Positions 1 to 64,000 of a stretch of DNA of 64,000 bases are shown here, piece after piece (position 1 is the stretch's first letter; each line of letters starts with the position of its first letter). The notes under the pieces are model-generated. The model saw only the letters and a list, made by a program, of their open reading frames with translations. It was not told the DNA's origin and searched no databases. The stretch lies in contig NZ_CP129884.1 in the NCBI RefSeq assembly GCF_030490285.1, positions 434,001 to 498,000 of the forward strand. The letters are read 5' to 3'. Source of the DNA: Methylomonas montana (GTDB lineage Bacteria; Pseudomonadota; Gammaproteobacteria; Methylococcales; Methylomonadaceae). The translations under genes and the position numbers were made by a program.

Positions 1-1592
1 AAGATATGGCAAGCCATTTATTTGCCGAAGGCGCGAATGTAGTGCTGGCTCATGGTAAAAGCAGTTTGCATACCGCGTTGAAAACCATAGACCGCACTAC
101 GGCGCAAGGCTCGGAAGATGCATCGCAGCAGGCGGCTCGCTGGTTAACGGCCAGTAAAAAACGCGCATTTCTGGGGCAGATTGGCGTTTGCACAATAGAC
201 CAAGTGCTACTGTCGGTATTGCCGGTCAAGCATAAATTCGTGCGTAGTTTCGGTGTCCAGAAAAGCCTGTTGATTGTCGATGAAGTCCATGCTTATGACA
301 GCTATATGTATGGTCTATTGGCCAAAGTGCTGGAACAGCAGCATCAAGCAGGCGGCAGCGTGTTGCTGTTATCGGCGACTTTGCCGCAAAACCAGCGCCA
401 ATATCTAGCCAACAGTTGGGACAAAACCGCTATTGAAAACACCGATGTTTATCCGCTGATTACCCAGATTTACAATCGACAAACGCCGGGCTCGTTTCCT
501 ATTACCGATAGTCAACAATTGCCCGAACATCGTGAAGTCATGCTGGAAACTTGGCAATTACCCAAGCTGCAGTTTGACGATGCAAGCTTGCAACACATTA
601 TTTCCGCAGCCAGTCAGGGCGCAAAAGTCGCTGTGATTTGCAACTTGGTCGCCGATGCTCAGGGCTTGGCAAAACGCTTGTCTGACGTAGCCATCAATCC
701 GGATATTCCAGTCGATTTATTTCATTCCCGGTTTCGTTTTGCTGATCGGCAAGTTATAGAAGATGCTGTTAAAACCCGATACGGCAAAGACGAGAAAAAA
801 CGCGTACTAGGTGGGCGAATTTTGATTGCCACCCAAGTCATTGAACAGAGCTTGGATTTAGATTTCGACTGGATGATCACTCAGCTTTGCCCGGTTGATT
901 TATTGTTCCAACGCATGGGGCGCTTGCATCGCCATTTAAGGCCAGCAGGAAACAGGTCGCCGGATTTTAGAGTGCCGCGTTGTGTGGTAATTGTGCCTGA
1001 ACAGGCTCAACAATACGGACATACAGGCGAATATGTTTATCAAAACATCCGTGTGTTATGGCGCACCGAGCAACTGATTGGTCAGCATTCCAGCGTTGTG
1101 TTTCCCAAGGCTTATCGCGATTGGATAGGCAAAGTTTATCAAGACGATCCTTGGCCTGAGGAGCCGTCTATTATCACTGAGGCGTTTGAGCATTATCACG
1201 ATACCGTGCAAGAGACCGCCAAAATGGCTGCCGCTTGGGTGATGAATCTCGGCGTGGCGGAGCCTTTTTCCGACGAAAGCGATAAAGCAAGCCTGTTAAC
1301 TCGCGACGGCGAAATGAGCTTGACCGTGGTGCCGGTGCTTATTTCGGATAATCAACGATTTACCTTAGACCGAGAGGTAATGGATAAGCAAAGCAAGCTG
1401 TATTGGGAGCAACTCAGTTTAAATAGCATTTCGGTGCCAAATTCTTGGATCAGCCGGTTGGCTGAATGTCCCAAGGAAGATGGCGTCTATTTTCTGGCCT
1501 TGCAGGAAGACGGCGATCACTGGCGAACCGTGCTAGGCAAGCAGCAAATTATTTACAGCAAGACAATAGGCTTGCGGGTTGAAAATAATTAA
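1..1592 (+). CDS. cas3: CRISPR-associated helicase/nuclease Cas3, type I-E (5' end outside window)
   Basis: Cas3 is the ATP-dependent helicase-nuclease recruited by Cascade to degrade invading DNA. The reading frame is open from the first base, so the gene starts upstream; the N-terminal HD nuclease domain and Walker A motif are not in the window. What remains is the helicase half: a DEVHAYD motif II typical of I-E Cas3, an LSATLP motif III, ATQVIEQSLDLDFD (motif V region) and a QRMGRLHRH motif VI arginine finger, followed by the accessory C-terminal domain. The stop is TAA at 1590-1592. An antitoxin gene follows after 37 bp and probably shares its transcript, ending at the terminator near 1885-1918. 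The internal ATG at 6 is unlikely to be the true start because it falls inside the helicase core. Confidence 0.96.
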   Translation, partial: DMASHLFAEGANVVLAHGKSSLHTALKTIDRTTAQGSEDASQQAARWLTASKKRAFLGQIGVCTIDQVLLSVLPVKHKFVRSFGVQKSLLIVDEVHAYDSYMYGLLAKVLEQQHQAGGSVLLLSATLPQNQRQYLANSWDKTAIENTDVYPLITQIYNRQTPGSFPITDSQQLPEHREVMLETWQLPKLQFDDASLQHIISAASQGAKVAVICNLVADAQGLAKRLSDVAINPDIPVDLFHSRFRFADRQVIEDAVKTRYGKDEKKRVLGGRILIATQVIEQSLDLDFDWMITQLCPVDLLFQRMGRLHRHLRPAGNRSPDFRVPRCVVIVPEQAQQYGHTGEYVYQNIRVLWRTEQLIGQHSSVVFPKAYRDWIGKVYQDDPWPEEPSIITEAFEHYHDTVQETAKMAAAWVMNLGVAEPFSDESDKASLLTRDGEMSLTVVPVLISDNQRFTLDREVMDKQSKLYWEQLSLNSISVPNSWISRLAECPKEDGVYFLALQEDGDHWRTVLGKQQIIYSKTIGLRVENN

Positions 1593-1629
1593 AATAGACA
1601 AAATAGTCATTTTTTAAGAGGAGGATTTT

Positions 1630-1869
1630 ATGAAAACGATCAATGCTACCCAAGCCAAACAATCTTTCGGCGAATTGTTAAACAACGCCCAGCAGGAGCC
1701 GGTTGCCATCCAGAAGCACCAGAAAGATTTTGCCATTTTAGTGTCGTCCGCACGTTACCAAGAGTTATTAGCATTTGAAGACACATGTCTGCACAACTTG
1801 GCCGTATTAGCCGAACAGGAAGGCTATATTGGTGCCGATGCCAGTAAGAATTTGTTGGATAGTATTTGA
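1630..1869 (+). CDS. Phd/YefM-family antitoxin, last gene of the cas3 transcript
   Basis: This 79-residue protein begins MKTINATQAKQSFGELLNNA, the N-terminal pattern of Phd/YefM antitoxins, which bind their own operator and neutralise a partner toxin through a C-terminal tail. A strong AGAGGAGG ribosome binding site sits 6-8 nt before the ATG. It lies 37 bp after cas3 and is followed by an intrinsic terminator. No toxin follows directly. The nearest RelE-superfamily toxin starts at 2166, beyond the mini-CRISPR. YefM-YoeB style pairs combine this antitoxin family with a RelE-type toxin, so the two may be a split pair; that pairing is an inference. Confidence 0.85.
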   Translation: MKTINATQAKQSFGELLNNAQQEPVAIQKHQKDFAILVSSARYQELLAFEDTCLHNLAVLAEQEGYIGADASKNLLDSI

Positions 1870-1884
1870 TAGGCAAATCTGACT

Positions 1885-1918
1885 TATAAAAAAGGGGTGA
1901 TAACTGCTCACCCCTTTT
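1885..1918. terminator. bidirectional intrinsic terminator between phd and the mini-CRISPR
   Basis: Arms AAAAGGGGTGA (1890-1900) and TCACCCCTTTT (1908-1918) form a perfect 11-bp stem with a 7-nt loop. On the plus strand the stem ends in TTTTGTTTT, terminating cas3-phd. On the minus strand it is followed by a run of six T (1893-1888), giving a strong terminator for the mini-CRISPR transcript that arrives from the right. Confidence 0.85.
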
Positions 1919-2008
1919 GTTTTAAGCCCCGCGGGTGCGGGGAACACTGAGCAATCTAGTTAATTAACCAGATTTTATTTGGTTCATCCTCGCGGGTGTG
2001 AGGATGGG
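1919..2008 (-). CRISPR. single-spacer mini-CRISPR (crRNA-like RNA) with two degenerate type I-E repeats
   Basis: Read on the minus strand, 2008-1980 and 1947-1919 are degenerate versions of the 29-bp repeat of the main array, separated by exactly 32 nt (1979-1948), the spacer length of that array. The first repeat matches 22 of 29 positions. Its last eight bases (ATGAACCA, against ATGAACCG) are almost intact, and one stem change is compensated (C8/G19 to T8/A19), although A10 faces C17. The second repeat keeps 20 of its first 21 bases, including the whole hairpin, while its last eight are lost. So the parts needed for one mature Cas6e-processed 61-nt crRNA (5' handle, 32-nt guide, 3' hairpin) are largely preserved and the dispensable ends have decayed. 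A terminator follows directly and a promoter-like sequence precedes it. The guide starts AATAAAATCTGG. Confidence 0.9.
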
Positions 2009-2011
2009 TGG

Positions 2012-2042
2012 ATTTTACACGAAAGCAATAAGTTTTTTCCAA
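2012..2042 (-). promoter_or_regulatory. candidate promoter of the mini-CRISPR (minus strand)
   Basis: On the minus strand TTGGAA (2042-2037) and TAAAAT (2017-2012) form a sigma70-like pair with 19-nt spacing, slightly longer than ideal. Transcription would start near 2004-2006, at the left edge of the first degenerate repeat and before its hairpin, so the RNA would have essentially no leader. The -35 lies inside the candidate Cascade target site. Confidence 0.5.
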
Positions 2043-2057
2043 TCAGATTTTATTCTT
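2023..2057 (-). promoter_or_regulatory. candidate Cascade target site (AAG PAM plus seed match to the mini-CRISPR spacer)
   Basis: On the minus strand the sequence reads AAG (2057-2055) followed by AATAAAATCTG (2054-2044). These 11 bases are identical to the first 11 bases of the mini-CRISPR spacer. After position 12 the 32-nt protospacer diverges, although ATTGCT near the distal end is shared with a one-base offset. AAG is the canonical I-E PAM. The site sits between the two divergent promoters, 8 bp from the -35 box of the relE-Cascade promoter and over the -35 of the mini-CRISPR promoter. Seed-only pairing would be expected to permit Cascade binding without Cas3 cleavage. Confidence 0.75.
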
Positions 2058-2065
2058 AGAAAAAA

Positions 2066-2094
2066 TTGACAGGCATTTTTATGGAGAGTAGGAT
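2066..2094 (+). promoter_or_regulatory. sigma70 promoter of the relE-cas8e-cas11-cas7e-cas5e-cas6e operon
   Basis: A perfect TTGACA -35 box (2066-2071) is followed after 17 bp by TAGGAT (2089-2094), a good -10 box. Transcription should begin near 2101. It is the only convincing promoter between the phd terminator and the Cascade genes. Confidence 0.8.
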
Positions 2095-2109
2095 TTTGCC
2101 CGTCGTTAT

Positions 2110-2121
2110 CATCTTAAGATG
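2110..2121. promoter_or_regulatory. perfect palindrome, candidate operator
   Basis: CATCTTAAGATG is a 12-bp perfect palindrome about 10 bp after the expected start site of the relE-Cascade transcript. Its place suits an autoregulatory operator for the antitoxin or a toxin-antitoxin complex, but nothing in the sequence proves it. Confidence 0.4.
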
Positions 2122-2165
2122 AATTCATGAAACTATGCCCATCCTTAATTAGGAGCGCCTGATTG

Positions 2166-2447
2166 ATGCGTCAGATTGATTTCACTAAATCAGCAGAAAA
2201 AAGCCTGCGAAAACTGGCCGAATCGGATCAGCGTATCGCCCGGCAAATCAAAGTCAAACTACTGGCTTTACTGCAAGAACCGCAGCCGCAGGAGTCGCTA
2301 AAAATGGTTGGCAATCCCGAATATCTTCGGGTTCGGGTCGGTAAATACAGGATCATCTACCGCTTTGACGATGCCAAACTTTACATCGTGCTGATCGCCA
2401 AACGGGAAATTGTTTACGAAGAATTTGCCCGACTCATGCACAGATAA
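2166..2447 (+). CDS. RelE/ParE-superfamily toxin, first gene of the Cascade operon
   Basis: This 93-residue basic protein has the compact RelE fold signature: an N-terminal FTKSAEKSLRKL helix and the core strand RVRVGKYRIIYRFDD followed by a YIVLIAKREIVY strand. Family members are mRNA interferases or gyrase poisons. The ATG at 2166 is chosen over an in-frame TTG at 2163; the AGGAG at 2151-2155 is 10 nt from the ATG. It is the first cistron after the promoter at 2066-2094 and lies 31 bp before cas8e. Its only nearby antitoxin candidate is the Phd-type gene on the far side of the mini-CRISPR. A second, different RelE-type toxin is at 8745. Confidence 0.85.
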   Translation: MRQIDFTKSAEKSLRKLAESDQRIARQIKVKLLALLQEPQPQESLKMVGNPEYLRVRVGKYRIIYRFDDAKLYIVLIAKREIVYEEFARLMHR

Positions 2448-2478
2448 ATCCAATAAAAAATTCGTTTTGGTATAGCTC

Positions 2479-4023
2479 ATGAACCTACTCACTGACGACT
2501 GGATACCGGTTGAAATCGACGGAAAGTCGCAACGCATTTCCCTGCAAACCCTACTTTGCGACGATCCGGATTGCATAATCAAAACCTTTCGCGATGACAT
2601 GGAGCTGGCTACCTTGCAGTTGTTGGTTTGTCTGGTGCAGGTAGTGTTGATGCCGGACGACAAAAAAACATTACTCAGCCGCTGGCAAAGCCCGATGTCT
2701 GCAAGCGATTATAAACAAGGGATCAAATCGTATCTCGACTGGTTTGATCTGCTGCACCCCAAAACCCCGTTTATGCAGACGGCCAGCGTTGTGCCGGAAA
2801 AGGGCAACAAAAACTGGGCGTCCTTACAAAAGCTGTTTATGGGCTTGCCGGAAAGAAGCAGTTCCAGCCCCTCATCCAGTGCTTTTTTCGATACCACGGA
2901 TGAAATTACTGCGCTCCATATCGGCGACGCAGCCATCGCCTTGTTCCAGCAAGCTACGAATGGTTTTAGCCTGGGCGGTGTTGGGTATTCGGTGGGACTA
3001 AAAGGCTCCATGCCTCTAACGACGCTAATTGTGGGGGACACACTCAGAAAGACCGTCTGGTGCAATGTCCTGAGTCGCGATTTTTTGCAACCTTTCCATA
3101 TTCTCGATGCGTCGCTACAAGAACCTACCTGGGTTACGCCGCCACATAGCAAGTTTACAGAGGAACATGCACACCACATCGGCTTGGCAAGGGGTTTGTT
3201 TTGGCAACCGGCAAAAGTTAAATTGGAGTTGATTAATGGTGAAGTGACCGGCTTTCATAAAGATGCGGGTACATGCACCATCACTAATTACTGGCTACAT
3301 CCTCATACTCCTATCGATATTCCTCGACTTAAAGCCAATAACCCTAAAGAAAAACCGTATCTATCAGCGCAAGGTGATTTGCCGCTATGGGGACAAATGC
3401 TGAGCTATTTTTACACTCCCAATCAAGCCGACCGGCTCAGAGAAAAAGGCGCAAGTTCCGCGTTGGTAGTCCAGCAATACGAGCAGGTCTGGCTAACCGA
3501 GGGTATAGCTTTAGCCGTCGGCGGCTATGTAAAAGGTAATAGCGCCGAAAGTTTGGCCGGCAGACGACATGAAATATATAGCCTTGCTCAGGGCTGGCAG
3601 GACAACAGCCCTGAACTGGATAACCTGATTGCATTTGCCTTGCTGTGTCAACAGCGTCTGAACTTGGCTGTAAATGAGTTTGCAGATATGGCGGAAAAGA
3701 CCTTCAAAGATCGCCGAGAAAACAAACCCAAGAAACCCGGCAAGGACGGACATTTTAAAAAGAACCTCAAAGCCAAAGCCAAACAACTGTATTTCAATAA
3801 TTCCGAAAGTCTGATGCATGGCTTATTAAAGGATTTTCACTGGAATGATGACTTAGTGCCGCATCAGCAAAAATTTACCGGCTTAGCCAAACAAGTATTC
3901 GAACAAGTCGTCAGCCCCTATGAACACGAAGACAAAATGCTGGAGCCGGTTTTAATCAGCCGCCAAAAACTAAACGACATGCTCAACAAATTAAATAAAC
4001 CAGCAACAGGAGTTAGCCCATGA
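2479..4023 (+). CDS. cas8e: Cascade large subunit Cas8e (CasA/Cse1)
   Basis: Cas8e recognises the PAM and starts DNA unwinding in type I-E Cascade, then recruits Cas3. The 514-residue length and the start MNLLTDDWIPV are characteristic of CasA, as are the LHPKTPFMQT region and the late four-helix bundle segment. It follows the RelE-type toxin by 31 bp and overlaps cas11 by 4 bp (ATGA), so the Cascade genes are translationally coupled. No frameshift or stop interrupts it, so Cascade appears intact. Confidence 0.96.
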   Translation: MNLLTDDWIPVEIDGKSQRISLQTLLCDDPDCIIKTFRDDMELATLQLLVCLVQVVLMPDDKKTLLSRWQSPMSASDYKQGIKSYLDWFDLLHPKTPFMQTASVVPEKGNKNWASLQKLFMGLPERSSSSPSSSAFFDTTDEITALHIGDAAIALFQQATNGFSLGGVGYSVGLKGSMPLTTLIVGDTLRKTVWCNVLSRDFLQPFHILDASLQEPTWVTPPHSKFTEEHAHHIGLARGLFWQPAKVKLELINGEVTGFHKDAGTCTITNYWLHPHTPIDIPRLKANNPKEKPYLSAQGDLPLWGQMLSYFYTPNQADRLREKGASSALVVQQYEQVWLTEGIALAVGGYVKGNSAESLAGRRHEIYSLAQGWQDNSPELDNLIAFALLCQQRLNLAVNEFADMAEKTFKDRRENKPKKPGKDGHFKKNLKAKAKQLYFNNSESLMHGLLKDFHWNDDLVPHQQKFTGLAKQVFEQVVSPYEHEDKMLEPVLISRQKLNDMLNKLNKPATGVSP

Positions 4024-4562
4024 GTCAACAGACAGAAGAGGACAGACAGCAGTTCTTACAAACTTTGTATAGCGAATATCAAGGCTTGAGTAATGGCGAT
4101 AAAGCGGGCATTCGCCGCACCATAGAGCCCGACGATTTACTGCTGAATCCAGCTTTCTATCACTTACTCCAAGCAACACTGGGTCAATTCCAAGCGGCTG
4201 AATTGACCAAAGCGCGTGATTTCTTCAAAAACCTGTCTCAAGTCGCACGATTGGTTTACTTGTTGCCGTTTGTTTCTCACGAGCCGCAAGGCAAACATTT
4301 CGGCGCTGTTTTAAGAGAGCTGGAGATCAGCGAACGGCGTTTGTTTTTGGTGATGCGCTCCGAATATCCGCAAGATTTGATCCAGTTACGGCGTTTATTA
4401 AAGCAATCCAAAGAACACAAAATCGACGGCATCGACTTCGGCGAGCTTTTGTATTACTGGGGTACTAATAAGAAACGGCAGTTGATGAAAGACTATTACT
4501 TGCCGTCCGGTAAAACACCCAGCGAAGAAACTATGGAAAACGTCTTAGACGTGCCTGAATAA
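4020..4562 (+). CDS. cas11: Cascade small subunit Cas11 (CasB/Cse2)
   Basis: Cas11 is present twice in Cascade and stabilises the displaced strand of the R-loop. The 180-residue protein is slightly longer than the E. coli CasB and shows the family core around FYHLLQATLG and LPFVSHEPQGKHFG, followed by the SERRLFLVMRSE helix. Its start overlaps the cas8e stop. A 53-bp gap separates it from cas7e; that gap contains TAAAATCTGATTAA (4582-4595), which resembles positions 3-16 of the mini-CRISPR spacer with one difference but lacks an AAG PAM and the first two seed bases. Confidence 0.93.
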   Translation: MSQQTEEDRQQFLQTLYSEYQGLSNGDKAGIRRTIEPDDLLLNPAFYHLLQATLGQFQAAELTKARDFFKNLSQVARLVYLLPFVSHEPQGKHFGAVLRELEISERRLFLVMRSEYPQDLIQLRRLLKQSKEHKIDGIDFGELLYYWGTNKKRQLMKDYYLPSGKTPSEETMENVLDVPE

Positions 4563-4615
4563 ACACTCCAACTATCGAATCTAAAATCTGATTAAACCTG
4601 CACAGGAACAGCACC

Positions 4616-5761
4616 ATGCCTAATAAAAACTTTGTTAATTTCCATATTTTGATCTCCCATAGCCCGTCTTGCCTGAATCGCGATGACATGGGTATGCAGA
4701 AAACCGCAATTTTTGGCGGTACACGCCGGGTACGAATTTCCAGTCAGAGTTTGAAACGTGCGATCCGCACATCGGCATACTACGAGGCCGAATTCGGCAA
4801 GCCCTCCGAACGAACCAAGCAACTAACTTTACTGCGCGACAAATACCGGGAGTTGCTGAAAGATAAATTTGATGAATCAGTAATAGACACCATTTTGATG
4901 GCGGTTGCAGGTGTTAAAGAAATTGAAGACTTAACGACAGAAACCAAGGGTGATAAAACAAAAACCAAGGGCACCGAATCCGGCGCAGTCGCAGCTTGGT
5001 CAGTGCATGAAATCGAAAAATATTGCCAGCTTTATACTCAGCTACAGACCGAACATTCCGACGACAAGGCATTTCAAAAAGCTTGGGAAAAAGAAACCAA
5101 AAAAGACGGATTCAAAAAATTTAACGACGCTTTTCAAAACAGCGTCGATATTGCCTTATCCGGACGCATGGCGACCTCCGGCATTATGACTTCAATCGAT
5201 GCCGCCCTAGCCGTGGCCCATGTCATCACGACGCATACCGTGGATGGTGATCTGGACTGGTTTACCGCCGTTGACGATTTAACTCAGGAAGCAGGAGAAA
5301 CCGGCTCGGCACATTTGGACACCCAGGAGTTCAGTGCAGGTGTGTTTTACCGTTACGCATCTCTGAATCTGGCGCAATTGCAAGAAAACCTTGGCGAAGT
5401 CAGCCGCGAAAAAGCCCTGGAAATTGCCGCGCATACCTTGCATATGCTGGCTACCGTTATTCCGGAAGCCAAACGCAACAGCACCGCCGCCGACAATCCA
5501 GCCGATTTTGTCTGTGTTGCCTTGAGCGACCAGCCGATTTCCTTGGCGAACGCCTTTGAGGAGCCGGTAAAAAGCAAACATGGCTTTCTCAAACCGTCCA
5601 TCGAGCAATTCATTGGCTACAAAGAACGGGTTTATCAGGGCTACGAGTTGGATGATCAGGTCGCCTTTTTCAGTTTGCACGACACGGGTCAATTACAAGG
5701 CCAAGCATGCACGTCATTGAGCAAACTCGAAAGTTGGTTAAAACAAGACGGTGAGGTTTAA
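4616..5761 (+). CDS. cas7e: Cascade backbone subunit Cas7e (CasC/Cse4)
   Basis: Six copies of Cas7e form the helical backbone that holds the crRNA spacer. The 381-residue protein has the typical start with NFHILISHSPSCLNRDD and the RVRISSQSLKRA segment, followed by a long variable thumb insertion and the GRMATSGIMTSIDAALAVAH region. Its ATG follows an ACAGGAACAG ribosome binding region. It is followed after 2 bp by cas5e. Confidence 0.96.
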   Translation: MPNKNFVNFHILISHSPSCLNRDDMGMQKTAIFGGTRRVRISSQSLKRAIRTSAYYEAEFGKPSERTKQLTLLRDKYRELLKDKFDESVIDTILMAVAGVKEIEDLTTETKGDKTKTKGTESGAVAAWSVHEIEKYCQLYTQLQTEHSDDKAFQKAWEKETKKDGFKKFNDAFQNSVDIALSGRMATSGIMTSIDAALAVAHVITTHTVDGDLDWFTAVDDLTQEAGETGSAHLDTQEFSAGVFYRYASLNLAQLQENLGEVSREKALEIAAHTLHMLATVIPEAKRNSTAADNPADFVCVALSDQPISLANAFEEPVKSKHGFLKPSIEQFIGYKERVYQGYELDDQVAFFSLHDTGQLQGQACTSLSKLESWLKQDGEV

Positions 5762-5763
5762 CC

Positions 5764-6441
5764 ATGCCCGAATTTTTAATCCTTAAATGCCAGGGCGCGA
5801 TGCAGGCTTGGGGCGGACACACTTATGAAGATTACCGCCCCAGTTTGATATTTCCCACCCGTAGTGCCGTAGTAGGGTTGCTGGGGGCTTGCTTGGGCTT
5901 GGAGCGAGGGCAGTCGGAGCAGCTTAAATTATTGAGTGACAGTTTTGAGCTGACGGTATTGGCTAATCCACGTCAGATCGAGCGACGTCATTTTGATCGA
6001 GAAATCGAACCGAGAAAGGTAACGCTACATAAAATGACCGACTATCATACCGTTTTGGCTGCCCGCCGCGCCGACGGTGGCCAACGCGACGATGCCATCG
6101 TCTCGCGGCGCGAGTATTTATGCGATGCCGAATTCACCTTGGCGCTGGTTTTTAAAGATCATGCCGAATACGGTTTGCAGCAGGTGCTGCAAGACATTAA
6201 AAAGCCGAAATACACGCCTTATCTGGGGCGGCGTTCTTGTCCATTGCATAGGCCGCTATTCGAAAGAGTTGTGGAAGCCGAAAGCGCTGAACAAGCCTTA
6301 AAGCAAATCGAGAGCACCGGCACACTTTACAGCGAAATCCCGCTGAAACCTGATCACGCCCCGATGCAAGTCCGCGACTTGCCACTATTCGGCAAAAACC
6401 GCCGCTTTGTGACACGGCCTGTCTACGTGTTGGGAGGTTGA
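5764..6441 (+). CDS. cas5e: Cascade subunit Cas5e (CasD)
   Basis: Cas5e binds the 5' handle of the crRNA and caps the Cas7e backbone next to Cas8e. The 225-residue protein begins MPEFLILKCQGAMQAWGGH, with the QGAMQAWG motif and the TRSAVVGLLGACLGLER segment diagnostic of CasD. It ends with LPLFGKNRRFVTRPVYVLGG. It lies 2 bp after cas7e and 1 bp before cas6e. Confidence 0.95.
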   Translation: MPEFLILKCQGAMQAWGGHTYEDYRPSLIFPTRSAVVGLLGACLGLERGQSEQLKLLSDSFELTVLANPRQIERRHFDREIEPRKVTLHKMTDYHTVLAARRADGGQRDDAIVSRREYLCDAEFTLALVFKDHAEYGLQQVLQDIKKPKYTPYLGRRSCPLHRPLFERVVEAESAEQALKQIESTGTLYSEIPLKPDHAPMQVRDLPLFGKNRRFVTRPVYVLGG

Positions 6442-6442
6442 G

Positions 6443-7153
6443 GTGTACTTTAGTCGAGTCAGAATTTCACCCAGCCGTTTAAGCCAACTTTTTCAATACA
6501 ATCACTACCAGCTACATCAGTTGTTATGGACATTATTTAAAGACAAACCTGAAAAAGAGCGCGATTTTCTGTTTCGTCAGGATACCGACCGGCAGGGAAT
6601 ACCGGTTTTTTATGTGTTATCTAAATATTTGCCCAACAGCTCTGACAACTCGCTGATAGTCGAGCCCAAACCTTTTCAGCCGAAACTACAAACAGGCGAT
6701 TTATTGTCTTTTAGCCTACGCGCCAATCCGGTTGAGCAAGTCAAGCAAGAACGTAGCGCGTCCGAGCAACTGCAACATGCGCAGCAGCGCAAAGCCAGAA
6801 ATTTACCGGAAAAAGAAACCAAAAAGCGCATTCATCATGATGTGGTCATGCACTTGAAAAAATCGCTGACCGATGACGAACGGCAATGCTATTCGCAAGC
6901 TGAACTGGAACAGCAAGCCGGTGACAAATGGTTGAACGAGCGTGCAGAGAACAACGGTTTCCGGGTGTTATCAGTCTCCGCGCAAGGCTATCAGCAGCAC
7001 CACTTCAAAAAACGCCAAATCAAAATCAGTACGCTGGATTTTGAAGGCGTATTGGAAGTGACCGATCCTGAGCTATTTATGAAAGTGTTGTATGAGGGGG
7101 TAGGCCGGGCTAAGGCTTTCGGTTGCGGCTTGCTGATGGTAAAGAGAGGGTGA
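6443..7153 (+). CDS. cas6e: crRNA-processing endoribonuclease Cas6e (CasE/Cse3)
   Basis: Cas6e cleaves the repeat at the base of its hairpin and leaves the 8-nt 5' handle on each crRNA. The 236-residue protein starts at GTG 6443, one base after the cas5e stop. Near residue 25 it has the YQLHQLLW motif whose histidine corresponds to the catalytic His20 of E. coli Cas6e, and it ends with the glycine-rich GVGRAKAFGCGLLMV loop. It is the only intact Cas6e here and would have to process both the main array and the mini-CRISPR. A decayed second copy of the same C-terminus lies at 8377-8535. Confidence 0.95.
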   Translation: MYFSRVRISPSRLSQLFQYNHYQLHQLLWTLFKDKPEKERDFLFRQDTDRQGIPVFYVLSKYLPNSSDNSLIVEPKPFQPKLQTGDLLSFSLRANPVEQVKQERSASEQLQHAQQRKARNLPEKETKKRIHHDVVMHLKKSLTDDERQCYSQAELEQQAGDKWLNERAENNGFRVLSVSAQGYQQHHFKKRQIKISTLDFEGVLEVTDPELFMKVLYEGVGRAKAFGCGLLMVKRG

Positions 7154-7243
7154 CGCGATTTATGTTATCGGTTGACAGCAAAAAACAAGAGTTAATCAAG
7201 CAATGGTAATATCCCTAAACTTGTTCAAAAGAGGTAACCCAAT

Positions 7244-7480
7244 ATGCAAGCCATCCTAAACAATACCGGGCAAATCACCATTCCAGAGCCGATACGCCGG
7301 CAGTTGCGCTTGCAGCCTGGCGATGCGGTTGAGGTGGTGATTGGCGAGGCCGGCGAAATCAAACTGTTGCCGGTCGGCGTTTCGATCACCAAGCTCAAAG
7401 GGATGCTACCTCAGCCGGCAAAGCCGTTGTCGCTCGAAGCCATGGAAGTAGCTATCGCTAAGGGTGCCATTGATTCATGA
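7244..7480 (+). CDS. AbrB/VapB-type antitoxin
   Basis: The 78-residue protein has the swapped-hairpin AbrB N-terminus (GQITIPEPIRRQLRLQPGD) used by VapB and MazE antitoxins to bind their own operator, with a short acidic C-terminal tail to cover the toxin. AGAGGTAA before the ATG is a plausible ribosome binding site. It overlaps the PIN-domain toxin by 4 bp (ATGA), the standard antitoxin-first arrangement. The pair is inserted between cas6e and cas1. Confidence 0.88.
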   Translation: MQAILNNTGQITIPEPIRRQLRLQPGDAVEVVIGEAGEIKLLPVGVSITKLKGMLPQPAKPLSLEAMEVAIAKGAIDS

Positions 7481-7887
7481 TCGGTCTGGATCCCAATGTC
7501 TTGGTGCGTTATATCGTTCAGGACGATCCGGCTCAAGCGGCCATCGCCAGCGCATTCATCGAAAAGCATTGCACCGAAACTACACCGGGGTTCGTTAACA
7601 ATGTCGTGTTGGTAGAATTGGTTTGGGTGTTGGAACGTGGTTATGGTTACGACAAAACCGCTATCCTTTCGCTGCTCAAGCAAATGGCTGCGACGACAGA
7701 ATTGAGATTGGAAAATTTGGAGTCGGTATGGCAAGCAATCAAAGCATACGAGGCTGGATGTGCCGGGTTTGCGGACTGTTTAATTGCTGTTGTTAATCGC
7801 CAATATGCTTGCCGCGCGACTTATACTTTTGATCGACGCGCGGCAAAAAATTCTGGCTTTGAATTGTTGCCTTCGACAGACGGTTAA
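7477..7887 (+). CDS. PIN-domain toxin (VapC family)
   Basis: VapC toxins are Mg-dependent ribonucleases that usually cut tRNA or rRNA. This 136-residue protein keeps the acidic PIN residues: Asp5 (GLDPN), a glutamate in LVELVWVLE, an aspartate in GFADCLIA and an aspartate in TFDRRAAK. The usual D-T/S-N of the first motif is D-P-N here, an unusual substitution beside the first catalytic aspartate that could weaken the enzyme. The antitoxin precedes it with a 4-bp overlap. Confidence 0.88.
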   Translation: MIGLDPNVLVRYIVQDDPAQAAIASAFIEKHCTETTPGFVNNVVLVELVWVLERGYGYDKTAILSLLKQMAATTELRLENLESVWQAIKAYEAGCAGFADCLIAVVNRQYACRATYTFDRRAAKNSGFELLPSTDG

Positions 7888-7924
7888 CGGGCACGCAAAG
7901 CCAATCAATCCAAGGTAAAACGTT

Positions 7925-8293
7925 ATGCAGCCTACTTCAACCCGTAGTTTTTATACGCCCGACGACGATCGGGCAATCAATGCCGGTATTGCCGGTGATC
8001 CCGATACATTTGAGATGAGTGATGCCCAATTTCTCTCGGTATTCGACGCCATCGCCGATACGCCCGAACAATCGGTTAATCTGCAAGCTCGCGCGGAATT
8101 GATGCAACAAATCGCCGACCGCATCCAAGCCAACGATTGGACACAGGCGCAGGCCGCTACCGCCTGCGGCGTGACGCAGCCGCGTATCAACGATTTGTTG
8201 CGTGGGCGGGTTTCCAAATTTTCGCTGGATGCGCTGGTCAATATCGCCACGGCGTTGGGTTGCCGGGTTCATGTGATTCTTGAGGCCGCTTAA
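7925..8293 (+). CDS. XRE-type HTH antitoxin-like regulator without a partner toxin
   Basis: The 122-residue protein carries an XRE helix-turn-helix in its C-terminal half (WTQAQAATACGVTQPRINDLLRGRVSKFSLDALVNIATALG), the kind found in antitoxins paired with Gp49/HigB-like toxins. The N-terminal 50 residues contain an acidic segment ending in VFDAIADTPEQ, also typical of that family. No HigB-like gene lies upstream or downstream, so it is either orphaned or acts as a regulator. It follows the PIN toxin by 37 bp and precedes the cas6e remnant. Confidence 0.75.
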   Translation: MQPTSTRSFYTPDDDRAINAGIAGDPDTFEMSDAQFLSVFDAIADTPEQSVNLQARAELMQQIADRIQANDWTQAQAATACGVTQPRINDLLRGRVSKFSLDALVNIATALGCRVHVILEAA

Positions 8294-8376
8294 ATGGGGG
8301 TGCCGCCGACGAGCATTTGCCCAAAATTGCAAAACAGCGTCTACACCTGGCACGGCCTGCCGCAAAAAGCCGCTAA

Positions 8377-8535
8377 AAAGGCGAAAAATCTGGCTTCAGC
8401 TCGGTCGATTTCACCGGCGAAATGCAAATCACCGACCCGGAGAAATTCCGCCAGGCGTTGTTTCAAGGCATAGGCCGCTCAAAGGCCTTCGGATGCGGTT
8501 TGTTGATGGTTCGACGCGTAGTACCATGTTCGTAA
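8377..8535 (+). pseudogene. C-terminal remnant of a second cas6e
   Basis: After an in-frame TAA at 8374-8376, the frame reads KGEKSGFSSVDFTG, then EMQITDPEKFRQALFQG, then IGRSKAFGCGLLMVRRV, and stops at 8533-8535. This matches the last 45 or so residues of the intact Cas6e upstream (DFEGVLEVTDPELF and GVGRAKAFGCGLLMV), including the glycine-rich RNA-binding loop, but differs at many positions. It is therefore a diverged homologue rather than a recent duplication. There is no start codon or catalytic histidine. About 80 bp before it in the same frame is a short open stretch of no recognisable family. Confidence 0.85.
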
Positions 8536-8557
8536 AATTATCACTGGAGGTTAAGCC

Positions 8558-8755
8558 ATGATCGAATTACCCATACCTACCGAAACCCGCATCATTCAAG
8601 CCGCACGGGCCGCCGGCGTTAGCATTTCGACATTCTTGGATCGTTTGCTCGATGAATATATTGAAGACAAGGCCGATATAGAACAAGCCGAACGAGCATT
8701 GCAGGAGCCGGGAGAAATAAGCGCCGAAGAGCTTAAAGCTAAATATGGCTTATAA
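8558..8755 (+). CDS. ribbon-helix-helix-type antitoxin (RelB/ParD-like)
   Basis: The 65-residue protein has a short ribbon-helix-helix-like N-terminus (ELPIPTETRIIQAARAAGVSISTFLDRLLDEY) followed by an acidic tail, the layout of RelB/ParD antitoxins. A good GGAGG precedes the ATG. It overlaps the RelE-type toxin gene by 11 bp, so this pair is intact, unlike the one at the head of the Cascade operon. Confidence 0.82.
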   Translation: MIELPIPTETRIIQAARAAGVSISTFLDRLLDEYIEDKADIEQAERALQEPGEISAEELKAKYGL

Positions 8756-9005
8756 AATTGCCTACAAAACTAGCGCCGAAAAAAGCTTTTCTAAACTTCC
8801 GAAAGATATTCAAAAGCGCATTTATGCTGCTGTTCAACATTTGGCCGACAATCCAAGGCCGCCGGGCGTTAAAAAGCTGCAATCGGTTCTTGATCTTTAT
8901 CGTATCCGGGTTGGCGATTACCGTGTCATTTACACCATTGACGAAGGTGAGCTCAAAATTCTCGTGGTAACAATCGGCCACCGGCGTGACGTTTATCAAT
9001 CGTGA
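8745..9005 (+). CDS. RelE/ParE-superfamily toxin
   Basis: The 86-residue protein has the RelE core KSFSKLPKDIQKRI, RIRVGDYRVIYTIDEG and a terminal VVTIGHRRDVY strand, where the late HRRDVY motif is typical of active RelE mRNA interferases. It is preceded by, and overlaps, its RHH antitoxin. It ends 36 bp before cas1, so cas1-cas2 may be read from this toxin-antitoxin promoter. Confidence 0.9.
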   Translation: MAYKIAYKTSAEKSFSKLPKDIQKRIYAAVQHLADNPRPPGVKKLQSVLDLYRIRVGDYRVIYTIDEGELKILVVTIGHRRDVYQS

Positions 9006-9041
9006 TAGGCGATTAAAGCCACTATTTGTTTAGATTACCCC

Positions 9042-10269
<1,228 letters not shown>

Positions 10270-10272
<3 letters not shown>

Positions 10273-10403
10273 TAAAAACACTCGTAAAGTCGATCTGAGG
10301 CGACGAGTTTTGTAGGCTCTTTAACAACTTGGAAAAGGCCGAAAAAATCGGTGGAAATTTAGACGGGCTGTTTCCGTTTGTCTAACAATGAGTTAGGATT
10401 AGT
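10270..10403 (+). promoter_or_regulatory. CRISPR leader with an IHF-like site
   Basis: This 134-bp AT-richer stretch joins cas2 to the first repeat and is the expected leader. TAACAATGAGTTA (10383-10395) fits the IHF consensus WATCAANNNNTTR except at one position and lies 9-21 bp before the first repeat, close to where IHF binds the E. coli leader to direct Cas1-Cas2 integration. A clear -35/-10 pair is not obvious. That the degenerate repeat lies at the far end of the array supports this side as leader. Confidence 0.7.
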
Positions 10404-13400
10404 GCGTTCCCCGCACCCGCGGGGATGAACCGCCGAAATGCAAGCGTTAGCGCATGCCTGGCTGGCGTTCCCCGCACCCGCGGGGATGAACCGCGTCCGA
10501 AACGATCCTGAGCCTGCCAGCGGTAGCGTTCCCCGCACCCGCGGGGATGAACCGCCAATACCGGAGACACCATGAGTGCTGAAGACGCGTTCCCCGCACC
10601 CGCGGGGATGAACCGGACAGGTGGCCGGCATGATTGGCGGCGGCTTTGCGTTCCCCGCACCCGCGGGGATGAACCGATCAGCCGGCCCCGGATGGCGTCC
10701 AGTGCGGTGCGTTCCCCGCACCCGCGGGGATGAACCGTAACCCTCCAAATGCGCATCCAGCGGCGGCAAGCGTTCCCCGCACCCGCGGGGATGAACCGTC
10801 GTCATGGTTGAAAGCCTTAATCATCTGATCGCGTTCCCCGCACCCGCGGGGATGAACCGCCATTCGAATAACTCCTCGATAGCCATCTCCTGCGTTCCCC
10901 GCACCCGCGGGGATGAACCAGTCGCGCTGGCGTTGACGGATGTTATTAGCCCGCGTTCCCCGCACCCGCGGGGATGAACCGCTCAAGCGGCAGGCCGGCG
11001 CGCTCCAAATTGGGCGTTCCCCGCACCCGCGGGGATGAACCGATGCCGTAATAAAACTCATCGTCAAAGCCCAGGCGTTCCCCGCACCCGCGGGGATGAA
11101 CCGAAAGACCCAAAAGCCAACAGCGCGGCATTGAGGCGTTCCCCGCACCCGCGGGGATGAACCGTTACCAATGAAAATATTCGCATTTATGAGCCAGCGT
11201 TCCCCGCACCCGCGGGGATGAACCGTTAGATATTGCCGGCAAATTTTTCAGCGGTTCGCGTTCCCCGCACCCGCGGGGATGAACCGCCGTTAACCCTGGT
11301 AGATGGTCTGTTGTCTCTAGCGTTCCCCGCACCCGCGGGGATGAACCGACGTGGCAAACGGTCTAAAATACTCCGAAATTGCGTTCCCCGCACCCGCGGG
11401 GATGAACCGGAAGTATTCCGCCCGTAAGCCAAGGAGCAAAGGCGTTCCCCGCACCCGCGGGGATGAACCGCGCGTCGTGATGACGCCCTATTCCCTTGAT
11501 GGGCGTTCCCCGCACCCGCGGGGATGAACCGGTTGTCATCAACTCCTGAGCGTTATCACCCAGCGCGTTCCCCGCACCCGCGGGGATGAACCGTATGTTG
11601 CTCGCGGAATGGGGATGTCTCCAAAGCGTTCCCCGCACCCGCGGGGATGAACCGCCATGATTAACCCCCGAAAACCAACGACCGACGCGTTCCCCGCACC
11701 CGCGGGGATGAACCGGCCGGCCAACGCATCTTTAATTGCAGCAGTATGCGTTCCCCGCACCCGCGGGGATGAACCGCGGATCAGCCAGCACTTCACGCAG
11801 CTTGCGGAGGCGTTCCCCGCACCCGCGGGGATGAACCGCCATCTGAAATCCTGCTTCATATTGAGCAGCTGCGTTCCCCGCACCCGCGGGGATGAACCGG
11901 CTTAGACTTTTGATCGACCACCGGAACCGACGCGTTCCCCGCACCCGCGGGGATGAACCGGTAACGCCGCAATCGTTTGTTACGGTTGGGAGGCGTTCCC
12001 CGCACCCGCGGGGATGAACCGTCGTCGAACTCAACTGGCGAGACAATCCAAAAGCGTTCCCCGCACCCGCGGGGATGAACCGAACGATCAGCGCCGGCCA
12101 CGTTTCGCCATAAAGCGTTCCCCGCACCCGCGGGGATGAACCGATGCCAGCATTCATTCGGCAGGTCGTCAACGAGCGTTCCCCGCACCCGCGGGGATGA
12201 ACCGTCGTCTTTGCTTACCCAATCTTCAATCAGGCAGCGTTCCCCGCACCCGCGGGGATGAACCGCGCCCTCTACGGCAGAGACAAACTTGCCTTCCGCG
12301 TTCCCCGCACCCGCGGGGATGAACCGTCAAACCCATCAAAACACAAATGCTCAGCAAAGCGTTCCCCGCACCCGCGGGGATGAACCGGCCGATTATGAGG
12401 CTTGGGCGCTGGCTGTGCCGCGTTCCCCGCACCCGCGGGGATGAACCGCCGCGCCGCAGCTGGTAGCCGTTGCAGGATAAGCGTTCCCCGCACCCGCGGG
12501 GATGAACCGAATCTATCTCGATTCCGAACACGATGAATTACGCGTTCCCCGCACCCGCGGGGATGAACCGGTTCATGAAAATCAGGTTGCGCAGCACCGA
12601 GCGCGTTCCCCGCACCCGCGGGGATGAACCGTCTTTCCGCGAGGCAATGGGATCACTGGGGCTGCGTTCCCCGCACCCGCGGGGATGAACCGCCGGCGCG
12701 TTTCATCTCCTCCAGCGCGGCTTTGCGTTCCCCGCACCCGCGGGGATGAACCGTTAATCATGCCGGCCGCTCCTTTTTAATCCGCGCGTTCCCCGCACCC
12801 GCGGGGATGAACCGGCTTGCAGCTGCTCCAGGATGTCGGCGGGCAGGCGTTCCCCGCACCCGCGGGGATGAACCGATCAGTCAACAGCGGGTGATTCGTT
12901 ACGTCGGGCGTTCCCCGCACCCGCGGGGATGAACCGCTGGCGGAATACATGCGATTCCAATGCGATCAGCGTTCCCCGCACCCGCGGGGATGAACCGCCG
13001 AAAAAATCGGCTTTCGCCAACGCGACTACGCGTTCCCCGCACCCGCGGGGATGAACCGCGTTCTTGGGCAAATCATATCGCCGTATCGCAGCGTTCCCCG
13101 CACCCGCGGGGATGAACCGTTACGACGAGAAAACTCACGCGCGGTTACCTTGCGTTCCCCGCACCCGCGGGGATGAACCGTATTGTCGCCGCGAGCCGGG
13201 GAGAACCGGGATGCGTTCCCCGCACCCGCGGGGATGAACCGCCTTTTAATTGAGCTTGCTGTTCTGCCGGAATGCGTTCCCCGCACCCGCGGGGATGAAC
13301 CGCCGGTCTTTGGCATATTGAGCGCGCATGGTTTGCGTTCCCCGCACCCGCGGGGATGAACCGGCACCTGGAAGGTTAACGCCGTGCCCTTTATCGCGTT

Positions 13401-13607
13401 CCCCGCACCCGCGGGGATGAACCGGCGTTTGTCGGCACGGCGGCGGCGAAAACCAAGCGTTCCCCGCACCCGCGGGGATGAACCGATCAATGAACCAAGG
13501 GCTTAGCAGTATAAGTGGCGTTCCCCGCACCCGCGGGGATGAACCGCAAGCATCACAAGTCGGCGAGTTACAACTAACGCGTTCCCCGCACCCGCGGGGA
13601 TGGACCG
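10404..13607 (+). CRISPR. type I-E CRISPR array, 53 repeats and 52 spacers
   Basis: Repeats are 29 bp, beginning GCGTTCCCCGC and ending GCGGGGATGAACCG, with the CCCCGC/GCGGGG hairpin and the 8-nt ATGAACCG handle of the I-E family. The period is 61 bp (32-nt spacers) except for three 33-nt spacers (those before the repeats at 11320, 11565 and 11810). Counting start positions from 10404 to 13579 gives 53 repeats. They appear essentially identical; exceptions seen are the repeat at 10892, which ends in A, and the last one at 13579, which has GGACCG for GAACCG, marking the trailer end. Transcription is expected left to right from the leader. No duplicated spacer was noticed by eye. The 277 bp after the array up to the tRNA hold no recognisable gene. 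Confidence 0.99.
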
Positions 13608-13884
13608 GAAAAGCAGCTTTTACCACACCCGCAATCTTTGGCGGTATTTCTAGGTCGCCCACAGTCAGAAGAGTAAGGTTCGACCAAAAAACGGTCGATG
13701 AATAATTCCAGGTTAAAGGCGGGTGAGAGCTTTAAATTTGTTGAAATACTGCTTTCGGTTGTTGACAGAAAGTATTGAAATTCTTCTTTCGCTAACCGCA
13801 GTTTCTAATTTGTGACAAGCTAAAACCCAGATGGACAAATGGGCTTTTGTGGGCAAAAAGCATCACGTGGGGTGAATGTCAAAA

Positions 13885-13961
13885 TGGCGCGCCCGAGAGG
13901 ATTCGAACCTCTGGCCTCAGCCTCCGGAGGGCTGCGCTCTATCCAGCTGAGCTACGGGCGC
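13885..13961 (-). tRNA. tRNA-Arg (anticodon CCG), CCA encoded
   Basis: The minus strand folds as a complete cloverleaf: acceptor GCGCCCG pairing with CGGGCGC, anticodon arm CAGCC-CTCCGGA-GGCTG with anticodon CCG, and a T loop containing GGTTCGAATCC. The 3' CCA is encoded in the DNA. It reads arginine CGG codons. It lies alone between the CRISPR trailer and rsxB. Confidence 0.97.
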
Positions 13962-14020
13962 TTTTAGATAAGCTGGCCATTATAAGAGTAAATGGCGCTA
14001 AAGTCATTGTCCATCCTGGA

Positions 14021-14596
14021 TTAATCGCCGTTTTTTGCTTTGTTTAGTTTCGCTAATAACTGTTTTTGCCGATTCAGGCGTTCGGCTTTTTCGGCTTCCT
14101 GTTTGGCGAGGCGGCGGTTTTTGGCGTAATAGCGGTTTCTGGAGCGGTCCGCATCGCTTTGCGTCCAATATGCTGGCGTGGCGCTTACCATGCTGATGCA
14201 ATTGACAGGGCAGGGAGCGACGCAAAGTTCGCAGCCTGTGCAGAGCTCGGCGATGACGGTATGCATATGTTTGGAAGCGCCGAGGATCGCATCGGTCGGA
14301 CAGGGCGGTAGGCATTTGGTGCAGCCTATGCAGACGGCTTCGTCTATAACGGCGACCAGACGCGAACGCTCGCTGCCGAATGCCGGATTTAATGGCTTGG
14401 CGGGCACATTTAACAGGACCGCCAGTTGTCGGATGCCTTGTTCGCCACCAGGTGGACATTGATTGATGTCGGCAGCGCCATCACTGATCGCTTCGGCGTA
14501 TGGCTTGCATCCCTGATAGCCGCATTTGCGGCACTGGGTTTGTGGCAGCAGTGCGTCGATTTGGTCGGCTAGCGGCGTATCGTTCAATGTCGTCAT
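14021..14596 (-). CDS. rsxB: RnfB/RsxB-type ferredoxin subunit (short form)
   Basis: RnfB/RsxB passes electrons between ferredoxin or NADH and membrane partners in the Rnf/Rsx complex. The 191-residue protein has the four-cysteine cluster CRKCGYQGC near residues 22-30 with a further C after it, and two [4Fe-4S] ferredoxin motifs, [12 protein letters not shown] and [12 protein letters not shown]. It lacks the N-terminal membrane anchor of full-length RnfB and has a basic lysine-rich tail. It lies 57 bp downstream of metG on the same strand, a common neighbourhood in gammaproteobacteria, with no other Rnf subunits in view. Confidence 0.88.
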
Positions 14597-14653
14597 TGTT
14601 CTGTCGGCTATGCTCGGTCGATAGCAGCAAACATGTTGTCTTCAGCTGTCAGG

Positions 14654-16720
14654 CTATTTAACCCGCATGCCCGGTTGGGCGCCTTGGTCCGGCGATAGCA
14701 CCCACAAGTCTTTGCCGCCGGGTCCGGCCGCCAGCACCATGCCTTCGGAGGTGCCGAAACGCATTTTGCGCGGTTTTAGGTTGGCGACGACGATAGTCAG
14801 TTTGCCTTCCAGGTCTTCCGGGGCATAGGCGGATTTGATGCCTGCGAAGATGTTGCGGGTTTCGCCGCCTAGATCGACGGTCAGTTGCAGCAGTTTCTCG
14901 GCACCTTCCACCGACTCGGCCTTGACGATGCGGGCGATGCGTAAGTCGATCTTGGCAAAGTCTTCGATTTCGATGGCTTCGGCAATCGGTTCGGATACCG
15001 CTTTAGCCACCAGTTCTGGTTTACTCTCGGCTGCTGCTGGTTTGGCGGGTTTGGCTTTTACCGGCGGGGTTTTTTCCAGATTTTCCTTGGAGGCTTCCAC
15101 AATCGCGGCGATCTTGTCCGGCTCTACCCGTGTCATCAACGGCGTAAAGGCGTTGATTTTATGATTCATTAGCGGCTCGGCTGCGCTCGGCCAGCCTTGC
15201 GCCGGGATATTTAGAAAGCTTTCGGCATTGGCCGCCAATGTTGGAATCACAGGGCGCAGATAAGCCACCAGCATGCGGAACAGATTCACACCCATGCTGC
15301 ATACCGCATGCAGTTCGGTGTCCTTGCCTTCTTCCTTGGCGATTAGCCAGGGTTTTTTTTCGTCGATATACTGATTGGCCTTGTCGGCCAGCGCCATGAT
15401 TTCCCGCATTGCCTTGCCAAACTCACGGTTTTCGTACAGATCGGCAATGGTGTTATTGGCGTCGACAAATTGCTGGAACAAAGCTGGCTCGGAGCATTCT
15501 GCGGACAGCATGCCGTCGAAACGCTTGGCGATGAAACCGCTGCAACGGCTGGCGATGTTGACCACTTTACCGACCAGGTCCGAGTTAACCCGCTGGCTGA
15601 AATCGTCGAAGTTCAAGTCGATGTCGTCGACGCCGGCGCTGAGTTTGGCGGCAAAGTAATAGCGCAAATATTCCGGATTCAGATGGTCCAGATAGGTGCG
15701 GGCCTTGATGAAGGTGCCGCGCGATTTGGACATTTTCTCGCCGTTCACGGTCAGGAAGCCGTGAGCGAAAATGGCGCTGGGCGTGCGGAAATTCGCGCCA
15801 TGCAGCATGGCCGGCCAGAACAGCGCGTGGAAATAGATGATGTCCTTGCCGATGAAATGGTACAACTCGGCATCGCTGTCTTTTTGCCAGAAGCTGTCGA
15901 AATCCAGACCTTGGCGGTCGCAAAAATGTTTGAAGCTGGCCATGTAACCGATCGGTGCGTCCAGCCAGACGTAAAAATACTTGCCCGGTGCGTCCGGAAT
16001 TTCGAAGCCGAAATAGGGCGCGTCGCGGGATATATCCCACTGTTGTAGGCCGTTTTCCAGCCATTCCGCCATCTTGTTGCTGACTTCCGGCTGTAAGTGG
16101 CCGGCGGTGGTCCAGGCGCGCAGCATCTCGGCAAAATGGCCCAGTTCGAAGAAATAATGTTCGGAGTCTTTTTCGATGGGGCGTTCGCCGGAGATGGCGG
16201 AGACGGCATTTTTCAGTTCGGTGGGCGAATAGGTGGCGCCGCAGGCTTCGCAGTTGTCGCCATATTGGTCGGCCGCACCACATTTGGGGCATTCGCCCTT
16301 GATGAAACGGTCCGGCAGGAACATGTTTTTAACCGGATCGTAAGCCTGGGTGATACTGCGTTGGCTGATGTGGCCGCCGTCGCGCAGGCGTTTATAGATC
16401 AGTGCCGAGTATTCCTTGTTTTCCGACGAATGCGTGCTGTGATACTGATCGAATGCTACACCAAACTCCTGGAAATCCGCGCGATGCTGTTGTTCGACAG
16501 CGGCGATCAGTTGTTCCGGGGTAATGCCTTCCTTGTCTGCCCTGAGCATGATCGGCGTGCCATGGGTGTCGTCGGCGCAAACGTAATAGCAATTGTGTCC
16601 ACGCTGTTTTTGAAAGCGGACCCAAATATCGGTTTGGATATATTCGACGAGGTGGCCTAAATGGATAGGGCCGTTGGCATACGGTAAGGCGCTGGTAACA
16701 AGGATTTTTCGGTTAGACAT
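14654..16720 (-). CDS. metG: methionyl-tRNA synthetase
   Basis: MetG charges tRNA-Met with methionine. The 688-residue protein is full length: class I HIGH-type motif in [12 protein letters not shown] (residues 13-24), a zinc-knuckle [18 protein letters not shown] around residue 143, the KMSKS loop in [11 protein letters not shown] near residue 330, and a C-terminal tRNA-binding domain ([15 protein letters not shown] onward) that supports dimerisation. The linker before that domain is rich in alanine, lysine and proline. Confidence 0.97.
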
Positions 16721-16966
16721 GGGGTTAAAACAGCCTGGGAAAATGAGGGCGGATTATGGCATAAATTGCCTGGGGTTTCATGGTTTGGGCGACCGCCGGC
16801 CATTTGTTTGTCGCTCCCAGGCCACGGCAACGAGCGGTATTTTCGAACCTTTGGTTATGTGGGGCAGTAAGGTACAATCGTGCCGGAGCCTATCGCTAGT
16901 GACATGCCGTCAGCTCGGGCCTTATCCATTTTTGAACCATTCAATCCAATAAGAAGAGGTAACCTC

Positions 16967-17368
16967 ATGAAAAAAACCTTGTTTCTGGCCGTCGCGATGC
17001 TGGCGTCCGGTACTGTAAGTGCCGCTACCGACCACTATCTGTTACGCGACGGCAACCATGTTCAGCATTTAAAAATCACGACGCTGGGTAAAGAGATTAC
17101 TGCCAGCGTTGACGTGGATTTCGAGCCGAATGTCGACGAAGCCGGCAAAAATGCTTGTTCTGCAGACGTATCCGATGAAGCAAAAAGCGTCGGCGAAAAC
17201 GAATTGGTATTGAAAAAACATATCGAGGGCGAAGCCCGTTCTTGTTCTATTAAGATTCACCTGACGCCAAACGGCGCCAAACTGGAACAATCCGAAGAAT
17301 GCGGTTATTTCGCGGCGGGTATCTGCCGTTTCTCCAGTGATGGCAAGGAACTGGTCAAAATCAAGTAA
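16967..17368 (+). CDS. small secreted protein of unknown function
   Basis: The start is set at ATG 16967 because AAGAAGAGG precedes it and the product begins with a clean signal peptide, MKKTLFLAVAMLASGTVSA, likely cut after TVSA. The mature part of about 115 residues has four cysteines that could form two disulfides and alternates charged and polar residues. I do not recognise a family. It stands alone between metG (divergent) and another small exported protein. The 287 bp after it hold no further gene. Confidence 0.7.
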   Translation: MKKTLFLAVAMLASGTVSAATDHYLLRDGNHVQHLKITTLGKEITASVDVDFEPNVDEAGKNACSADVSDEAKSVGENELVLKKHIEGEARSCSIKIHLTPNGAKLEQSEECGYFAAGICRFSSDGKELVKIK

Positions 17369-17656
17369 TATCTCCGGCGCAATATAGCCTCAGGCTGTTT
17401 GCGCCGCCTCCCTTTCTTCCCTATTGCTCGAGTCTTCGGTTAAGCAGACGAGTTTTATCTGTTTTGTTAACGCTTTTTGTCAGCGGCTTAAGCGATTGAT
17501 TTTCAGAAATTGTGTGATATGACGCACTGTCGAGACATATTGACGCGCGGCAATCGGCCACATTTTAAACGTTAGGCATCTTTGCTAGATTAACGCCACC
17601 TCATGCGGACCGGCATGAGATTTAACTGTCCCGAAAATCTAAGTCAAGGAGTCTTT

Positions 17657-17905
17657 ATGAACAGAGCACGTATTTTAATATTAGCTGCCGCCGTTATTGC
17701 ATTGGGTTCAACCGCCGTTTTGAACGTCACTAACGCCAATGAGCCGGATAGTGGGGATGTCAAAACCGTCGCCTGGTATGTCGCTAATATCAAGGAAGCC
17801 CGCGCCCAAAACCAAACCTGTCACGACAATCCCAATCTGCAAGGCAGCGAAAATTGCGTGAATGCCTTGCATGCGTTGGAAATCACTTTTAAAGGCGGCA
17901 ATTAG
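17657..17905 (+). CDS. EexN-like small exported protein
   Basis: The ATG at 17657 follows AAGGAG and gives an 82-residue product with an N-terminal hydrophobic export segment ending in TNA. The C-terminal half, TVAWYVANIKEAR followed by CHDNP and NCVNALHA, matches the W/Y-Y...C.NNP...NC.NA pattern of EexN-family proteins, linked to plasmid entry exclusion in the founding member but widespread on chromosomes. Unlike typical EexN there is no obvious lipobox cysteine. A terminator follows directly. Confidence 0.6.
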   Translation: MNRARILILAAAVIALGSTAVLNVTNANEPDSGDVKTVAWYVANIKEARAQNQTCHDNPNLQGSENCVNALHALEITFKGGN

Positions 17906-17908
17906 CCT

Positions 17909-17930
17909 GGCAGGTTTTGTCCTGCCTTTT
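17909..17930 (+). terminator. intrinsic terminator after the EexN-like gene
   Basis: GGCAGG (17909-17914) and CCTGCC (17921-17926) form a 6-bp stem around a TTTTGT loop, followed by TTTT. Confidence 0.8.
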
Positions 17931-18061
17931 AGGCGTCAGCTCTCGCTACTTAAAGCGGTTATCGGATAAGAGTCTTCCTTTGGCTTATCCGCAGTGCGTT
18001 TGCCGTTTGTCGTGCAACGGGCAAACGCACTCATTTACAGGTTGCCGACCGCTTGATCATG

Positions 18062-19411
18062 CTAGTTTCTGGATACTTGTTTCGGCTCTAGCGCTTTAAC
18101 TTCCATATCGAAATTTAACTTGATGCGCTGTGCCACGGTTTTGGCTTCCTTTTTGTTCTTAAATGGTCCGGCGACGACTTGGTAATTACCATCTTTGGCG
18201 ACTTTACGGGCCGGAATCGGCGGGCCCTGGTGGTTGAGCATCGCGGCGAGTTTTTGCGCATCGGTTTCGTTTTCGAAATTGGCCGCCAGAATCGACCAGT
18301 CGCTATCGCTTAATTCGTCGATCACCGGTTGACCGTAAAATTGTTCAGGATGCGCCAGTTGTACCGCATTGGCGATCATATCGGGCAGGTCGGCGCTTTC
18401 CGTCAATACCGGTGCCGGTACGCCGTCGGCGCGTTGCAGGATGCGTTCAACCTTGGCCCAATCCACTGTCGCCTGCTTTTCGGCGGCTAGTTGTTGTAGT
18501 TTTTTACGAATCTCTTTTTGCAGCTGCTTTTGTTGTTTTTCCCATTTCTCCAGAGGATGGTGGGCTTCCAGATACAACATATCTTCTTGCCAGGCGGCCA
18601 GATAGGGCTGATGAACGATGCGCACCGCAGTGCCGACATCGACTTTGCTAAACAACACTTCGATATCTTCCGGATATAGCTGCACACAGCCGTGGCTAAC
18701 CTGCATGCCGATGCCATATGGCTTGTTGGTGCCGTGGATCAAATAACCGTTAAAACCCAAAGGCATGGCATAACTACCCAAAGGGTTGTCCGGGCCGGCA
18801 TGGATTACTTTCGGCAGCGGATCGCCCAGCGCCTGATGTTCGCGATGAATCGATTCCGGCACTGTCCAGTCCGGATTGGCTTTTTTGGCGACGATTTGGG
18901 TTTGTCCCAATGGCGTATTCCAACCTTGGCGACCGATCCCGACCGGGTATGTCAACACGGTGCTGGCTTGGTTTTTGGGGTAATAAAACATCCGCATATT
19001 GGCCAGATTCAGCACGATGCCTTTGCGGGGCGCGTCGGGCAGCACAAAACTCAGCGGTAGCAGGACTGTCTGATCGGCGGGTGGGGTCCACGGATCGAGG
19101 TCGGCGTTGGCGATGGTGATGTCGTTGAAGCCCAGGCCGTAATGACGGCCGATGTCGGACAAGGTGTCGTTTTCGCGGCTGGTGATGCTGGCTAACGTGC
19201 CGACCATGCCTTGCTCGGCGTCCAGATTAAACTCATGACTGGCAATGTGATCGGGTTTTGAATTCAAAACGATGCGTTCCGGCTGGCTGTCCGAGAAAAT
19301 CGCTAAGCTCTGACAACCGCTGAGCAACATGCTCAAGGCCGCAACGATGGCCAGCGGTAGCGGAGAAACAGCGCGGTTTTGAATGACAATTGGCATGATC
19401 ATGATAGGCAC
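18062..19411 (-). CDS. L,D-transpeptidase lipoprotein with LysM-like and SPOR domains
   Basis: L,D-transpeptidases of the YkuD family crosslink peptidoglycan or attach proteins to it. The 449-residue product has a hydrophobic signal ending in the lipobox LLSGC, a LysM-like segment (NDTLSDIGRHYGLGFNDI), the catalytic YkuD signature with HGTNKPYGIGMQVSHGCVQL (split: HGTNKP then SHGCVQLYPED), a glutamine- and lysine-rich coiled-coil linker, and a C-terminal SPOR-like domain that binds denuded glycan. Several methionines crowd the N-terminus (residues 1, 4 and 6), so the exact start is uncertain by a few codons. Confidence 0.9.
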   Translation of the reverse strand: MPIMIMPIVIQNRAVSPLPLAIVAALSMLLSGCQSLAIFSDSQPERIVLNSKPDHIASHEFNLDAEQGMVGTLASITSRENDTLSDIGRHYGLGFNDITIANADLDPWTPPADQTVLLPLSFVLPDAPRKGIVLNLANMRMFYYPKNQASTVLTYPVGIGRQGWNTPLGQTQIVAKKANPDWTVPESIHREHQALGDPLPKVIHAGPDNPLGSYAMPLGFNGYLIHGTNKPYGIGMQVSHGCVQLYPEDIEVLFSKVDVGTAVRIVHQPYLAAWQEDMLYLEAHHPLEKWEKQQKQLQKEIRKKLQQLAAEKQATVDWAKVERILQRADGVPAPVLTESADLPDMIANAVQLAHPEQFYGQPVIDELSDSDWSILAANFENETDAQKLAAMLNHQGPPIPARKVAKDGNYQVVAGPFKNKKEAKTVAQRIKLNFDMEVKALEPKQVSRN

Positions 19412-19655
19412 GGACGGTTATGGAGCTGAATCATTGAAAATAAGCGGTCGACATTAAAATCAGATGAAGGTGGAATTAGAGCTTAATTAAGAATTAAATA
19501 TTCATAGTGTTTGTTAAGTTATTACGATAAGGCATTCTTATGCAATAAAAAACTGATTTGTTGCTTGTTGTCCGGTCTTAATGCCGCGAGCTTAAGGTGC
19601 TATCATTGCCGCACTAATTTACTCGGTTAATATTTCCCCTATCACGGAGTCTTGC

Positions 19656-20747
19656 ATGGCCAGCATTGACAAAGCAGCTGTCGAAAATTTACTTAAGAAC
19701 TTTATCGATCCCAATGTCGAAACCGATCTGGTTTCGGCGAAATCCGTTAAGAAAATCAGCGTCGATGGCAATGATGTCAGCGTCGTCATCGAGCTTGGCT
19801 ATCCGGCTAAGAGCTATGTCGAGGAATTGAAAGCGGCGATTATTCAGCGGTTGCAAGCCTTGCCGGGTATCGGCAAGCTCGATGTGGCGGTTAGCTTTAA
19901 TATTGTTTCGCATTCGGTGCAAAAAGCCTTGAAGCCCTTGCCGAATGTGAAAAACATCATCGCGGTGGCGTCCGGTAAGGGCGGAGTCGGTAAATCCACT
20001 ACCTCGGTGAATTTGGCGTTAGCATTGGCGGCCGAGGGGGCCACGGTCGGGATTTTGGACGCGGATATATACGGCCCCAGCATTCCGACCATGCTGGGAT
20101 TGTCCGGTAAGCCCGACAGCCCCGACGGCAAAAGTATGTTGCCGAAAATTTCGTTTGGCGTGCAAACCATTTCGATCGGCTATTTGATCGATCCGGATCA
20201 GCCGATGATTTGGCGGGGGCCGATGGTTACCGGCGCCTTGCAGCAGTTGCTGAATCAAACTCAATGGCAGGATGTCGATTATCTGATTATCGATCTGCCG
20301 CCCGGTACCGGCGATATTCAATTGACCCTGGCGCAGCAGATTCCGGTGAGCGGCGCGGTAATCGTCACGACGCCGCAGGATATAGCGCTGATCGACGCGC
20401 AACGCGGTTTGGGGATGTTCGAAAAAGTTAATGTGCCGATATTGGGGGTAGTGGAAAACATGAGTATCCACATTTGCAGCAACTGCGGGCACGAGGAAGC
20501 GATTTTCGGTCAGGGCGGCGGTGTCGCGATGGCGGCCAAAAATAAGATCGATTTATTGGGTTCCTTGCCCTTGGATATTCATATCCGCGAATACGCCGAT
20601 AGCGGTCGGCCAACCGTGGTGGCCGACCCGGATGGCAGGCCGGCGCAAATCTATAAGGCGATTGCCCGTAAGATGGCAGCCAAATTGGCGATGCGGGCTA
20701 GGGATTACAGTGGCAGGTTTCCGAATATTGTGATTCAGAATACCTGA
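19656..20747 (+). CDS. apbC: iron-sulfur cluster carrier ApbC/Mrp
   Basis: ApbC/Mrp binds and transfers Fe-S clusters using a deviant Walker A ATPase. The 363-residue protein has an N-terminal MIP18/DUF59 domain (residues 1-85), the P-loop GKGGVGKSTTS near residue 109, and a CSNCG pair near residue 270 that holds the bridging cluster in the dimer. A terminator follows 33 bp after the stop, so it is a single-gene unit. Confidence 0.95.
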   Translation: MASIDKAAVENLLKNFIDPNVETDLVSAKSVKKISVDGNDVSVVIELGYPAKSYVEELKAAIIQRLQALPGIGKLDVAVSFNIVSHSVQKALKPLPNVKNIIAVASGKGGVGKSTTSVNLALALAAEGATVGILDADIYGPSIPTMLGLSGKPDSPDGKSMLPKISFGVQTISIGYLIDPDQPMIWRGPMVTGALQQLLNQTQWQDVDYLIIDLPPGTGDIQLTLAQQIPVSGAVIVTTPQDIALIDAQRGLGMFEKVNVPILGVVENMSIHICSNCGHEEAIFGQGGGVAMAAKNKIDLLGSLPLDIHIREYADSGRPTVVADPDGRPAQIYKAIARKMAAKLAMRARDYSGRFPNIVIQNT

Positions 20748-20779
20748 TACTGTTTCGGTAAGTTCCAGGGCAGCCAGGA

Positions 20780-20813
20780 AGCCTGCATTCTATAAGGAAT
20801 GCGGGCTTTTTTT
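20780..20813 (+). terminator. intrinsic terminator after apbC
   Basis: AGCCTGCATTC (20780-20790) pairs with GAATGCGGGCT (20797-20807) with one G-T wobble, followed by seven T residues. Confidence 0.9.
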
Positions 20814-20955
20814 GTGCTAGAGAGTCCCACAAAAATACAGTTGGCACAGCATGAGAGTGCTGCAAACTGAAATAGTGGTTTATGCTATTTTAGTTTTTTC
20901 GTAAAATCTAAAATATCAAGTGAGGTTGTTTTAGTTTCTGGGGAAAGCCAAGGCG

Positions 20956-22080
20956 ATGAAAAATTTTAAGGCGGGGCAAATCGTCCAGCAAACACATTAT
21001 AAAAGTTTCCAGCCGAGCACCATCAATCGCGCTTGGGTGTTGGATAACATGGAGTTGATTCAATTGCTGGGGCAGGCGGATAGGGAATTGGGTAGGCTGG
21101 ATATGTATTCGGACCACATTCCCAATATTGATTTATTCATCCGCATGCATGTACTGAAGGAATCCACTCAATCCAGCAAGATCGAAGGCACGCAGACCAA
21201 TATGGAGGAAGCGTTGCTTGAGCAGGAAGATGTTGCATTGGATAAACGGGATGACTGGGAAGAAGTGCAAAACTATGTGGCAGCGATGAATGAAGCGATT
21301 GCGAATTTGCAGACGCTGCCTTTTTCAGCTCGCTTAATCCGTGAGACTCATAAAACCCTGATGCAGAGCGTGCGCGGCAAGCATAAGCAACCGGGCGAGT
21401 TCCGGCTTAGCCAGAATTGGATAGGTGGGGCAACACTTAATGATGCTGTGTTCGTGCCGCCAGTGCATACGTCGATCAGTGGGTTAATCGGCGACATTGA
21501 GCTGTTTGTGCATAACGATGTTCAGTATTTTCCTGAGTTGCTGAAAATTGCCTTGGTGCATTACCAGTTCGAAACCATTCACCCTTTTTTGGACGGCAAT
21601 GGCCGCGTAGGAAGGTTATTGATTACGCTGTATCTTGTGAGCAAAGGGATATTGAAAAAACCGGTGTTGTATCTGTCGGATTTTTTCGAACGCAATCGCT
21701 CACTTTATTACGACAATCTAATGCGGGTAAGGGAAAAAAACGACTTACTGCAATGGTTCAAATTTTTTCTGGTTGGCGTTATCGAAACTGCACAAAACAG
21801 CATTACCGCTTTTGACAATATTCTGAAGCTGCAAAAGATTGTAGATAGCCAAGTGCAGACCTTGGGCAGCAGAGCTGTCAATGCACAAAAAGTGATTCAT
21901 TATTTATACCAGCGTCCGATGATCGATGCTTCCAAGGTCGGCGAAGTGGCAGAAATATCCGCCGCGTCAGCGTACAAACTGATTGCCGATTTGGAGCAGT
22001 TTGGCATATTGAAAGAAATCACCGGCGGCAAACGAGGCAAAATGTATCTGTTTGAAGACTACTTGCAGTTGTTCAAGTAG
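20956..22080 (+). CDS. Fic-family protein with winged-helix C-terminus
   Basis: Fic proteins transfer AMP or another nucleotide moiety to a target protein. The 374-residue product has an N-terminal Fic_N segment, then the canonical active site HPFLDGNGRVGR around residue 214, with the catalytic histidine and anion-binding GNGR intact. The IEGTQTNMEEAL segment (residues 78-89) fits the S/T-x-x-x-E/N-type inhibitory region of class II Fic proteins. The C-terminal 100 residues look like a winged helix (AAEISAASAYKLIADLEQFG). It sits alone between terminators, consistent with autoregulated cargo. Confidence 0.9.
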   Translation: MKNFKAGQIVQQTHYKSFQPSTINRAWVLDNMELIQLLGQADRELGRLDMYSDHIPNIDLFIRMHVLKESTQSSKIEGTQTNMEEALLEQEDVALDKRDDWEEVQNYVAAMNEAIANLQTLPFSARLIRETHKTLMQSVRGKHKQPGEFRLSQNWIGGATLNDAVFVPPVHTSISGLIGDIELFVHNDVQYFPELLKIALVHYQFETIHPFLDGNGRVGRLLITLYLVSKGILKKPVLYLSDFFERNRSLYYDNLMRVREKNDLLQWFKFFLVGVIETAQNSITAFDNILKLQKIVDSQVQTLGSRAVNAQKVIHYLYQRPMIDASKVGEVAEISAASAYKLIADLEQFGILKEITGGKRGKMYLFEDYLQLFK

Positions 22081-22214
22081 CGACAGCTTTAATCGGCGGC
22101 AAGGGGTAAAAAGAAAAATTCCGAGCTAATGTTCCTTATTTTGTCCCCTGTTTTATTTGTCTGTGCCTTTAAAATGTTGATAACAGATATTGTGATTCAA
22201 CTTGAGCGTGACAT

Positions 22215-22242
22215 GCCGGCTGGGCCGATCTGCCCAGCCGGC
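22215..22242 (-). terminator. strong GC-rich hairpin just after proB
   Basis: GCCGGCTGGGC (22215-22225) and GCCCAGCCGGC (22232-22242) form a perfect 11-bp stem with a 6-nt loop, 5 bp past the proB stop. There is no T-tract, so it may protect the 3' end or act in a factor-assisted way, not as a simple intrinsic terminator. Confidence 0.6.
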
Positions 22243-22246
22243 TGAG

Positions 22247-24467
<2,221 letters not shown>

Positions 24468-24499
24468 TCAGTTGTGCAAAAACCGCACAGCCAAGAAAT

Positions 24500-24757
24500 T
24501 TACGCTGCTGCGATGCTGACGTATTTGCGGTTTTTAGGGCCTTTCTCTTCAAAAACCACTTTGCCGTCGATTGTCGCAAACAAGGTGTGATCTTTGCCGA
24601 TACCTACGTTGGTGCCGGGGTGGAATTGGGTGCCGCGTTGGCGAACCAGAATGTTGCCCGCTTTAACCACTTGACCGCCGAAACGTTTAACGCCAAGGCG
24701 CTGCGCCTGAGAGTCGCGACCGTTACGAGTACTACCGCCTGCCTTCTTATGAGCCAT
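24500..24757 (-). CDS. rpmA: 50S ribosomal protein L27
   Basis: L27 lies at the peptidyl transferase centre. The 85-residue protein starts [20 protein letters not shown], the conserved N-terminus, followed by LGVKRFGGQ and [13 protein letters not shown]. It lies 15 bp after rplU. Confidence 0.99.
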
Positions 24758-24772
24758 TTTCTATCCTCGCTA

Positions 24773-25084
24773 TTATGCAGAAATGCCAGTGATCTGGATT
24801 TCTGTGTAGTATTGACGATGCCCCTGTTGTTTCATGTGGTGCTTACGTCTTCTGAATTTGATGATTCTGACTTTTTTGTGTCTGCCCTGAGAAACTACGG
24901 TTGCAGTCACTTTGCCGCCTTCGACATATGGCTGACCTACTTTTACAGAGTCACCTGATTGAACCATCAGCACTTTGTCGAACTCTACGCTGTCGCCGGC
25001 GCCCAACTCAAGTTTTTCTATTTTTAAGGTAGTACCCTCTGCGACCCGATACTGTTTACCACCTGTTTGAATTACCGCATACAT
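24773..25084 (-). CDS. rplU: 50S ribosomal protein L21
   Basis: The 103-residue protein starting [17 protein letters not shown] is L21. A six-codon upstream extension is possible but the conserved start is the ATG at 25084. [20 protein letters not shown] is the rRNA-binding basic segment. It heads the cluster. Confidence 0.98.
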
Positions 25085-25290
25085 CAGCGTAAGCTCCATC
25101 AAGCATAATCTGTTAAAAGTGAACAGAGGATTATATTTTTAAATTAGAGTGCAGTCAAACATAAATTCCGGTTAAAACAAATTGCACAATAAGCTGTTAA
25201 AGTAGGTGCTATTGACACTACCTGCTATTCTTCATAGGATGACCGGTTATTCACGTTATACGCTACCGAGCGACAAGTTCACAACATTAC

Positions 25291-26295
25291 ATGATAGCTA
25301 AAGTTTCAACGCCAGCTTCAGTCACTATAGACTTCGATTCGATTAAAAATTTAACCAGCGCGGAAAGTCAAGCTGTCGACCGGTTGATTTTGGACGAACT
25401 AAGCTCCGATGTTGTGCTGATTAATCAAATTGGTCATTACATTATCGGCAACGGCGGTAAGCGATTGCGGCCGATGTTGCTATTGCTGGCCGCCAAAGCG
25501 CTCGGCAAGGTTGACGATCATCATCTGATCATGGCCGCCGTCATCGAATTCATTCATACCGCCACGCTACTGCACGACGATGTGGTCGACGAATCGGTAT
25601 TGCGGCGCGGTAAGGAATCCGCGAATGCGGTGTGGGGGAATGCTGCCAGCGTTCTGGTCGGCGATTATCTGTACTCCAGCGCTTTCGAGATGATGGTGCG
25701 CACCAGCAAAATGCGGGTCATGGAAATTCTGTCCAAGACCACCACCGCGATTGCCGAAGGCGAAGTATTGCAATTGTTGAACTGCAATAATCCTGATACC
25801 ACCGAAGCAAAATATCTGGATGTGATCGCCCGTAAAACCGCTATTTTATTCAGCACCGCTACCCGCTTGGCGGCGGTGATTTCCGAGGCGGATCCGGCAA
25901 TCGAAAATGCCTTGGCGATTTATGGCCAACAATTAGGTGTGGCGTTTCAATTGATCGACGATGCGCTGGACTACAAAGCCAATAGCGAAGAGTTGGGCAA
26001 GAATCTTGGCGACGACTTGGCGGAAGGCAAGCCGACCTTGCCGCTGATCTATGCGATCCAGCACGGCAACGAGCAACAAGCCAAAATCGTGGTCGATGCG
26101 ATTCGCCACGGCTCGCGCGAGGCGTTCAACGACGTCTATGAGGTGGTTAAGGCCACCAACGCGATTGAATATACCGAGCGATGCGCGGACCGCGCAGCCG
26201 AACAGGCGATCGATGCGTTACAATGTCTACCCGAATCGGAATACAAACGGGCGCTGGAAGCTCTGGCGCGCTTTTCGGTGCAACGCAGTCACTGA
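25291..26295 (+). CDS. ispB: octaprenyl diphosphate synthase
   Basis: IspB makes the polyprenyl side chain of ubiquinone. The 334-residue protein has the two aspartate-rich motifs of trans-prenyl synthases: LLHDDVVDES near residue 92 and QLIDDALDY near 222. It is divergent from rplU, the typical arrangement, and its 190-bp upstream region carries promoters for both directions. Confidence 0.96.
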   Translation: MIAKVSTPASVTIDFDSIKNLTSAESQAVDRLILDELSSDVVLINQIGHYIIGNGGKRLRPMLLLLAAKALGKVDDHHLIMAAVIEFIHTATLLHDDVVDESVLRRGKESANAVWGNAASVLVGDYLYSSAFEMMVRTSKMRVMEILSKTTTAIAEGEVLQLLNCNNPDTTEAKYLDVIARKTAILFSTATRLAAVISEADPAIENALAIYGQQLGVAFQLIDDALDYKANSEELGKNLGDDLAEGKPTLPLIYAIQHGNEQQAKIVVDAIRHGSREAFNDVYEVVKATNAIEYTERCADRAAEQAIDALQCLPESEYKRALEALARFSVQRSH

Positions 26296-26302
26296 TTCTC
26301 TT

Positions 26303-26710
26303 TCATTGTTCTTCATCCGGTAAGGCGGTTAATTGCTGGATGGATTCCAAGAGCGGTGTGTACAGCGTTTCGATTTTTGCCAGGACTTGCTGCAAAAACA
26401 GGCCGACTTCGCTGTTCTCCATGTCGGGTTGTGCCTCAAACAAGCGCTGTTCCAGTGCGCTCATCGCATCGTTATCCACCAACTCTTCCAAATCGGCCAG
26501 CGTTTTTGAATTTGCCAGCTTGGTGCTGAATTCCGCTTTCTTTAAGCCCGCTAGTTCGTGGTTCAATCCGTCTATGCTTTCTTGTACTCCCCGCGCCAAG
26601 TCATAAATTTCTTTAAGCAAGCTCAAGTCGCTGCTCAATAAAGCGAGCTGATTTGCCGATTCTTCTATATCGGTCAGCAGTCGCTTGCCGCGCTTTTTAA
26701 TCGATGTCAT
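26303..26710 (-). CDS. small coiled-coil protein of unknown function
   Basis: The 135-residue protein is rich in leucine, glutamate and lysine heptad patterns with a basic N-terminus (MTSIKKRGKRLL) and no cysteine or membrane segment. I do not recognise a family. It lies 8 bp downstream of recD on the same strand, so the two are probably cotranscribed. Confidence 0.65.
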   Translation of the reverse strand: MTSIKKRGKRLLTDIEESANQLALLSSDLSLLKEIYDLARGVQESIDGLNHELAGLKKAEFSTKLANSKTLADLEELVDNDAMSALEQRLFEAQPDMENSEVGLFLQQVLAKIETLYTPLLESIQQLTALPDEEQ

Positions 26711-26717
26711 TCGTTTA

Positions 26718-28352
26718 TTACTCCATGTTCGCTGTTGCCAACTTAGCGGCTAGGCCGCTGTCTCGTAACACCTTGTGGCCAATAGTGGCGGTCAATATTG
26801 CTTGATGCGTGGCGATGGCGACCGTCTTCCTGGCGCGGGTAATCGCGGTATAGAGCAGCTCTTTGCTCAGCACCGGATTGATCTTATCCGGCAGCATGAT
26901 GAGCACGCTCTCGAATTCCGAGCCCTGGCTTTTGTGGATGGTCATCGCAAACACCGTTTCACAGGCCGGTAGCCGACCCGGCCGTAGTTTTTTGATGCTG
27001 CCATCGCCGCGCGGAAAAAACACGCGTAATTGGCCTTCGTTTTCGACGTCGCTTAAGCACAAGCCTATATCGCCGTTGTAGAGCTGCATGCCGGCGTGAT
27101 TGGCGGCGATCATGATAGGTCTGCCTGCATACCATTGATTGCTCGATTTAATCTTATTGCGCTTTACTAATTCTTGTTCGACGCGGTGATTGATGTCGCC
27201 GACCGAGTGATGACCGCGTTGATTGGCGCACAGCACTTGGAAGCGGTTAAAGGCCGCGAATATGCTAGAAAAATCGGCACCGTCGGCCATCAGCTGTAAA
27301 TACGCTAAATAGTTTTCGACGATAAAATCGATGGGATCGTCCTTAAGCAGATAGGTCGGCTGGCTATGGTCTTGCAATAATTGCCAAGCGAGTTCAGCTT
27401 GCTGCTGGTTGACAGTGTCGGCCAGCGCCTTGATATGCCCTTGAAAGCGATGTGATTTTTGCAGCTCGATAGTTTGTGCCGGCAATCCGCTGGACAAATC
27501 CGCCAATACCGATCCCGATTCGACCGAAGCCAGCTGATCCTTGTCGCCCAGCAGAATCAACCTTGAGCCAGGTTTTAAGGAATCCACCAGTTTGCTCATC
27601 AAGGCCAGATCGACCATCGATGTTTCGTCGACGACCAGTACATCGTAGGGCAAAGGGTTCTCGGCGTGGTGTTTGAAATACGGTGACGGCGGCATCGCGC
27701 CGAGTAAGCGATGTAGCGTGCCGGCTTTTTCCGGGATTTGGGCTTTCAGCTCAGGCGGGCAGGGCAAATCCGCCTTGTTGCCGGCTATCGATTCTTGCAG
27801 GCGCATGGCGGCCTTGCCGGTGGGCGCGGCCAAGGCGATGTGCAAGGGCTGTTCGGCGGTTTCCAGCAGCAAGGCCAGTATTTTGAGCACCGTAGTGGTC
27901 TTGCCAGTGCCGGGGCCGCCGGTAATGATAGTCAATGCCTGGCTGGCGGCGCATTTGGCGGCCTGTTTCTGCCAGTCGATTTCGTCGTCGCTGCTTGGGA
28001 AGTAACCTGTCAGCGTCTTATCCAAATCTGCGACGCTAAAGTTTTGCCGGGATATGGCTTTGATTTGTTTGGCTAGGCGTTGTTCGTATTGCCAATAACG
28101 ATGCAGATACAAGCGGTCGGCTTCGACGACGAGCGGCGTGACTTGGTTGCTGGAGGCAAATCCCGATGCCAAGAGCAAGTCCCTGTCTTCGTTGGTGATG
28201 CCTATGCAGCTATGGCCCGACGATTGCCGCGCGGATAATCGCAGCAGCAATTCTTCAAAGCGGTTTTTTTGTGGGCCGCTGAGAGGGCTGCGTTCGCTGA
28301 GAAAATGCGCAAATCCGAAATCCAGTTGGCTGAATTGCGATGAGTCGTTCAT
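26718..28352 (-). CDS. recD: exodeoxyribonuclease V alpha subunit
   Basis: RecD is the fast 5'-3' helicase of RecBCD. The 544-residue protein has the Walker A GGPGTGKTTT near residue 139, the DETSMVDLALM motif II near 241, and the C-terminal TIHKSQGSEFESV and LYTAITRARK superfamily 1 motifs. It is a little shorter than E. coli RecD. The usual upstream recC and recB are absent; upstream is the divergent thiC region. Confidence 0.93.
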   Translation of the reverse strand: MNDSSQFSQLDFGFAHFLSERSPLSGPQKNRFEELLLRLSARQSSGHSCIGITNEDRDLLLASGFASSNQVTPLVVEADRLYLHRYWQYEQRLAKQIKAISRQNFSVADLDKTLTGYFPSSDDEIDWQKQAAKCAASQALTIITGGPGTGKTTTVLKILALLLETAEQPLHIALAAPTGKAAMRLQESIAGNKADLPCPPELKAQIPEKAGTLHRLLGAMPPSPYFKHHAENPLPYDVLVVDETSMVDLALMSKLVDSLKPGSRLILLGDKDQLASVESGSVLADLSSGLPAQTIELQKSHRFQGHIKALADTVNQQQAELAWQLLQDHSQPTYLLKDDPIDFIVENYLAYLQLMADGADFSSIFAAFNRFQVLCANQRGHHSVGDINHRVEQELVKRNKIKSSNQWYAGRPIMIAANHAGMQLYNGDIGLCLSDVENEGQLRVFFPRGDGSIKKLRPGRLPACETVFAMTIHKSQGSEFESVLIMLPDKINPVLSKELLYTAITRARKTVAIATHQAILTATIGHKVLRDSGLAAKLATANME

Positions 28353-28515
28353 TGGCGAATCTGTTATCCGAGGTAGCGAGTAAGGCCTATGATAACAACT
28401 GCCGGGGTGGCAGGTAATGAGTGTGTAAAACCCATTGTTTTATAAGCTTTTTGTGGCGAAGGCGCGCGGCGCGGCGCTTGCAATTGGCTCGATTATCATT
28501 TAACTTAGCAAGTCA

Positions 28516-30525
<2,010 letters not shown>

Positions 30526-30725
30526 TTGTTGTTGCCTGCCATCGGCACGATTTTCGTGCTGGTGGCAGGTCGATATTTGCCGCGGAGTTTCAGTGAATTG
30601 ACTGTCGGCGCCCCTATGCTGTTCTGTCCGGGTCTTAAGCAACGTTCGGTGAGGTTGGATAAAATCCTTACTTCATCTATAGTTGCAGCACTTAGTTGCA
30701 GTAAAACCAATCCAGACTTTTTTTC

Positions 30726-32438
30726 ATGGCGACAGCATCTTCAAACATCCATTTCAGCGGCTTGGTCAAATGCCTGATTCAACAAGGCTTGCTGACTGAG
30801 GACTTAGCGGCAACCTGTCTACAGGAGGCGCAGAAACGCAAGCAGCCGTTCATTAGCTATTTGGTCGAGAATAAGTACACGGACAGTAAAACCGTGGCGT
30901 CGTTGGCGTCGGCGGAATTCGGTGTGCCGTTTTTCGATCTGGATGCGATCGATATTTCGTTTTTGCCGATCAAAATGGTCAGCGAGAAATTGATCCGTCA
31001 ACATCATGCCTTACCGTTGTTCAAGCGCGGTAACCGCTTATTCGTGGCGACCGCCGATCCGACCAATTTTCAGGCTCTGGACGAGATCAAATTCCATACG
31101 CGTCACAATACCGAAAACATTTTGGTCGAAGAAGACAAACTGATCAAAATGATAGACAAGGCGCTGGAAGCGGCCGATACGTCGATGAAGGATTTGTTGG
31201 ACGACGATCTTGACAATATCGATATTTCCGCTGGCGATGATCGGCCTGCTGAAGAAGCGATGGGTTCCGATGTTGACGATGCGCCTATTGTTCGTTTTGT
31301 GAATAAAATCCTGCTCGATTCGATCAAGCGCGGGGTGTCGGATATACACATGGAACCTTTCGAGAAAAAATTCCGCATCCGTTTCCGGGCTGACGGCATC
31401 TTATCGGAAGTGGCCAGTCCGCCGGTCGGCATCGCTAACCGGATTATTTCCAGACTGAAAGTCATGTCGAGAATGGATATCGCCGAGCGGCGGGTGCCGC
31501 AGGACGGCCGGATCAAGATGCAGATTTCCAAGAATCGCGCGATCGACTTCCGGGTCAATACCTGTCCGACGCTGTTCGGCGAAAAAGTGGTTTTGAGGAT
31601 TCTCGATCCAACCAGCGCCCAGATCGGTATCGAAAAACTCGGTTTCGAGCCCGATCAGCAGAAAAGTTTCTTGGAAGCGATTCACAAGCCTTACGGTATG
31701 GTGCTGGTCACCGGGCCGACCGGTAGCGGTAAAACCGTATCGCTCTATACCGGCTTGAATATTCTAAATAGCATCGAATGCAATATTTCTACGGCTGAAG
31801 ATCCGGTGGAGATCACCGTGGAAGGCATCAATCAGGTCAACGTCAACCCCAAGGCCGGCTTGACCTTTGCCGAAGCGCTACGCGCGTTCTTGCGGCAAGA
31901 CCCCGACATCATCATGGTCGGCGAGATTCGCGATCTGGAAACCGCCAGTATCGCCGTCAAGGCGGCGCAAACCGGTCACATGGTATTGTCCACGCTGCAT
32001 ACCAACGATGCGCCGCAAACCATCAACCGGCTGGTGCAGATGGGTATCGAACCGTTCAATATCGTTTCGGCGGTGGTTTTGATCATGGCGCAACGGCTAG
32101 CCCGTCGCTTGTGCGAGCATTGCAAGCAAGAGGTCGATTATCCGGAAAGCGCCTTGCTGTCGGCCGGATTTAAGAAGGAAGAAATCGGTACGTTCAAAGT
32201 ATACGGTCCGGTGGGCTGCGAACATTGCAATAACGGTTACAAAGGCCGGGTGGGGATTTACCAGGTGATGCCGATTACCGAAAACATGCGCGCGCTGATC
32301 CTGAATGGCGGCAATTCAATGCAAATGGCGGAATTGTCGAAAACTGAAGGCATCAACGATTTAAGAATGTCAGGGCTGTTAAAAATTAAGCAGGGCATTA
32401 CCTCGCTCCAAGAAATTGACCGGGTCACCAAGGAATAA
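30726..32438 (+). CDS. pilB: type IV pilus assembly ATPase PilB
   Basis: PilB drives pilin polymerisation. The 570-residue protein has an N-terminal MshEN-like domain, the Walker A GPTGSGKTVSLY near 329, Asp and His boxes, Walker B VGEIRDLETA near 397 and the zinc tetracysteine CEHCKQE...CEHCNNGYKGRVG. It lies 2 bp before pilC. No good ribosome binding site precedes the ATG. The pilin gene is not in the window. Confidence 0.96.
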   Translation: MATASSNIHFSGLVKCLIQQGLLTEDLAATCLQEAQKRKQPFISYLVENKYTDSKTVASLASAEFGVPFFDLDAIDISFLPIKMVSEKLIRQHHALPLFKRGNRLFVATADPTNFQALDEIKFHTRHNTENILVEEDKLIKMIDKALEAADTSMKDLLDDDLDNIDISAGDDRPAEEAMGSDVDDAPIVRFVNKILLDSIKRGVSDIHMEPFEKKFRIRFRADGILSEVASPPVGIANRIISRLKVMSRMDIAERRVPQDGRIKMQISKNRAIDFRVNTCPTLFGEKVVLRILDPTSAQIGIEKLGFEPDQQKSFLEAIHKPYGMVLVTGPTGSGKTVSLYTGLNILNSIECNISTAEDPVEITVEGINQVNVNPKAGLTFAEALRAFLRQDPDIIMVGEIRDLETASIAVKAAQTGHMVLSTLHTNDAPQTINRLVQMGIEPFNIVSAVVLIMAQRLARRLCEHCKQEVDYPESALLSAGFKKEEIGTFKVYGPVGCEHCNNGYKGRVGIYQVMPITENMRALILNGGNSMQMAELSKTEGINDLRMSGLLKIKQGITSLQEIDRVTKE

Positions 32439-32440
32439 TC

Positions 32441-33658
32441 ATGGCGAAACAAGAAGAGCAAATCGAATTCAATTGGGACGGCTTCGATAAACAGAACAAA
32501 AAGACCAAAGGCACCATCAGCGCCAAAAGCGAGGTGATTGCCCGCGCCGAATTGCGGCGGATGGGTATTCGGGTGACGGCGATCAAACCCAAGCCCAAAC
32601 CGCTGTTTGGTCCTAGAGTACAGAAAATCACGCCCGGCGATATTGCGGTATTTGCCAGACAATTGGCCACCATGCTGGCGGCTGGCGTACCCTTGGTGCA
32701 ATCCTTCGACATCATCGGCAAGGGCCATGATAATGCCAGCATGTCCGAATTGCTGCTGGGGATTAAGGCCGACGTGGAAGGCGGTGACACCTTGGCGCAA
32801 GCCTTGGGTAGAAAGCCGCTGTATTTCGATGATCTGTTTTGCAATCTGGTCGAGGCCGGCGAACATGCCGGGGTGTTGGAAACCTTGCTGGACAAGATCG
32901 CTACTTACAAAGAAAAGACCGAATCGATCAAGAAAAAAGTTAAAAAAGCCTTGACCTATCCGATTGCGGTATTGGTAGTGGCGTTTATCGTTACCGCGAT
33001 TTTGCTGATTTTCGTGGTGCCGGTGTTCGAGGATTTGTTTAAAGGTTTCGGTGCCGATCTGCCGGCGTTCACTCAGTTTGTCATCGAGTTATCGGCCTGG
33101 GTGCAGGAATGGTGGTGGATGGTGGTGGCCGTGGTTGCGGTCACTTCTTATGTGTTTATGTATTTTAAGAAACGCTCGCGGCCGTTTAACCATTTTCTGG
33201 ATAGGATGTTGTTGAAAATTCCGGTGGTGGGCATGATTCTGGAAAAATCGGCTATCGCTCGCTTTGCCAGAACCCTCTCCACCATGTCGGCGGCCGGGGT
33301 GCCCTTGGTCGAGGCGCTGGCTTCCGTAGCCGGGGCCTGCGGCAATATTTTGTTCTACGATGCGGTCATGAAAGTCCGCGATGACGTATCCACCGGTCAG
33401 CAATTGAAATTTGCATTGGAACAGACCGGCATGTTTCCGAATATGGTGGTGCAAATGGTGGCAATCGGCGAGGAGTCAGGCTCGATCGACGCCATGCTGG
33501 ATAAGGTCGCCGATTTCTACGAAGAAGAAGTGGATAATCTGGTCGACAATTTAAGCAGCTTGATGGAGCCTATCATTATGGTGATATTGGGTATCCTGGT
33601 CGGCGGTTTGATCGTCGCGATGTATTTGCCTATCTTCAAGCTGGGCGCTGCCATTTAG
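32441..33658 (+). CDS. pilC: type IV pilus inner-membrane platform protein PilC
   Basis: PilC is the platform on which PilB acts. The 405-residue protein has two T2SF domains (residues 70-195 and 275-395), each with FARQLATMLAAGVPL- or FARTLSTMSAAGVPL-like starts, and three hydrophobic segments. It lies between pilB and pilD. Confidence 0.96.
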   Translation: MAKQEEQIEFNWDGFDKQNKKTKGTISAKSEVIARAELRRMGIRVTAIKPKPKPLFGPRVQKITPGDIAVFARQLATMLAAGVPLVQSFDIIGKGHDNASMSELLLGIKADVEGGDTLAQALGRKPLYFDDLFCNLVEAGEHAGVLETLLDKIATYKEKTESIKKKVKKALTYPIAVLVVAFIVTAILLIFVVPVFEDLFKGFGADLPAFTQFVIELSAWVQEWWWMVVAVVAVTSYVFMYFKKRSRPFNHFLDRMLLKIPVVGMILEKSAIARFARTLSTMSAAGVPLVEALASVAGACGNILFYDAVMKVRDDVSTGQQLKFALEQTGMFPNMVVQMVAIGEESGSIDAMLDKVADFYEEEVDNLVDNLSSLMEPIIMVILGILVGGLIVAMYLPIFKLGAAI

Positions 33659-33728
33659 CTTTGTTATTCCCTCGCTTGGCTGAAAAGGGCAAGCGTGGGT
33701 TATTCCTCCCCATTACTCGTCTGCTTTC

Positions 33729-34595
33729 ATGTTGCTTGCCAGTCTTCAACAATCTCCGCTATTGCTGATTAGCGTCGTTTTCGTATTAGGGCTGCTGGTT
33801 GGCAGTTTTCTGAATGTGGTGATTTATCGCTTGCCGGTGATGATGCAAGCCGGCTGGCGGCGCGAATGTCACGATTATCTGCAACTGCCGCTGGAAGAAG
33901 AGGCGGAAGTATTCAACCTGATGTTGCCGGCCTCGCATTGTCCGTCATGCAAGGCCGAGATCAAGGCCTATCAGAATATTCCGGTGCTCAGTTATCTGTT
34001 GCTGGGCGGCAAATGCGGGCATTGCGGCGTCAAAATCGCTATCCGCTATCCGCTGATCGAGGCATTCAGCGGATTGTGTTCGGCAATAGTGGCCTGGCAT
34101 TTCGGTTATGGTGTGGCGTTGGCGTTCGCGCTGCTGCTGACTTGGAGTTTGATCGCCTTGAGCTTTATCGACATCGATCAGCATTTGCTACCCGATTCCA
34201 TTACCCTGCCGATGTTGTGGCTAGGTTTGCTGCTGAGTCTGTTTGATATTTACAGTAGTAGCCACGACGCGATTATCGGTGCGATTGCCGGCTATTTGAG
34301 CCTATGGAGTGTCTACCAGCTATTTAAGCTACTGACCGGCAAGGAAGGTATGGGCTATGGCGATTTCAAATTGCTAGCGCTATTCGGTGCCTGGCTGGGT
34401 TGGCAATATCTGCCGCTGATCGTGCTATTGTCGTCACTGGTGGGGGCGGTCATCGGGGTTGCGATGATCGTGTTTGGCAAGCGTGATGCCGGCAAACCGA
34501 TACCGTTCGGCCCCTATCTGGCCATGGCCGGTTGGTTGGCGATGCTGTTCGGGCAAGAGATCAACGCTTTATATCTGCATGCCGCCGGTTTGTAA
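33729..34595 (+). CDS. pilD: prepilin peptidase PilD
   Basis: PilD cleaves and N-methylates type IV prepilins at the inner membrane. The 288-residue protein has the cytoplasmic zinc cysteines CPSCKAEI and CGHCGVKI and the two catalytic aspartates in FIDIDQHLLPD and GMGYGDFKLLA. Seven or eight hydrophobic helices are visible. It follows pilC by 70 bp and precedes coaE by 3 bp. Confidence 0.96.
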   Translation: MLLASLQQSPLLLISVVFVLGLLVGSFLNVVIYRLPVMMQAGWRRECHDYLQLPLEEEAEVFNLMLPASHCPSCKAEIKAYQNIPVLSYLLLGGKCGHCGVKIAIRYPLIEAFSGLCSAIVAWHFGYGVALAFALLLTWSLIALSFIDIDQHLLPDSITLPMLWLGLLLSLFDIYSSSHDAIIGAIAGYLSLWSVYQLFKLLTGKEGMGYGDFKLLALFGAWLGWQYLPLIVLLSSLVGAVIGVAMIVFGKRDAGKPIPFGPYLAMAGWLAMLFGQEINALYLHAAGL

Positions 34596-34598
34596 TCC

Positions 34599-35210
34599 GT
34601 GCTTAAAATAGGCCTGACCGGCGGGATTGGTAGCGGCAAATCGACCGTCTGTGGTTTGTTTGCCGAACTCGGTGTGCCTATTGTCGATGCGGACCTGATC
34701 GCCAGGCAGCTGGTCGAGCCGGGCAGGCCGGCATTGATGCGGATTGCCGAAACCTTTGGGCCACAGATGCTCGACGACGACGGTAGCTTGAATCGGGCCA
34801 GGCTGCGGGAAGCAGTATTTGCCGATGCGGATAAAAAGCGCCGGTTGGACGCGATCATGCATCCTTTGGTGTATGGGCAAATCGCGGCGGACGTGATGGC
34901 TTTACAGGCCGCATACTGCGTGATTGCGGTGCCTTTGCTGTTCGAGTCGAAAAACGCCTATGCGGTCGACCGGGTGCTGCTGGTCGATTGCCCGGTGGAG
35001 GTGCAGATAGAACGGGTTATCGGCCGGGACAAGCTGACGCGTGGGCAAGTGCAAGCCATTATCGACAGCCAAATGCCGCGCAGCGAGCGTCTGGCCAGGG
35101 CCGACGATGTGATCGATAACATCGCCGGTCCCGAGCGGCTTGCAGAACAGGTTAAAAGGCTGCACAATTCCTACATTTTATTAGCCACTGCCAGGACACA
35201 ATCGGCTTGA
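34599..35210 (+). CDS. coaE: dephospho-CoA kinase
   Basis: CoaE performs the last step of coenzyme A synthesis. The 203-residue protein starts at GTG, has the P-loop GLTGGIGSGKST at residues 5-16, the DADLIARQLVEPG segment and VPLLFESK. The order pilD-coaE-zapD-yacG is conserved in gammaproteobacteria. Its stop overlaps the TTG start of zapD. Confidence 0.95.
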   Translation: MLKIGLTGGIGSGKSTVCGLFAELGVPIVDADLIARQLVEPGRPALMRIAETFGPQMLDDDGSLNRARLREAVFADADKKRRLDAIMHPLVYGQIAADVMALQAAYCVIAVPLLFESKNAYAVDRVLLVDCPVEVQIERVIGRDKLTRGQVQAIIDSQMPRSERLARADDVIDNIAGPERLAEQVKRLHNSYILLATARTQSA

Positions 35211-35980
35211 ATACACAAACTATCTACGAATTCCCTCTTAACGAACGAATTCGGGTGTTTATGCGCTTGGAGCAGCTCTTTCAACAGCTCAGTCATTTCA
35301 TGTTGGGCGCTTCGGTTTTCGACAAACGCGCCGCCATTTCGGTTTTACTCGATATCCTGATGATTTTCAGCCGCAGTGATTTGAAGTCGGAATTGATCAA
35401 GGAACTGGATAGGCATACCAAAGTACTGAACCAGCTGGCGCATAGTCATGGGGTCGACGACGAAAAACTACAGGAAATTTTGGCCGAGCTGAATCAAGCC
35501 AGCCGTAATTTGTATAGCGCCAGCGGCAAAATCGGCATCAGCGTGATGGAAAGCGATTTATTTCAGAGCATATCGCAGCGCAATTCCATACCGGGCGGCA
35601 GCTGTTCCTTCGATCTGCCGGCTTTTCATTACTGGTTGGAGCAACATGAAGCCGAGCAACAAAAAGACTTGGAGCGTTGGACTCAGCCGTTTGTGGATAT
35701 TCGGGTGGCGATCGATTTGATATTGGGCTTTATTCGGCAAAGCAGTGTGCCGACCCAGGAACTAGCCAAGGCCGGTTTTTTCCAACTGGCCCTGGACAAC
35801 AAGAATCATCCAGTGCAATTGCTGCGGGTGGGGATAGCGTCCGACACCCCTTGTTTTGCCGAGATTAGCGGCGGCAAGCATCGCTTCAGCATACGTTTTA
35901 TGAAGCCGTCGGTCGATGAAAATCGGCCCTGCCAAACTTTGGACGATATTGAATTTTCCCTGACCCGCTGCATGTTCTGA
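35207..35980 (+). CDS. zapD: cell division protein ZapD
   Basis: ZapD crosslinks FtsZ filaments. The 257-residue protein starts at TTG 35207 and shows the family features [19 protein letters not shown], the middle helical region and the C-terminal RFSIRFMKP strand. It overlaps coaE by 4 bp and yacG by 1 bp. Confidence 0.94.
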
Positions 35981-36183
35981 TGACCGCGCATACCCCGCCG
36001 CTAGTGGCTTGCCCCACTTGTCGTAAACCGGTGGCTTGGATAGTCGCCGAAAAATTCAAACCGTTTTGTTCTGAGCGCTGTAAATTGATCGATTTGGGCG
36101 ACTGGGCTACCGAAGCCCATAAGATCCCCGGTCCGCCGCTTCTCGACGACGAAGACGAAAATCCAGATTTCAGTTCCTATTAA
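35980..36183 (+). CDS. yacG: DNA gyrase inhibitor YacG
   Basis: YacG is a zinc-ribbon protein that binds GyrB. The 67-residue protein has CPTCRKPV and [15 protein letters not shown], giving the CxxC...CxxxC zinc site, and an acidic tail. It ends the coaE-zapD-yacG operon and converges with the Nudix-ThiE gene. Confidence 0.95.
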
Positions 36184-36197
36184 ACGATTTTATTCGG

Positions 36198-37142
36198 CTA
36201 ATCGTCGCTCAAAAAAGCGCTGATGCCGGCAATGCCTTGTGCGCCGGCAGCCAGTGCCCGATCCAGGTCTTGCTTACCTAAACCGCCCAAGGCGAATACC
36301 GGCAGATTGATTTGTTCCAGCAGTTCGGTCATTGCATGCCAGCCTAACGCCGCTGCGCCCGGATGAGAGGTGGTAGGCTGTATCGGTGCCAGCACCGCAA
36401 AGTCCAAGCCCAGTGTTTCCGCACGCTGCAGTTCATCCAGATTATGGCAGGATGCCGCTACCCAGCGATAATCTTTCGGTCTTTCAGCGCACGCCAGCAA
36501 CGCGCGGCTGCTTAGGTGCAGGCCGTGTGCACTAGTGGTATTGACAGGCAAGTCAGAGTTAATCAGCAAGCGAACCTGTTGCTGCCGGCAAAGTTGAGAA
36601 ACCAGCTCCAATAAGTTTTGCAAATCGGCAACCGGTAAAGACTTGACGCGAAATTGCAGCAGTTTGATGCCGCTCGCTAAAATCAGCCGGCAATTGTCCA
36701 GCACTTCGGCGGCGCTTTTGCCTTCTAGGATTGCGTAATAGTGGGGTAGTTGCGCGGCGGCGATAATCGGCAGGTTGGCGGCCGGGAAGCTGAATTCTTG
36801 CAATTGTTCCGCGTCTATCCAGCGCATCGCCTGGCCTTCGCAGCCACGCGCCTGGCCGGCAAAGGCCGTAACATTCCAGACATCCAGCAGCACGTGTCTG
36901 TCGCCGTAATCGTGGTTGATTCGGATCAGCGGCGAAGCGGCTTTTACCTGGATACCGACTTCTTCCGCCAGTTCGCGAGCCAGCGCCTGTCGCACTGGTT
37001 CGCCGGCTTCCAGCTTGCCGCCCGGAAATTCCCACAAACCGCCTTGGTGTGCGTGTTTGGCCCGCCGAGTGATTAAAATCTTGCCGTTGCCATCGCGAAC
37101 CACGCCGACCGCGACATGCAGCCGTTGGCTATTGTTTGACAT
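36198..37142 (-). CDS. MutT-type Nudix hydrolase fused to a ThiE-like domain
   Basis: The N-terminal 130 residues form a MutT Nudix domain (GGLWEFPGGKLEAGEPVRQA then LAEEVGI, the Nudix box GX5EX7REUXEEXGU), which cleans 8-oxo-dGTP from the nucleotide pool. The C-terminal 180 residues resemble thiamine phosphate synthase/TenI (LLQFRVKSLP, LLINSDLPV and ALGGLGKQDLDRALAAGAQGIAGI). This fusion is known in gammaproteobacteria. It lies 9 bp after argJ. Confidence 0.92.
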   Translation of the reverse strand: MSNNSQRLHVAVGVVRDGNGKILITRRAKHAHQGGLWEFPGGKLEAGEPVRQALARELAEEVGIQVKAASPLIRINHDYGDRHVLLDVWNVTAFAGQARGCEGQAMRWIDAEQLQEFSFPAANLPIIAAAQLPHYYAILEGKSAAEVLDNCRLILASGIKLLQFRVKSLPVADLQNLLELVSQLCRQQQVRLLINSDLPVNTTSAHGLHLSSRALLACAERPKDYRWVAASCHNLDELQRAETLGLDFAVLAPIQPTTSHPGAAALGWHAMTELLEQINLPVFALGGLGKQDLDRALAAGAQGIAGISAFLSDD

Positions 37143-37151
37143 GTTGATGCC

Positions 37152-38366
37152 TTAGGTGCGGTATTCGGCGTTGATCTTGACATAGTCGTAGGAGAAGTCG
37201 CAGGTCAACACTTCCTCGCTGGCCGCACCGCGGCCCAGTCTGACCGTCACGGCGATTTCTTCCTGGTTCATCACTCGCTGACCGTCTTGTTCGGTATAAG
37301 ACGGAGCCCGACCGCCATTTTCGACGATGCAGACCGTGCCCAGATAAATTTCGATTTTATCCAGTTCCATATTTTCCACGCCGGCCCGACCAACGGCCGC
37401 CAAGATGCGGCCCCAGTTGGGGTCGCTGGCGAAGAAGGCGGTTTTCACGAGTGGCGAATGGGCGATGGTCTTAGCGACTTGTACCGCTTCGGCGCTATCG
37501 CGAGCTTGTTCGACGACGATGCGGATCAGCTTGGTGGCACCTTCGCCATCGCGAATAATCAGTTCCGCCAGGCGTTTGCAGACCGACATGACGGCGGCGG
37601 CGAACACCGCATAATGTTCGCTGCCGGCCAGAATTTCCGGTGCCTCGCTACACGCGCTGGCCAACAATACGCAAGCGTCGTTGGTGGAGGTATCGCCGTC
37701 CACCGTGATGCGGTTAAAGGATTTTTCCGCCGCCGCCGACAGGCATTCTTGCAATAGAGATTGCTCGATACTGGCATCGGTGGCCACAAAACCCAGCATG
37801 GTGGCCATATTGGGCTGGATCATGCCGGCACCCTTGGAAATACCGGTAATCGTGACCGGATGGCCGCCAATGTCGATCACCACCGAGGCGCCTTTGGGAA
37901 AGGTGTCGGTGGTCATAATCGCGCGCGCGGCTTGGCTCCAATGGGCTTCATCTAAGTTAGCAACCGCCGCCGGCAATACCTTGGAAAGCTTTTCCACGGG
38001 CAAGGGTTCGCCGATCACGCCTGTCGAAAACGGTAAAACCTGTTGGGCAATCGCGTCGACTTCGCCAGCCAGATTGGCGCAACAGGCGAAGGCATCTTGC
38101 AGGCCTTGCTTGCCGGTGCCGGCATTGGCGTTACCGGAATTGACCAGTAACCAGCGCGGATTTTGCGATAAATGCGCCTTGGCGATATGCACCGGTGCTG
38201 CGCAAAAGGCGTTTTGGGTAAACACCGCCGCGCAACTGCCGCCTTCCGCCATTTCCAGAACTAAAATATCGTCGCGCACGGTTTGTTTGATGCCGGCATT
38301 GCAGGTGCCGAGTTTAATGCCTTTGACGGCATGCATGGTGGGGAAGTCGATTTGTCCTACTGCCAT
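37152..38366 (-). CDS. argJ: bifunctional ornithine acetyltransferase/N-acetylglutamate synthase
   Basis: ArgJ recycles the acetyl group in arginine synthesis. The 404-residue protein has the KGAGMIQPNMATMLGF segment; the AT of NMATML is the self-cleavage site that creates the catalytic threonine. VNSGNANAGTG near residue 98 and the DPNWGRILAA segment are also typical. It is cotranscribed with the Nudix-ThiE gene. Confidence 0.97.
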   Translation of the reverse strand: MAVGQIDFPTMHAVKGIKLGTCNAGIKQTVRDDILVLEMAEGGSCAAVFTQNAFCAAPVHIAKAHLSQNPRWLLVNSGNANAGTGKQGLQDAFACCANLAGEVDAIAQQVLPFSTGVIGEPLPVEKLSKVLPAAVANLDEAHWSQAARAIMTTDTFPKGASVVIDIGGHPVTITGISKGAGMIQPNMATMLGFVATDASIEQSLLQECLSAAAEKSFNRITVDGDTSTNDACVLLASACSEAPEILAGSEHYAVFAAAVMSVCKRLAELIIRDGEGATKLIRIVVEQARDSAEAVQVAKTIAHSPLVKTAFFASDPNWGRILAAVGRAGVENMELDKIEIYLGTVCIVENGGRAPSYTEQDGQRVMNQEEIAVTVRLGRGAASEEVLTCDFSYDYVKINAEYRT

Positions 38367-38403
38367 TTTTGTAACCTGTTAATACTAATTAGCTGTTCTA
38401 ATT

Positions 38404-38672
38404 TGTGTCGCTATCGCGACGGATTTTTTGGGTGTCGGTTCGCGGACCGACAACCGCGATACTTTCTTTTGCGTCGCCAAAAGAAAGTATCCAAAGAAAA
38501 GGCGACCCGGATGCCGCTTTGATCCTGCGCTCCTCGCTTTTGAACGGGGTTGCCGAAAGGGGCTTCCTGCCCCTTCGGCAACGCGATGCATCCCTGCATC
38601 GCCCCTGCGGGCTGATCCGTCCAAAAGCTCCGGTGCTCGGCACGGCATACGGGGCAAAACCATCCCGGAGTT
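38404..38672 (+). repeat. structured dispersed repeat, copy A
   Basis: About 270 bp composed of successive hairpins: TCGC/GCGA (38408-38419), GTCGGT/ACCGAC (38434-38451), ATACTTTCTTTTG/CAAAAGAAAGTAT (38459-38490), a 14-bp stem starting GTTGCCGAA and ending TTCGGCAAC (38549-38582) and GCGATGCA/TGCATCGC (38583-38602). Two more copies occur at 39379-39642 (inverted) and 62720-62987. Stems are kept by paired substitutions between copies. Apparent ORFs through it are by-products of the base composition. Confidence 0.9.
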
Positions 38673-38717
38673 TGGCAATTAATTAATGCCCCAAAGCCTT
38701 TTGTCTCACCCTCGTAG

Positions 38718-38744
38718 GGTGCATTAGCGATAGCGTAATGCACC
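38718..38744. repeat. GGTGCATTA palindromic intergenic repeat
   Basis: GGTGCATTA (38718-38726) and TAATGCACC (38736-38744) form a 9-bp hairpin. The sequence resembles the common GGGTGCRTTAGCGNAGCGTAAYGCACC type of intergenic repeat. The remaining 38673-38890 stretch holds no gene that I can support. Confidence 0.6.
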
Positions 38745-38890
38745 GAATAATCGAAGGCCAACATGCGGCGCAATACGGCTTCGACTAATGACACCCCGAG
38801 GATTGAGCCTTACCGCGGTGGATTTCTTAATTTCTAACGCCAAGCTAAAGATTACGCGGCATCCCTTTGGGTGACGTATTATGTTTTTAT

Positions 38891-39319
38891 TTAATTTGCA
38901 TTTAAGTGCTTAAAGTCTTTTCCGCATAAATCGGTATTTGTTACCAATTTCCTCGACAAGAGATCAATTCTGATTGATGCAACAAAATCACCCATTGCCT
39001 TTTCTTTTTCTTCATCCGTTGACGGGTTAGATGTATGAACAGTATTCAGAAACGCATACCCTTTTAAAATGACATCATCAGGGCAATATAACCAACAACG
39101 ATTTAGCTGGTTAAGAAATTCTGTTCTTAGTTCATTTGCGTTCTGTGCACTGACGTAAAAGCCTTTAAGGCAACGCAGTAATTCTCTGTAACTTTCCTCT
39201 TTTCTTTGATATTGCTCCCAAACTCGTTTACGCCATTCGTTAACGAACCAAGCGATAATAGCCCCAAAAAGAGGAGCAGCAAATTTCCAAAAGTCTACTG
39301 ATTCAAGAATTACAAACAT
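38891..39319 (-). CDS. membrane-anchored protein of unknown function between inverted repeats
   Basis: The 142-residue protein has one N-terminal membrane segment (FWKFAAPLFGAIIAWFV) followed by a charged cytoplasmic helix (WRKRVWEQYQRKEESYREL) and a mixed domain with CWLYCPDD. I do not recognise the family; the layout recalls small single-pass accessory proteins found in mobile regions. Base composition is more AT-rich than its neighbours. It is framed by repeat copies A and B in opposite orientation, which suggests it was carried in with them. Confidence 0.65.
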   Translation of the reverse strand: MFVILESVDFWKFAAPLFGAIIAWFVNEWRKRVWEQYQRKEESYRELLRCLKGFYVSAQNANELRTEFLNQLNRCWLYCPDDVILKGYAFLNTVHTSNPSTDEEKEKAMGDFVASIRIDLLSRKLVTNTDLCGKDFKHLNAN

Positions 39320-39378
39320 AACAAGATATTAAATGGCTTTTGCATATCATCCGTGTCAGCAAATAAAGAGTTGCTATC

Positions 39379-39642
39379 TGGACGGTTTTCCTCCCGTATG
39401 CCGCGCCGAGCACCGGAGCTTTCGGCGGGAATAGCCCGCAGGGGTGCGGCATGGATGCCGCACATCGACAGAGGGGCAGGAAGGCCCTTCTGTCGATCCC
39501 CGTCGAAAGCTTCGGAGCGCAGGATCAAAGCGGCATCCGGGTGTCTTTTCTTTTGGGTACTTTTCTTTGGACAAGCAAAGAAAAGTATCTCGGCCGTCGG
39601 TCCGAGAACCGACATCTAAAACCCGTCGCGACAGCGACACAA
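39379..39642 (-). repeat. structured dispersed repeat, copy B (inverted)
   Basis: Read on the minus strand, this copy has the same order of hairpins as copy A, with changed but complementary stems: GTCGGT/ACCGAC around TCTCGG, a 13-bp stem of the GTACTTTTCTTTG kind, CGACAG/CTGTCG where copy A has GTTGCCGAA/TTCGGCAAC, and GTGCGGC/GCCGCAC where copy A has GCGATGCA/TGCATCGC. It ends next to the TusA-like gene. Confidence 0.88.
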
Positions 39643-39646
39643 CCAA

Positions 39647-39931
39647 TCAAACAACTTCCAACACAATCACATACTCACCATCGACAGCTTTAGTCTCCAA
39701 CACCTTATGCCCATTGATCCGGCACCAGGCTGGAATATCCTGCATCACGCCCGGATCGGTGCATTCCACTGTCAACACGTCGCCGCTTAGCAGGGTTTTG
39801 ACTTTATCCTGAGTGCGTATCACCGGCAAAGGACATAGCAGACGGCGGGCGTTCAGGGTTACAGCGCTTGTTCCCGACAATCCGCTGCACTCCCTCCGTC
39901 CCTGTAGGTCGTCCTGACTCATACAAACCAC
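39647..39931 (-). CDS. TusA-like sulfur-carrier protein
   Basis: The 94-residue protein contains the TusA signature LNARRLLCPLPVIRTQDKV with the CPxP cysteine that carries persulfide, followed by the GDVLTVECTDPGVMQDIPAWC strand-helix of the family. It overlaps the upstream PP-loop gene by 13 bp, so the two should be translated together and the TusA-like protein may feed sulfur to the PP-loop enzyme. The N-terminal 20 residues before VTLNARR may be an extension from an early start. Confidence 0.88.
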   Translation of the reverse strand: MVCMSQDDLQGRRECSGLSGTSAVTLNARRLLCPLPVIRTQDKVKTLLSGDVLTVECTDPGVMQDIPAWCRINGHKVLETKAVDGEYVIVLEVV

Positions 39932-40962
39932 TCCTGCGGGATTTCTTCCGCAAGTAGCGGCTTGACGAAAATATTGCGTTCGTTACCTTGACGGTCGCGG
40001 ATGCTGATTTCCACCTGCTCCGCGTTGCGGCCTTGGCCGTAACGGGCTGTGATTTGCCCCGCCAGATACAGGTCTTCTTCGCTGGGAGTGCCGTCGATCA
40101 ATGTCAGTGGTCCGTGGTGGCTGGCGCAATTCATATTGATGAATTCTTTTTTGTAGCCGCTCATGAAGCGCGCTTCGCCGTCTTCGCGGGCGACGATGAC
40201 TTTAAAATGCGGCTTGGGGCGTATATGTCTGCCCACCTTTAATAGCATTACGTCGTCCAGATCGTAATCGCGTTCGCCGCGAGCTTTCCATAAGTCCACC
40301 AGTTTCAGCGAGTAGGCCTCGTCTGTCAGAAAACAACAGCCTCCGGCCGGTTGCGCGTAATCGCTAAAGCCGTATTGTTTGGCCAGTGCCATCTGTGGTT
40401 TGCGCGAGCGGCCGCTGAAACCGAATAGTCTGTCGCGGCTGATCCAGCCCTCGCGTTCCGGCAAAGTGGCGGGCAAATTTTGCGCCGACAGGGGTCTGAC
40501 CAATAAATCGTCGGCGCCGGATTCGGCGGCGACAATAGGCATGGTTTGCTTGCGTTGCGACATGGGCCGTTGACCGACCACTTCACCGGTGATGATGAAG
40601 TCAAAGCCGTTTTCCGCCATCCATTGTTTGGCCTTGTTGACCATGAAAATCTTGCAATCCAGGCACGGATTCATGTTGGCGCCATAACCGTGCTTGGGGT
40701 TCAGCAACACTTGTTTGTATTCTTCGATAATATCGATGATATGCAGCTTGATGCCCAGTTGTTCGGCAACCCACAGCGAATTGTTGCGCTTTACTTTGTC
40801 GGCGTCTTGCTTGCGAATGGCATGGGTGTGGCCTTCTACGCAAAAGCCGGTGAAAAAGTTGATACCCTCGACATGGATGCCTTGCTCCATGATGGCCTTG
40901 CTGGCTAGCATGGAATCCAGGCCGCCGGAAATCAGCGCCACGGCTTTTCTTTGTTGACTCAT
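39919..40962 (-). CDS. PP-loop ATPase, MnmA/ThiI-like tRNA sulfurtransferase family
   Basis: The 347-residue protein begins with a PP-loop SGGLDSMLA (residues 12-20) that activates a tRNA base by adenylation. It has CVEGHTH, then NPCLDCKIFM with a conserved CxxC, and AGGCCFL further on. It differs from housekeeping MnmA in lacking the usual long tRNA-binding C-terminus and has its own C-terminal domain ending in FVKPLLAEEIP. The TusA-like partner overlaps its end. Likely a tRNA thiolation enzyme; the modified base cannot be read from the sequence. Confidence 0.8.
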   Translation of the reverse strand: MSQQRKAVALISGGLDSMLASKAIMEQGIHVEGINFFTGFCVEGHTHAIRKQDADKVKRNNSLWVAEQLGIKLHIIDIIEEYKQVLLNPKHGYGANMNPCLDCKIFMVNKAKQWMAENGFDFIITGEVVGQRPMSQRKQTMPIVAAESGADDLLVRPLSAQNLPATLPEREGWISRDRLFGFSGRSRKPQMALAKQYGFSDYAQPAGGCCFLTDEAYSLKLVDLWKARGERDYDLDDVMLLKVGRHIRPKPHFKVIVAREDGEARFMSGYKKEFINMNCASHHGPLTLIDGTPSEEDLYLAGQITARYGQGRNAEQVEISIRDRQGNERNIFVKPLLAEEIPQEWFV

Positions 40963-41341
40963 AAAACAGGTGTTTATCAGGAAAACCGAGCATTATACTG
41001 CGGATTTTAGCGCAATGCCGCCGCCGGGAACGATGTCTGGCAATTAATCTGGTGGAATCATGCCGAAAAAACCAGTCAAAATCAGTGGTTTAATATCCAT
41101 GATTGGCTAATCTGCCAACTGATACGAACGCCAATCGCTTCTCTTGATACTGTTGAAATTGCCTTGGTTTTTTAAAACGGCTAATGGTTGAGCGGAACCG
41201 ATCAGTTGGTCCAAGTGCTCGAGGCTTTCTTAGTATTTTTGGCGCTGATCGCATTAATTGAACCAGCTGTCATGGTGCGGCTTCACTTGTCTAGCGATTC
41301 GCCTACACTTCTCTGCATTCATCAAAGTGAGACTTACCAAT
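40963..41341. other. intergenic region without a recognised gene
   Basis: These 379 bp separate divergent transcription units (PP-loop gene to the left, pilU to the right). It must contain both promoters. I see no clear sigma70 or sigma54 pair, RNA gene or repeat in it. Confidence 0.5.
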
Positions 41342-42496
41342 ATGGAATTTAAAGATTATCTAAAAATCCTGGTTCAGCACGACGGTTCCGATCTTTATCT
41401 GACGGCCGGCGCACCACCGGCGGCTAAGTTTCAAGGCCAATTAAAGCCATTGGAAAATATTAAACTCGGCCACGAACGCATCAAGGAAATCGCCGACAGC
41501 ATCATGGATGCCGATCAACGCGCCAGCTTCGAGCATGTGCCGGAAATGAATCTCGCCATTTCGGAAGACGGCATTGGCCGGTTTCGGGTCAATATCTTCA
41601 AACAACGCAATTCTTACGCATTAGTGATTCGCAACATCAAGGTTGATATTCCTAATGCCGATGTGCTGGGTTTGCCGCAAATTCTGAAAGACAAAATCAT
41701 GGAAAAGCGCGGCCTGATTTTGTTCGTCGGCGGTACCGGTTCGGGTAAGTCGACCTCGCTAGCGGCCTTGATCGACCATCGCAACAGCAACTCGTCCGGC
41801 CATATCATTACTATCGAAGATCCGATCGAATACGTGCATCCGCATAAAAAGTCGCTGGTCAATCAGCGCGAGGTGGGTGTCGATACCCTCAGCTATGAAG
41901 ATGCGTTGAAAAATACCTTGCGGCAGGCGCCGGATGTGATTTTGATCGGCGAAATTCGTAGCCAGGAAACCATGGAACATGCGTTGGCTTTTGCCGAAAC
42001 CGGACATTTATGTTTGTCGACCTTGCATGCCAATAACGCTAATCAGGCCTTGGACCGTATCATCAACTTTTTTCCGGAGGAGCGCCGCAATCAGTTGTTG
42101 CTGGATTTGTCACTTAATTTGCAAGCCTTTATTTCACAACGCCTGGTGCCGACCATCGAAGGCAAGCGCGTGGCGGCGATTGAAATTTTGCTGGGCACCA
42201 AGCTGGTCAGCGATCTGATTCAGAAAGGCGAGGTTCACGCCATCAAGGAAGCGATGGAAAAATCGGAAGCCATCGGCATGCAAACCTTCGATAGCCATTT
42301 ACTGAAACTTTACAAAGGCGGCGTGATTTCCCTGGAGGAAGCGTTGCGTAATTCTGATTCGCCGAATAACCTGAAACTGAAAATCAACTTGAGCGAGGGC
42401 TTGGGATCAGCAACCAAGGGCGGTAACCTCGGCGCGAGCCTCTCCTTGCAGGAAATCAGCAAGAAAGAAGGCGAAGAAGACGAGGAAGGCCACTAA
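41342..42496 (+). CDS. pilU: PilT-like twitching motility ATPase PilU
   Basis: PilU assists PilT in pilus retraction. The start is placed at ATG 41342 (MEFKDYLKILV), which matches PilU; the longer frame to 41258 adds 28 non-homologous residues. The 384-residue protein has the Walker A GGTGSGKSTSLA near residue 132, Walker B LIGEIRSQETM and the AETGHLCLSTLHANNANQ His box. It has the acidic C-terminal tail seen in PilU. pilT is not adjacent. Confidence 0.93.
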   Translation: MEFKDYLKILVQHDGSDLYLTAGAPPAAKFQGQLKPLENIKLGHERIKEIADSIMDADQRASFEHVPEMNLAISEDGIGRFRVNIFKQRNSYALVIRNIKVDIPNADVLGLPQILKDKIMEKRGLILFVGGTGSGKSTSLAALIDHRNSNSSGHIITIEDPIEYVHPHKKSLVNQREVGVDTLSYEDALKNTLRQAPDVILIGEIRSQETMEHALAFAETGHLCLSTLHANNANQALDRIINFFPEERRNQLLLDLSLNLQAFISQRLVPTIEGKRVAAIEILLGTKLVSDLIQKGEVHAIKEAMEKSEAIGMQTFDSHLLKLYKGGVISLEEALRNSDSPNNLKLKINLSEGLGSATKGGNLGASLSLQEISKKEGEEDEEGH

Positions 42497-42520
42497 CTCT
42501 CTTGTGGGGATTGACCGCGT

Positions 42521-42844
42521 TTAGGGTAAATCGTCAGTGGTCACGATCTTATAAACTTCGTAAGCCGGTTGCTGATAAGGATGGCAAGCCAGCAAGGTTT
42601 GGACGACGGTTTTGATCAGATGGTCGGCGCATACCATTTCTACCTTGTATTCGGCGATATGCTGGACTTGGCCAATATGGCCTAGATAAGGCTCGCTACC
42701 GGCTAACGGCCGGAATTGGCCTTCGCCAAGCACTTGCCAAGCGCAACTGTCGTAATCGCCGAAACGACCGGCGCCTTGCTCGAACAAAGATTGTTTCACT
42801 GGTTCGAGATGGCTGGCCGGTACATAAAAACTCAATCTGTACAC
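42521..42844 (-). CDS. YqfO/NIF3 C-terminal-like protein
   Basis: The 107-residue protein has the CutA-like ferredoxin fold insert known from YqfO and NIF3 proteins as a stand-alone gene (MYRLSFYVPASHLEPVKQSLFEQG, then CHPYQQPAYEVY). Function is unknown. It is downstream of the lexA unit on the same strand, 51 bp after the small membrane protein. Confidence 0.82.
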   Translation of the reverse strand: MYRLSFYVPASHLEPVKQSLFEQGAGRFGDYDSCAWQVLGEGQFRPLAGSEPYLGHIGQVQHIAEYKVEMVCADHLIKTVVQTLLACHPYQQPAYEVYKIVTTDDLP

Positions 42845-42895
42845 GATTTCAGGCTCCGCCGGTTGGCGATGCGCAACGGTTTGCGGCGGCTACCA

Positions 42896-43045
42896 TCAAC
42901 CAGTCGCCAATAAAAATACTCCCCACAGCACTACGACCAAGGTAATTTCCTCGATCATATTGATGGCGGCCTGGCGGTCGGCCCGGTGCAGCATGGCTGA
43001 TTGATTGGCTTTTTGATCGCGCATATGAACGGATTGATGAAGCAT
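42896..43045 (-). CDS. 49-residue single-pass membrane protein cotranscribed with lexA
   Basis: Read on the minus strand, ATG 43045 follows GGAGGAG placed so that the lexA TAG stop touches the ribosome binding site, implying translational coupling. The product has a polar, charged N-terminal half (MLHQSVHMRDQKANQSAMLH) and a C-terminal hydrophobic helix (ITLVVVLWGVFLLATG). I know no family for it. Its place matches genes of SOS-induced division inhibitors: lexA is followed by sulA in pseudomonads, and small membrane peptides such as SidA act this way elsewhere. The role is inferred. Confidence 0.75.
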   Translation of the reverse strand: MLHQSVHMRDQKANQSAMLHRADRQAAINMIEEITLVVVLWGVFLLATG

Positions 43046-43054
43046 AATCTCCTC

Positions 43055-43684
43055 CTAATGGTGGTTGGTATAGCTACGCATTTGTCCGACTAATACCCCT
43101 TGAATTTCCACTTGCTCGGGCCGATAGTGCATGGCCTGCATCGTGGAATTGGCGGGGATCAGCAAGGTTTCGTGTGGGTACTGCTCAATAAATTTCAATG
43201 TCGCTTCGGCCTTATCGACCAGCGCGACGACGATTTCGCCGTTGCGGGCATGACTACGTTGTTCGATGATGACCCAGTCGCCGTCGAAGATGCCTTCTTC
43301 CAGCATCGAATCGCCTTTCACCTTCAGCACATAACAAGGGTTGTCGGTTTTTAACTCGTCTGGCACAGCCATGTAGGAAATAGTTTCGATGGCTTCGATC
43401 GGTCGGCCGGCGGCGATGGTGCCAACAAACGGTAGCGCGCCGGATATTTCGGTCTTGTTAACCAGTGACTTGGCGTATTCGGTCAAGCGGATGCCGCGTT
43501 GCTTGCGCTCGGGCGCTTCTATCAGATTGGCGTCGATCAAGGCCTTGATCTGGCTGTGCAAGGAGCCACGCGACTTCAAGCCCATTGCCGCGCACAATTC
43601 TTCCAGTGTCGGCGGATGATTGAATTGATCCTGGTTCTGTAACAGGAAGTCGAAAATTTCTTGTTGTTTACGGGTGAGGTTCAT
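43055..43684 (-). CDS. lexA: SOS repressor LexA
   Basis: LexA represses DNA-damage genes and cleaves itself when RecA is activated. The 209-residue protein starts MNLTRKQQEIFDFLL (ATG 43684); a longer frame is non-homologous. The winged-helix DNA-binding half (PPTLEELCAAMGLKSRGSLHSQIKAL split at GLKS) is followed by the cleavage site in FVGTIAAGRP (Ala-Gly), the catalytic serine in KGDSMLEEGI and the lysine in NGEIVVALVDKAEATLK. There is no obvious Shine-Dalgarno sequence; the inverted repeat at 43686-43739 abuts the start codon. Confidence 0.96.
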   Translation of the reverse strand: MNLTRKQQEIFDFLLQNQDQFNHPPTLEELCAAMGLKSRGSLHSQIKALIDANLIEAPERKQRGIRLTEYAKSLVNKTEISGALPFVGTIAAGRPIEAIETISYMAVPDELKTDNPCYVLKVKGDSMLEEGIFDGDWVIIEQRSHARNGEIVVALVDKAEATLKFIEQYPHETLLIPANSTMQAMHYRPEQVEIQGVLVGQMRSYTNHH

Positions 43685-43685
43685 G

Positions 43686-43739
43686 TTTGTTCTGTATTTG
43701 TTTTTAAAAAGCATACAATAAAAACAAATGCAGAACAAA
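43686..43739. promoter_or_regulatory. long inverted repeat, probable LexA operator of lexA
   Basis: TTTGTTCTGTATTTGTTTTT (43686-43705) and, reading the opposite strand from 43739 to 43720, TTTGTTCTGCATTTGTTTTT are 19 of 20 identical, separated by 14 bp. The pair begins 1 bp from the lexA start codon. Neither arm contains the E. coli CTGT-N8-ACAG box. LexA sites differ between bacterial groups, so this is best read as the autoregulatory operator with an unusual binding sequence. Confidence 0.6.
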
Positions 43740-43913
43740 TAAAATTTTGAGTGTCTTGCTAGTCGGCAAAACAATGCCGCTTGGCACTGTCAGTCCACCG
43801 CTAATGCCAGGCTAAACGATGCAAACTGTGGACCTAATTCAGTCACAAAAACAGTGGCGTAGGATGACCGGCTATCAATCCCTGCTGAAATTCGAACCGG
43901 TTTTTGTCGATCT

Positions 43914-46900
43914 TTATAGCCCTAGCGGCGTCGACTCGGCTTGCGAACCCTGGGTATAGTCGATACCCAACTTGCCCTGGAATTCCCGCATGGCGGCATC
44001 CGCGGTGTAATAGCTAATGATGCGGATTTGCATGTGTTCGCTAATCGCTTGGATGGCGCGGACAATAACGGCATCAATAGGGTCGGAGGCCAATCTCTGA
44101 GTTAGGCTGCTGTCTATTTTTATAAAATCCAAAGGCAGATTACGCAAGTACGCGAACGAAGAAACGCCCCCACCAAATCGGCTCAAACAGAAGTGGTAGC
44201 CGGTTTTTTTACCTTCCTGCATGAAATGCTGCACCAGGCTGAAATTCTGCACCAGATCGTCTTCGGCGATTTCGAAGCAGATACACCGAGCCGAAACGCG
44301 GTGGCGTTTACTCTGCTCGGTCAGAAAGGTGGCGAAGCTATTGTCTGTTAGCGTGACAGCCGACACTTGAATGGCAAAGATCTCTGGCGAAGCGTCATTC
44401 AGCGCTCTTGCGCTTATTATGGAAAACAGCTTATCGATGGCCCAACGTTCTATGGATGAACCTAGATTGAGGCGATAGGCGTTAGGCATGAAAGCGGAGG
44501 CATTCAACGGTGCTTGGTTGGGCTCGTGCAATTGCAACAGTACGTCGCGATAAACCGGAAGTTTGGACTGTTTGTCGGCAAGCGCTTGCGCATCTAGCTG
44601 GAATAAGCGGAAATAATCGTGGTCCAACGCCTCGGCCAGACGTTGGCGCCATGGCGTTAGCGCTAATTTCCCCCCGTCTCTTTCCGACGCCGAGGCTATA
44701 TGAACTTGGTCGCGACCTGCTTCTTTGGCGTGATAACAGGCTTGGTCGGCGGCGCTAATGGTTTCTTCGATACTCAGGCCGGGTTGCAGTTCGAACAGGC
44801 CGATGCTGACCCCAATTTCGAAAAACTTGTCGTTCCAAGTGAAGCGGAATCGTTTGACGGCTTCGCGAATTTTCTCCGCAACGATGACGCTATTCTCGCA
44901 AGACGCGTTGCAAAATACCGCACAGAACTCATCGCCGCCGATACGCGCCAGCACGTCGCTGGCTCTCAGGCATTCGTTCATCAGAAGGGAGACCTGCCGC
45001 AGCAATTCGTCGCCGGCGTTATGGCCGCAGCTGTCGTTGACCACCTTGAACTTATCCAGATCCATATAACACAGCGTATGTTGCTGGGATTGTTCTTCGA
45101 CTTCGTATTGCAAGCCTTCGAGCATGGAAAGCAACTCGCGGCGGTTAATCAAGCCGGTGAGCGGATCGCGGCTGGCCCGTAGCTGCATTTGCCGATTCAA
45201 TGAGCGTTGTTCTGCGACGTCTTTCATCGCGATGACCGCACCGATCACCGAATTGTCACGATCGAAAACCGGCGTGGCTGAGACTTCCACCGCCAGTTCC
45301 TGTTTGTTTTCCTTGATAAACAGTACGTCTTGGCGGAATTTGATGATCTTGCCGATGCGCATGGCGCGTACTGCGGGATCGACCAAAGGTTCGCGTTTTT
45401 TTTCGTCGACCAGATGGACCGCCTGTTCGAAGGCCATGCCCTTGTATTGATGTTCCATCATCCCCGTGAGTTTTTGTGCGTAGGGATTGAGATATTGAAT
45501 GAAACCATGCTCGTTGGTGGTGATGATGCCGTTGGCGATACTATCCAGAGTCTGTTGCAAACGGGTCAAGTCGGTCTCATTGGCTTGTGCTTGCTGTTTG
45601 AAGGCGGTGATATCCTCGAAGAAGTAGGCATATTCTTGATTGCCTTCCCGGGGCGTCAGCGGCAGGGTATTGAGTGTGGCGAATCTGACTTGATGCGCGT
45701 TCTGGATGGTGTGTTCACCCTGATACACATGACTGTGAATGTGTGGCCGATCCGCAACCCAAGTGGCGAGATAGGTGCCGATGAGTTGTTGAGGATTCTT
45801 GCCTGTCAGTTGAGCGAAGGAGGCATTGGCGATTCTGATTTTGGCTTGGTCATCGGTGATGCAAAATCCTATCGGCATTTTATCGAGTATCGTTTGCCGG
45901 ATAGACATTTCCTGTTCGATACGGTGGCGATGGATTAGCTCTTCGCTCTGGTCGCGAATAACGCAAACCAGACGCGATTCGCCGTTGTTTGCCGGAAAAA
46001 GCCCTAATTCCAGGCTGCGGGAGTCTCCGTTTGGAGTGCGCCAAGGTAGTTCGATAGTCGTCTCCGACAGCCGGCCGATGGCTGAACGAATCTGTCCTGT
46101 CAGGGTGACGGGAAGTTGACTGGCTAGTCGATCAAACCAAGTATCTTTCCCGGCGTGCGTGTCACCAATATTCAATAAGGTGCGAAATGCCGGATTGGCA
46201 TACAGCAGTTCGCCGTTGTCCTGCGGAGACAATACCGCTAAGCCTTGCGGAATCGCGTCCAGCAAAAGCGCGTATAGCCTCAGCATTTCCTGTTGGCCGC
46301 GTTCGCTGCGGGCGTCGTGGATTACTAACACCCGCTCACCGTTAGCTGCCGGTGCCGGTCTAAAAGCAATCGTCACCGGGAGAATGCCTCGATTAGTGCC
46401 GACAGCCTGGGTTTCCAGCTGTTCTCCCTCGTCTGGCAGATCGGTCTTTAGTAGTAATTCGGCGCAACGCGTACGGTCCCACGGGGCGATCAAATCGAGT
46501 ATATTGGCCTGATCGATTTTGCTGGTTCGAGATTTCAGCAGCTCTCTCGCAGCCGTATTCATATACCTTACTCGGCCTTGAGCGTCACAACGCAGAATCG
46601 CGTCGATCAGGCAATCCAGCATATCACCGGTTGCAATGGCCGCTGGGATGTCGGCGTCATGCTTTGGCTGGTCGGCAGCCAGTGCTTGGTGCCAGCGATG
46701 ATCGGCTATGTGGTCGAAACTGAACCGTTTTTTGAATATCCACAGCGTCAGATTGAACACCAGAAAGGTAAGTGCCAGCGTGATCAGGGCTGTGGGCGAG
46801 GCGGCTATCAGGCGGAGCAGCGCAAAATTCGGCGCGGGGAGTAAGCGGAGTATCAATGTCCCTTTTGTATCCAAGGGCTGCTCTAACGGTATGGGGCTTG

Positions 46901-47225
46901 CGACTGGCAACGTATTCAGCCACCCTGAATCCGGAGTGTTGTACCGGATCTCCAGTAAGCGGCCCGATTTTCCTTGGATTTCCAAAGTCATGAACATCGG
47001 CGATCCGGGGAGTACAGTCAACAGTGGTTGCAGCGATTTGGGATTGCCTTTGCTCAAGTCCAAGGCCTGGCTGACGAGATGTTGAATCTGCCGAGCCTGT
47101 TGCTGTTGTTCGCTGCGGCTATCGTCGATAATCCAGAAGGCGCCGACAGCCAGTGCTACGAAGCTGGCCATTAACAGCGCCAGATTCAGGGATAGCCAGA
47201 CGGAATGGAGTTGGGTACGAAACAT
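43914..47225 (-). CDS. membrane PAS-GGDEF-EAL protein with degenerate EAL domain
   Basis: The 1103-residue protein starts at ATG 47225 (MFRTQLHSVWLSL). It has a transmembrane helix at residues 10-32, a periplasmic sensor, a second helix near 135-160, four PAS domains (about 195, 310, 445 and 570 onward), a GGDEF domain with intact RIGGDEF signature near 800 and an EAL domain. The EAL half has lost key residues: the EALLR-type motif reads DVLLQL, the DDFGTGYSS loop reads RFGGGVSS and AEGVET reads SYYTAD. So it can probably make c-di-GMP but not hydrolyse it, and the EAL may be a sensor. It lies 3 bp after tadG, at the end of the Tad operon. Confidence 0.93.
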   Translation of the reverse strand: MFRTQLHSVWLSLNLALLMASFVALAVGAFWIIDDSRSEQQQQARQIQHLVSQALDLSKGNPKSLQPLLTVLPGSPMFMTLEIQGKSGRLLEIRYNTPDSGWLNTLPVASPIPLEQPLDTKGTLILRLLPAPNFALLRLIAASPTALITLALTFLVFNLTLWIFKKRFSFDHIADHRWHQALAADQPKHDADIPAAIATGDMLDCLIDAILRCDAQGRVRYMNTAARELLKSRTSKIDQANILDLIAPWDRTRCAELLLKTDLPDEGEQLETQAVGTNRGILPVTIAFRPAPAANGERVLVIHDARSERGQQEMLRLYALLLDAIPQGLAVLSPQDNGELLYANPAFRTLLNIGDTHAGKDTWFDRLASQLPVTLTGQIRSAIGRLSETTIELPWRTPNGDSRSLELGLFPANNGESRLVCVIRDQSEELIHRHRIEQEMSIRQTILDKMPIGFCITDDQAKIRIANASFAQLTGKNPQQLIGTYLATWVADRPHIHSHVYQGEHTIQNAHQVRFATLNTLPLTPREGNQEYAYFFEDITAFKQQAQANETDLTRLQQTLDSIANGIITTNEHGFIQYLNPYAQKLTGMMEHQYKGMAFEQAVHLVDEKKREPLVDPAVRAMRIGKIIKFRQDVLFIKENKQELAVEVSATPVFDRDNSVIGAVIAMKDVAEQRSLNRQMQLRASRDPLTGLINRRELLSMLEGLQYEVEEQSQQHTLCYMDLDKFKVVNDSCGHNAGDELLRQVSLLMNECLRASDVLARIGGDEFCAVFCNASCENSVIVAEKIREAVKRFRFTWNDKFFEIGVSIGLFELQPGLSIEETISAADQACYHAKEAGRDQVHIASASERDGGKLALTPWRQRLAEALDHDYFRLFQLDAQALADKQSKLPVYRDVLLQLHEPNQAPLNASAFMPNAYRLNLGSSIERWAIDKLFSIISARALNDASPEIFAIQVSAVTLTDNSFATFLTEQSKRHRVSARCICFEIAEDDLVQNFSLVQHFMQEGKKTGYHFCLSRFGGGVSSFAYLRNLPLDFIKIDSSLTQRLASDPIDAVIVRAIQAISEHMQIRIISYYTADAAMREFQGKLGIDYTQGSQAESTPLGL

Positions 47226-47227
47226 GT

Positions 47228-48970
47228 TCAGATCGCCAATAAGGTGGGTTTTACGTCGAGCCAGATCAAGGTCACGTCTGCGCCGCCGATTTGAACGCCC
47301 AATGCGGTTAGCAGCGGCGTTAGCACGCTGTCGCCGATTACTGTGAGCAGCGATTGCAAGAACGGTGTTAATGTGGCTGCGAGGGTATTCAGCGCGGCTT
47401 CCACCACCGGTTTGACCAGGAAAGATAACAAATTGATTGCCGGCAGCACGGAGACATCCACATCCAGATTGTTGTTGAGCGTTCCGATGGCATTGCCGAT
47501 GCCGGTTGCTGCATCCGTGCCGGCTGTCTGGGTTAATTCCGCGGGCGGCGGCGAGGGAATCGGCGTTCTTTCTATAGTGAAAGGCAGATTCTCTGGTCCA
47601 GGCTCTTGTACTGCGATGTCGCTGGAAATCGATACGTTGGCCACGGTCAGCGTCAAGGCCTTGACGGCCAGTGCGGGAGTGGCTTGAGTCGTGCCGCTTT
47701 CGATGTCCGAATATTGTCCCACGCCCAGCGAAACCAGGCTGGGCTGAGCGCCAACGACGACATGGTAAACCGGATCGGCCACCGACGGGCATTGGATCGA
47801 ACTCAGATGTGCATCCGCGGCAGCGGCGTTCAGATACAGGCTCAATTTGACTGCTGTCGAAAGCACGCCCAAATCAAGCGCTACCGCCGTCAAATCCAGT
47901 TGTAGTCTGAGCTGGGCGGTGCTGGTCTTGGTACGCCAGTTGCCGTTGCTGTCCTTGCCGGGTGGGCCAATGGCGATTTTCGGCGGCTCAATGACATACA
48001 GATTAATACCTAGCGAGGCAAGTGGCGGGAGGTTTAAATTGAAGTTTGGGATGCTGATGGCGTGTTGTTTGTTGGCCAGTTGCAAACCGGCGTTCAGCAA
48101 GTCGAATACGTTGATTTTGGCGTCCTGGGCGGCGTCCGGATTTGCGCCAGTGACCGACAGAATATCGGCCAATTTAATGTTGGGTAAAACGCCGACACCG
48201 GCGAGCAGCATGTCGTTTAAGGCGATGCCGGCAGTAGTCGCCGGACCCACCGCGTCGATCAGCAAACTCAGAAAACCGGCCACGCTCATCTGGGTTTGCA
48301 GCAATTCGTTCACGGTGCCGACACCGGCGGCGGCATTGATCAGATCCAGCAAGGACACCTGTGCGGCGGCGATGCCTTTATAACTGACCAGGTCGAGCGA
48401 GAGATTGCTGCCCAGCATGCCGCCCAGCAGCGGATTCAACACCGAGTCACCGGTGTCCAGGCGGGCCAGAAAACTGCCCAGCTGGAATCCTGCCAGTACC
48501 TGTTTACTGGCTACCGCCGTCGCTTGCAAATCAGTCGTGCCGGCTATCAGGGCGGGGAGGATCAGCGAAGTCGGGTAGGTGGTGGTGGCGGTCACACGTA
48601 CTGCATCGGCGTCGTTGACGCTGGCGGTGGTGGCGAATTGGCGCACGCCGTTTATCGTTTGCGTGGTGCCGAGCGTTACCCCGCCGGCTTCCGTGCTAAG
48701 GTCGCCGGCATAGCCATTGGCCAGCGCAAGCTGCTGCGCGGCGGCTGCGACGAGCGTTGCGTCTGGTATCTCGGTGCCGCCGCAGGCGTTGACGCCGGCT
48801 GCGTGCAGCGCACTTAAATCTGCGATGGTCTGTAAACGTTGCTTTTCCAGGGCGAGTCGGCCGGTATCCACCGCTAGCGCAGTGAATAAGATCGCCAATA
48901 TCAATACCAATACCGCATAAAGACCGATTGCTCCGTGTTGGCGTTGGTAGTTGAATGAAGGGCTATGCAT
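47228..48970 (-). CDS. tadG: TadG-like pilus-associated protein (DUF2134)
   Basis: The 580-residue protein has the Tad-type N-terminus HGAIGLYAVLVLILAILFTALAVDTGRLALEKQRLQ (a single hydrophobic helix followed by the D-x-G-R segment of TadE/TadG-like proteins). The remainder is a long, alanine- and leucine-rich extracellular region with few cysteines. It lies between the DUF3613 gene and the c-di-GMP protein. Confidence 0.85.
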   Translation of the reverse strand: MHSPSFNYQRQHGAIGLYAVLVLILAILFTALAVDTGRLALEKQRLQTIADLSALHAAGVNACGGTEIPDATLVAAAAQQLALANGYAGDLSTEAGGVTLGTTQTINGVRQFATTASVNDADAVRVTATTTYPTSLILPALIAGTTDLQATAVASKQVLAGFQLGSFLARLDTGDSVLNPLLGGMLGSNLSLDLVSYKGIAAAQVSLLDLINAAAGVGTVNELLQTQMSVAGFLSLLIDAVGPATTAGIALNDMLLAGVGVLPNIKLADILSVTGANPDAAQDAKINVFDLLNAGLQLANKQHAISIPNFNLNLPPLASLGINLYVIEPPKIAIGPPGKDSNGNWRTKTSTAQLRLQLDLTAVALDLGVLSTAVKLSLYLNAAAADAHLSSIQCPSVADPVYHVVVGAQPSLVSLGVGQYSDIESGTTQATPALAVKALTLTVANVSISSDIAVQEPGPENLPFTIERTPIPSPPPAELTQTAGTDAATGIGNAIGTLNNNLDVDVSVLPAINLLSFLVKPVVEAALNTLAATLTPFLQSLLTVIGDSVLTPLLTALGVQIGGADVTLIWLDVKPTLLAI

Positions 48971-49000
48971 GATAGAGGCCAGCCTGATGGATGGGAGGAA

Positions 49001-49357
49001 CTAGCGGCCTGAGCTTGATCCGGAGCCACCGTCGCTGCCGGCGCTCCCTAGTTCGGCTGGAATAGGATGCGAGAAACTCTTCAGGTAGCGTTGGTAGACC
49101 AGGGTTGCGGCCTGTCCGGGGAGGCTGTAGCGGTTGCCTGCTATCGCGCCGGATTCTTGCCGGAGCAGCCACAGACGGGTCTGGGTATCGGCTTCCATTG
49201 GCATAGCTATTTCCGTTGCCGGCACGATTTCTTCCGCGGGCATGATTACTTCGACAACCGGGGATGTGCTGGGGAAGGTTTCGATCGAGGTTTGAGCAAA
49301 AGCGGCGGCAGTATAGGTGCTAACACCGATCAACAAGCTAAGGCAAAGATTACGCAT
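49001..49357 (-). CDS. DUF3613 secreted protein of the Tad locus
   Basis: The 118-residue protein has a signal peptide (MRNLCLSLLIGVSTYTAAAFA), a proline-rich linker and the DUF3613 core TQTRLWLLRQESGAIAGNRYSLPGQAATLVYQRYLKSF, ending in a serine-glycine tail. DUF3613 proteins are found next to tad genes and have no established role. Confidence 0.85.
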   Translation of the reverse strand: MRNLCLSLLIGVSTYTAAAFAQTSIETFPSTSPVVEVIMPAEEIVPATEIAMPMEADTQTRLWLLRQESGAIAGNRYSLPGQAATLVYQRYLKSFSHPIPAELGSAGSDGGSGSSSGR

Positions 49358-49389
49358 GGGCTACTCGTTTCGATTAGGGTGGTGTTGGG

Positions 49390-50139
49390 TTATCGTTGGC
49401 TTGGCGTGTTCAGTTGTTGCGCGCGCATCGCCAAGCGTTCCATGTCCTGGTCGTTCAGCCCCCGTTCCGCGGCGAACTGCCGAGCCAGCATGTCCTGTTT
49501 TTCTATCAGCATTAGCACGATCAGGTTTTCCACCGGCAGATGATTGGCTCGATCCAACTCCATAGCGGTCATGAATTCCCGACGAGCTTCTTGATGGCGG
49601 CCCTGCAACAGCAAGACCATGCCGAGATCGTTGTGGGCGTTGGCGTCGACCGGTCGTTCGTGGCAGGCGCGCGCTAAGTAATCTTCGGCTTGAGACAGTT
49701 GCCCGGTTTCCGTCGCCAACAGCCCCAGTCCATGCAGTCCGTAGCCGGCCATGCAGCCATCCAGCAGCAAACGGTATTGTCTTTCCGCGGCGTCCAGTTG
49801 GCCGGAGCCACGCAAAGCCTCGGCTCGCAAATAAATGGTTTGTGGCGAGGCGGTGGCGCTTTTTTCCAGCTGATTTAAGTTGGCAAGCGCGCCATAGAAT
49901 TGTCCTTGCTCCACCATCTTGTGCACGAGTTCCAGATACATGCGCTGCTCCTGAGTAAACTGCCCGCCGCATTCCATATCCGGCCTAAAGGCTGCCGGTT
50001 CACTGATTGGCTGACTAGGCGCTAGCTCCGGAAAGGTAGGCGGGTTATCAGCTTGGGGGGTAGGGAGGGGCAGCAAGCCGCAGCTTGTCAGTCCCAACAT
50101 GCTCCACAAAGAAAATAACGATTTTTTAACCCGCCGCAT
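49390..50139 (-). CDS. tadD: TadD-like TPR lipoprotein
   Basis: The 249-residue protein has a lipobox near residue 20 (LGLTSCG) and tetratricopeptide repeats from about residue 70 (LANLNQLEKSATASPQTIYLRAEALRGSG, AERQYRLLLDG and AHNDLGMVLLLQGRHQEARREF). TadD-like TPR lipoproteins help assemble the Flp secretion complex, possibly through the secretin. It overlaps tadC by 14 bp. Confidence 0.88.
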   Translation of the reverse strand: MRRVKKSLFSLWSMLGLTSCGLLPLPTPQADNPPTFPELAPSQPISEPAAFRPDMECGGQFTQEQRMYLELVHKMVEQGQFYGALANLNQLEKSATASPQTIYLRAEALRGSGQLDAAERQYRLLLDGCMAGYGLHGLGLLATETGQLSQAEDYLARACHERPVDANAHNDLGMVLLLQGRHQEARREFMTAMELDRANHLPVENLIVLMLIEKQDMLARQFAAERGLNDQDMERLAMRAQQLNTPSQR

Positions 50140-51058
50140 TTTTCAAACCCTGAATGATCGCCAGAAAGCCCGGTGCCGCTAGAAATACCAATAAGGCCGG
50201 GAACAAAAACAGCATCATGACGATAGTCATCTTACCCGACAGTTTGGACACCTTTTCTTTCAAGTCCGTTTGCATGCGGTCCTCGATCAGGTTCGACAAT
50301 TCGGCCAGGGATTTTAGTACGCTGCCGCCCATCCGCCAAGTCTGCTCCAGTATCATCGCCAAATCGGTCAAGGCCGGCACGTCTATTTGGACGGCAATGT
50401 TGTTCATCGCCACAGCGACGTCCTCACCGGCCTCAATCAGACGCAATAGATAATCCAGTTCGGCTGCCAGGTCGGGCAGTAAAGCGCGTGTATCCACCGA
50501 CAAGGAGCGTAAAGCCTGCTCGACGCTCAGGCCTGTGCTAAGCAGCACTCGCAACAAATGCACCAGCACCGGGGTTTGTTCGGCGATACGCGCTTGACGC
50601 GCAGCCGCCCGGTAGGCGACGACTCGCTTGGGAAGCAGGAAGGCCGCGCTTCCGGCCAGGAACAGAATGGCCAAATCTTTTTGATCCAGGCCATTCATGA
50701 AAAAGGTGTAACTCGCGATCATCACCGCCGCGATCGGTGACAGTGTCCGCAAGGCGTAGAAAATGGCGAGATCGCTCTTGCGTTTCCAGCCTGCCCGAAT
50801 CAGCAACGCCTTGACTTCGTCGTCGCCTGCTGAACGGTCGATAACCCGGTTGCCCAAACTTTCCAACCAGTTTGACTCGTGGCTCGATCCGCTATTGCTG
50901 CTGATATTTTCCCCGAATGCCGATCTGAACCGGCGATTCAGATCGGCGGGTCTGGTTTTGCTTTGTGCGCGAGCCAGTGCGAACAGAGCCAGCCCGGCCA
51001 AGGTGGTTGATAATGCCAATAAGGGCAATAGCCAGGGATAATCGCTCAGGACTGTCAT
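50126..51058 (-). CDS. tadC: Tad inner-membrane protein TadC
   Basis: The 310-residue protein is a T2SF-domain platform protein: hydrophobic segments at the N-terminus, in the middle and at the C-terminus, and the core LLRVLLSTGLSVEQALRSLSVDTR. TadB and TadC together replace the single PilC of type IV pili. It overlaps tadB by 4 bp. Confidence 0.9.
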   Translation of the reverse strand: MTVLSDYPWLLPLLALSTTLAGLALFALARAQSKTRPADLNRRFRSAFGENISSNSGSSHESNWLESLGNRVIDRSAGDDEVKALLIRAGWKRKSDLAIFYALRTLSPIAAVMIASYTFFMNGLDQKDLAILFLAGSAAFLLPKRVVAYRAAARQARIAEQTPVLVHLLRVLLSTGLSVEQALRSLSVDTRALLPDLAAELDYLLRLIEAGEDVAVAMNNIAVQIDVPALTDLAMILEQTWRMGGSVLKSLAELSNLIEDRMQTDLKEKVSKLSGKMTIVMMLFLFPALLVFLAAPGFLAIIQGLKNAAG

Positions 51059-51963
51059 CGGATGCTACGCATCATACGCCACAACAACAATCCGCCCACG
51101 GTCTGCAAGCCCAGTGCCGTGTAAATGATTTCCATGCCATGCGGATCATTCAACAGGTAGCCGATATAAGTCGGATTGGTAATCATCATATAACCCGCCA
51201 TGGCGACCGGCATTGTCCCCAGCATCCAGGCGCTCAGGCGAGTCTCGCCGGTCAGGGCGCTTAATTCTCGTTCCGCTTGTTCGCGCTGCCGGATCATGGT
51301 GATGATGTTTTCCAGCATGGCCTTGATACTGCCGCCATAGCGCTGATTGATACGCAATGCCAGCGTGATTAGGTGTAGCTCTTGCATTCGATAGATTTCC
51401 GCGGTTTCCTGTAGTGATTCGACCAGATCGCCACCGAGCGAGTTTTCGAGTTTTACACTTGCCATCGCTTTTGATAACGGCGGCAGGCTGTCGTCGATCG
51501 CGTTGAGCAGGGCGCTGTCGAAGCTGCGGCCTATTGCCATGATGCGGATGATATAGTCAATAAAGCCAGGTAGCTGCTTCAATAACATGCGGTGAGTGGC
51601 AGCGGCGCGCCAGAGTATAAAAACATAGCTGCCGAGCGCGAAGGCGAGGATAGCGATCAACAAACCGGTATTTCCCTTCAGTAAAAAGGTGATGCCGCAG
51701 ACTAAGCTAAAAATGAGCAGAGCGATCATCAGATATAAGGGGCGCCGTTCCAATCCCGCCCGTTGCAACAACTTGTATCCCCAACTCAGCGGCTTGAAGT
51801 GATGACGCTTCTGGGTGCCTGCCCGCCGACGTTCCAGTTTTTGGTCGAATCGGCGCGTCACGGTGATTTGCCTATCTTTCTGACGCCCCAACAGCCACAG
51901 CAGAATGGCGGAACAGCCCATGAAGCCGGCTGCGAGTACGATTAGCAATAAGGCCTTAGACAT
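51055..51963 (-). CDS. tadB: Tad inner-membrane protein TadB
   Basis: The start is set at ATG 51963 ([16 protein letters not shown]), which begins the first hydrophobic helix; a longer frame adds 14 residues. The 302-residue protein has the T2SF core LPGFIDYIIRIMAIGRSFDSALLNAI and three further hydrophobic segments. It overlaps the tadA end by 8 bp. Confidence 0.9.
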   Translation of the reverse strand: MSKALLLIVLAAGFMGCSAILLWLLGRQKDRQITVTRRFDQKLERRRAGTQKRHHFKPLSWGYKLLQRAGLERRPLYLMIALLIFSLVCGITFLLKGNTGLLIAILAFALGSYVFILWRAAATHRMLLKQLPGFIDYIIRIMAIGRSFDSALLNAIDDSLPPLSKAMASVKLENSLGGDLVESLQETAEIYRMQELHLITLALRINQRYGGSIKAMLENIITMIRQREQAERELSALTGETRLSAWMLGTMPVAMAGYMMITNPTYIGYLLNDPHGMEIIYTALGLQTVGGLLLWRMMRSIR

Positions 51964-53203
51964 GGCCGCGGCCGGACAAAATAGATTCTGACCGGTTCTG
52001 CGCAAGTTTTTGCAGCTTGGGCCGGAGCCGACTGGGAGGGTCGTAGCGATAGAGGCTTTGTGTCACATAATGTTCGTCGGCGACGTTGATGACTTCCTCG
52101 ACGGTCATGATGCGTCGGTGCCCGTCAGGCGCTCGGCCAATGTGGACGATCAGGTCTACAGAACTGGCGATTTGTTGGCGCAGCGTGATTTCGCTGCCGT
52201 TGTAGCCGGCGAATCCGGCCAATAGTTCCAGACGATTCAGCGCGTCGCGCGGATTGTTGGCGTGTAATGTTGCCATCGAACCGTCATGGCCGGTATTCAT
52301 GGCTTGCAGCATGTCCAGCACTTCTGCACCGCGAATTTCGCCCAGTATGATGCGATCCGGGCGCATCCGCAGCGCGTTGCGAACCAGTTCGCGCGCGGTG
52401 ATCGCGCCACTGCCCTCCAGGTTAGGGGGGCGCGTTTCCAGGCGCACGACATGCGGATGGCGCAAGTTGAGTTCGGCGGCATCCTCGATGGTGATCAGGC
52501 GCTCGCTGTGGGGAATGAAACTGCTGAGTACATTGAGTAGGGTGGTTTTGCCGGCGCCGGTGGAACCCGCCACCAGCAGGTTACAGCGCGCTTGTACCGC
52601 CTGGCGTAATAGCGCCAGGGTTTCCTCGTCGACAGTTTGATAAACCAGGAGATCGGCGGAGGTCAGCGGATCCTTGCGGAATTTGCGAATCGAAAGGCAG
52701 GGGCCATCGATGGCCAGCGGCGGGATGATGGCATTGACCCGGCTGCCGTCGGGTAGACGGGTGTCGACCATAGGGCTGGATTCGTCGACGCGGCGTCCTA
52801 GAGGGGCCAAGATGCGGCGAATCACGCGTAGCAAGTGCTGACTATCGATAAATTTCAGCTCTGTCAGTTCCAATTTGCCGTTACGCTCGATGTAGACCTC
52901 GTGAGGACCGTTGACTAGCACGTCGCTGATCTTGTCGTCACGCAGCAGGGGATCGATCGGGCCATAACCGGTGAGTTCATCGATCAAATCCTTGATCAGT
53001 CTTTCGGATTCTTGCTGGTTGATGGCGAGGTGCTGGTCGCGGATGAATTGTAGGGTTTTTTCCGCGACGAATTGCTTGAGTTGTTCGTCCTGTCCCGCCG
53101 CCGGCAATGTATCGATCTGGTCCAGCAGATAGCGATGCAGTTTACCCTTGAATGTTTGCAATTCGTCCGCCAGGTTGACGCCAGATTGGTTGCGGAATCT
53201 CAT
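51956..53203 (-). CDS. tadA: Tad secretion ATPase TadA/CpaF
   Basis: TadA powers Flp pilus assembly and retraction. The 415-residue protein has an N-terminal helical domain, [17 protein letters not shown], the Walker [13 protein letters not shown] near residue 218, Asp box [11 protein letters not shown] and Walker [15 protein letters not shown], followed by the [13 protein letters not shown] His box. It lies 12 bp after tadZ. Confidence 0.95.
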
Positions 53204-53215
53204 CGGTTCATTCCA

Positions 53216-54424
53216 CTAATGTTTTTGCAAAAAGGATGTGAAAAAGGACAACCAGCTTCGGCGTTCTGCCAATGGTTTCAGGCCGAGCAGTGATTTGGCA
53301 AATTGTTCGATGGCTTGCGCGTATTTGTCCTGGGGAGCGAACTCGAACAAAGTACGTCCGCTATTTTTCATGTAGAGCCTGGCGAGGCCTGATGACGGCA
53401 ATATGGTCCGCAATGGCAGACCTAAACGTTCCGCGATCTCGGCTCCGCTGGGTTCTTGCTTGTCCAGATAGCGATCCACAATGAGTTCGATAGGACAATC
53501 GGGCTGATTTTTCAGTAAGAAGTCCATCAGTTTCTTATTGCTGCGGCAACTCGGTACGGTCTGTTCGCATAGCAGGAAGAGTTGGTCGGCATGCACTGTG
53601 GTCAATTGCAGAAACTGCGATTTGGGTAAGCCGCTAAGGTTGACCACCACATATTGGAAATAAGAGCGCAGGATGTTAAGCAGCACGATGACATCATTGG
53701 CGGTAATATCGTCGGCGGTCGACTCCTCGGCCATGGCTAATAGGGCCAGTCCTGAGTGGTGCTTGGCGAAGGCGGTTTCGATCAGGGTCTCGTCGAAACG
53801 CCGAATGCTACGCACGGCATCGACAAAGGAATAGGAGGCCTGCAGGTCAAGGAACGATAAGGAGTCCGCTTCGGGTATCCCCAGGTCCAGCAGCAAGGTT
53901 TTGCTTTCTGGTGAATGCTGGCGCAAGGCCAGTCCCAGGTGCAGGCAGAGGATGGCCGAGTCGGCATCGGGACGCGCGCTGACGATGCCGATGATTTTGC
54001 CTCTCGGTTTGTCGCGTATCGTGGCGTAGTGAGCAGTTTTCTTCATGATACGTCGCAGGCGATCGCGTATCTCATCCCGAGAGGATTCTTTGGTGATCAG
54101 GTCGCAGGCGCCGGAACGCATGATCTCCAATACCATGTCCGAATCCCATGATTCGGTAAATACCAATAAGGGTAGCAAAGGCTTGCTGGCGTGGAGCTCT
54201 TCGATCAAATCCAGATGGGAGGCATGATTGCCGACGGGAATATGGATGATCGCCAGCATCGCGCTGACTGAGTCGATAATCTGCAGAATGCGTTCCAACG
54301 ACGAGGGTTCCGCAATCAGTAGGTCGCCTTCATCACCGATGCTGTCGTTTAGCCGACGAGTAACCGATTCATTGTCGGTAATCAGCACAAATGCCGGGCG
54401 AATGTGGCGTGCTTCGGCGCTCAT
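53216..54424 (-). CDS. tadZ: TadZ/CpaE pilus-localisation protein with atypical Walker A
   Basis: TadZ positions the Tad complex in the cell. The 402-residue protein has an N-terminal receiver-like domain (FVLITDNESVTRRLNDSIG, then LIEELHASKPLLPLLVFTES) and a ParA/MinD-like C-terminal domain. Where MinD has KGGxGKT, this protein reads IIGIVSARPDADSAI, so the nucleotide-binding loop is degenerate, a feature known for some TadZ proteins. It overlaps rcpA by 4 bp. Confidence 0.88.
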   Translation of the reverse strand: MSAEARHIRPAFVLITDNESVTRRLNDSIGDEGDLLIAEPSSLERILQIIDSVSAMLAIIHIPVGNHASHLDLIEELHASKPLLPLLVFTESWDSDMVLEIMRSGACDLITKESSRDEIRDRLRRIMKKTAHYATIRDKPRGKIIGIVSARPDADSAILCLHLGLALRQHSPESKTLLLDLGIPEADSLSFLDLQASYSFVDAVRSIRRFDETLIETAFAKHHSGLALLAMAEESTADDITANDVIVLLNILRSYFQYVVVNLSGLPKSQFLQLTTVHADQLFLLCEQTVPSCRSNKKLMDFLLKNQPDCPIELIVDRYLDKQEPSGAEIAERLGLPLRTILPSSGLARLYMKNSGRTLFEFAPQDKYAQAIEQFAKSLLGLKPLAERRSWLSFFTSFLQKH

Positions 54425-55758
54425 CGTGAAAAGCCTTCCATGGAACCGCGCTGGGCTTTATTCGGTTCCTGTTTGTAAAACAGGAATTTGGCGAAGTTTG
54501 GATCGGTCCGGCGGTAAGCCTCGCCTGGCAGAGCGGGCATAGGGGCATCTCGTTTTATGGGATGGACGATATGCGGCGTCACCACCATCAGCAGTTCCTT
54601 GTCGTTCTTCTCGAAACGCTTGGAGCGGAAAAACGCGCCGATATAGGGAATATCGCCCAGCCAAGGTAGCTTGTCTTCATTGGCGACGGTGGTTTGGCTG
54701 ATCAAGCCGCTAATGGCAAAACTTTCGCCATCACCCAACTCGATGCTGGTGTCGGTACGGCGTACCTTCAGGGCCGGCACCCGTGTACTACCGCTCTGAA
54801 TGCCGGCGGAAAAATCCAGATCGCTGACCTCCGGTGCCACCTTCATCATGATGCGGTTCGCTGCCAGCAGGGTAGGGGTCAACGCTAGGCGCACGCCAAA
54901 CTCCCGGTATTTTATGGTGATCGCGCCGGATGCGGAGCCGCCTTGCGGAACCGGGATCGGGAATTCGCCGCCGGCCAGAAAATTGGCCGTCTGCCCGCTC
55001 AGCACCACCAGGCTGGGTTCGGCCAAGGTATAGGCATAGCCGCCCTGTTCCAGCAAGCTGACAGTGCTCAGCCAGCTTTGGTTAGAGTTGCCGAATACCA
55101 TTTGGAACGCTTGCGCGTAAGGGAAGAATCCGGCCGCGCTTTCCAGGAGCAGACTGCCGGCTTCCGCACTTTGTACGCCGGATAGCGTCCCCGGCGGCGC
55201 GACGGCAATAGTGGAATTGGCTGAGTTTTTGCCGAAGAAAAAGCCGGCTTCCTTGAGGGCGGTGCGGCTGATTTCGACGACCTTGATATCCGCTTGGATC
55301 TGGGTGCTGCCCATCTCCACGGTCGTCATGTCTCTTGGATTGGGTGCGCTTTCGGGTATCTTGCCGGCATGTTCGACGAGCGATTCGAATTCGCCCTCGA
55401 TGATGCGCGGATCGACGCGTAAACGGTAACGGCGCGCTTGGGATCGCTCGTCATGCCAGATATGTAGATTGGTAGATCCTGGCTTCTTGGCTGTTATCAG
55501 CAAATCCTGTGCTGTGGCGGTGATGCTGACATCGGCGATTTCCGGATCGCCGACGGCGATACGCGTCGGTGCTTTGGCTAGACGCAGGACCTCTTGCTGA
55601 CCCTCGTTGATCAGGATTTCCTCTATGTGTGGGGTGTAACTGCCGCGTTTATGTTTTCCGTTCGCCAGCGCGTTACCGGCAAAAACGCAGAGCATCAGGA
55701 AATAGAATAAGGACACTAGCCGTTGATAAGCAATGTGTCGATCGATCGAATGTGTCAT
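54421..55758 (-). CDS. rcpA: Tad outer-membrane secretin RcpA/CpaC
   Basis: The 445-residue protein has a signal peptide, an N-terminal BON-like/N0 region (ILINEGQQEVLRLAKAPTRIAVGDPEIADV), and the secretin domain with GSTQIQADIKVVEIS, FLAGGEFPIPV, VRLALTPTLLAANRIMMKV and the C-terminal KELLMVVTPHIV signature. It forms the pore for Flp pili. It overlaps cpaB by 4 bp. Confidence 0.93.
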   Translation of the reverse strand: MTHSIDRHIAYQRLVSLFYFLMLCVFAGNALANGKHKRGSYTPHIEEILINEGQQEVLRLAKAPTRIAVGDPEIADVSITATAQDLLITAKKPGSTNLHIWHDERSQARRYRLRVDPRIIEGEFESLVEHAGKIPESAPNPRDMTTVEMGSTQIQADIKVVEISRTALKEAGFFFGKNSANSTIAVAPPGTLSGVQSAEAGSLLLESAAGFFPYAQAFQMVFGNSNQSWLSTVSLLEQGGYAYTLAEPSLVVLSGQTANFLAGGEFPIPVPQGGSASGAITIKYREFGVRLALTPTLLAANRIMMKVAPEVSDLDFSAGIQSGSTRVPALKVRRTDTSIELGDGESFAISGLISQTTVANEDKLPWLGDIPYIGAFFRSKRFEKNDKELLMVVTPHIVHPIKRDAPMPALPGEAYRRTDPNFAKFLFYKQEPNKAQRGSMEGFSR

Positions 55759-56594
55759 GGGTATTGAACCTGCTCAACGTGAGCGCCGTGATAAATTTCT
55801 ATAATAGGGCCCTGTGGCTTCTCGGGAGCCAGGCTTTGCGTCGTCGGTGCGGCGACATCGTTCAAGGTGGTAGGAGAAGATAATTCTTCGCTAACGGCCG
55901 CGCCTGCTGGGCGTAACGCCAGTCGCAATATGCCCAGATTTTCGACCAAGGCAACCAGTGCAGTTTGGTCGGCGTCGACGGCTATTACGGCGGTATTGAT
56001 TCCGGTTTTGCTTTTCACTGTCTCATCTTTCGATGGGCTTTTATCGGTGGCCGGGTCCGGCGCAGGTAACTCTGTTCCGTAGCTTAAAACGCGGACCGCA
56101 TGCAGCATGACCACGGCTTGATTTTCCTTGACCAGTTCATTGTCTTTACGAATGAAGGCAATCACGTCGACAGCATCGCCGGGATGGATGAAGCCACCAA
56201 CGCCAATGACTTCGCTGACTTTTATCGCAATGGCCCGCTCATTGGTTTTAAGTGACTGGGCGATTGGATTGCCTGTCACGAGATCGCTAGCCAGTATCGG
56301 TTTGCCTTGTGCGATGGTGTTTGCCAGACGTTTGCCAAGCACTTCCTTGGTGGTGTCGAAGGCATTGGCTGGCCGGATTGTGGCCGGCGTCGAGGTGACA
56401 TCGCCTTCGCTGATGACGTCTCCCGGTTGGAGAGGGCGGCTAGCAGTGACGATTTGATAGCTGATTTCAGGCGCCTTGGCAGGCGTTGTTGTCTTGTCGG
56501 CTGGAGGGCTGCTGAGCCGGTAAGCGATGGCGATAAGAATCAACGAGCCTATCAGCATAATAGCGGCGACGAGTTTAAGTATTTGACTGCTCAT
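55755..56594 (-). CDS. cpaB: Tad periplasmic protein RcpC/CpaB
   Basis: The 279-residue protein has an N-terminal membrane anchor, a SAF-like domain (ASRPLQPGDVISEGDV and VLGKRLANTIAQGKPILASDLV) and the RcpC core AIAIKVSEVIGVGGFIHPGDAVDVIAF. It supports the secretin. A 109-bp gap without a gene separates it from tadE. Confidence 0.92.
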   Translation of the reverse strand: MSSQILKLVAAIMLIGSLILIAIAYRLSSPPADKTTTPAKAPEISYQIVTASRPLQPGDVISEGDVTSTPATIRPANAFDTTKEVLGKRLANTIAQGKPILASDLVTGNPIAQSLKTNERAIAIKVSEVIGVGGFIHPGDAVDVIAFIRKDNELVKENQAVVMLHAVRVLSYGTELPAPDPATDKSPSKDETVKSKTGINTAVIAVDADQTALVALVENLGILRLALRPAGAAVSEELSSPTTLNDVAAPTTQSLAPEKPQGPIIEIYHGAHVEQVQYP

Positions 56595-56703
56595 GATATT
56601 TGCCTATTTTGATGAAACTCATTGACCAGTCAGCCAAAAAATCGTCCTTGTAAATTATAGCCGGCTACCTGCTTGGCTAACAAGACGCCATGCGCGAGCT
56701 GCA

Positions 56704-57213
56704 TCAAAGTTGCCCGTCAGAGGTGATGACGAAATTGTCGGGGATATTGGGGACATTGCCGATGACAGGAAATGTCAGAACCGGCAGCAATGGGCTTTCC
56801 GTATAAGGGTAGGTTAGCGTGACAGTGATGTTGGAACCCGCCACGGCGACCTGAATCTTGTCGTAGTTGGGCGCGGTGCCGAGGATGACTTCTTTCTGGG
56901 ACTCAGGCAGCCAGGCCAAGGTTTGAACGACCGCGCCGCGGGCCAGTTCGGCGACCTTGGCCTGATAATCGGCGTTGCTGGCAAAGGCAGTGGGGTCTGC
57001 CTTGATCGCGGCGCGAGTACCTTCCTTTGACGCGTGCGTCAGTGATTGGTCTAAAGTCATGACCAGGCCATAACCGACGATGGCATAAAACAGTGTGAAA
57101 AATAACGGGAACGCCAATGCAAACTCGATGGCAACCCCGCCTTTTTGTCGGTGCCCCGCTGCGTGATGCGAATCCGGATGGGGTAATGTTCGCATCGGTC
57201 GTTGCTTACACAT
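56704..57213 (-). CDS. tadE: TadE-like pseudopilin
   Basis: The 169-residue protein has the pseudopilin motif KGGVAIEFALAFPLFFTLFYAIVG, with cleavage expected after the second glycine and the conserved glutamate at +5 or so. It would be processed by TadV. It overlaps tadV by 8 bp. Confidence 0.88.
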   Translation of the reverse strand: MCKQRPMRTLPHPDSHHAAGHRQKGGVAIEFALAFPLFFTLFYAIVGYGLVMTLDQSLTHASKEGTRAAIKADPTAFASNADYQAKVAELARGAVVQTLAWLPESQKEVILGTAPNYDKIQVAVAGSNITVTLTYPYTESPLLPVLTFPVIGNVPNIPDNFVITSDGQL

Positions 57214-57673
57214 TGCCGCTGCCGAGCATGGCCAGCATCAATCCCAGGGCAATGAATATGCCTTGCGGCAGGCGCAGGTTTTTGGAAGCGTTTTGTTCCG
57301 CCTGCCTGGATTTGCTCATGCTAAGCCAAAGCGCCACTGGCAGCGTCAGTAGGCTGCTGATCACAAAAGTAGTCGCCAATATCTGTGCGCCGCCTATGAA
57401 GCCGATGGCCGACATTAGCTTGATGTCTCCTGCTCCCAGCCATCCCAACCATAGGCATGGCGACAAAAAAAACAACACGCCGATACCGGCAGTCACAGCC
57501 GAAAGCGGCGAAGCACCCAGGATGCTTCTGCCGTAAATCAGTAAATAGATTATGGCGACTCCGGCCGCGCCCAGCGTCAGACTATTGGGTAGGCGCCGTT
57601 GCCGATAATCAAGTAGGACAAGAGAGCATGTCCATGCGATTAGCAGACCTTCTGGCCCCAGTAATCGATCCAT
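57206..57673 (-). CDS. tadV: Tad prepilin peptidase TadV/CpaA
   Basis: The 155-residue A24-family aspartic peptidase has the two catalytic aspartates in LLDYRQRRLPN and GAGDIKLMSAIG and five hydrophobic helices. It is the short form lacking the N-terminal methylase half of PilD and processes Flp, TadE and TadG. Confidence 0.9.
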   Translation of the reverse strand: MDRLLGPEGLLIAWTCSLVLLDYRQRRLPNSLTLGAAGVAIIYLLIYGRSILGASPLSAVTAGIGVLFFLSPCLWLGWLGAGDIKLMSAIGFIGGAQILATTFVISSLLTLPVALWLSMSKSRQAEQNASKNLRLPQGIFIALGLMLAMLGSGNV

Positions 57674-57713
57674 CGTTCAGTATGTTCGTATAGGATAACT
57701 GAAGCGCTTGTGA

Positions 57714-57887
57714 TTATGGTGCTGGTGTCAGGGCGGTCTGGATGCTGGTAAAAATAACTCCAATGGCGTCGCCGATGGGGGTAACGAATGTGGCGATAAC
57801 CACCGCCACCATGGCTGCCAGCAACGCGTACTCAAGTGCGCTGGCGCCGTCTTCGCGGTGGATCAGTTTTGTGATGAATGCTTTCAT
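57714..57887 (-). CDS. flp: Flp major pilin
   Basis: On the minus strand ATG 57887 follows AGGAGAAGCAC and encodes 57 residues starting MKAFITKLIHREDGASALEY. The pattern G-A-S-A-L-E-Y followed by a hydrophobic helix (ALLAAMVAVVIATF) is the Flp processing site; TadV would cut after the glycine. It heads the Tad operon, 40 bp before tadV. Confidence 0.93.
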   Translation of the reverse strand: MKAFITKLIHREDGASALEYALLAAMVAVVIATFVTPIGDAIGVIFTSIQTALTPAP

Positions 57888-58229
57888 GTGCTTCTCCTAG
57901 TTTATATTTATATTTATCTGTGGAGCCTATTGCTAGGCTGTACTAATAAGACAGCGCATGGCGGCTTGGTAGTTAAGGCTGCGTCGAAAGAAGTGCTTGC
58001 GTCCGTCGCCAATAAAGCGTTGATTCTTACTGATTGCACAATCTATTCAAGAAGATTTGAGGTGTCAACGCGAGCTAGATAACTTAGCTCACACTCTTGT
58101 GAAATGATCGTGACGCTTGGCAAAAGTTATTGGTTTCGAGCTTGTTGCCATGGCGAACACAGTATCATATGAGGTTGCTGTGTGCTGGAGTATCGGTCGA
58201 TTGTGATTCGTCGGCAGCAAATGTTCTTA
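57888..58229. other. upstream region of the Tad operon
   Basis: These 342 bp must carry the flp promoter. The part next to flp is AT-rich. I see no gene, RNA or clear operator in it. A small ORF across 57858-58082 has no family features and overlaps flp on the other strand. Confidence 0.4.
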
Positions 58230-58360
58230 GAAGCTGTTTAAAAGCGTCGGGAGCTTGTTCACGGCAAGGCGAAAAACCGGAGTGTACATGGAGTGCATGA
58301 GGATTTTGAGCGATTTTTCAACACAGTCAGGGGCAAGCGCAGCGGCTTTTAAACAGCTTC
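58230..58360. mobile_element. MITE-like element with 16-bp terminal inverted repeats
   Basis: GAAGCTGTTTAAAAGC (58230-58245) and GCTTTTAAACAGCTTC (58345-58360) are perfect inverted repeats enclosing 99 bp without coding capacity. TTA stands on both sides (58227-58229 and 58361-58363), as a 3-bp target duplication would. No transposase is nearby, so movement would rely on one elsewhere. Confidence 0.7.
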
Positions 58361-58368
58361 TTAGGCAT

Positions 58369-58404
58369 AAAAAAACCGGTATCCGCGACAGCCGATACCG
58401 GTTT
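58369..58404 (-). terminator. intrinsic terminator of petABC
   Basis: AAACCGGTATC (58373-58383) and GATACCGGTTT (58394-58404) form an 11-bp stem; on the minus strand it ends in seven T. It lies 28 bp after petC. Confidence 0.9.
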
Positions 58405-58431
58405 GATGGATAGCGCTAGCTTAAGCTGTGT

Positions 58432-59154
58432 TTAGTGCACGTCTTTCCAGTACTCTTTTTTCAACAGATAAGCCAGCACGATGAACATCAGGATAAAGAA
58501 CAATACATATTTGCCCATTTGCTGTCTTTCCAGTTGCACCGGCTCGCCGACGTAAACCAGGAAGTTGACCAGATCGTTGACCATTTTGTCGAATTCCTGC
58601 GGCGACAACTGACCCGGTTGCTCCAGTTTCAGGTCGGTGATCACGTCTTGACCATCGACTTTATGAATCACCGCTGATTGAGTGCCTTGCAGTTGCCAGA
58701 ATACGTTGGGCATACCCACATCCGGGAACACCACATTGTTGACGCCCAAAGGCGATTTACCCGGTTCGGCATAAAAGCTCCTCAGGTAGGTGTACAACCA
58801 GTCGGCGCCGCGCGAACGGGCAATCAACGATAAATCCGGCGGCGTGGTGCCGAACCATTTTTCCGCATCATGCGCATTCATGGCCGAGTGCATCTGATCA
58901 TAGATGCCGGCGCCAAAGGGTGCCACCACTTTTAGCACTTCGCCTTCATCCAGTTTCAAATCCAGCGCAATGCGTTTATAGCGAATATGTTTCGCCGAAT
59001 GGCAGCCCAGGCAGTAGGTGACGTAGTATTTGGCGCCGCGTTCCAAGGCCATGGTATCAGACAGGTCGATATCGGCGCTGTCAAGCTTGACGCCGGCACT
59101 GGCAAACACGTTGAAAGGCAGCAAAAATAAAAGAGTGTAGAGTATTTTGTTCAT
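58432..59154 (-). CDS. petC: cytochrome c1 of the bc1 complex
   Basis: The 240-residue protein has a signal peptide, the heme-binding CLGCH near residue 51, a methionine-containing distal region (FPDVGMPNVFWQLQG) and a C-terminal membrane anchor (YVLFFILMFIVLAYLL). It completes the petA-petB-petC operon and passes electrons to soluble cytochromes. Confidence 0.96.
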   Translation of the reverse strand: MNKILYTLLFLLPFNVFASAGVKLDSADIDLSDTMALERGAKYYVTYCLGCHSAKHIRYKRIALDLKLDEGEVLKVVAPFGAGIYDQMHSAMNAHDAEKWFGTTPPDLSLIARSRGADWLYTYLRSFYAEPGKSPLGVNNVVFPDVGMPNVFWQLQGTQSAVIHKVDGQDVITDLKLEQPGQLSPQEFDKMVNDLVNFLVYVGEPVQLERQQMGKYVLFFILMFIVLAYLLKKEYWKDVH

Positions 59155-59157
59155 GGC

Positions 59158-60555
59158 TTAATCCAGGCTCTTTTTCAGGTTTTTTGCAAAACGAATCAGT
59201 ACGGCTGAAATGCCGGACCAGTTCGGCCTTTTTTTGGCGACGGTGCCGCCGAGATTGTCGGGAACTTGGTGTACCTCAACCACTTCATCGACTAATGCCA
59301 GCAGAGCGGGAATGCGATCTTCCAGGCTTGGCTGCGTGGTCAGTCGATTCGGTACCGGTTTGGTTTTTTCCCAGCGTGTATACAGCGGCATTAACAGGAA
59401 AAAGCCGAAGTAAACAGCGGTCAATACCCGAGCAACAGTCGTCGCGCCCGGTGTGGCGGGTTGGGTTCCCAAATAGCCCAAGCCCACGAAAGCGATAACA
59501 AATAGCGCCAGCGCTTTTTTGAACATACCGCCGCGATAGCGGATGGATTTGACCGGGCTGCGGTCCAGCCAGGGCAGCATGAACAGCACCACGATCGCGC
59601 CGCCCATCGCAATCACGCCGGCAAACTTATCCGGTACTGCGCGCAAAATGGCGTAGAACGGTGTGAAATACCAGACCGGCGCAATATGTTCTGGTGTTTT
59701 CAATGGATCAGCCGGGATAAAGTTGGCGTGCTCCAGAAAGTAGCCGCCCAATTCCGGCATGTAGAAAATCACCGTGGCGAAGAAGAACATGAACACGCCG
59801 ACGCCGACGATATCCTTGACGGTGTAATAAGGATGGAAGGGAATGCCGTCGACCGGATGTCCCCAGGGGTCTTTTGATTGCTTTATTTCAACGCCGTCAG
59901 GGTTGTTGGAGCCCACTTCGTGCAACGCGACAATATGCAGGAATACCAGGATCAACAATACCAAGGGCACCGCAATCACGTGAAACGCGAAGAAGCGGTT
60001 CAGCGTTGCGTCGGAAACCACATAGTCGCCGCGGATCCACAGTGACAATTCGTCGCCGACCACCGGAATCGCGCTGAACAGCGAGATAATCACCTGCGCG
60101 CCCCAGTAAGACATTTGTCCCCAAGGCAGCAAATAACCCATGAAAGCTTCGGCCATCAGGCAAACGAAGATCAGCATGCCGAAGATCCAGATCAGTTCGC
60201 GAGGTTGTTTGAACGAACCGTAAATCAGGCCGCGGAACATGTGCAGATAGACCACGATGAAGAAGGCCGAGGCGCCGGTGGAGTGCATATAGCGCACCAG
60301 CCAGCCCCAATTGACGTCGCGCATGATGTATTCGACCGAGTCGAAGGCTAGCTTGGCATCAGGCTTGTAGTTCATGGTCAGCAGAATGCCGGTGATGAAC
60401 TGATTAACCAGTACGAACAGGGCTAAAGAACCGAAAAAGTACCAGACGTTGAAGTTTTTAGGCGCATAGTAATGCGCCATGTGTTCGTTCCACAGATGGG
60501 AGAGTGGAAAGCGCTCCAGCAGCCAATCGCTGCATTGATTCAATTTTTGCTTCAT
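59158..60555 (-). CDS. petB: cytochrome b of the bc1 complex
   Basis: The 465-residue protein has eight or more membrane helices. Heme-ligating histidines sit in VRYMHSTGASAFF and VYLHMFRG and in FFAFHVIAVPLV and FLHIVALHE. The quinol-site motif PEWY-type reads PVWYFTPFYA. The C-terminal 60 residues form a soluble extension. It overlaps petA by 4 bp. Confidence 0.97.
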   Translation of the reverse strand: MKQKLNQCSDWLLERFPLSHLWNEHMAHYYAPKNFNVWYFFGSLALFVLVNQFITGILLTMNYKPDAKLAFDSVEYIMRDVNWGWLVRYMHSTGASAFFIVVYLHMFRGLIYGSFKQPRELIWIFGMLIFVCLMAEAFMGYLLPWGQMSYWGAQVIISLFSAIPVVGDELSLWIRGDYVVSDATLNRFFAFHVIAVPLVLLILVFLHIVALHEVGSNNPDGVEIKQSKDPWGHPVDGIPFHPYYTVKDIVGVGVFMFFFATVIFYMPELGGYFLEHANFIPADPLKTPEHIAPVWYFTPFYAILRAVPDKFAGVIAMGGAIVVLFMLPWLDRSPVKSIRYRGGMFKKALALFVIAFVGLGYLGTQPATPGATTVARVLTAVYFGFFLLMPLYTRWEKTKPVPNRLTTQPSLEDRIPALLALVDEVVEVHQVPDNLGGTVAKKRPNWSGISAVLIRFAKNLKKSLD

Positions 60556-61151
60556 GCGTTGTTTGCCTCGCTGTCTTCGCCAACGACAATCAGATTGTCT
60601 GTTTCATATCGATAGGGCGGGATTTCAAGATTGGTAGGGGCGGGAACGCCGCGATAGACACGACCGGCCAGATCGAACCAGGAACCGTGACATGGGCAAA
60701 AGAAACCGCCTTTCCAGTCTGCGCCTAAATCGTTAGGGGCAATTTCCGGGCGAAACGTGGGCGAGCAACCCAAGTGCGTGCAAAGACCGACCGCGACAAA
60801 GATTTCCGGCTTGATCGAGCGCAACGGATTTTTACTATATTCGGGTTGCAGCGATTCGTTGGATACCGGGTCAGCCAGCTTGCTGTCCAAGGTCGCCAGC
60901 GTCGCCTGCACTTCCGGTGTTCGATTCAATATCCAGACCGGCTTGCCGCGCCAAGCCACCCTGATCAACTGGCCGGGTTCCATTTTACTGATATCGACTT
61001 CGACGGGCGCGCCGGCGGCCATGGCTTTGGCGCTGGGCTGCATTTGCGAGAGAAAGGGCACGGCCAGATAGCCCGCGCCCACCGCTCCGACCACGGACAA
61101 GGCCGAGGTCAGAAACTGGCGTTTGGAATGATCGACGCCTGCGTGGTTCAT
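60552..61151 (-). CDS. petA: Rieske iron-sulfur protein
   Basis: ATG 61151 is chosen because AGGAG lies 8 nt upstream; an in-frame GTG three codons earlier overlaps that site. The 199-residue protein has a twin-arginine-less anchor (FLTSALSVVGAVGAGYLAVPFL) and the [2Fe-2S] motifs CTHLGC and CPCHGSW. It heads the petABC operon; the 250 bp upstream show no gene. Confidence 0.95.
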   Translation of the reverse strand: MNHAGVDHSKRQFLTSALSVVGAVGAGYLAVPFLSQMQPSAKAMAAGAPVEVDISKMEPGQLIRVAWRGKPVWILNRTPEVQATLATLDSKLADPVSNESLQPEYSKNPLRSIKPEIFVAVGLCTHLGCSPTFRPEIAPNDLGADWKGGFFCPCHGSWFDLAGRVYRGVPAPTNLEIPPYRYETDNLIVVGEDSEANNA

Positions 61152-61402
61152 AAGTAACACTCCTGCATGATGTGCGGCGTACCTTTCAATACGCCGTTTA
61201 TTATAATTTTTCCCGGCAAATATACCTTACTGGCCCGGATTATTGAAATTGTTATTGGGCCGCCGGCCGCGCGAGCCGTGGGCTGTCGTGCCGCTCGCAC
61301 CGACGCTGGTCGGCGGTCGTCATCATTGGCTGATTCGACTCCGGGGCGACGTTGGTTGAGACAATCGATAAGTGGTTGATTTACGGTGTGTCGCGCCGGC
61401 GT

Positions 61403-62491
61403 TTAGTCGCCGGCTGTCTTTAACGAAGCGGTCAATGCGCTCAGAAAAGCCTGGTTTTCGTCCGGCTTGCCTATCGTCACCCGCAGGCAGTCGCCGAGTA
61501 AGCCGCCTTGTCCGGACAGGTTTTTGATTAAGATGCCTTGCGTTTTCAAGTTGGTAAACACCTGGTCGGCGGGGACTTGCTCGGTCCTGAACAGGATGAA
61601 ATTGGCGGCGCTGGGATAAACGGTCAAGCCGGGCAGCGCTTGCAGCGCGGCAGCGACGACATTGCGTTCTTCGCGGATGGCCTGGGTTTGTCGGGCCAGG
61701 AAGTCGCCGTTTTCCAAGGCGAAGCCAACGGTGGCCTGAGTCAGGCTGTTGATGTTGTAGGGCAGACGAACCTTGTCCAGCTCGGCGATCAATTCGGCGG
61801 GGCCCGCTAAAAAGCCTAGTCGCAATCCTGCCAGTCCTAGTTTGGAGACGGTGCGCATTACCAACAGATTGGGATAATGACCCAATTCGCCGACGAAGCT
61901 GCAATCGGCAAACGGCGCATAGGCTTCGTCGACGATGACCAGTCCCGGCGTGGCGGCAATGATGGTCTTGACGGCCTCGGCGTTGAATAGATTGCCGGTC
62001 GGATTATTCGGATAGGCGATGAAAATCACGGACGGCCGCTGCTGGTCGATCGCTTGCAGCATTGCCGGCAGATCGAGCTCGAACTCGGCGGTCAACGGCA
62101 CGCCGACATAGTTCAGGCCCAGGCTGCGGGCGATTTGTTTGTACATCACGAAGCCGGGTTCCGGCGCCAACACCGTGGCATCGCCGGCCAGCGCCATCAA
62201 TAGAATCTGGATGATTTCGTCGGAACCGTTGCCCAGTAACAGTTCGGCATGGTCCGGAATGGCGTTGCTGCGCCGCAGGCTGGCGCATAAGGAGCGGCCG
62301 GTCGGGTCCGGATAGCGATTGATCGGGCAGGTTTTCAGCGTTTCCAACCAGCGGTCTTGAATATCTTCCGGCCAGCTATACGGATTTTCCATGGCGTCGA
62401 GTTTGATGAAATTGCTGGCATCGGCGACATGGTAGGCCGACATGGACAAGACTTCGGGGCGGAACAGATTGGCGAGCGGTTGGGTTGGCAT
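61403..62491 (-). CDS. hisC: histidinol-phosphate aminotransferase
   Basis: HisC is a PLP enzyme of histidine synthesis. ATG 62491 (MPTQPLANLFRPEVLSMSAYHV) is taken as start; an in-frame start 14 codons earlier is possible. The 362-residue protein has LDAMENPYS, NGSDEIIQILLMAL, YPNNPTGNLF, the DEAYAPF aspartate and the PLP lysine in RTVSKLGLAGLRLG. It is isolated from other his genes here. Confidence 0.95.
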   Translation of the reverse strand: MPTQPLANLFRPEVLSMSAYHVADASNFIKLDAMENPYSWPEDIQDRWLETLKTCPINRYPDPTGRSLCASLRRSNAIPDHAELLLGNGSDEIIQILLMALAGDATVLAPEPGFVMYKQIARSLGLNYVGVPLTAEFELDLPAMLQAIDQQRPSVIFIAYPNNPTGNLFNAEAVKTIIAATPGLVIVDEAYAPFADCSFVGELGHYPNLLVMRTVSKLGLAGLRLGFLAGPAELIAELDKVRLPYNINSLTQATVGFALENGDFLARQTQAIREERNVVAAALQALPGLTVYPSAANFILFRTEQVPADQVFTNLKTQGILIKNLSGQGGLLGDCLRVTIGKPDENQAFLSALTASLKTAGD

Positions 62492-62719
62492 GTTGTCAAA
62501 CTCTGCGGAATTGGAACAAACGGCATGTAGCATGCCCGATCAAACTTGGGCGGCCGCGAAGGCAAAAAAATCGGCGGATTTTAACAAAGCGGAGGACGAA
62601 CGCATAACCTTGAAAACCAGCCTGGTGCGTCCCCGTTGACGCGAATCGCGCGCGGCGGTGCGGGCGATACGGCGGGCGGATTCTAACACTGGTTTATGGA
62701 GGTCGCAAAGGCATTAGGT

Positions 62720-62987
62720 TGTGTCGCTACGCGACGGCCTATTTAGAAGTCGGGTCTCGGCCCGACAGCCGAGATACTTTTCTTTGCTTGTCCAAAGAAA
62801 AGTATCCAAAAGAAAAGACACCCGGATGCCGCTTATTCCCTGCGCTCCGAAGGGTTTGAACGGGGTTTTCCGAAGGGGGCTTCCCAGCCCCTGCGGAAAC
62901 GCGATGCATCCCTGCATCGCCCCTTGGGCTTATCCGTTAAAACCCTCCAGTGCTCGGCGCGGCAAACGGGACAAAACCCCTCCGCAA
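62720..62987 (+). repeat. structured dispersed repeat, copy C
   Basis: This copy has the same start (TGTGTCGCTACGCGACGG) and hairpin order as copies A and B. The second hairpin is GTCGGG/CCCGAC where copies A and B have GTCGGT/ACCGAC, and the third is ATACTTTTCTTTG/CAAAGAAAAGTAT where copy A has ATACTTTCTTTTG/CAAAAGAAAGTAT; both keep pairing. The GCGATGCA/TGCATCGC hairpin is identical to copy A. It lies between hisC and the retron. The remaining 62492-62719 and 62988-63066 stretches hold no gene that I can see. Confidence 0.88.
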
Positions 62988-63066
62988 AATTCGAGACTGT
63001 TTAATATTTGTGAAGATTTTAGATTTTAGCGCCTCATGGCCTGGTTGCGACTTACGGCTTTACTTG

Positions 63067-63075
63067 TGCTATATT
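63067..63075 (+). promoter_or_regulatory. extended -10 promoter of the retron
   Basis: TGCTATATT is an extended -10 box (TGnTATATT). A start about 7 bp on falls at 63082, exactly the beginning of the a1 arm of the retron RNA. No strong -35 is needed with an extended -10. Confidence 0.65.
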
Positions 63076-63081
63076 GCTAAA

Positions 63082-63238
63082 TACTCTTTACGCGTTTTAT
63101 ATGGAAATTTAAGTATGTCGGGCGTTCAGCCAGACTCAAATTTATTGATAAGATTTAGGCTGCGCAGAAGGCTTCTTCGGTCTTCCGCGTTGCTACAGCC
63201 CAAAGAAGCCTTCTGCGCTTCCTTAAAGGTAAAGAGTA
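63082..63238 (+). ncRNA. retron msr-msd RNA
   Basis: TACTCTTTAC (63082-63091) and GTAAAGAGTA (63229-63238) are the complementary a1/a2 arms. A guanosine directly after a1 (63092 or 63094) could be the branching residue. The msr part contains the hairpin GTCGGGC/GCC-GAC around 63116-63134. The msd part is a long hairpin with perfect 16-bp arms GCGCAGAAGGCTTCTT (63162-63177) and AAGAAGCCTTCTGCGC (63203-63218). A retron effector gene follows 8 bp later. The reverse transcriptase is expected beyond the window. Confidence 0.85.
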
Positions 63239-63245
63239 ATTCAAG

Positions 63246-64000
63246 TTGGTAAAAGATTTACGATTAGAACATCTGAGTTCTTTCTCATTGAAAGGCTCAG
63301 AAGTTTCGCTGACTCCTCCTATCATATTTGCCTGTGGCGGCAATGCAGATGTTCGCTTACCTGAACCAAAATCCGTTCGTGGTTTCTTTATCGAACATAT
63401 TGTTTCAAGAGAGCCAGAGTTATTCTCTCATATCAGAATTGCTGAAAATTTCAAGGATTGGCTAAATGATTCGAAATATGCTGATCTTAAAACTTTCGAA
63501 GAAGATATTGCTCATATTTCATCTTTAATATTGATATTTTTAGAGAGTCCTGGAACTATTGCCGAGTTAGGGCTTTTTGCAACTTACGACAATTTAATAG
63601 ATAAGCTGATTATTTTTGTTAGTGAATTTCATTATAGTTCAGACTCGTTCATTAAGCTGGGTCTGTTGCGTTATCTTTCTGGTAAGAATGAAGATATAGT
63701 GCGTTGCTATCCTTGGGATGATAATAACCTAAAAAATACAGCAAAGTCAGTTATAAATGACATATCTGAAGATATTAAAGATTTGTTAAGTAAACATCAT
63801 AAAAGAGAAGTTTTTCAAGAAGAAAATCCGGGACATATTTCGTTTGTGATCTTTGAGATAATCTTGCTATTTAAGGCGTTGAAATATAATGAAATAATGG
63901 ACTCGCTAGAGTGTTTAGGTCTATGTATTTCTAAACAAAAACTAAACAGGTTTTTGTTTCTTCTTGAAAAGCTAGGCTTTATTTCAAAGAAAAGCTATGG
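63246..64000 (+). CDS. retron St85-family effector (3' end outside window)
   Basis: The frame is open from 63240 to the window end with no early ATG; TTG 63246 is the likely start, just after the a2 arm. The visible 251 residues contain PPIIFACGGN, an early glycine-rich motif, SLILIFLESPGTIAELGLF, the nucleoside deoxyribosyltransferase-like motif of this effector family, and a C-terminal part that looks like a winged helix (LGLCISKQKLNRFLFLLEKLGF). In the retrons Sen2 (St85) and Eco1 the homologous effector is the toxin held inactive by the msDNA-RT complex. The DNA is much more AT-rich than the rest of the window, in keeping with horizontal transfer. Confidence 0.8.
   Translation, partial: MVKDLRLEHLSSFSLKGSEVSLTPPIIFACGGNADVRLPEPKSVRGFFIEHIVSREPELFSHIRIAENFKDWLNDSKYADLKTFEEDIAHISSLILIFLESPGTIAELGLFATYDNLIDKLIIFVSEFHYSSDSFIKLGLLRYLSGKNEDIVRCYPWDDNNLKNTAKSVINDISEDIKDLLSKHHKREVFQEENPGHISFVIFEIILLFKALKYNEIMDSLECLGLCISKQKLNRFLFLLEKLGFISKKSY

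What the first reader, a model, noticed from the sequence alone, without database searches (positions are those of the whole stretch)
1919..2057. Single-spacer mini-CRISPR inside the cas operon whose seed targets the Cascade promoter with an AAG PAM
Seen: two degenerate copies of the local I-E repeat on the minus strand flank exactly 32 nt. The first 11 nt of that spacer (AATAAAATCTG) recur at 2054-2044 directly after AAG, 8 bp from a TTGACA-N17-TAGGAT promoter that reads into relE and the Cascade genes. Decay of the repeats is limited mostly to parts a mature crRNA does not need, one stem change is compensated, and a terminator with six T follows. Known: CreR and CreTA elements are crRNA-like RNAs in cas loci that guide Cascade to repress a promoter by partial pairing. 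Inference: this is an I-E crRNA-like autoregulator; with 11 matched seed bases Cascade should bind without triggering cleavage. An 11-nt match plus PAM within a 200-bp gap is very unlikely by chance, though AT-richness lowers its weight.
Basis: partly seen in the sequence, partly recalled or inferred. Interest (0 to 1): 0.97.

Follow-up and report, generated by a model that had tools for sequence, protein, structure and literature searches.

The report
CRISPR guide RNA restraining its operon
In a methane-eating bacterium, a one-spacer CRISPR appears to make a guide RNA that sends the cell's own CRISPR complex to shut down the promoter of its own genes and of a toxin gene ahead of them; the trick is known, but its pairing with a toxin, and with an unnamed membrane peptide in related bacteria, looks new.

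Summary
Two decayed minus-strand I-E repeats (1980-2008, 1919-1947) flank a 32-nt spacer whose nt 1-11 and 13-14 match 2054-2041 after an AAG PAM, 8 bp from the promoter of relE and Cascade. No shuffle of the gap equals this (0 of 20,000), and PAM plus seed occurs once in the 4.63-Mb genome. In 18 pairs compared, positions 6 and 12 mismatch in 25 of 36 cells, the other positions of 1-14 in 2 of 216: the signature of Cascade pairing. This is a CreR-type cas autoregulator, a published kind. New here: (1) it lies between a Phd-type antitoxin and a RelE toxin that overlap in five relatives, so Cascade's guide should also control the toxin; (2) in 18 of the 21 loci a small hydrophobic peptide holds relE's place; in 311 order genomes its model hit only upstream of cas8e; (3) Methylococcales spacers tend to form hairpins. 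Transcription, processing, repression and toxicity are inferred.

The parts
6..1592 (+). 3' part of cas3 (start lies outside the window)
   Evidence: NCBIfam PRK09694 Cas3, 4.7e-183
1630..1869 (+). Phd/YefM-family antitoxin, likely cognate of relE
   Evidence: PF02604 1.3e-8, over its cut-off; NCBIfam phd_fam below cut-off; overlaps relE (TGATG) in five homologous loci
1889..1918 (-). intrinsic-terminator-like hairpin with T run ending the minus-strand transcript
   Evidence: RNA fold; not listed by the consensus scan
1919..1947 (-). repeat 2 (R2): Cas6e stem kept, 3' handle decayed
1948..1979 (-). 32-nt spacer of the CreR-like RNA; self-complementary
   Evidence: MFE -8.0, z -4.5
1980..2008 (-). 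repeat 1 (R1): would give the 5' handle AUGAACCA; extended stem
2012..2041 (-). candidate creR promoter TGGAAA-18-TAAAAT; its -35 lies inside the target protospacer
   Evidence: 9 of 12; weak consensus only
2023..2054 (-). protospacer of the CreR spacer; matched at nt 1-11 and 13-14
2055..2057 (-). AAG PAM
2066..2094 (+). promoter TTGACA-17-TAGGAT of relE and Cascade
   Evidence: (10 of 12)
2166..2447 (+). relE-like toxin, first gene of the repressed operon
   Evidence: PF05016 6.2e-12; RelE of solved structures 3.5e-6; NCBIfam RelE_StbE 7e-4, below its cut-off; omega 0.08 and 0.07 against two relatives
2479..4023 (+). cas8e (cse1), 31 bp after relE
   Evidence: PF09481 4e-67
4020..7153 (+). 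cse2, cas7, cas5, cas6e
   Evidence: Pfam (cse2 slightly below its cut-off)
9042..10269 (+). cas1 and cas2
   Evidence: Pfam
10404..13484 (+). main I-E CRISPR array, repeat GCGTTCCCCGCACCCGCGGGGATGAACCG (bounds approximate)

Best explanation
A minus-strand transcript from a promoter near 2012-2041 carries R1-spacer-R2 and ends at 1889-1918. Cas6e cuts it into a crRNA-like guide with handle AUGAACCA that loads into the genome's own type I-E Cascade. Because only positions 1-11 and 13-14 match the AAG-flanked site at 2054-2041, Cascade binds without licensing Cas3 and blocks RNA polymerase at 2066-2094, which transcribes relE and then cas8e-cse2-cas7-cas5-cas6e. It also covers the -35 box of the guide's own candidate promoter. 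This is negative feedback: when free Cascade falls (many crRNAs, or an anti-CRISPR), the promoter opens. In this genome the first product of that promoter is the RelE toxin, whose antitoxin is made from the cas3 side, so loss of Cascade would shift the toxin-antitoxin balance. Shown: anatomy, PAM, seed match, uniqueness in the genome, conservation and covariation, purifying selection on relE and phd. Inferred: transcription, processing, repression, absence of cleavage, toxin effect.
For: Chance tests. Covariation: 18 distinct family loci each match their own target at 12-15 of 15 non-flipped positions; 290 cross-pairs average 5.8, maximum 12; taking the best AAG site anywhere in the other locus's gap they average 7.7, and 2 of 290 reach 12 or 13. 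Mismatches at positions 6/12: 25 of 36; other positions 1-14: 2 of 216, with the target chosen on all 17 positions. In a type I-B CreA, mutating position 6 or 12 was tolerated while the other ten of positions 1-12 were essential (PMC8501985, passages). Blind rule B: hits in 22 of 81 family regions and 25 of 76 named regions, 0 of 79 and 0 of 166 controls. AAG in 17 of 18, AAA in one. In 12 of 15 same-strand loci the PAM overlaps the best -35 box; in the other three (window, L020, L040) it lies 8-10 bp away, about one helical turn further (promoters picked by hexamer score in a -4 to +30 range, no control run). CreRs are described for I-B, I-E and V-A as acting by partial promoter complementarity (PMC13131331, one passage).
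Against: No expression or repression data. The window's PAM is 8 bp from the -35 box, so steric block could be weaker. R1 has an uncompensated stem change and an extended stem that pairs part of the handle, which may slow Cas6e. The creR promoter is only a weak consensus match. The 18 loci are related and some are near-duplicates (L013/L014, L050/L052), so counts are not independent. A looser rule also rang in 14 of 79 control regions, against 31 of 80 upstream regions. The original CreR paper could not be read.
Confidence: 0.82

Rival explanations
1. The selected role is toxin control rather than cas autoregulation (CreTA/CrePA-like): CreR-Cascade holds down a toxin placed as first gene of the operon (RelE here, a hydrophobic peptide elsewhere), so that loss or anti-CRISPR inhibition of Cascade releases it. 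Co-repression of cas genes is a by-product.
For: A related peptide occurs in 18 of 21 mini-CRISPR loci of the family. All 21 order-level HMM hits lie within about 630 bp upstream of cas8e, some with HicBA-like genes between (cas8e of L215 judged by eye). Where R1 and spacer are not found (L214) the peptide frame is broken too (by eye; one case). Purifying selection on peptide and relE. A known toxin family fills the slot in the window.
Against: Toxicity of the peptide is unproven. In L041 and two Ectothiorhodospira loci (L123, L127) no such gene was found between target and cas8e, so cas control alone suffices there. At least one CreR-negative locus lacks the whole gap (L005), so the association may only reflect inheritance as a unit. 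relE has its own antitoxin.
Confidence: 0.3
2. A relic or accidental array: a self-spacer captured from the promoter, or a decaying leaderless array, with no present role.
For: Repeats are degenerate; the spacer matches its target only over about 14 nt.
Against: A captured self-spacer would be expected to match over its full length. Conservation across gammaproteobacterial loci with tolerance mainly at positions 6 and 12, and handle and R2 stem kept.
Confidence: 0.04
3. relE is only ordinary TA cargo controlled by its own antitoxin (for example at the palindrome 2109-2122); CreR acts on the Cascade genes and relE is a passenger.
For: Close relatives carry this phd-relE pair just upstream of a cas3-like gene (L196, L198, L199, L200) or between cas3 and cas8e without CreR (L197). 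The window operon carries further TA genes.
Against: Only in the window, among six homologous pairs, is relE separated from phd and placed directly behind the CreR target; no separate promoter is visible in the 31-bp relE-cas8e gap (by eye).
Confidence: 0.45

Closest known systems
CreR (cas-regulating RNA; I-B, I-E, V-A)
   Same: Mini-CRISPR in the cas locus, decayed repeats, partial complementarity to the cas promoter next to a PAM, expected Cascade autorepression
   Different: Target promoter drives a type II toxin first and the element splits a Phd-RelE pair; self-complementary spacer; in relatives a conserved hydrophobic peptide leads the operon
CreTA (RNA toxin plus CreA)
   Same: crRNA-like guide with seed pairing at 1-5 and 7-11, decayed first repeat, Cascade as repressor
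   Different: No toxic RNA of the CreT kind identified (none was searched for); the repressed unit codes for proteins and includes the Cascade genes
CrePA (CreP protein toxin plus CreA)
   Same: A protein toxin gene under a Cascade-CreA-type promoter
   Different: CreP typically has a KilA-N domain (PMC12737573 section 3.3); here RelE or a ~36-aa peptide, with cas genes downstream
Type II RelBE / Phd-YefM toxin-antitoxin
   Same: Antitoxin and RelE-family toxin genes in order, under purifying selection
   Different: Pair separated by 296 bp holding a guide-RNA gene and a promoter

Membership tests
CreR | One-spacer mini-CRISPR with type-matching repeats at the cas locus | tested here: met
CreR | Seed complementarity with PAM at the promoter of cas genes | tested here: met
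CreR | Guide made, processed by Cas6 and loaded | not testable with these tools
   needs small-RNA sequencing
CreR | Cascade-dependent repression of cas transcription | not testable with these tools
   needs a reporter assay
CreR | General description in a review, not a definition: usually no toxin gene coupled (PMC12737573) | tested here: not met
   relE is the first gene behind the target promoter; hence filed as a variant
CreTA | Toxic small RNA (CreT) under a CreA-matched promoter | tested here: inconclusive
   the repressed operon codes for RelE and Cascade; a toxic RNA in the 2100-2165 leader was not looked for
CrePA | Protein toxin gene under a CreA-matched promoter | tested here: met
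   toxicity not tested
CrePA | KilA-N-domain CreP toxin (typical) | tested here: not met
   RelE/ParE superfamily
CrePA | Anti-CRISPR-triggered abortive infection | not testable with these tools
   needs phage assays

The most novel reading that the evidence does not exclude
Gammaproteobacterial I-E Cascade operons carry a guarded toxin slot: a CreR-Cascade-repressed first gene, usually a previously unnamed ~36-aa single-pass peptide and in the window RelE. It is released together with fresh Cascade when Cascade is lost or blocked by anti-CRISPRs, so one promoter first answers with more Cascade and, if that fails, with growth arrest.
Probability: 0.35. Interest if true: 0.87.

Novelty: new variant of a known kind. 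Interest (0 to 1): 0.74.

Why it matters
It supplies comparative evidence, from natural sequence alone, that I-E CreR seeds are kept by Cascade pairing rules (positions 6 and 12 free). It shows the autorepressor wired to a toxin gene, joining two ideas treated as separate (CreR for cost control, CreTA/CrePA for addiction). It also points to a small hydrophobic protein, found in the order searched only upstream of cas8e at CreR-type loci (one with a broken CreR, one at a contig edge), for which the libraries searched gave no match over a cut-off. That makes the question of why Cascade operons carry such genes directly testable.

Tried and rejected
DNA similarity in PLSDB plasmids: no match. The spacer hairpin as a general CreR feature: strong in Methylococcales (18 spacers against 52 canonical ones, rank test p 7e-7) but weak elsewhere: all 13 spacers folded had p between 0.07 and 0.97 (12 of them outside the order; the 13th, L095, is Methylococcaceae), so I treat it as lineage-specific. 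Class-wide peptide search: 0 of 369 sampled genomes at E 1e-4; the tool warns that an empty answer shows nothing. The looser rule rang in 31 of 80 upstream regions and in 14 of 79 control regions, so only its strong hits were kept; L123 (handle 7 of 8, 10 leading matches) and L174 (handle 6 of 8, 15 leading matches) rest on it alone. Rule-B hits L011/L032 (one place), L147, L102, L106 and L140 were set aside as false by eye (weak match, plus-strand guide, or apparent cas3 coding); L041 was added although its PAM is AAA. The automatic peptide table gave 13 of 18 CreR-positive and 3 of 63 CreR-negative family loci, and 18 of 23 and 2 of 53 named loci (the two sets overlap). Of the five negatives, L053, L074, L099 and L122 showed a mini-CRISPR on inspection, a judgement made after seeing the peptide, though L053 and L074 also rang in the blind rule; L085 I take for an unrelated AT-rich ORF. 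In one search the script named a wrong ORF for L052 and L124 and missed the peptide of L023/L152 and L025/L142, which one search shows. The second region (labelled 1593-2162 minus spacer) was cut at the wrong place and is not used. Papers: none on the peptide or on relE with CreR in the listings; most subscription papers are not held.

Full report
OBSERVATION. With 29-nt repeats it is R1 1980-2008, spacer 1948-1979, R2 1919-1947, all minus strand, period 61. The spacer starts AATAAAATCTG, which recurs at 2054-2044 after AAG at 2057-2055; position 12 mismatches, 13-14 match, then pairing stops. The plus-strand promoter TTGACA-17-TAGGAT (2066-2094) scores 10 of 12. Chance is rejected: 0 of 20,000 dinucleotide shuffles of the gap reach AAG plus 12 leading matches, and 1 of 20,000 if no PAM is asked. 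AAGAATAANATCTG occurs once in the 4,634,080-base genome.

SETTING. The window's genus appears to be Methylomonas: same-genus handles such as G025 and G007 match named Methylomonas contigs by length. Gene order is cas3, Phd/YefM antitoxin (1630-1869), mini-CRISPR on the other strand, promoter, RelE-family toxin (2166-2447), cas8e, cse2, cas7, cas5, cas6e, then further TA-like genes, cas1, cas2 and the main array. RelE matches RelE of solved structures at 3.5e-6 but stays below the NCBIfam RelE cut-off. relE and phd are under strong purifying selection (relE omega 0.08 and 0.07; phd dN 0.064 and 0.030). Of 237 family genomes, 16 match RelE at E 1e-10 and six of them, the window's included, at 72% identity or more. 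In the five others antitoxin and toxin overlap; in L196, L198, L199 and L200 the pair lies just upstream of a cas3-like gene, in L197 between cas3 and cas8e (cas3 judged by eye). The window state, with 296 bp of CreR and promoter between them, is therefore probably derived. The nearest Cas8e relatives show the two halves apart: L096/L004 (Methylomonas koyamae SM2) has phd-relE and no mini-CRISPR; L095/L054 (a Methylococcaceae MAG) has a mini-CRISPR with a different spacer-target pair and a DUF3800 gene in place of relE.

CONSERVATION. Cas8e was found in 79 of 237 family genomes, at 94 listed places. Upstream stretches were held for the 30 best of these, for 15 genus hits and for 47 further stretches; 13 of the 94 places, mostly fragments or contig edges, were not taken. 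Eighteen distinct loci have a guide whose spacer matches a site upstream of cas8e under the first rule. Choosing the target by plain identity over all 17 positions, mismatches fall on positions 6 and 12 in 25 of 36 cells and on the other twelve of positions 1-14 in 2 of 216; the loci are related, so the p-value (9e-24) is nominal. Own matches are 12-15 of 15; 290 cross-pairs average 5.8, and the best AAG site anywhere in a foreign gap reaches 12 or 13 in 2 of 290. A blind rule gave 22 of 81 family regions and 25 of 76 named regions against 0 of 79 and 0 of 166 controls. After inspection I count 21 family loci (rule-B hits minus one false place that rang twice, plus L041, whose PAM is AAA). Among the 80 named loci I count 14 outside Methylococcales, in Xenorhabdus, Pantoea, Citrobacter, Ectothiorhodospira, Saccharophagus, Porticoccaceae and other gammaproteobacteria: ten by the blind rule, two (L123, L174) by the looser rule, and two (L099, L122) by eye after the peptide had been seen. 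In 12 of 15 same-strand loci the PAM overlaps the best -35 box; in the window, L020 and L040 it lies 8-10 bp upstream, about one helical turn further. In L009, L013 and L014 the target is on the other strand.

WHAT THE PROMOTER DRIVES. In 18 of the 21 family loci the first gene encodes a related small protein with one hydrophobic stretch, 35-40 aa in 16 of them and 64 and 58 aa in L023 and L040, where the first ~40 residues match. The exceptions are the window (relE), L054 (DUF3800) and L041 (cas8e directly). HicB-HicA-like genes follow in L009, L013, L014 and L020, a HicB-like gene alone in L025 (only L009 tested). The peptide is coding: omega 0.02 to 0.23 in the six pairs where it could be estimated; three further pairs had saturated dS and one had no amino-acid change. 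A 21-row model finds 21 places in 20 of 311 order genomes. All lie upstream of cas8e, within about 630 bp; 18 are the loci above. L215, from another family of the order, has a mini-CRISPR and target (match and cas8e read by eye). In L214 no R1 or spacer is found and the peptide frame is broken; in L213 the peptide gene appears interrupted and the contig ends there. Similar peptides precede cas8e in 11 of the 14 non-Methylococcales loci, a different hydrophobic ORF in L163, none in the two Ectothiorhodospira loci. For the two peptides scanned, Pfam, NCBIfam and PHROGs gave no match over a cut-off (best: Pfam OppC_N 0.003, below cut-off; PHROGs 0.06 and 0.08).

SPACER HAIRPIN. The 18 spacers fold better than shuffles more often than 52 canonical spacers of the window array (rank test p 7e-7; window spacer -8.0 kcal/mol, z -4.5). 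The feature was noticed before it was tested, some spacers are near-identical, and it is weak outside the order. One possible role is to make the guide a poor competitor against true crRNAs, which would suit a sensor of free Cascade; this is speculation.

MECHANISM AND RANK. The anatomy and the position-6/12 signature fit CreR. In a published I-B CreA, pairing at 1-5 and 7-11 is essential while 6 and 12 are free (PMC8501985, passages), and decay is stronger in the first repeat (PMC9458426, abstract and one passage). CreRs of I-B, I-E and V-A are mentioned in PMC13131331 (one passage) and described in PMC12737573 (sections 3.1 and 3.3 read, other passages). The original CreR paper was not available; what I know of it beyond those passages is recalled. 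I hold autorepression of the relE-Cascade operon as most likely (0.82). Whether RelE is a guarded toxin or a passenger is open. Immunity-suicide coupling in cas loci was proposed in 2012 (PMC3506569, passages); [quoted passage not shown]

LIMITS. No expression data exist here. Several loci are near-duplicates, and of the 81 family regions two places (in G021 and G018) are counted twice. Some loci were called by eye after the peptide was seen, as told in Tried and rejected.

Noticed in passing
window 7244-9005: Between cas6e and cas1 lie further toxin-antitoxin-like genes on the same strand: MazE/AbrB-PIN, an HTH_37 protein, and an antitoxin-like ORF overlapping a second ParE/RelE-family toxin.
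   Followed up: partly
window 2109-2122: Perfect 14-bp palindrome TCATCTTAAGATGA just downstream of the relE-cas promoter, a possible operator for the TA complex or another repressor (by eye).
   Followed up: no
L006, L008, L009, L010, L012-L015, L020, L023, L025, L035, L036, L040, L050, L052, L053, L074 upstream of cas8e: Conserved, mostly ~36-aa hydrophobic peptide gene under the CreR target promoter, with no match over a cut-off in the family libraries searched.
   Followed up: yes
L009, L013, L014, L020 between peptide gene and cas8e; L025 (HicB-like only): HicB-HicA-like genes inside the cas operon (Pfam tested for L009 only).
   Followed up: partly
L214 around 1290-1600: Only a repeat-2-like copy remains of the mini-CRISPR and the peptide frame is broken (by eye).
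   Followed up: partly
L196, L198, L199, L200: phd-relE pairs close to the window's lie just upstream of cas3-like genes, which suggests a recurrently cas-linked TA family (cas3 identity judged by eye).
   Followed up: partly
window 1980-2008; L015; L040: In some R1 copies the Cas6e stem is extended into the 5' handle (CAT/ATG pairs), which might slow processing (by eye; window also in the fold).
   Followed up: no
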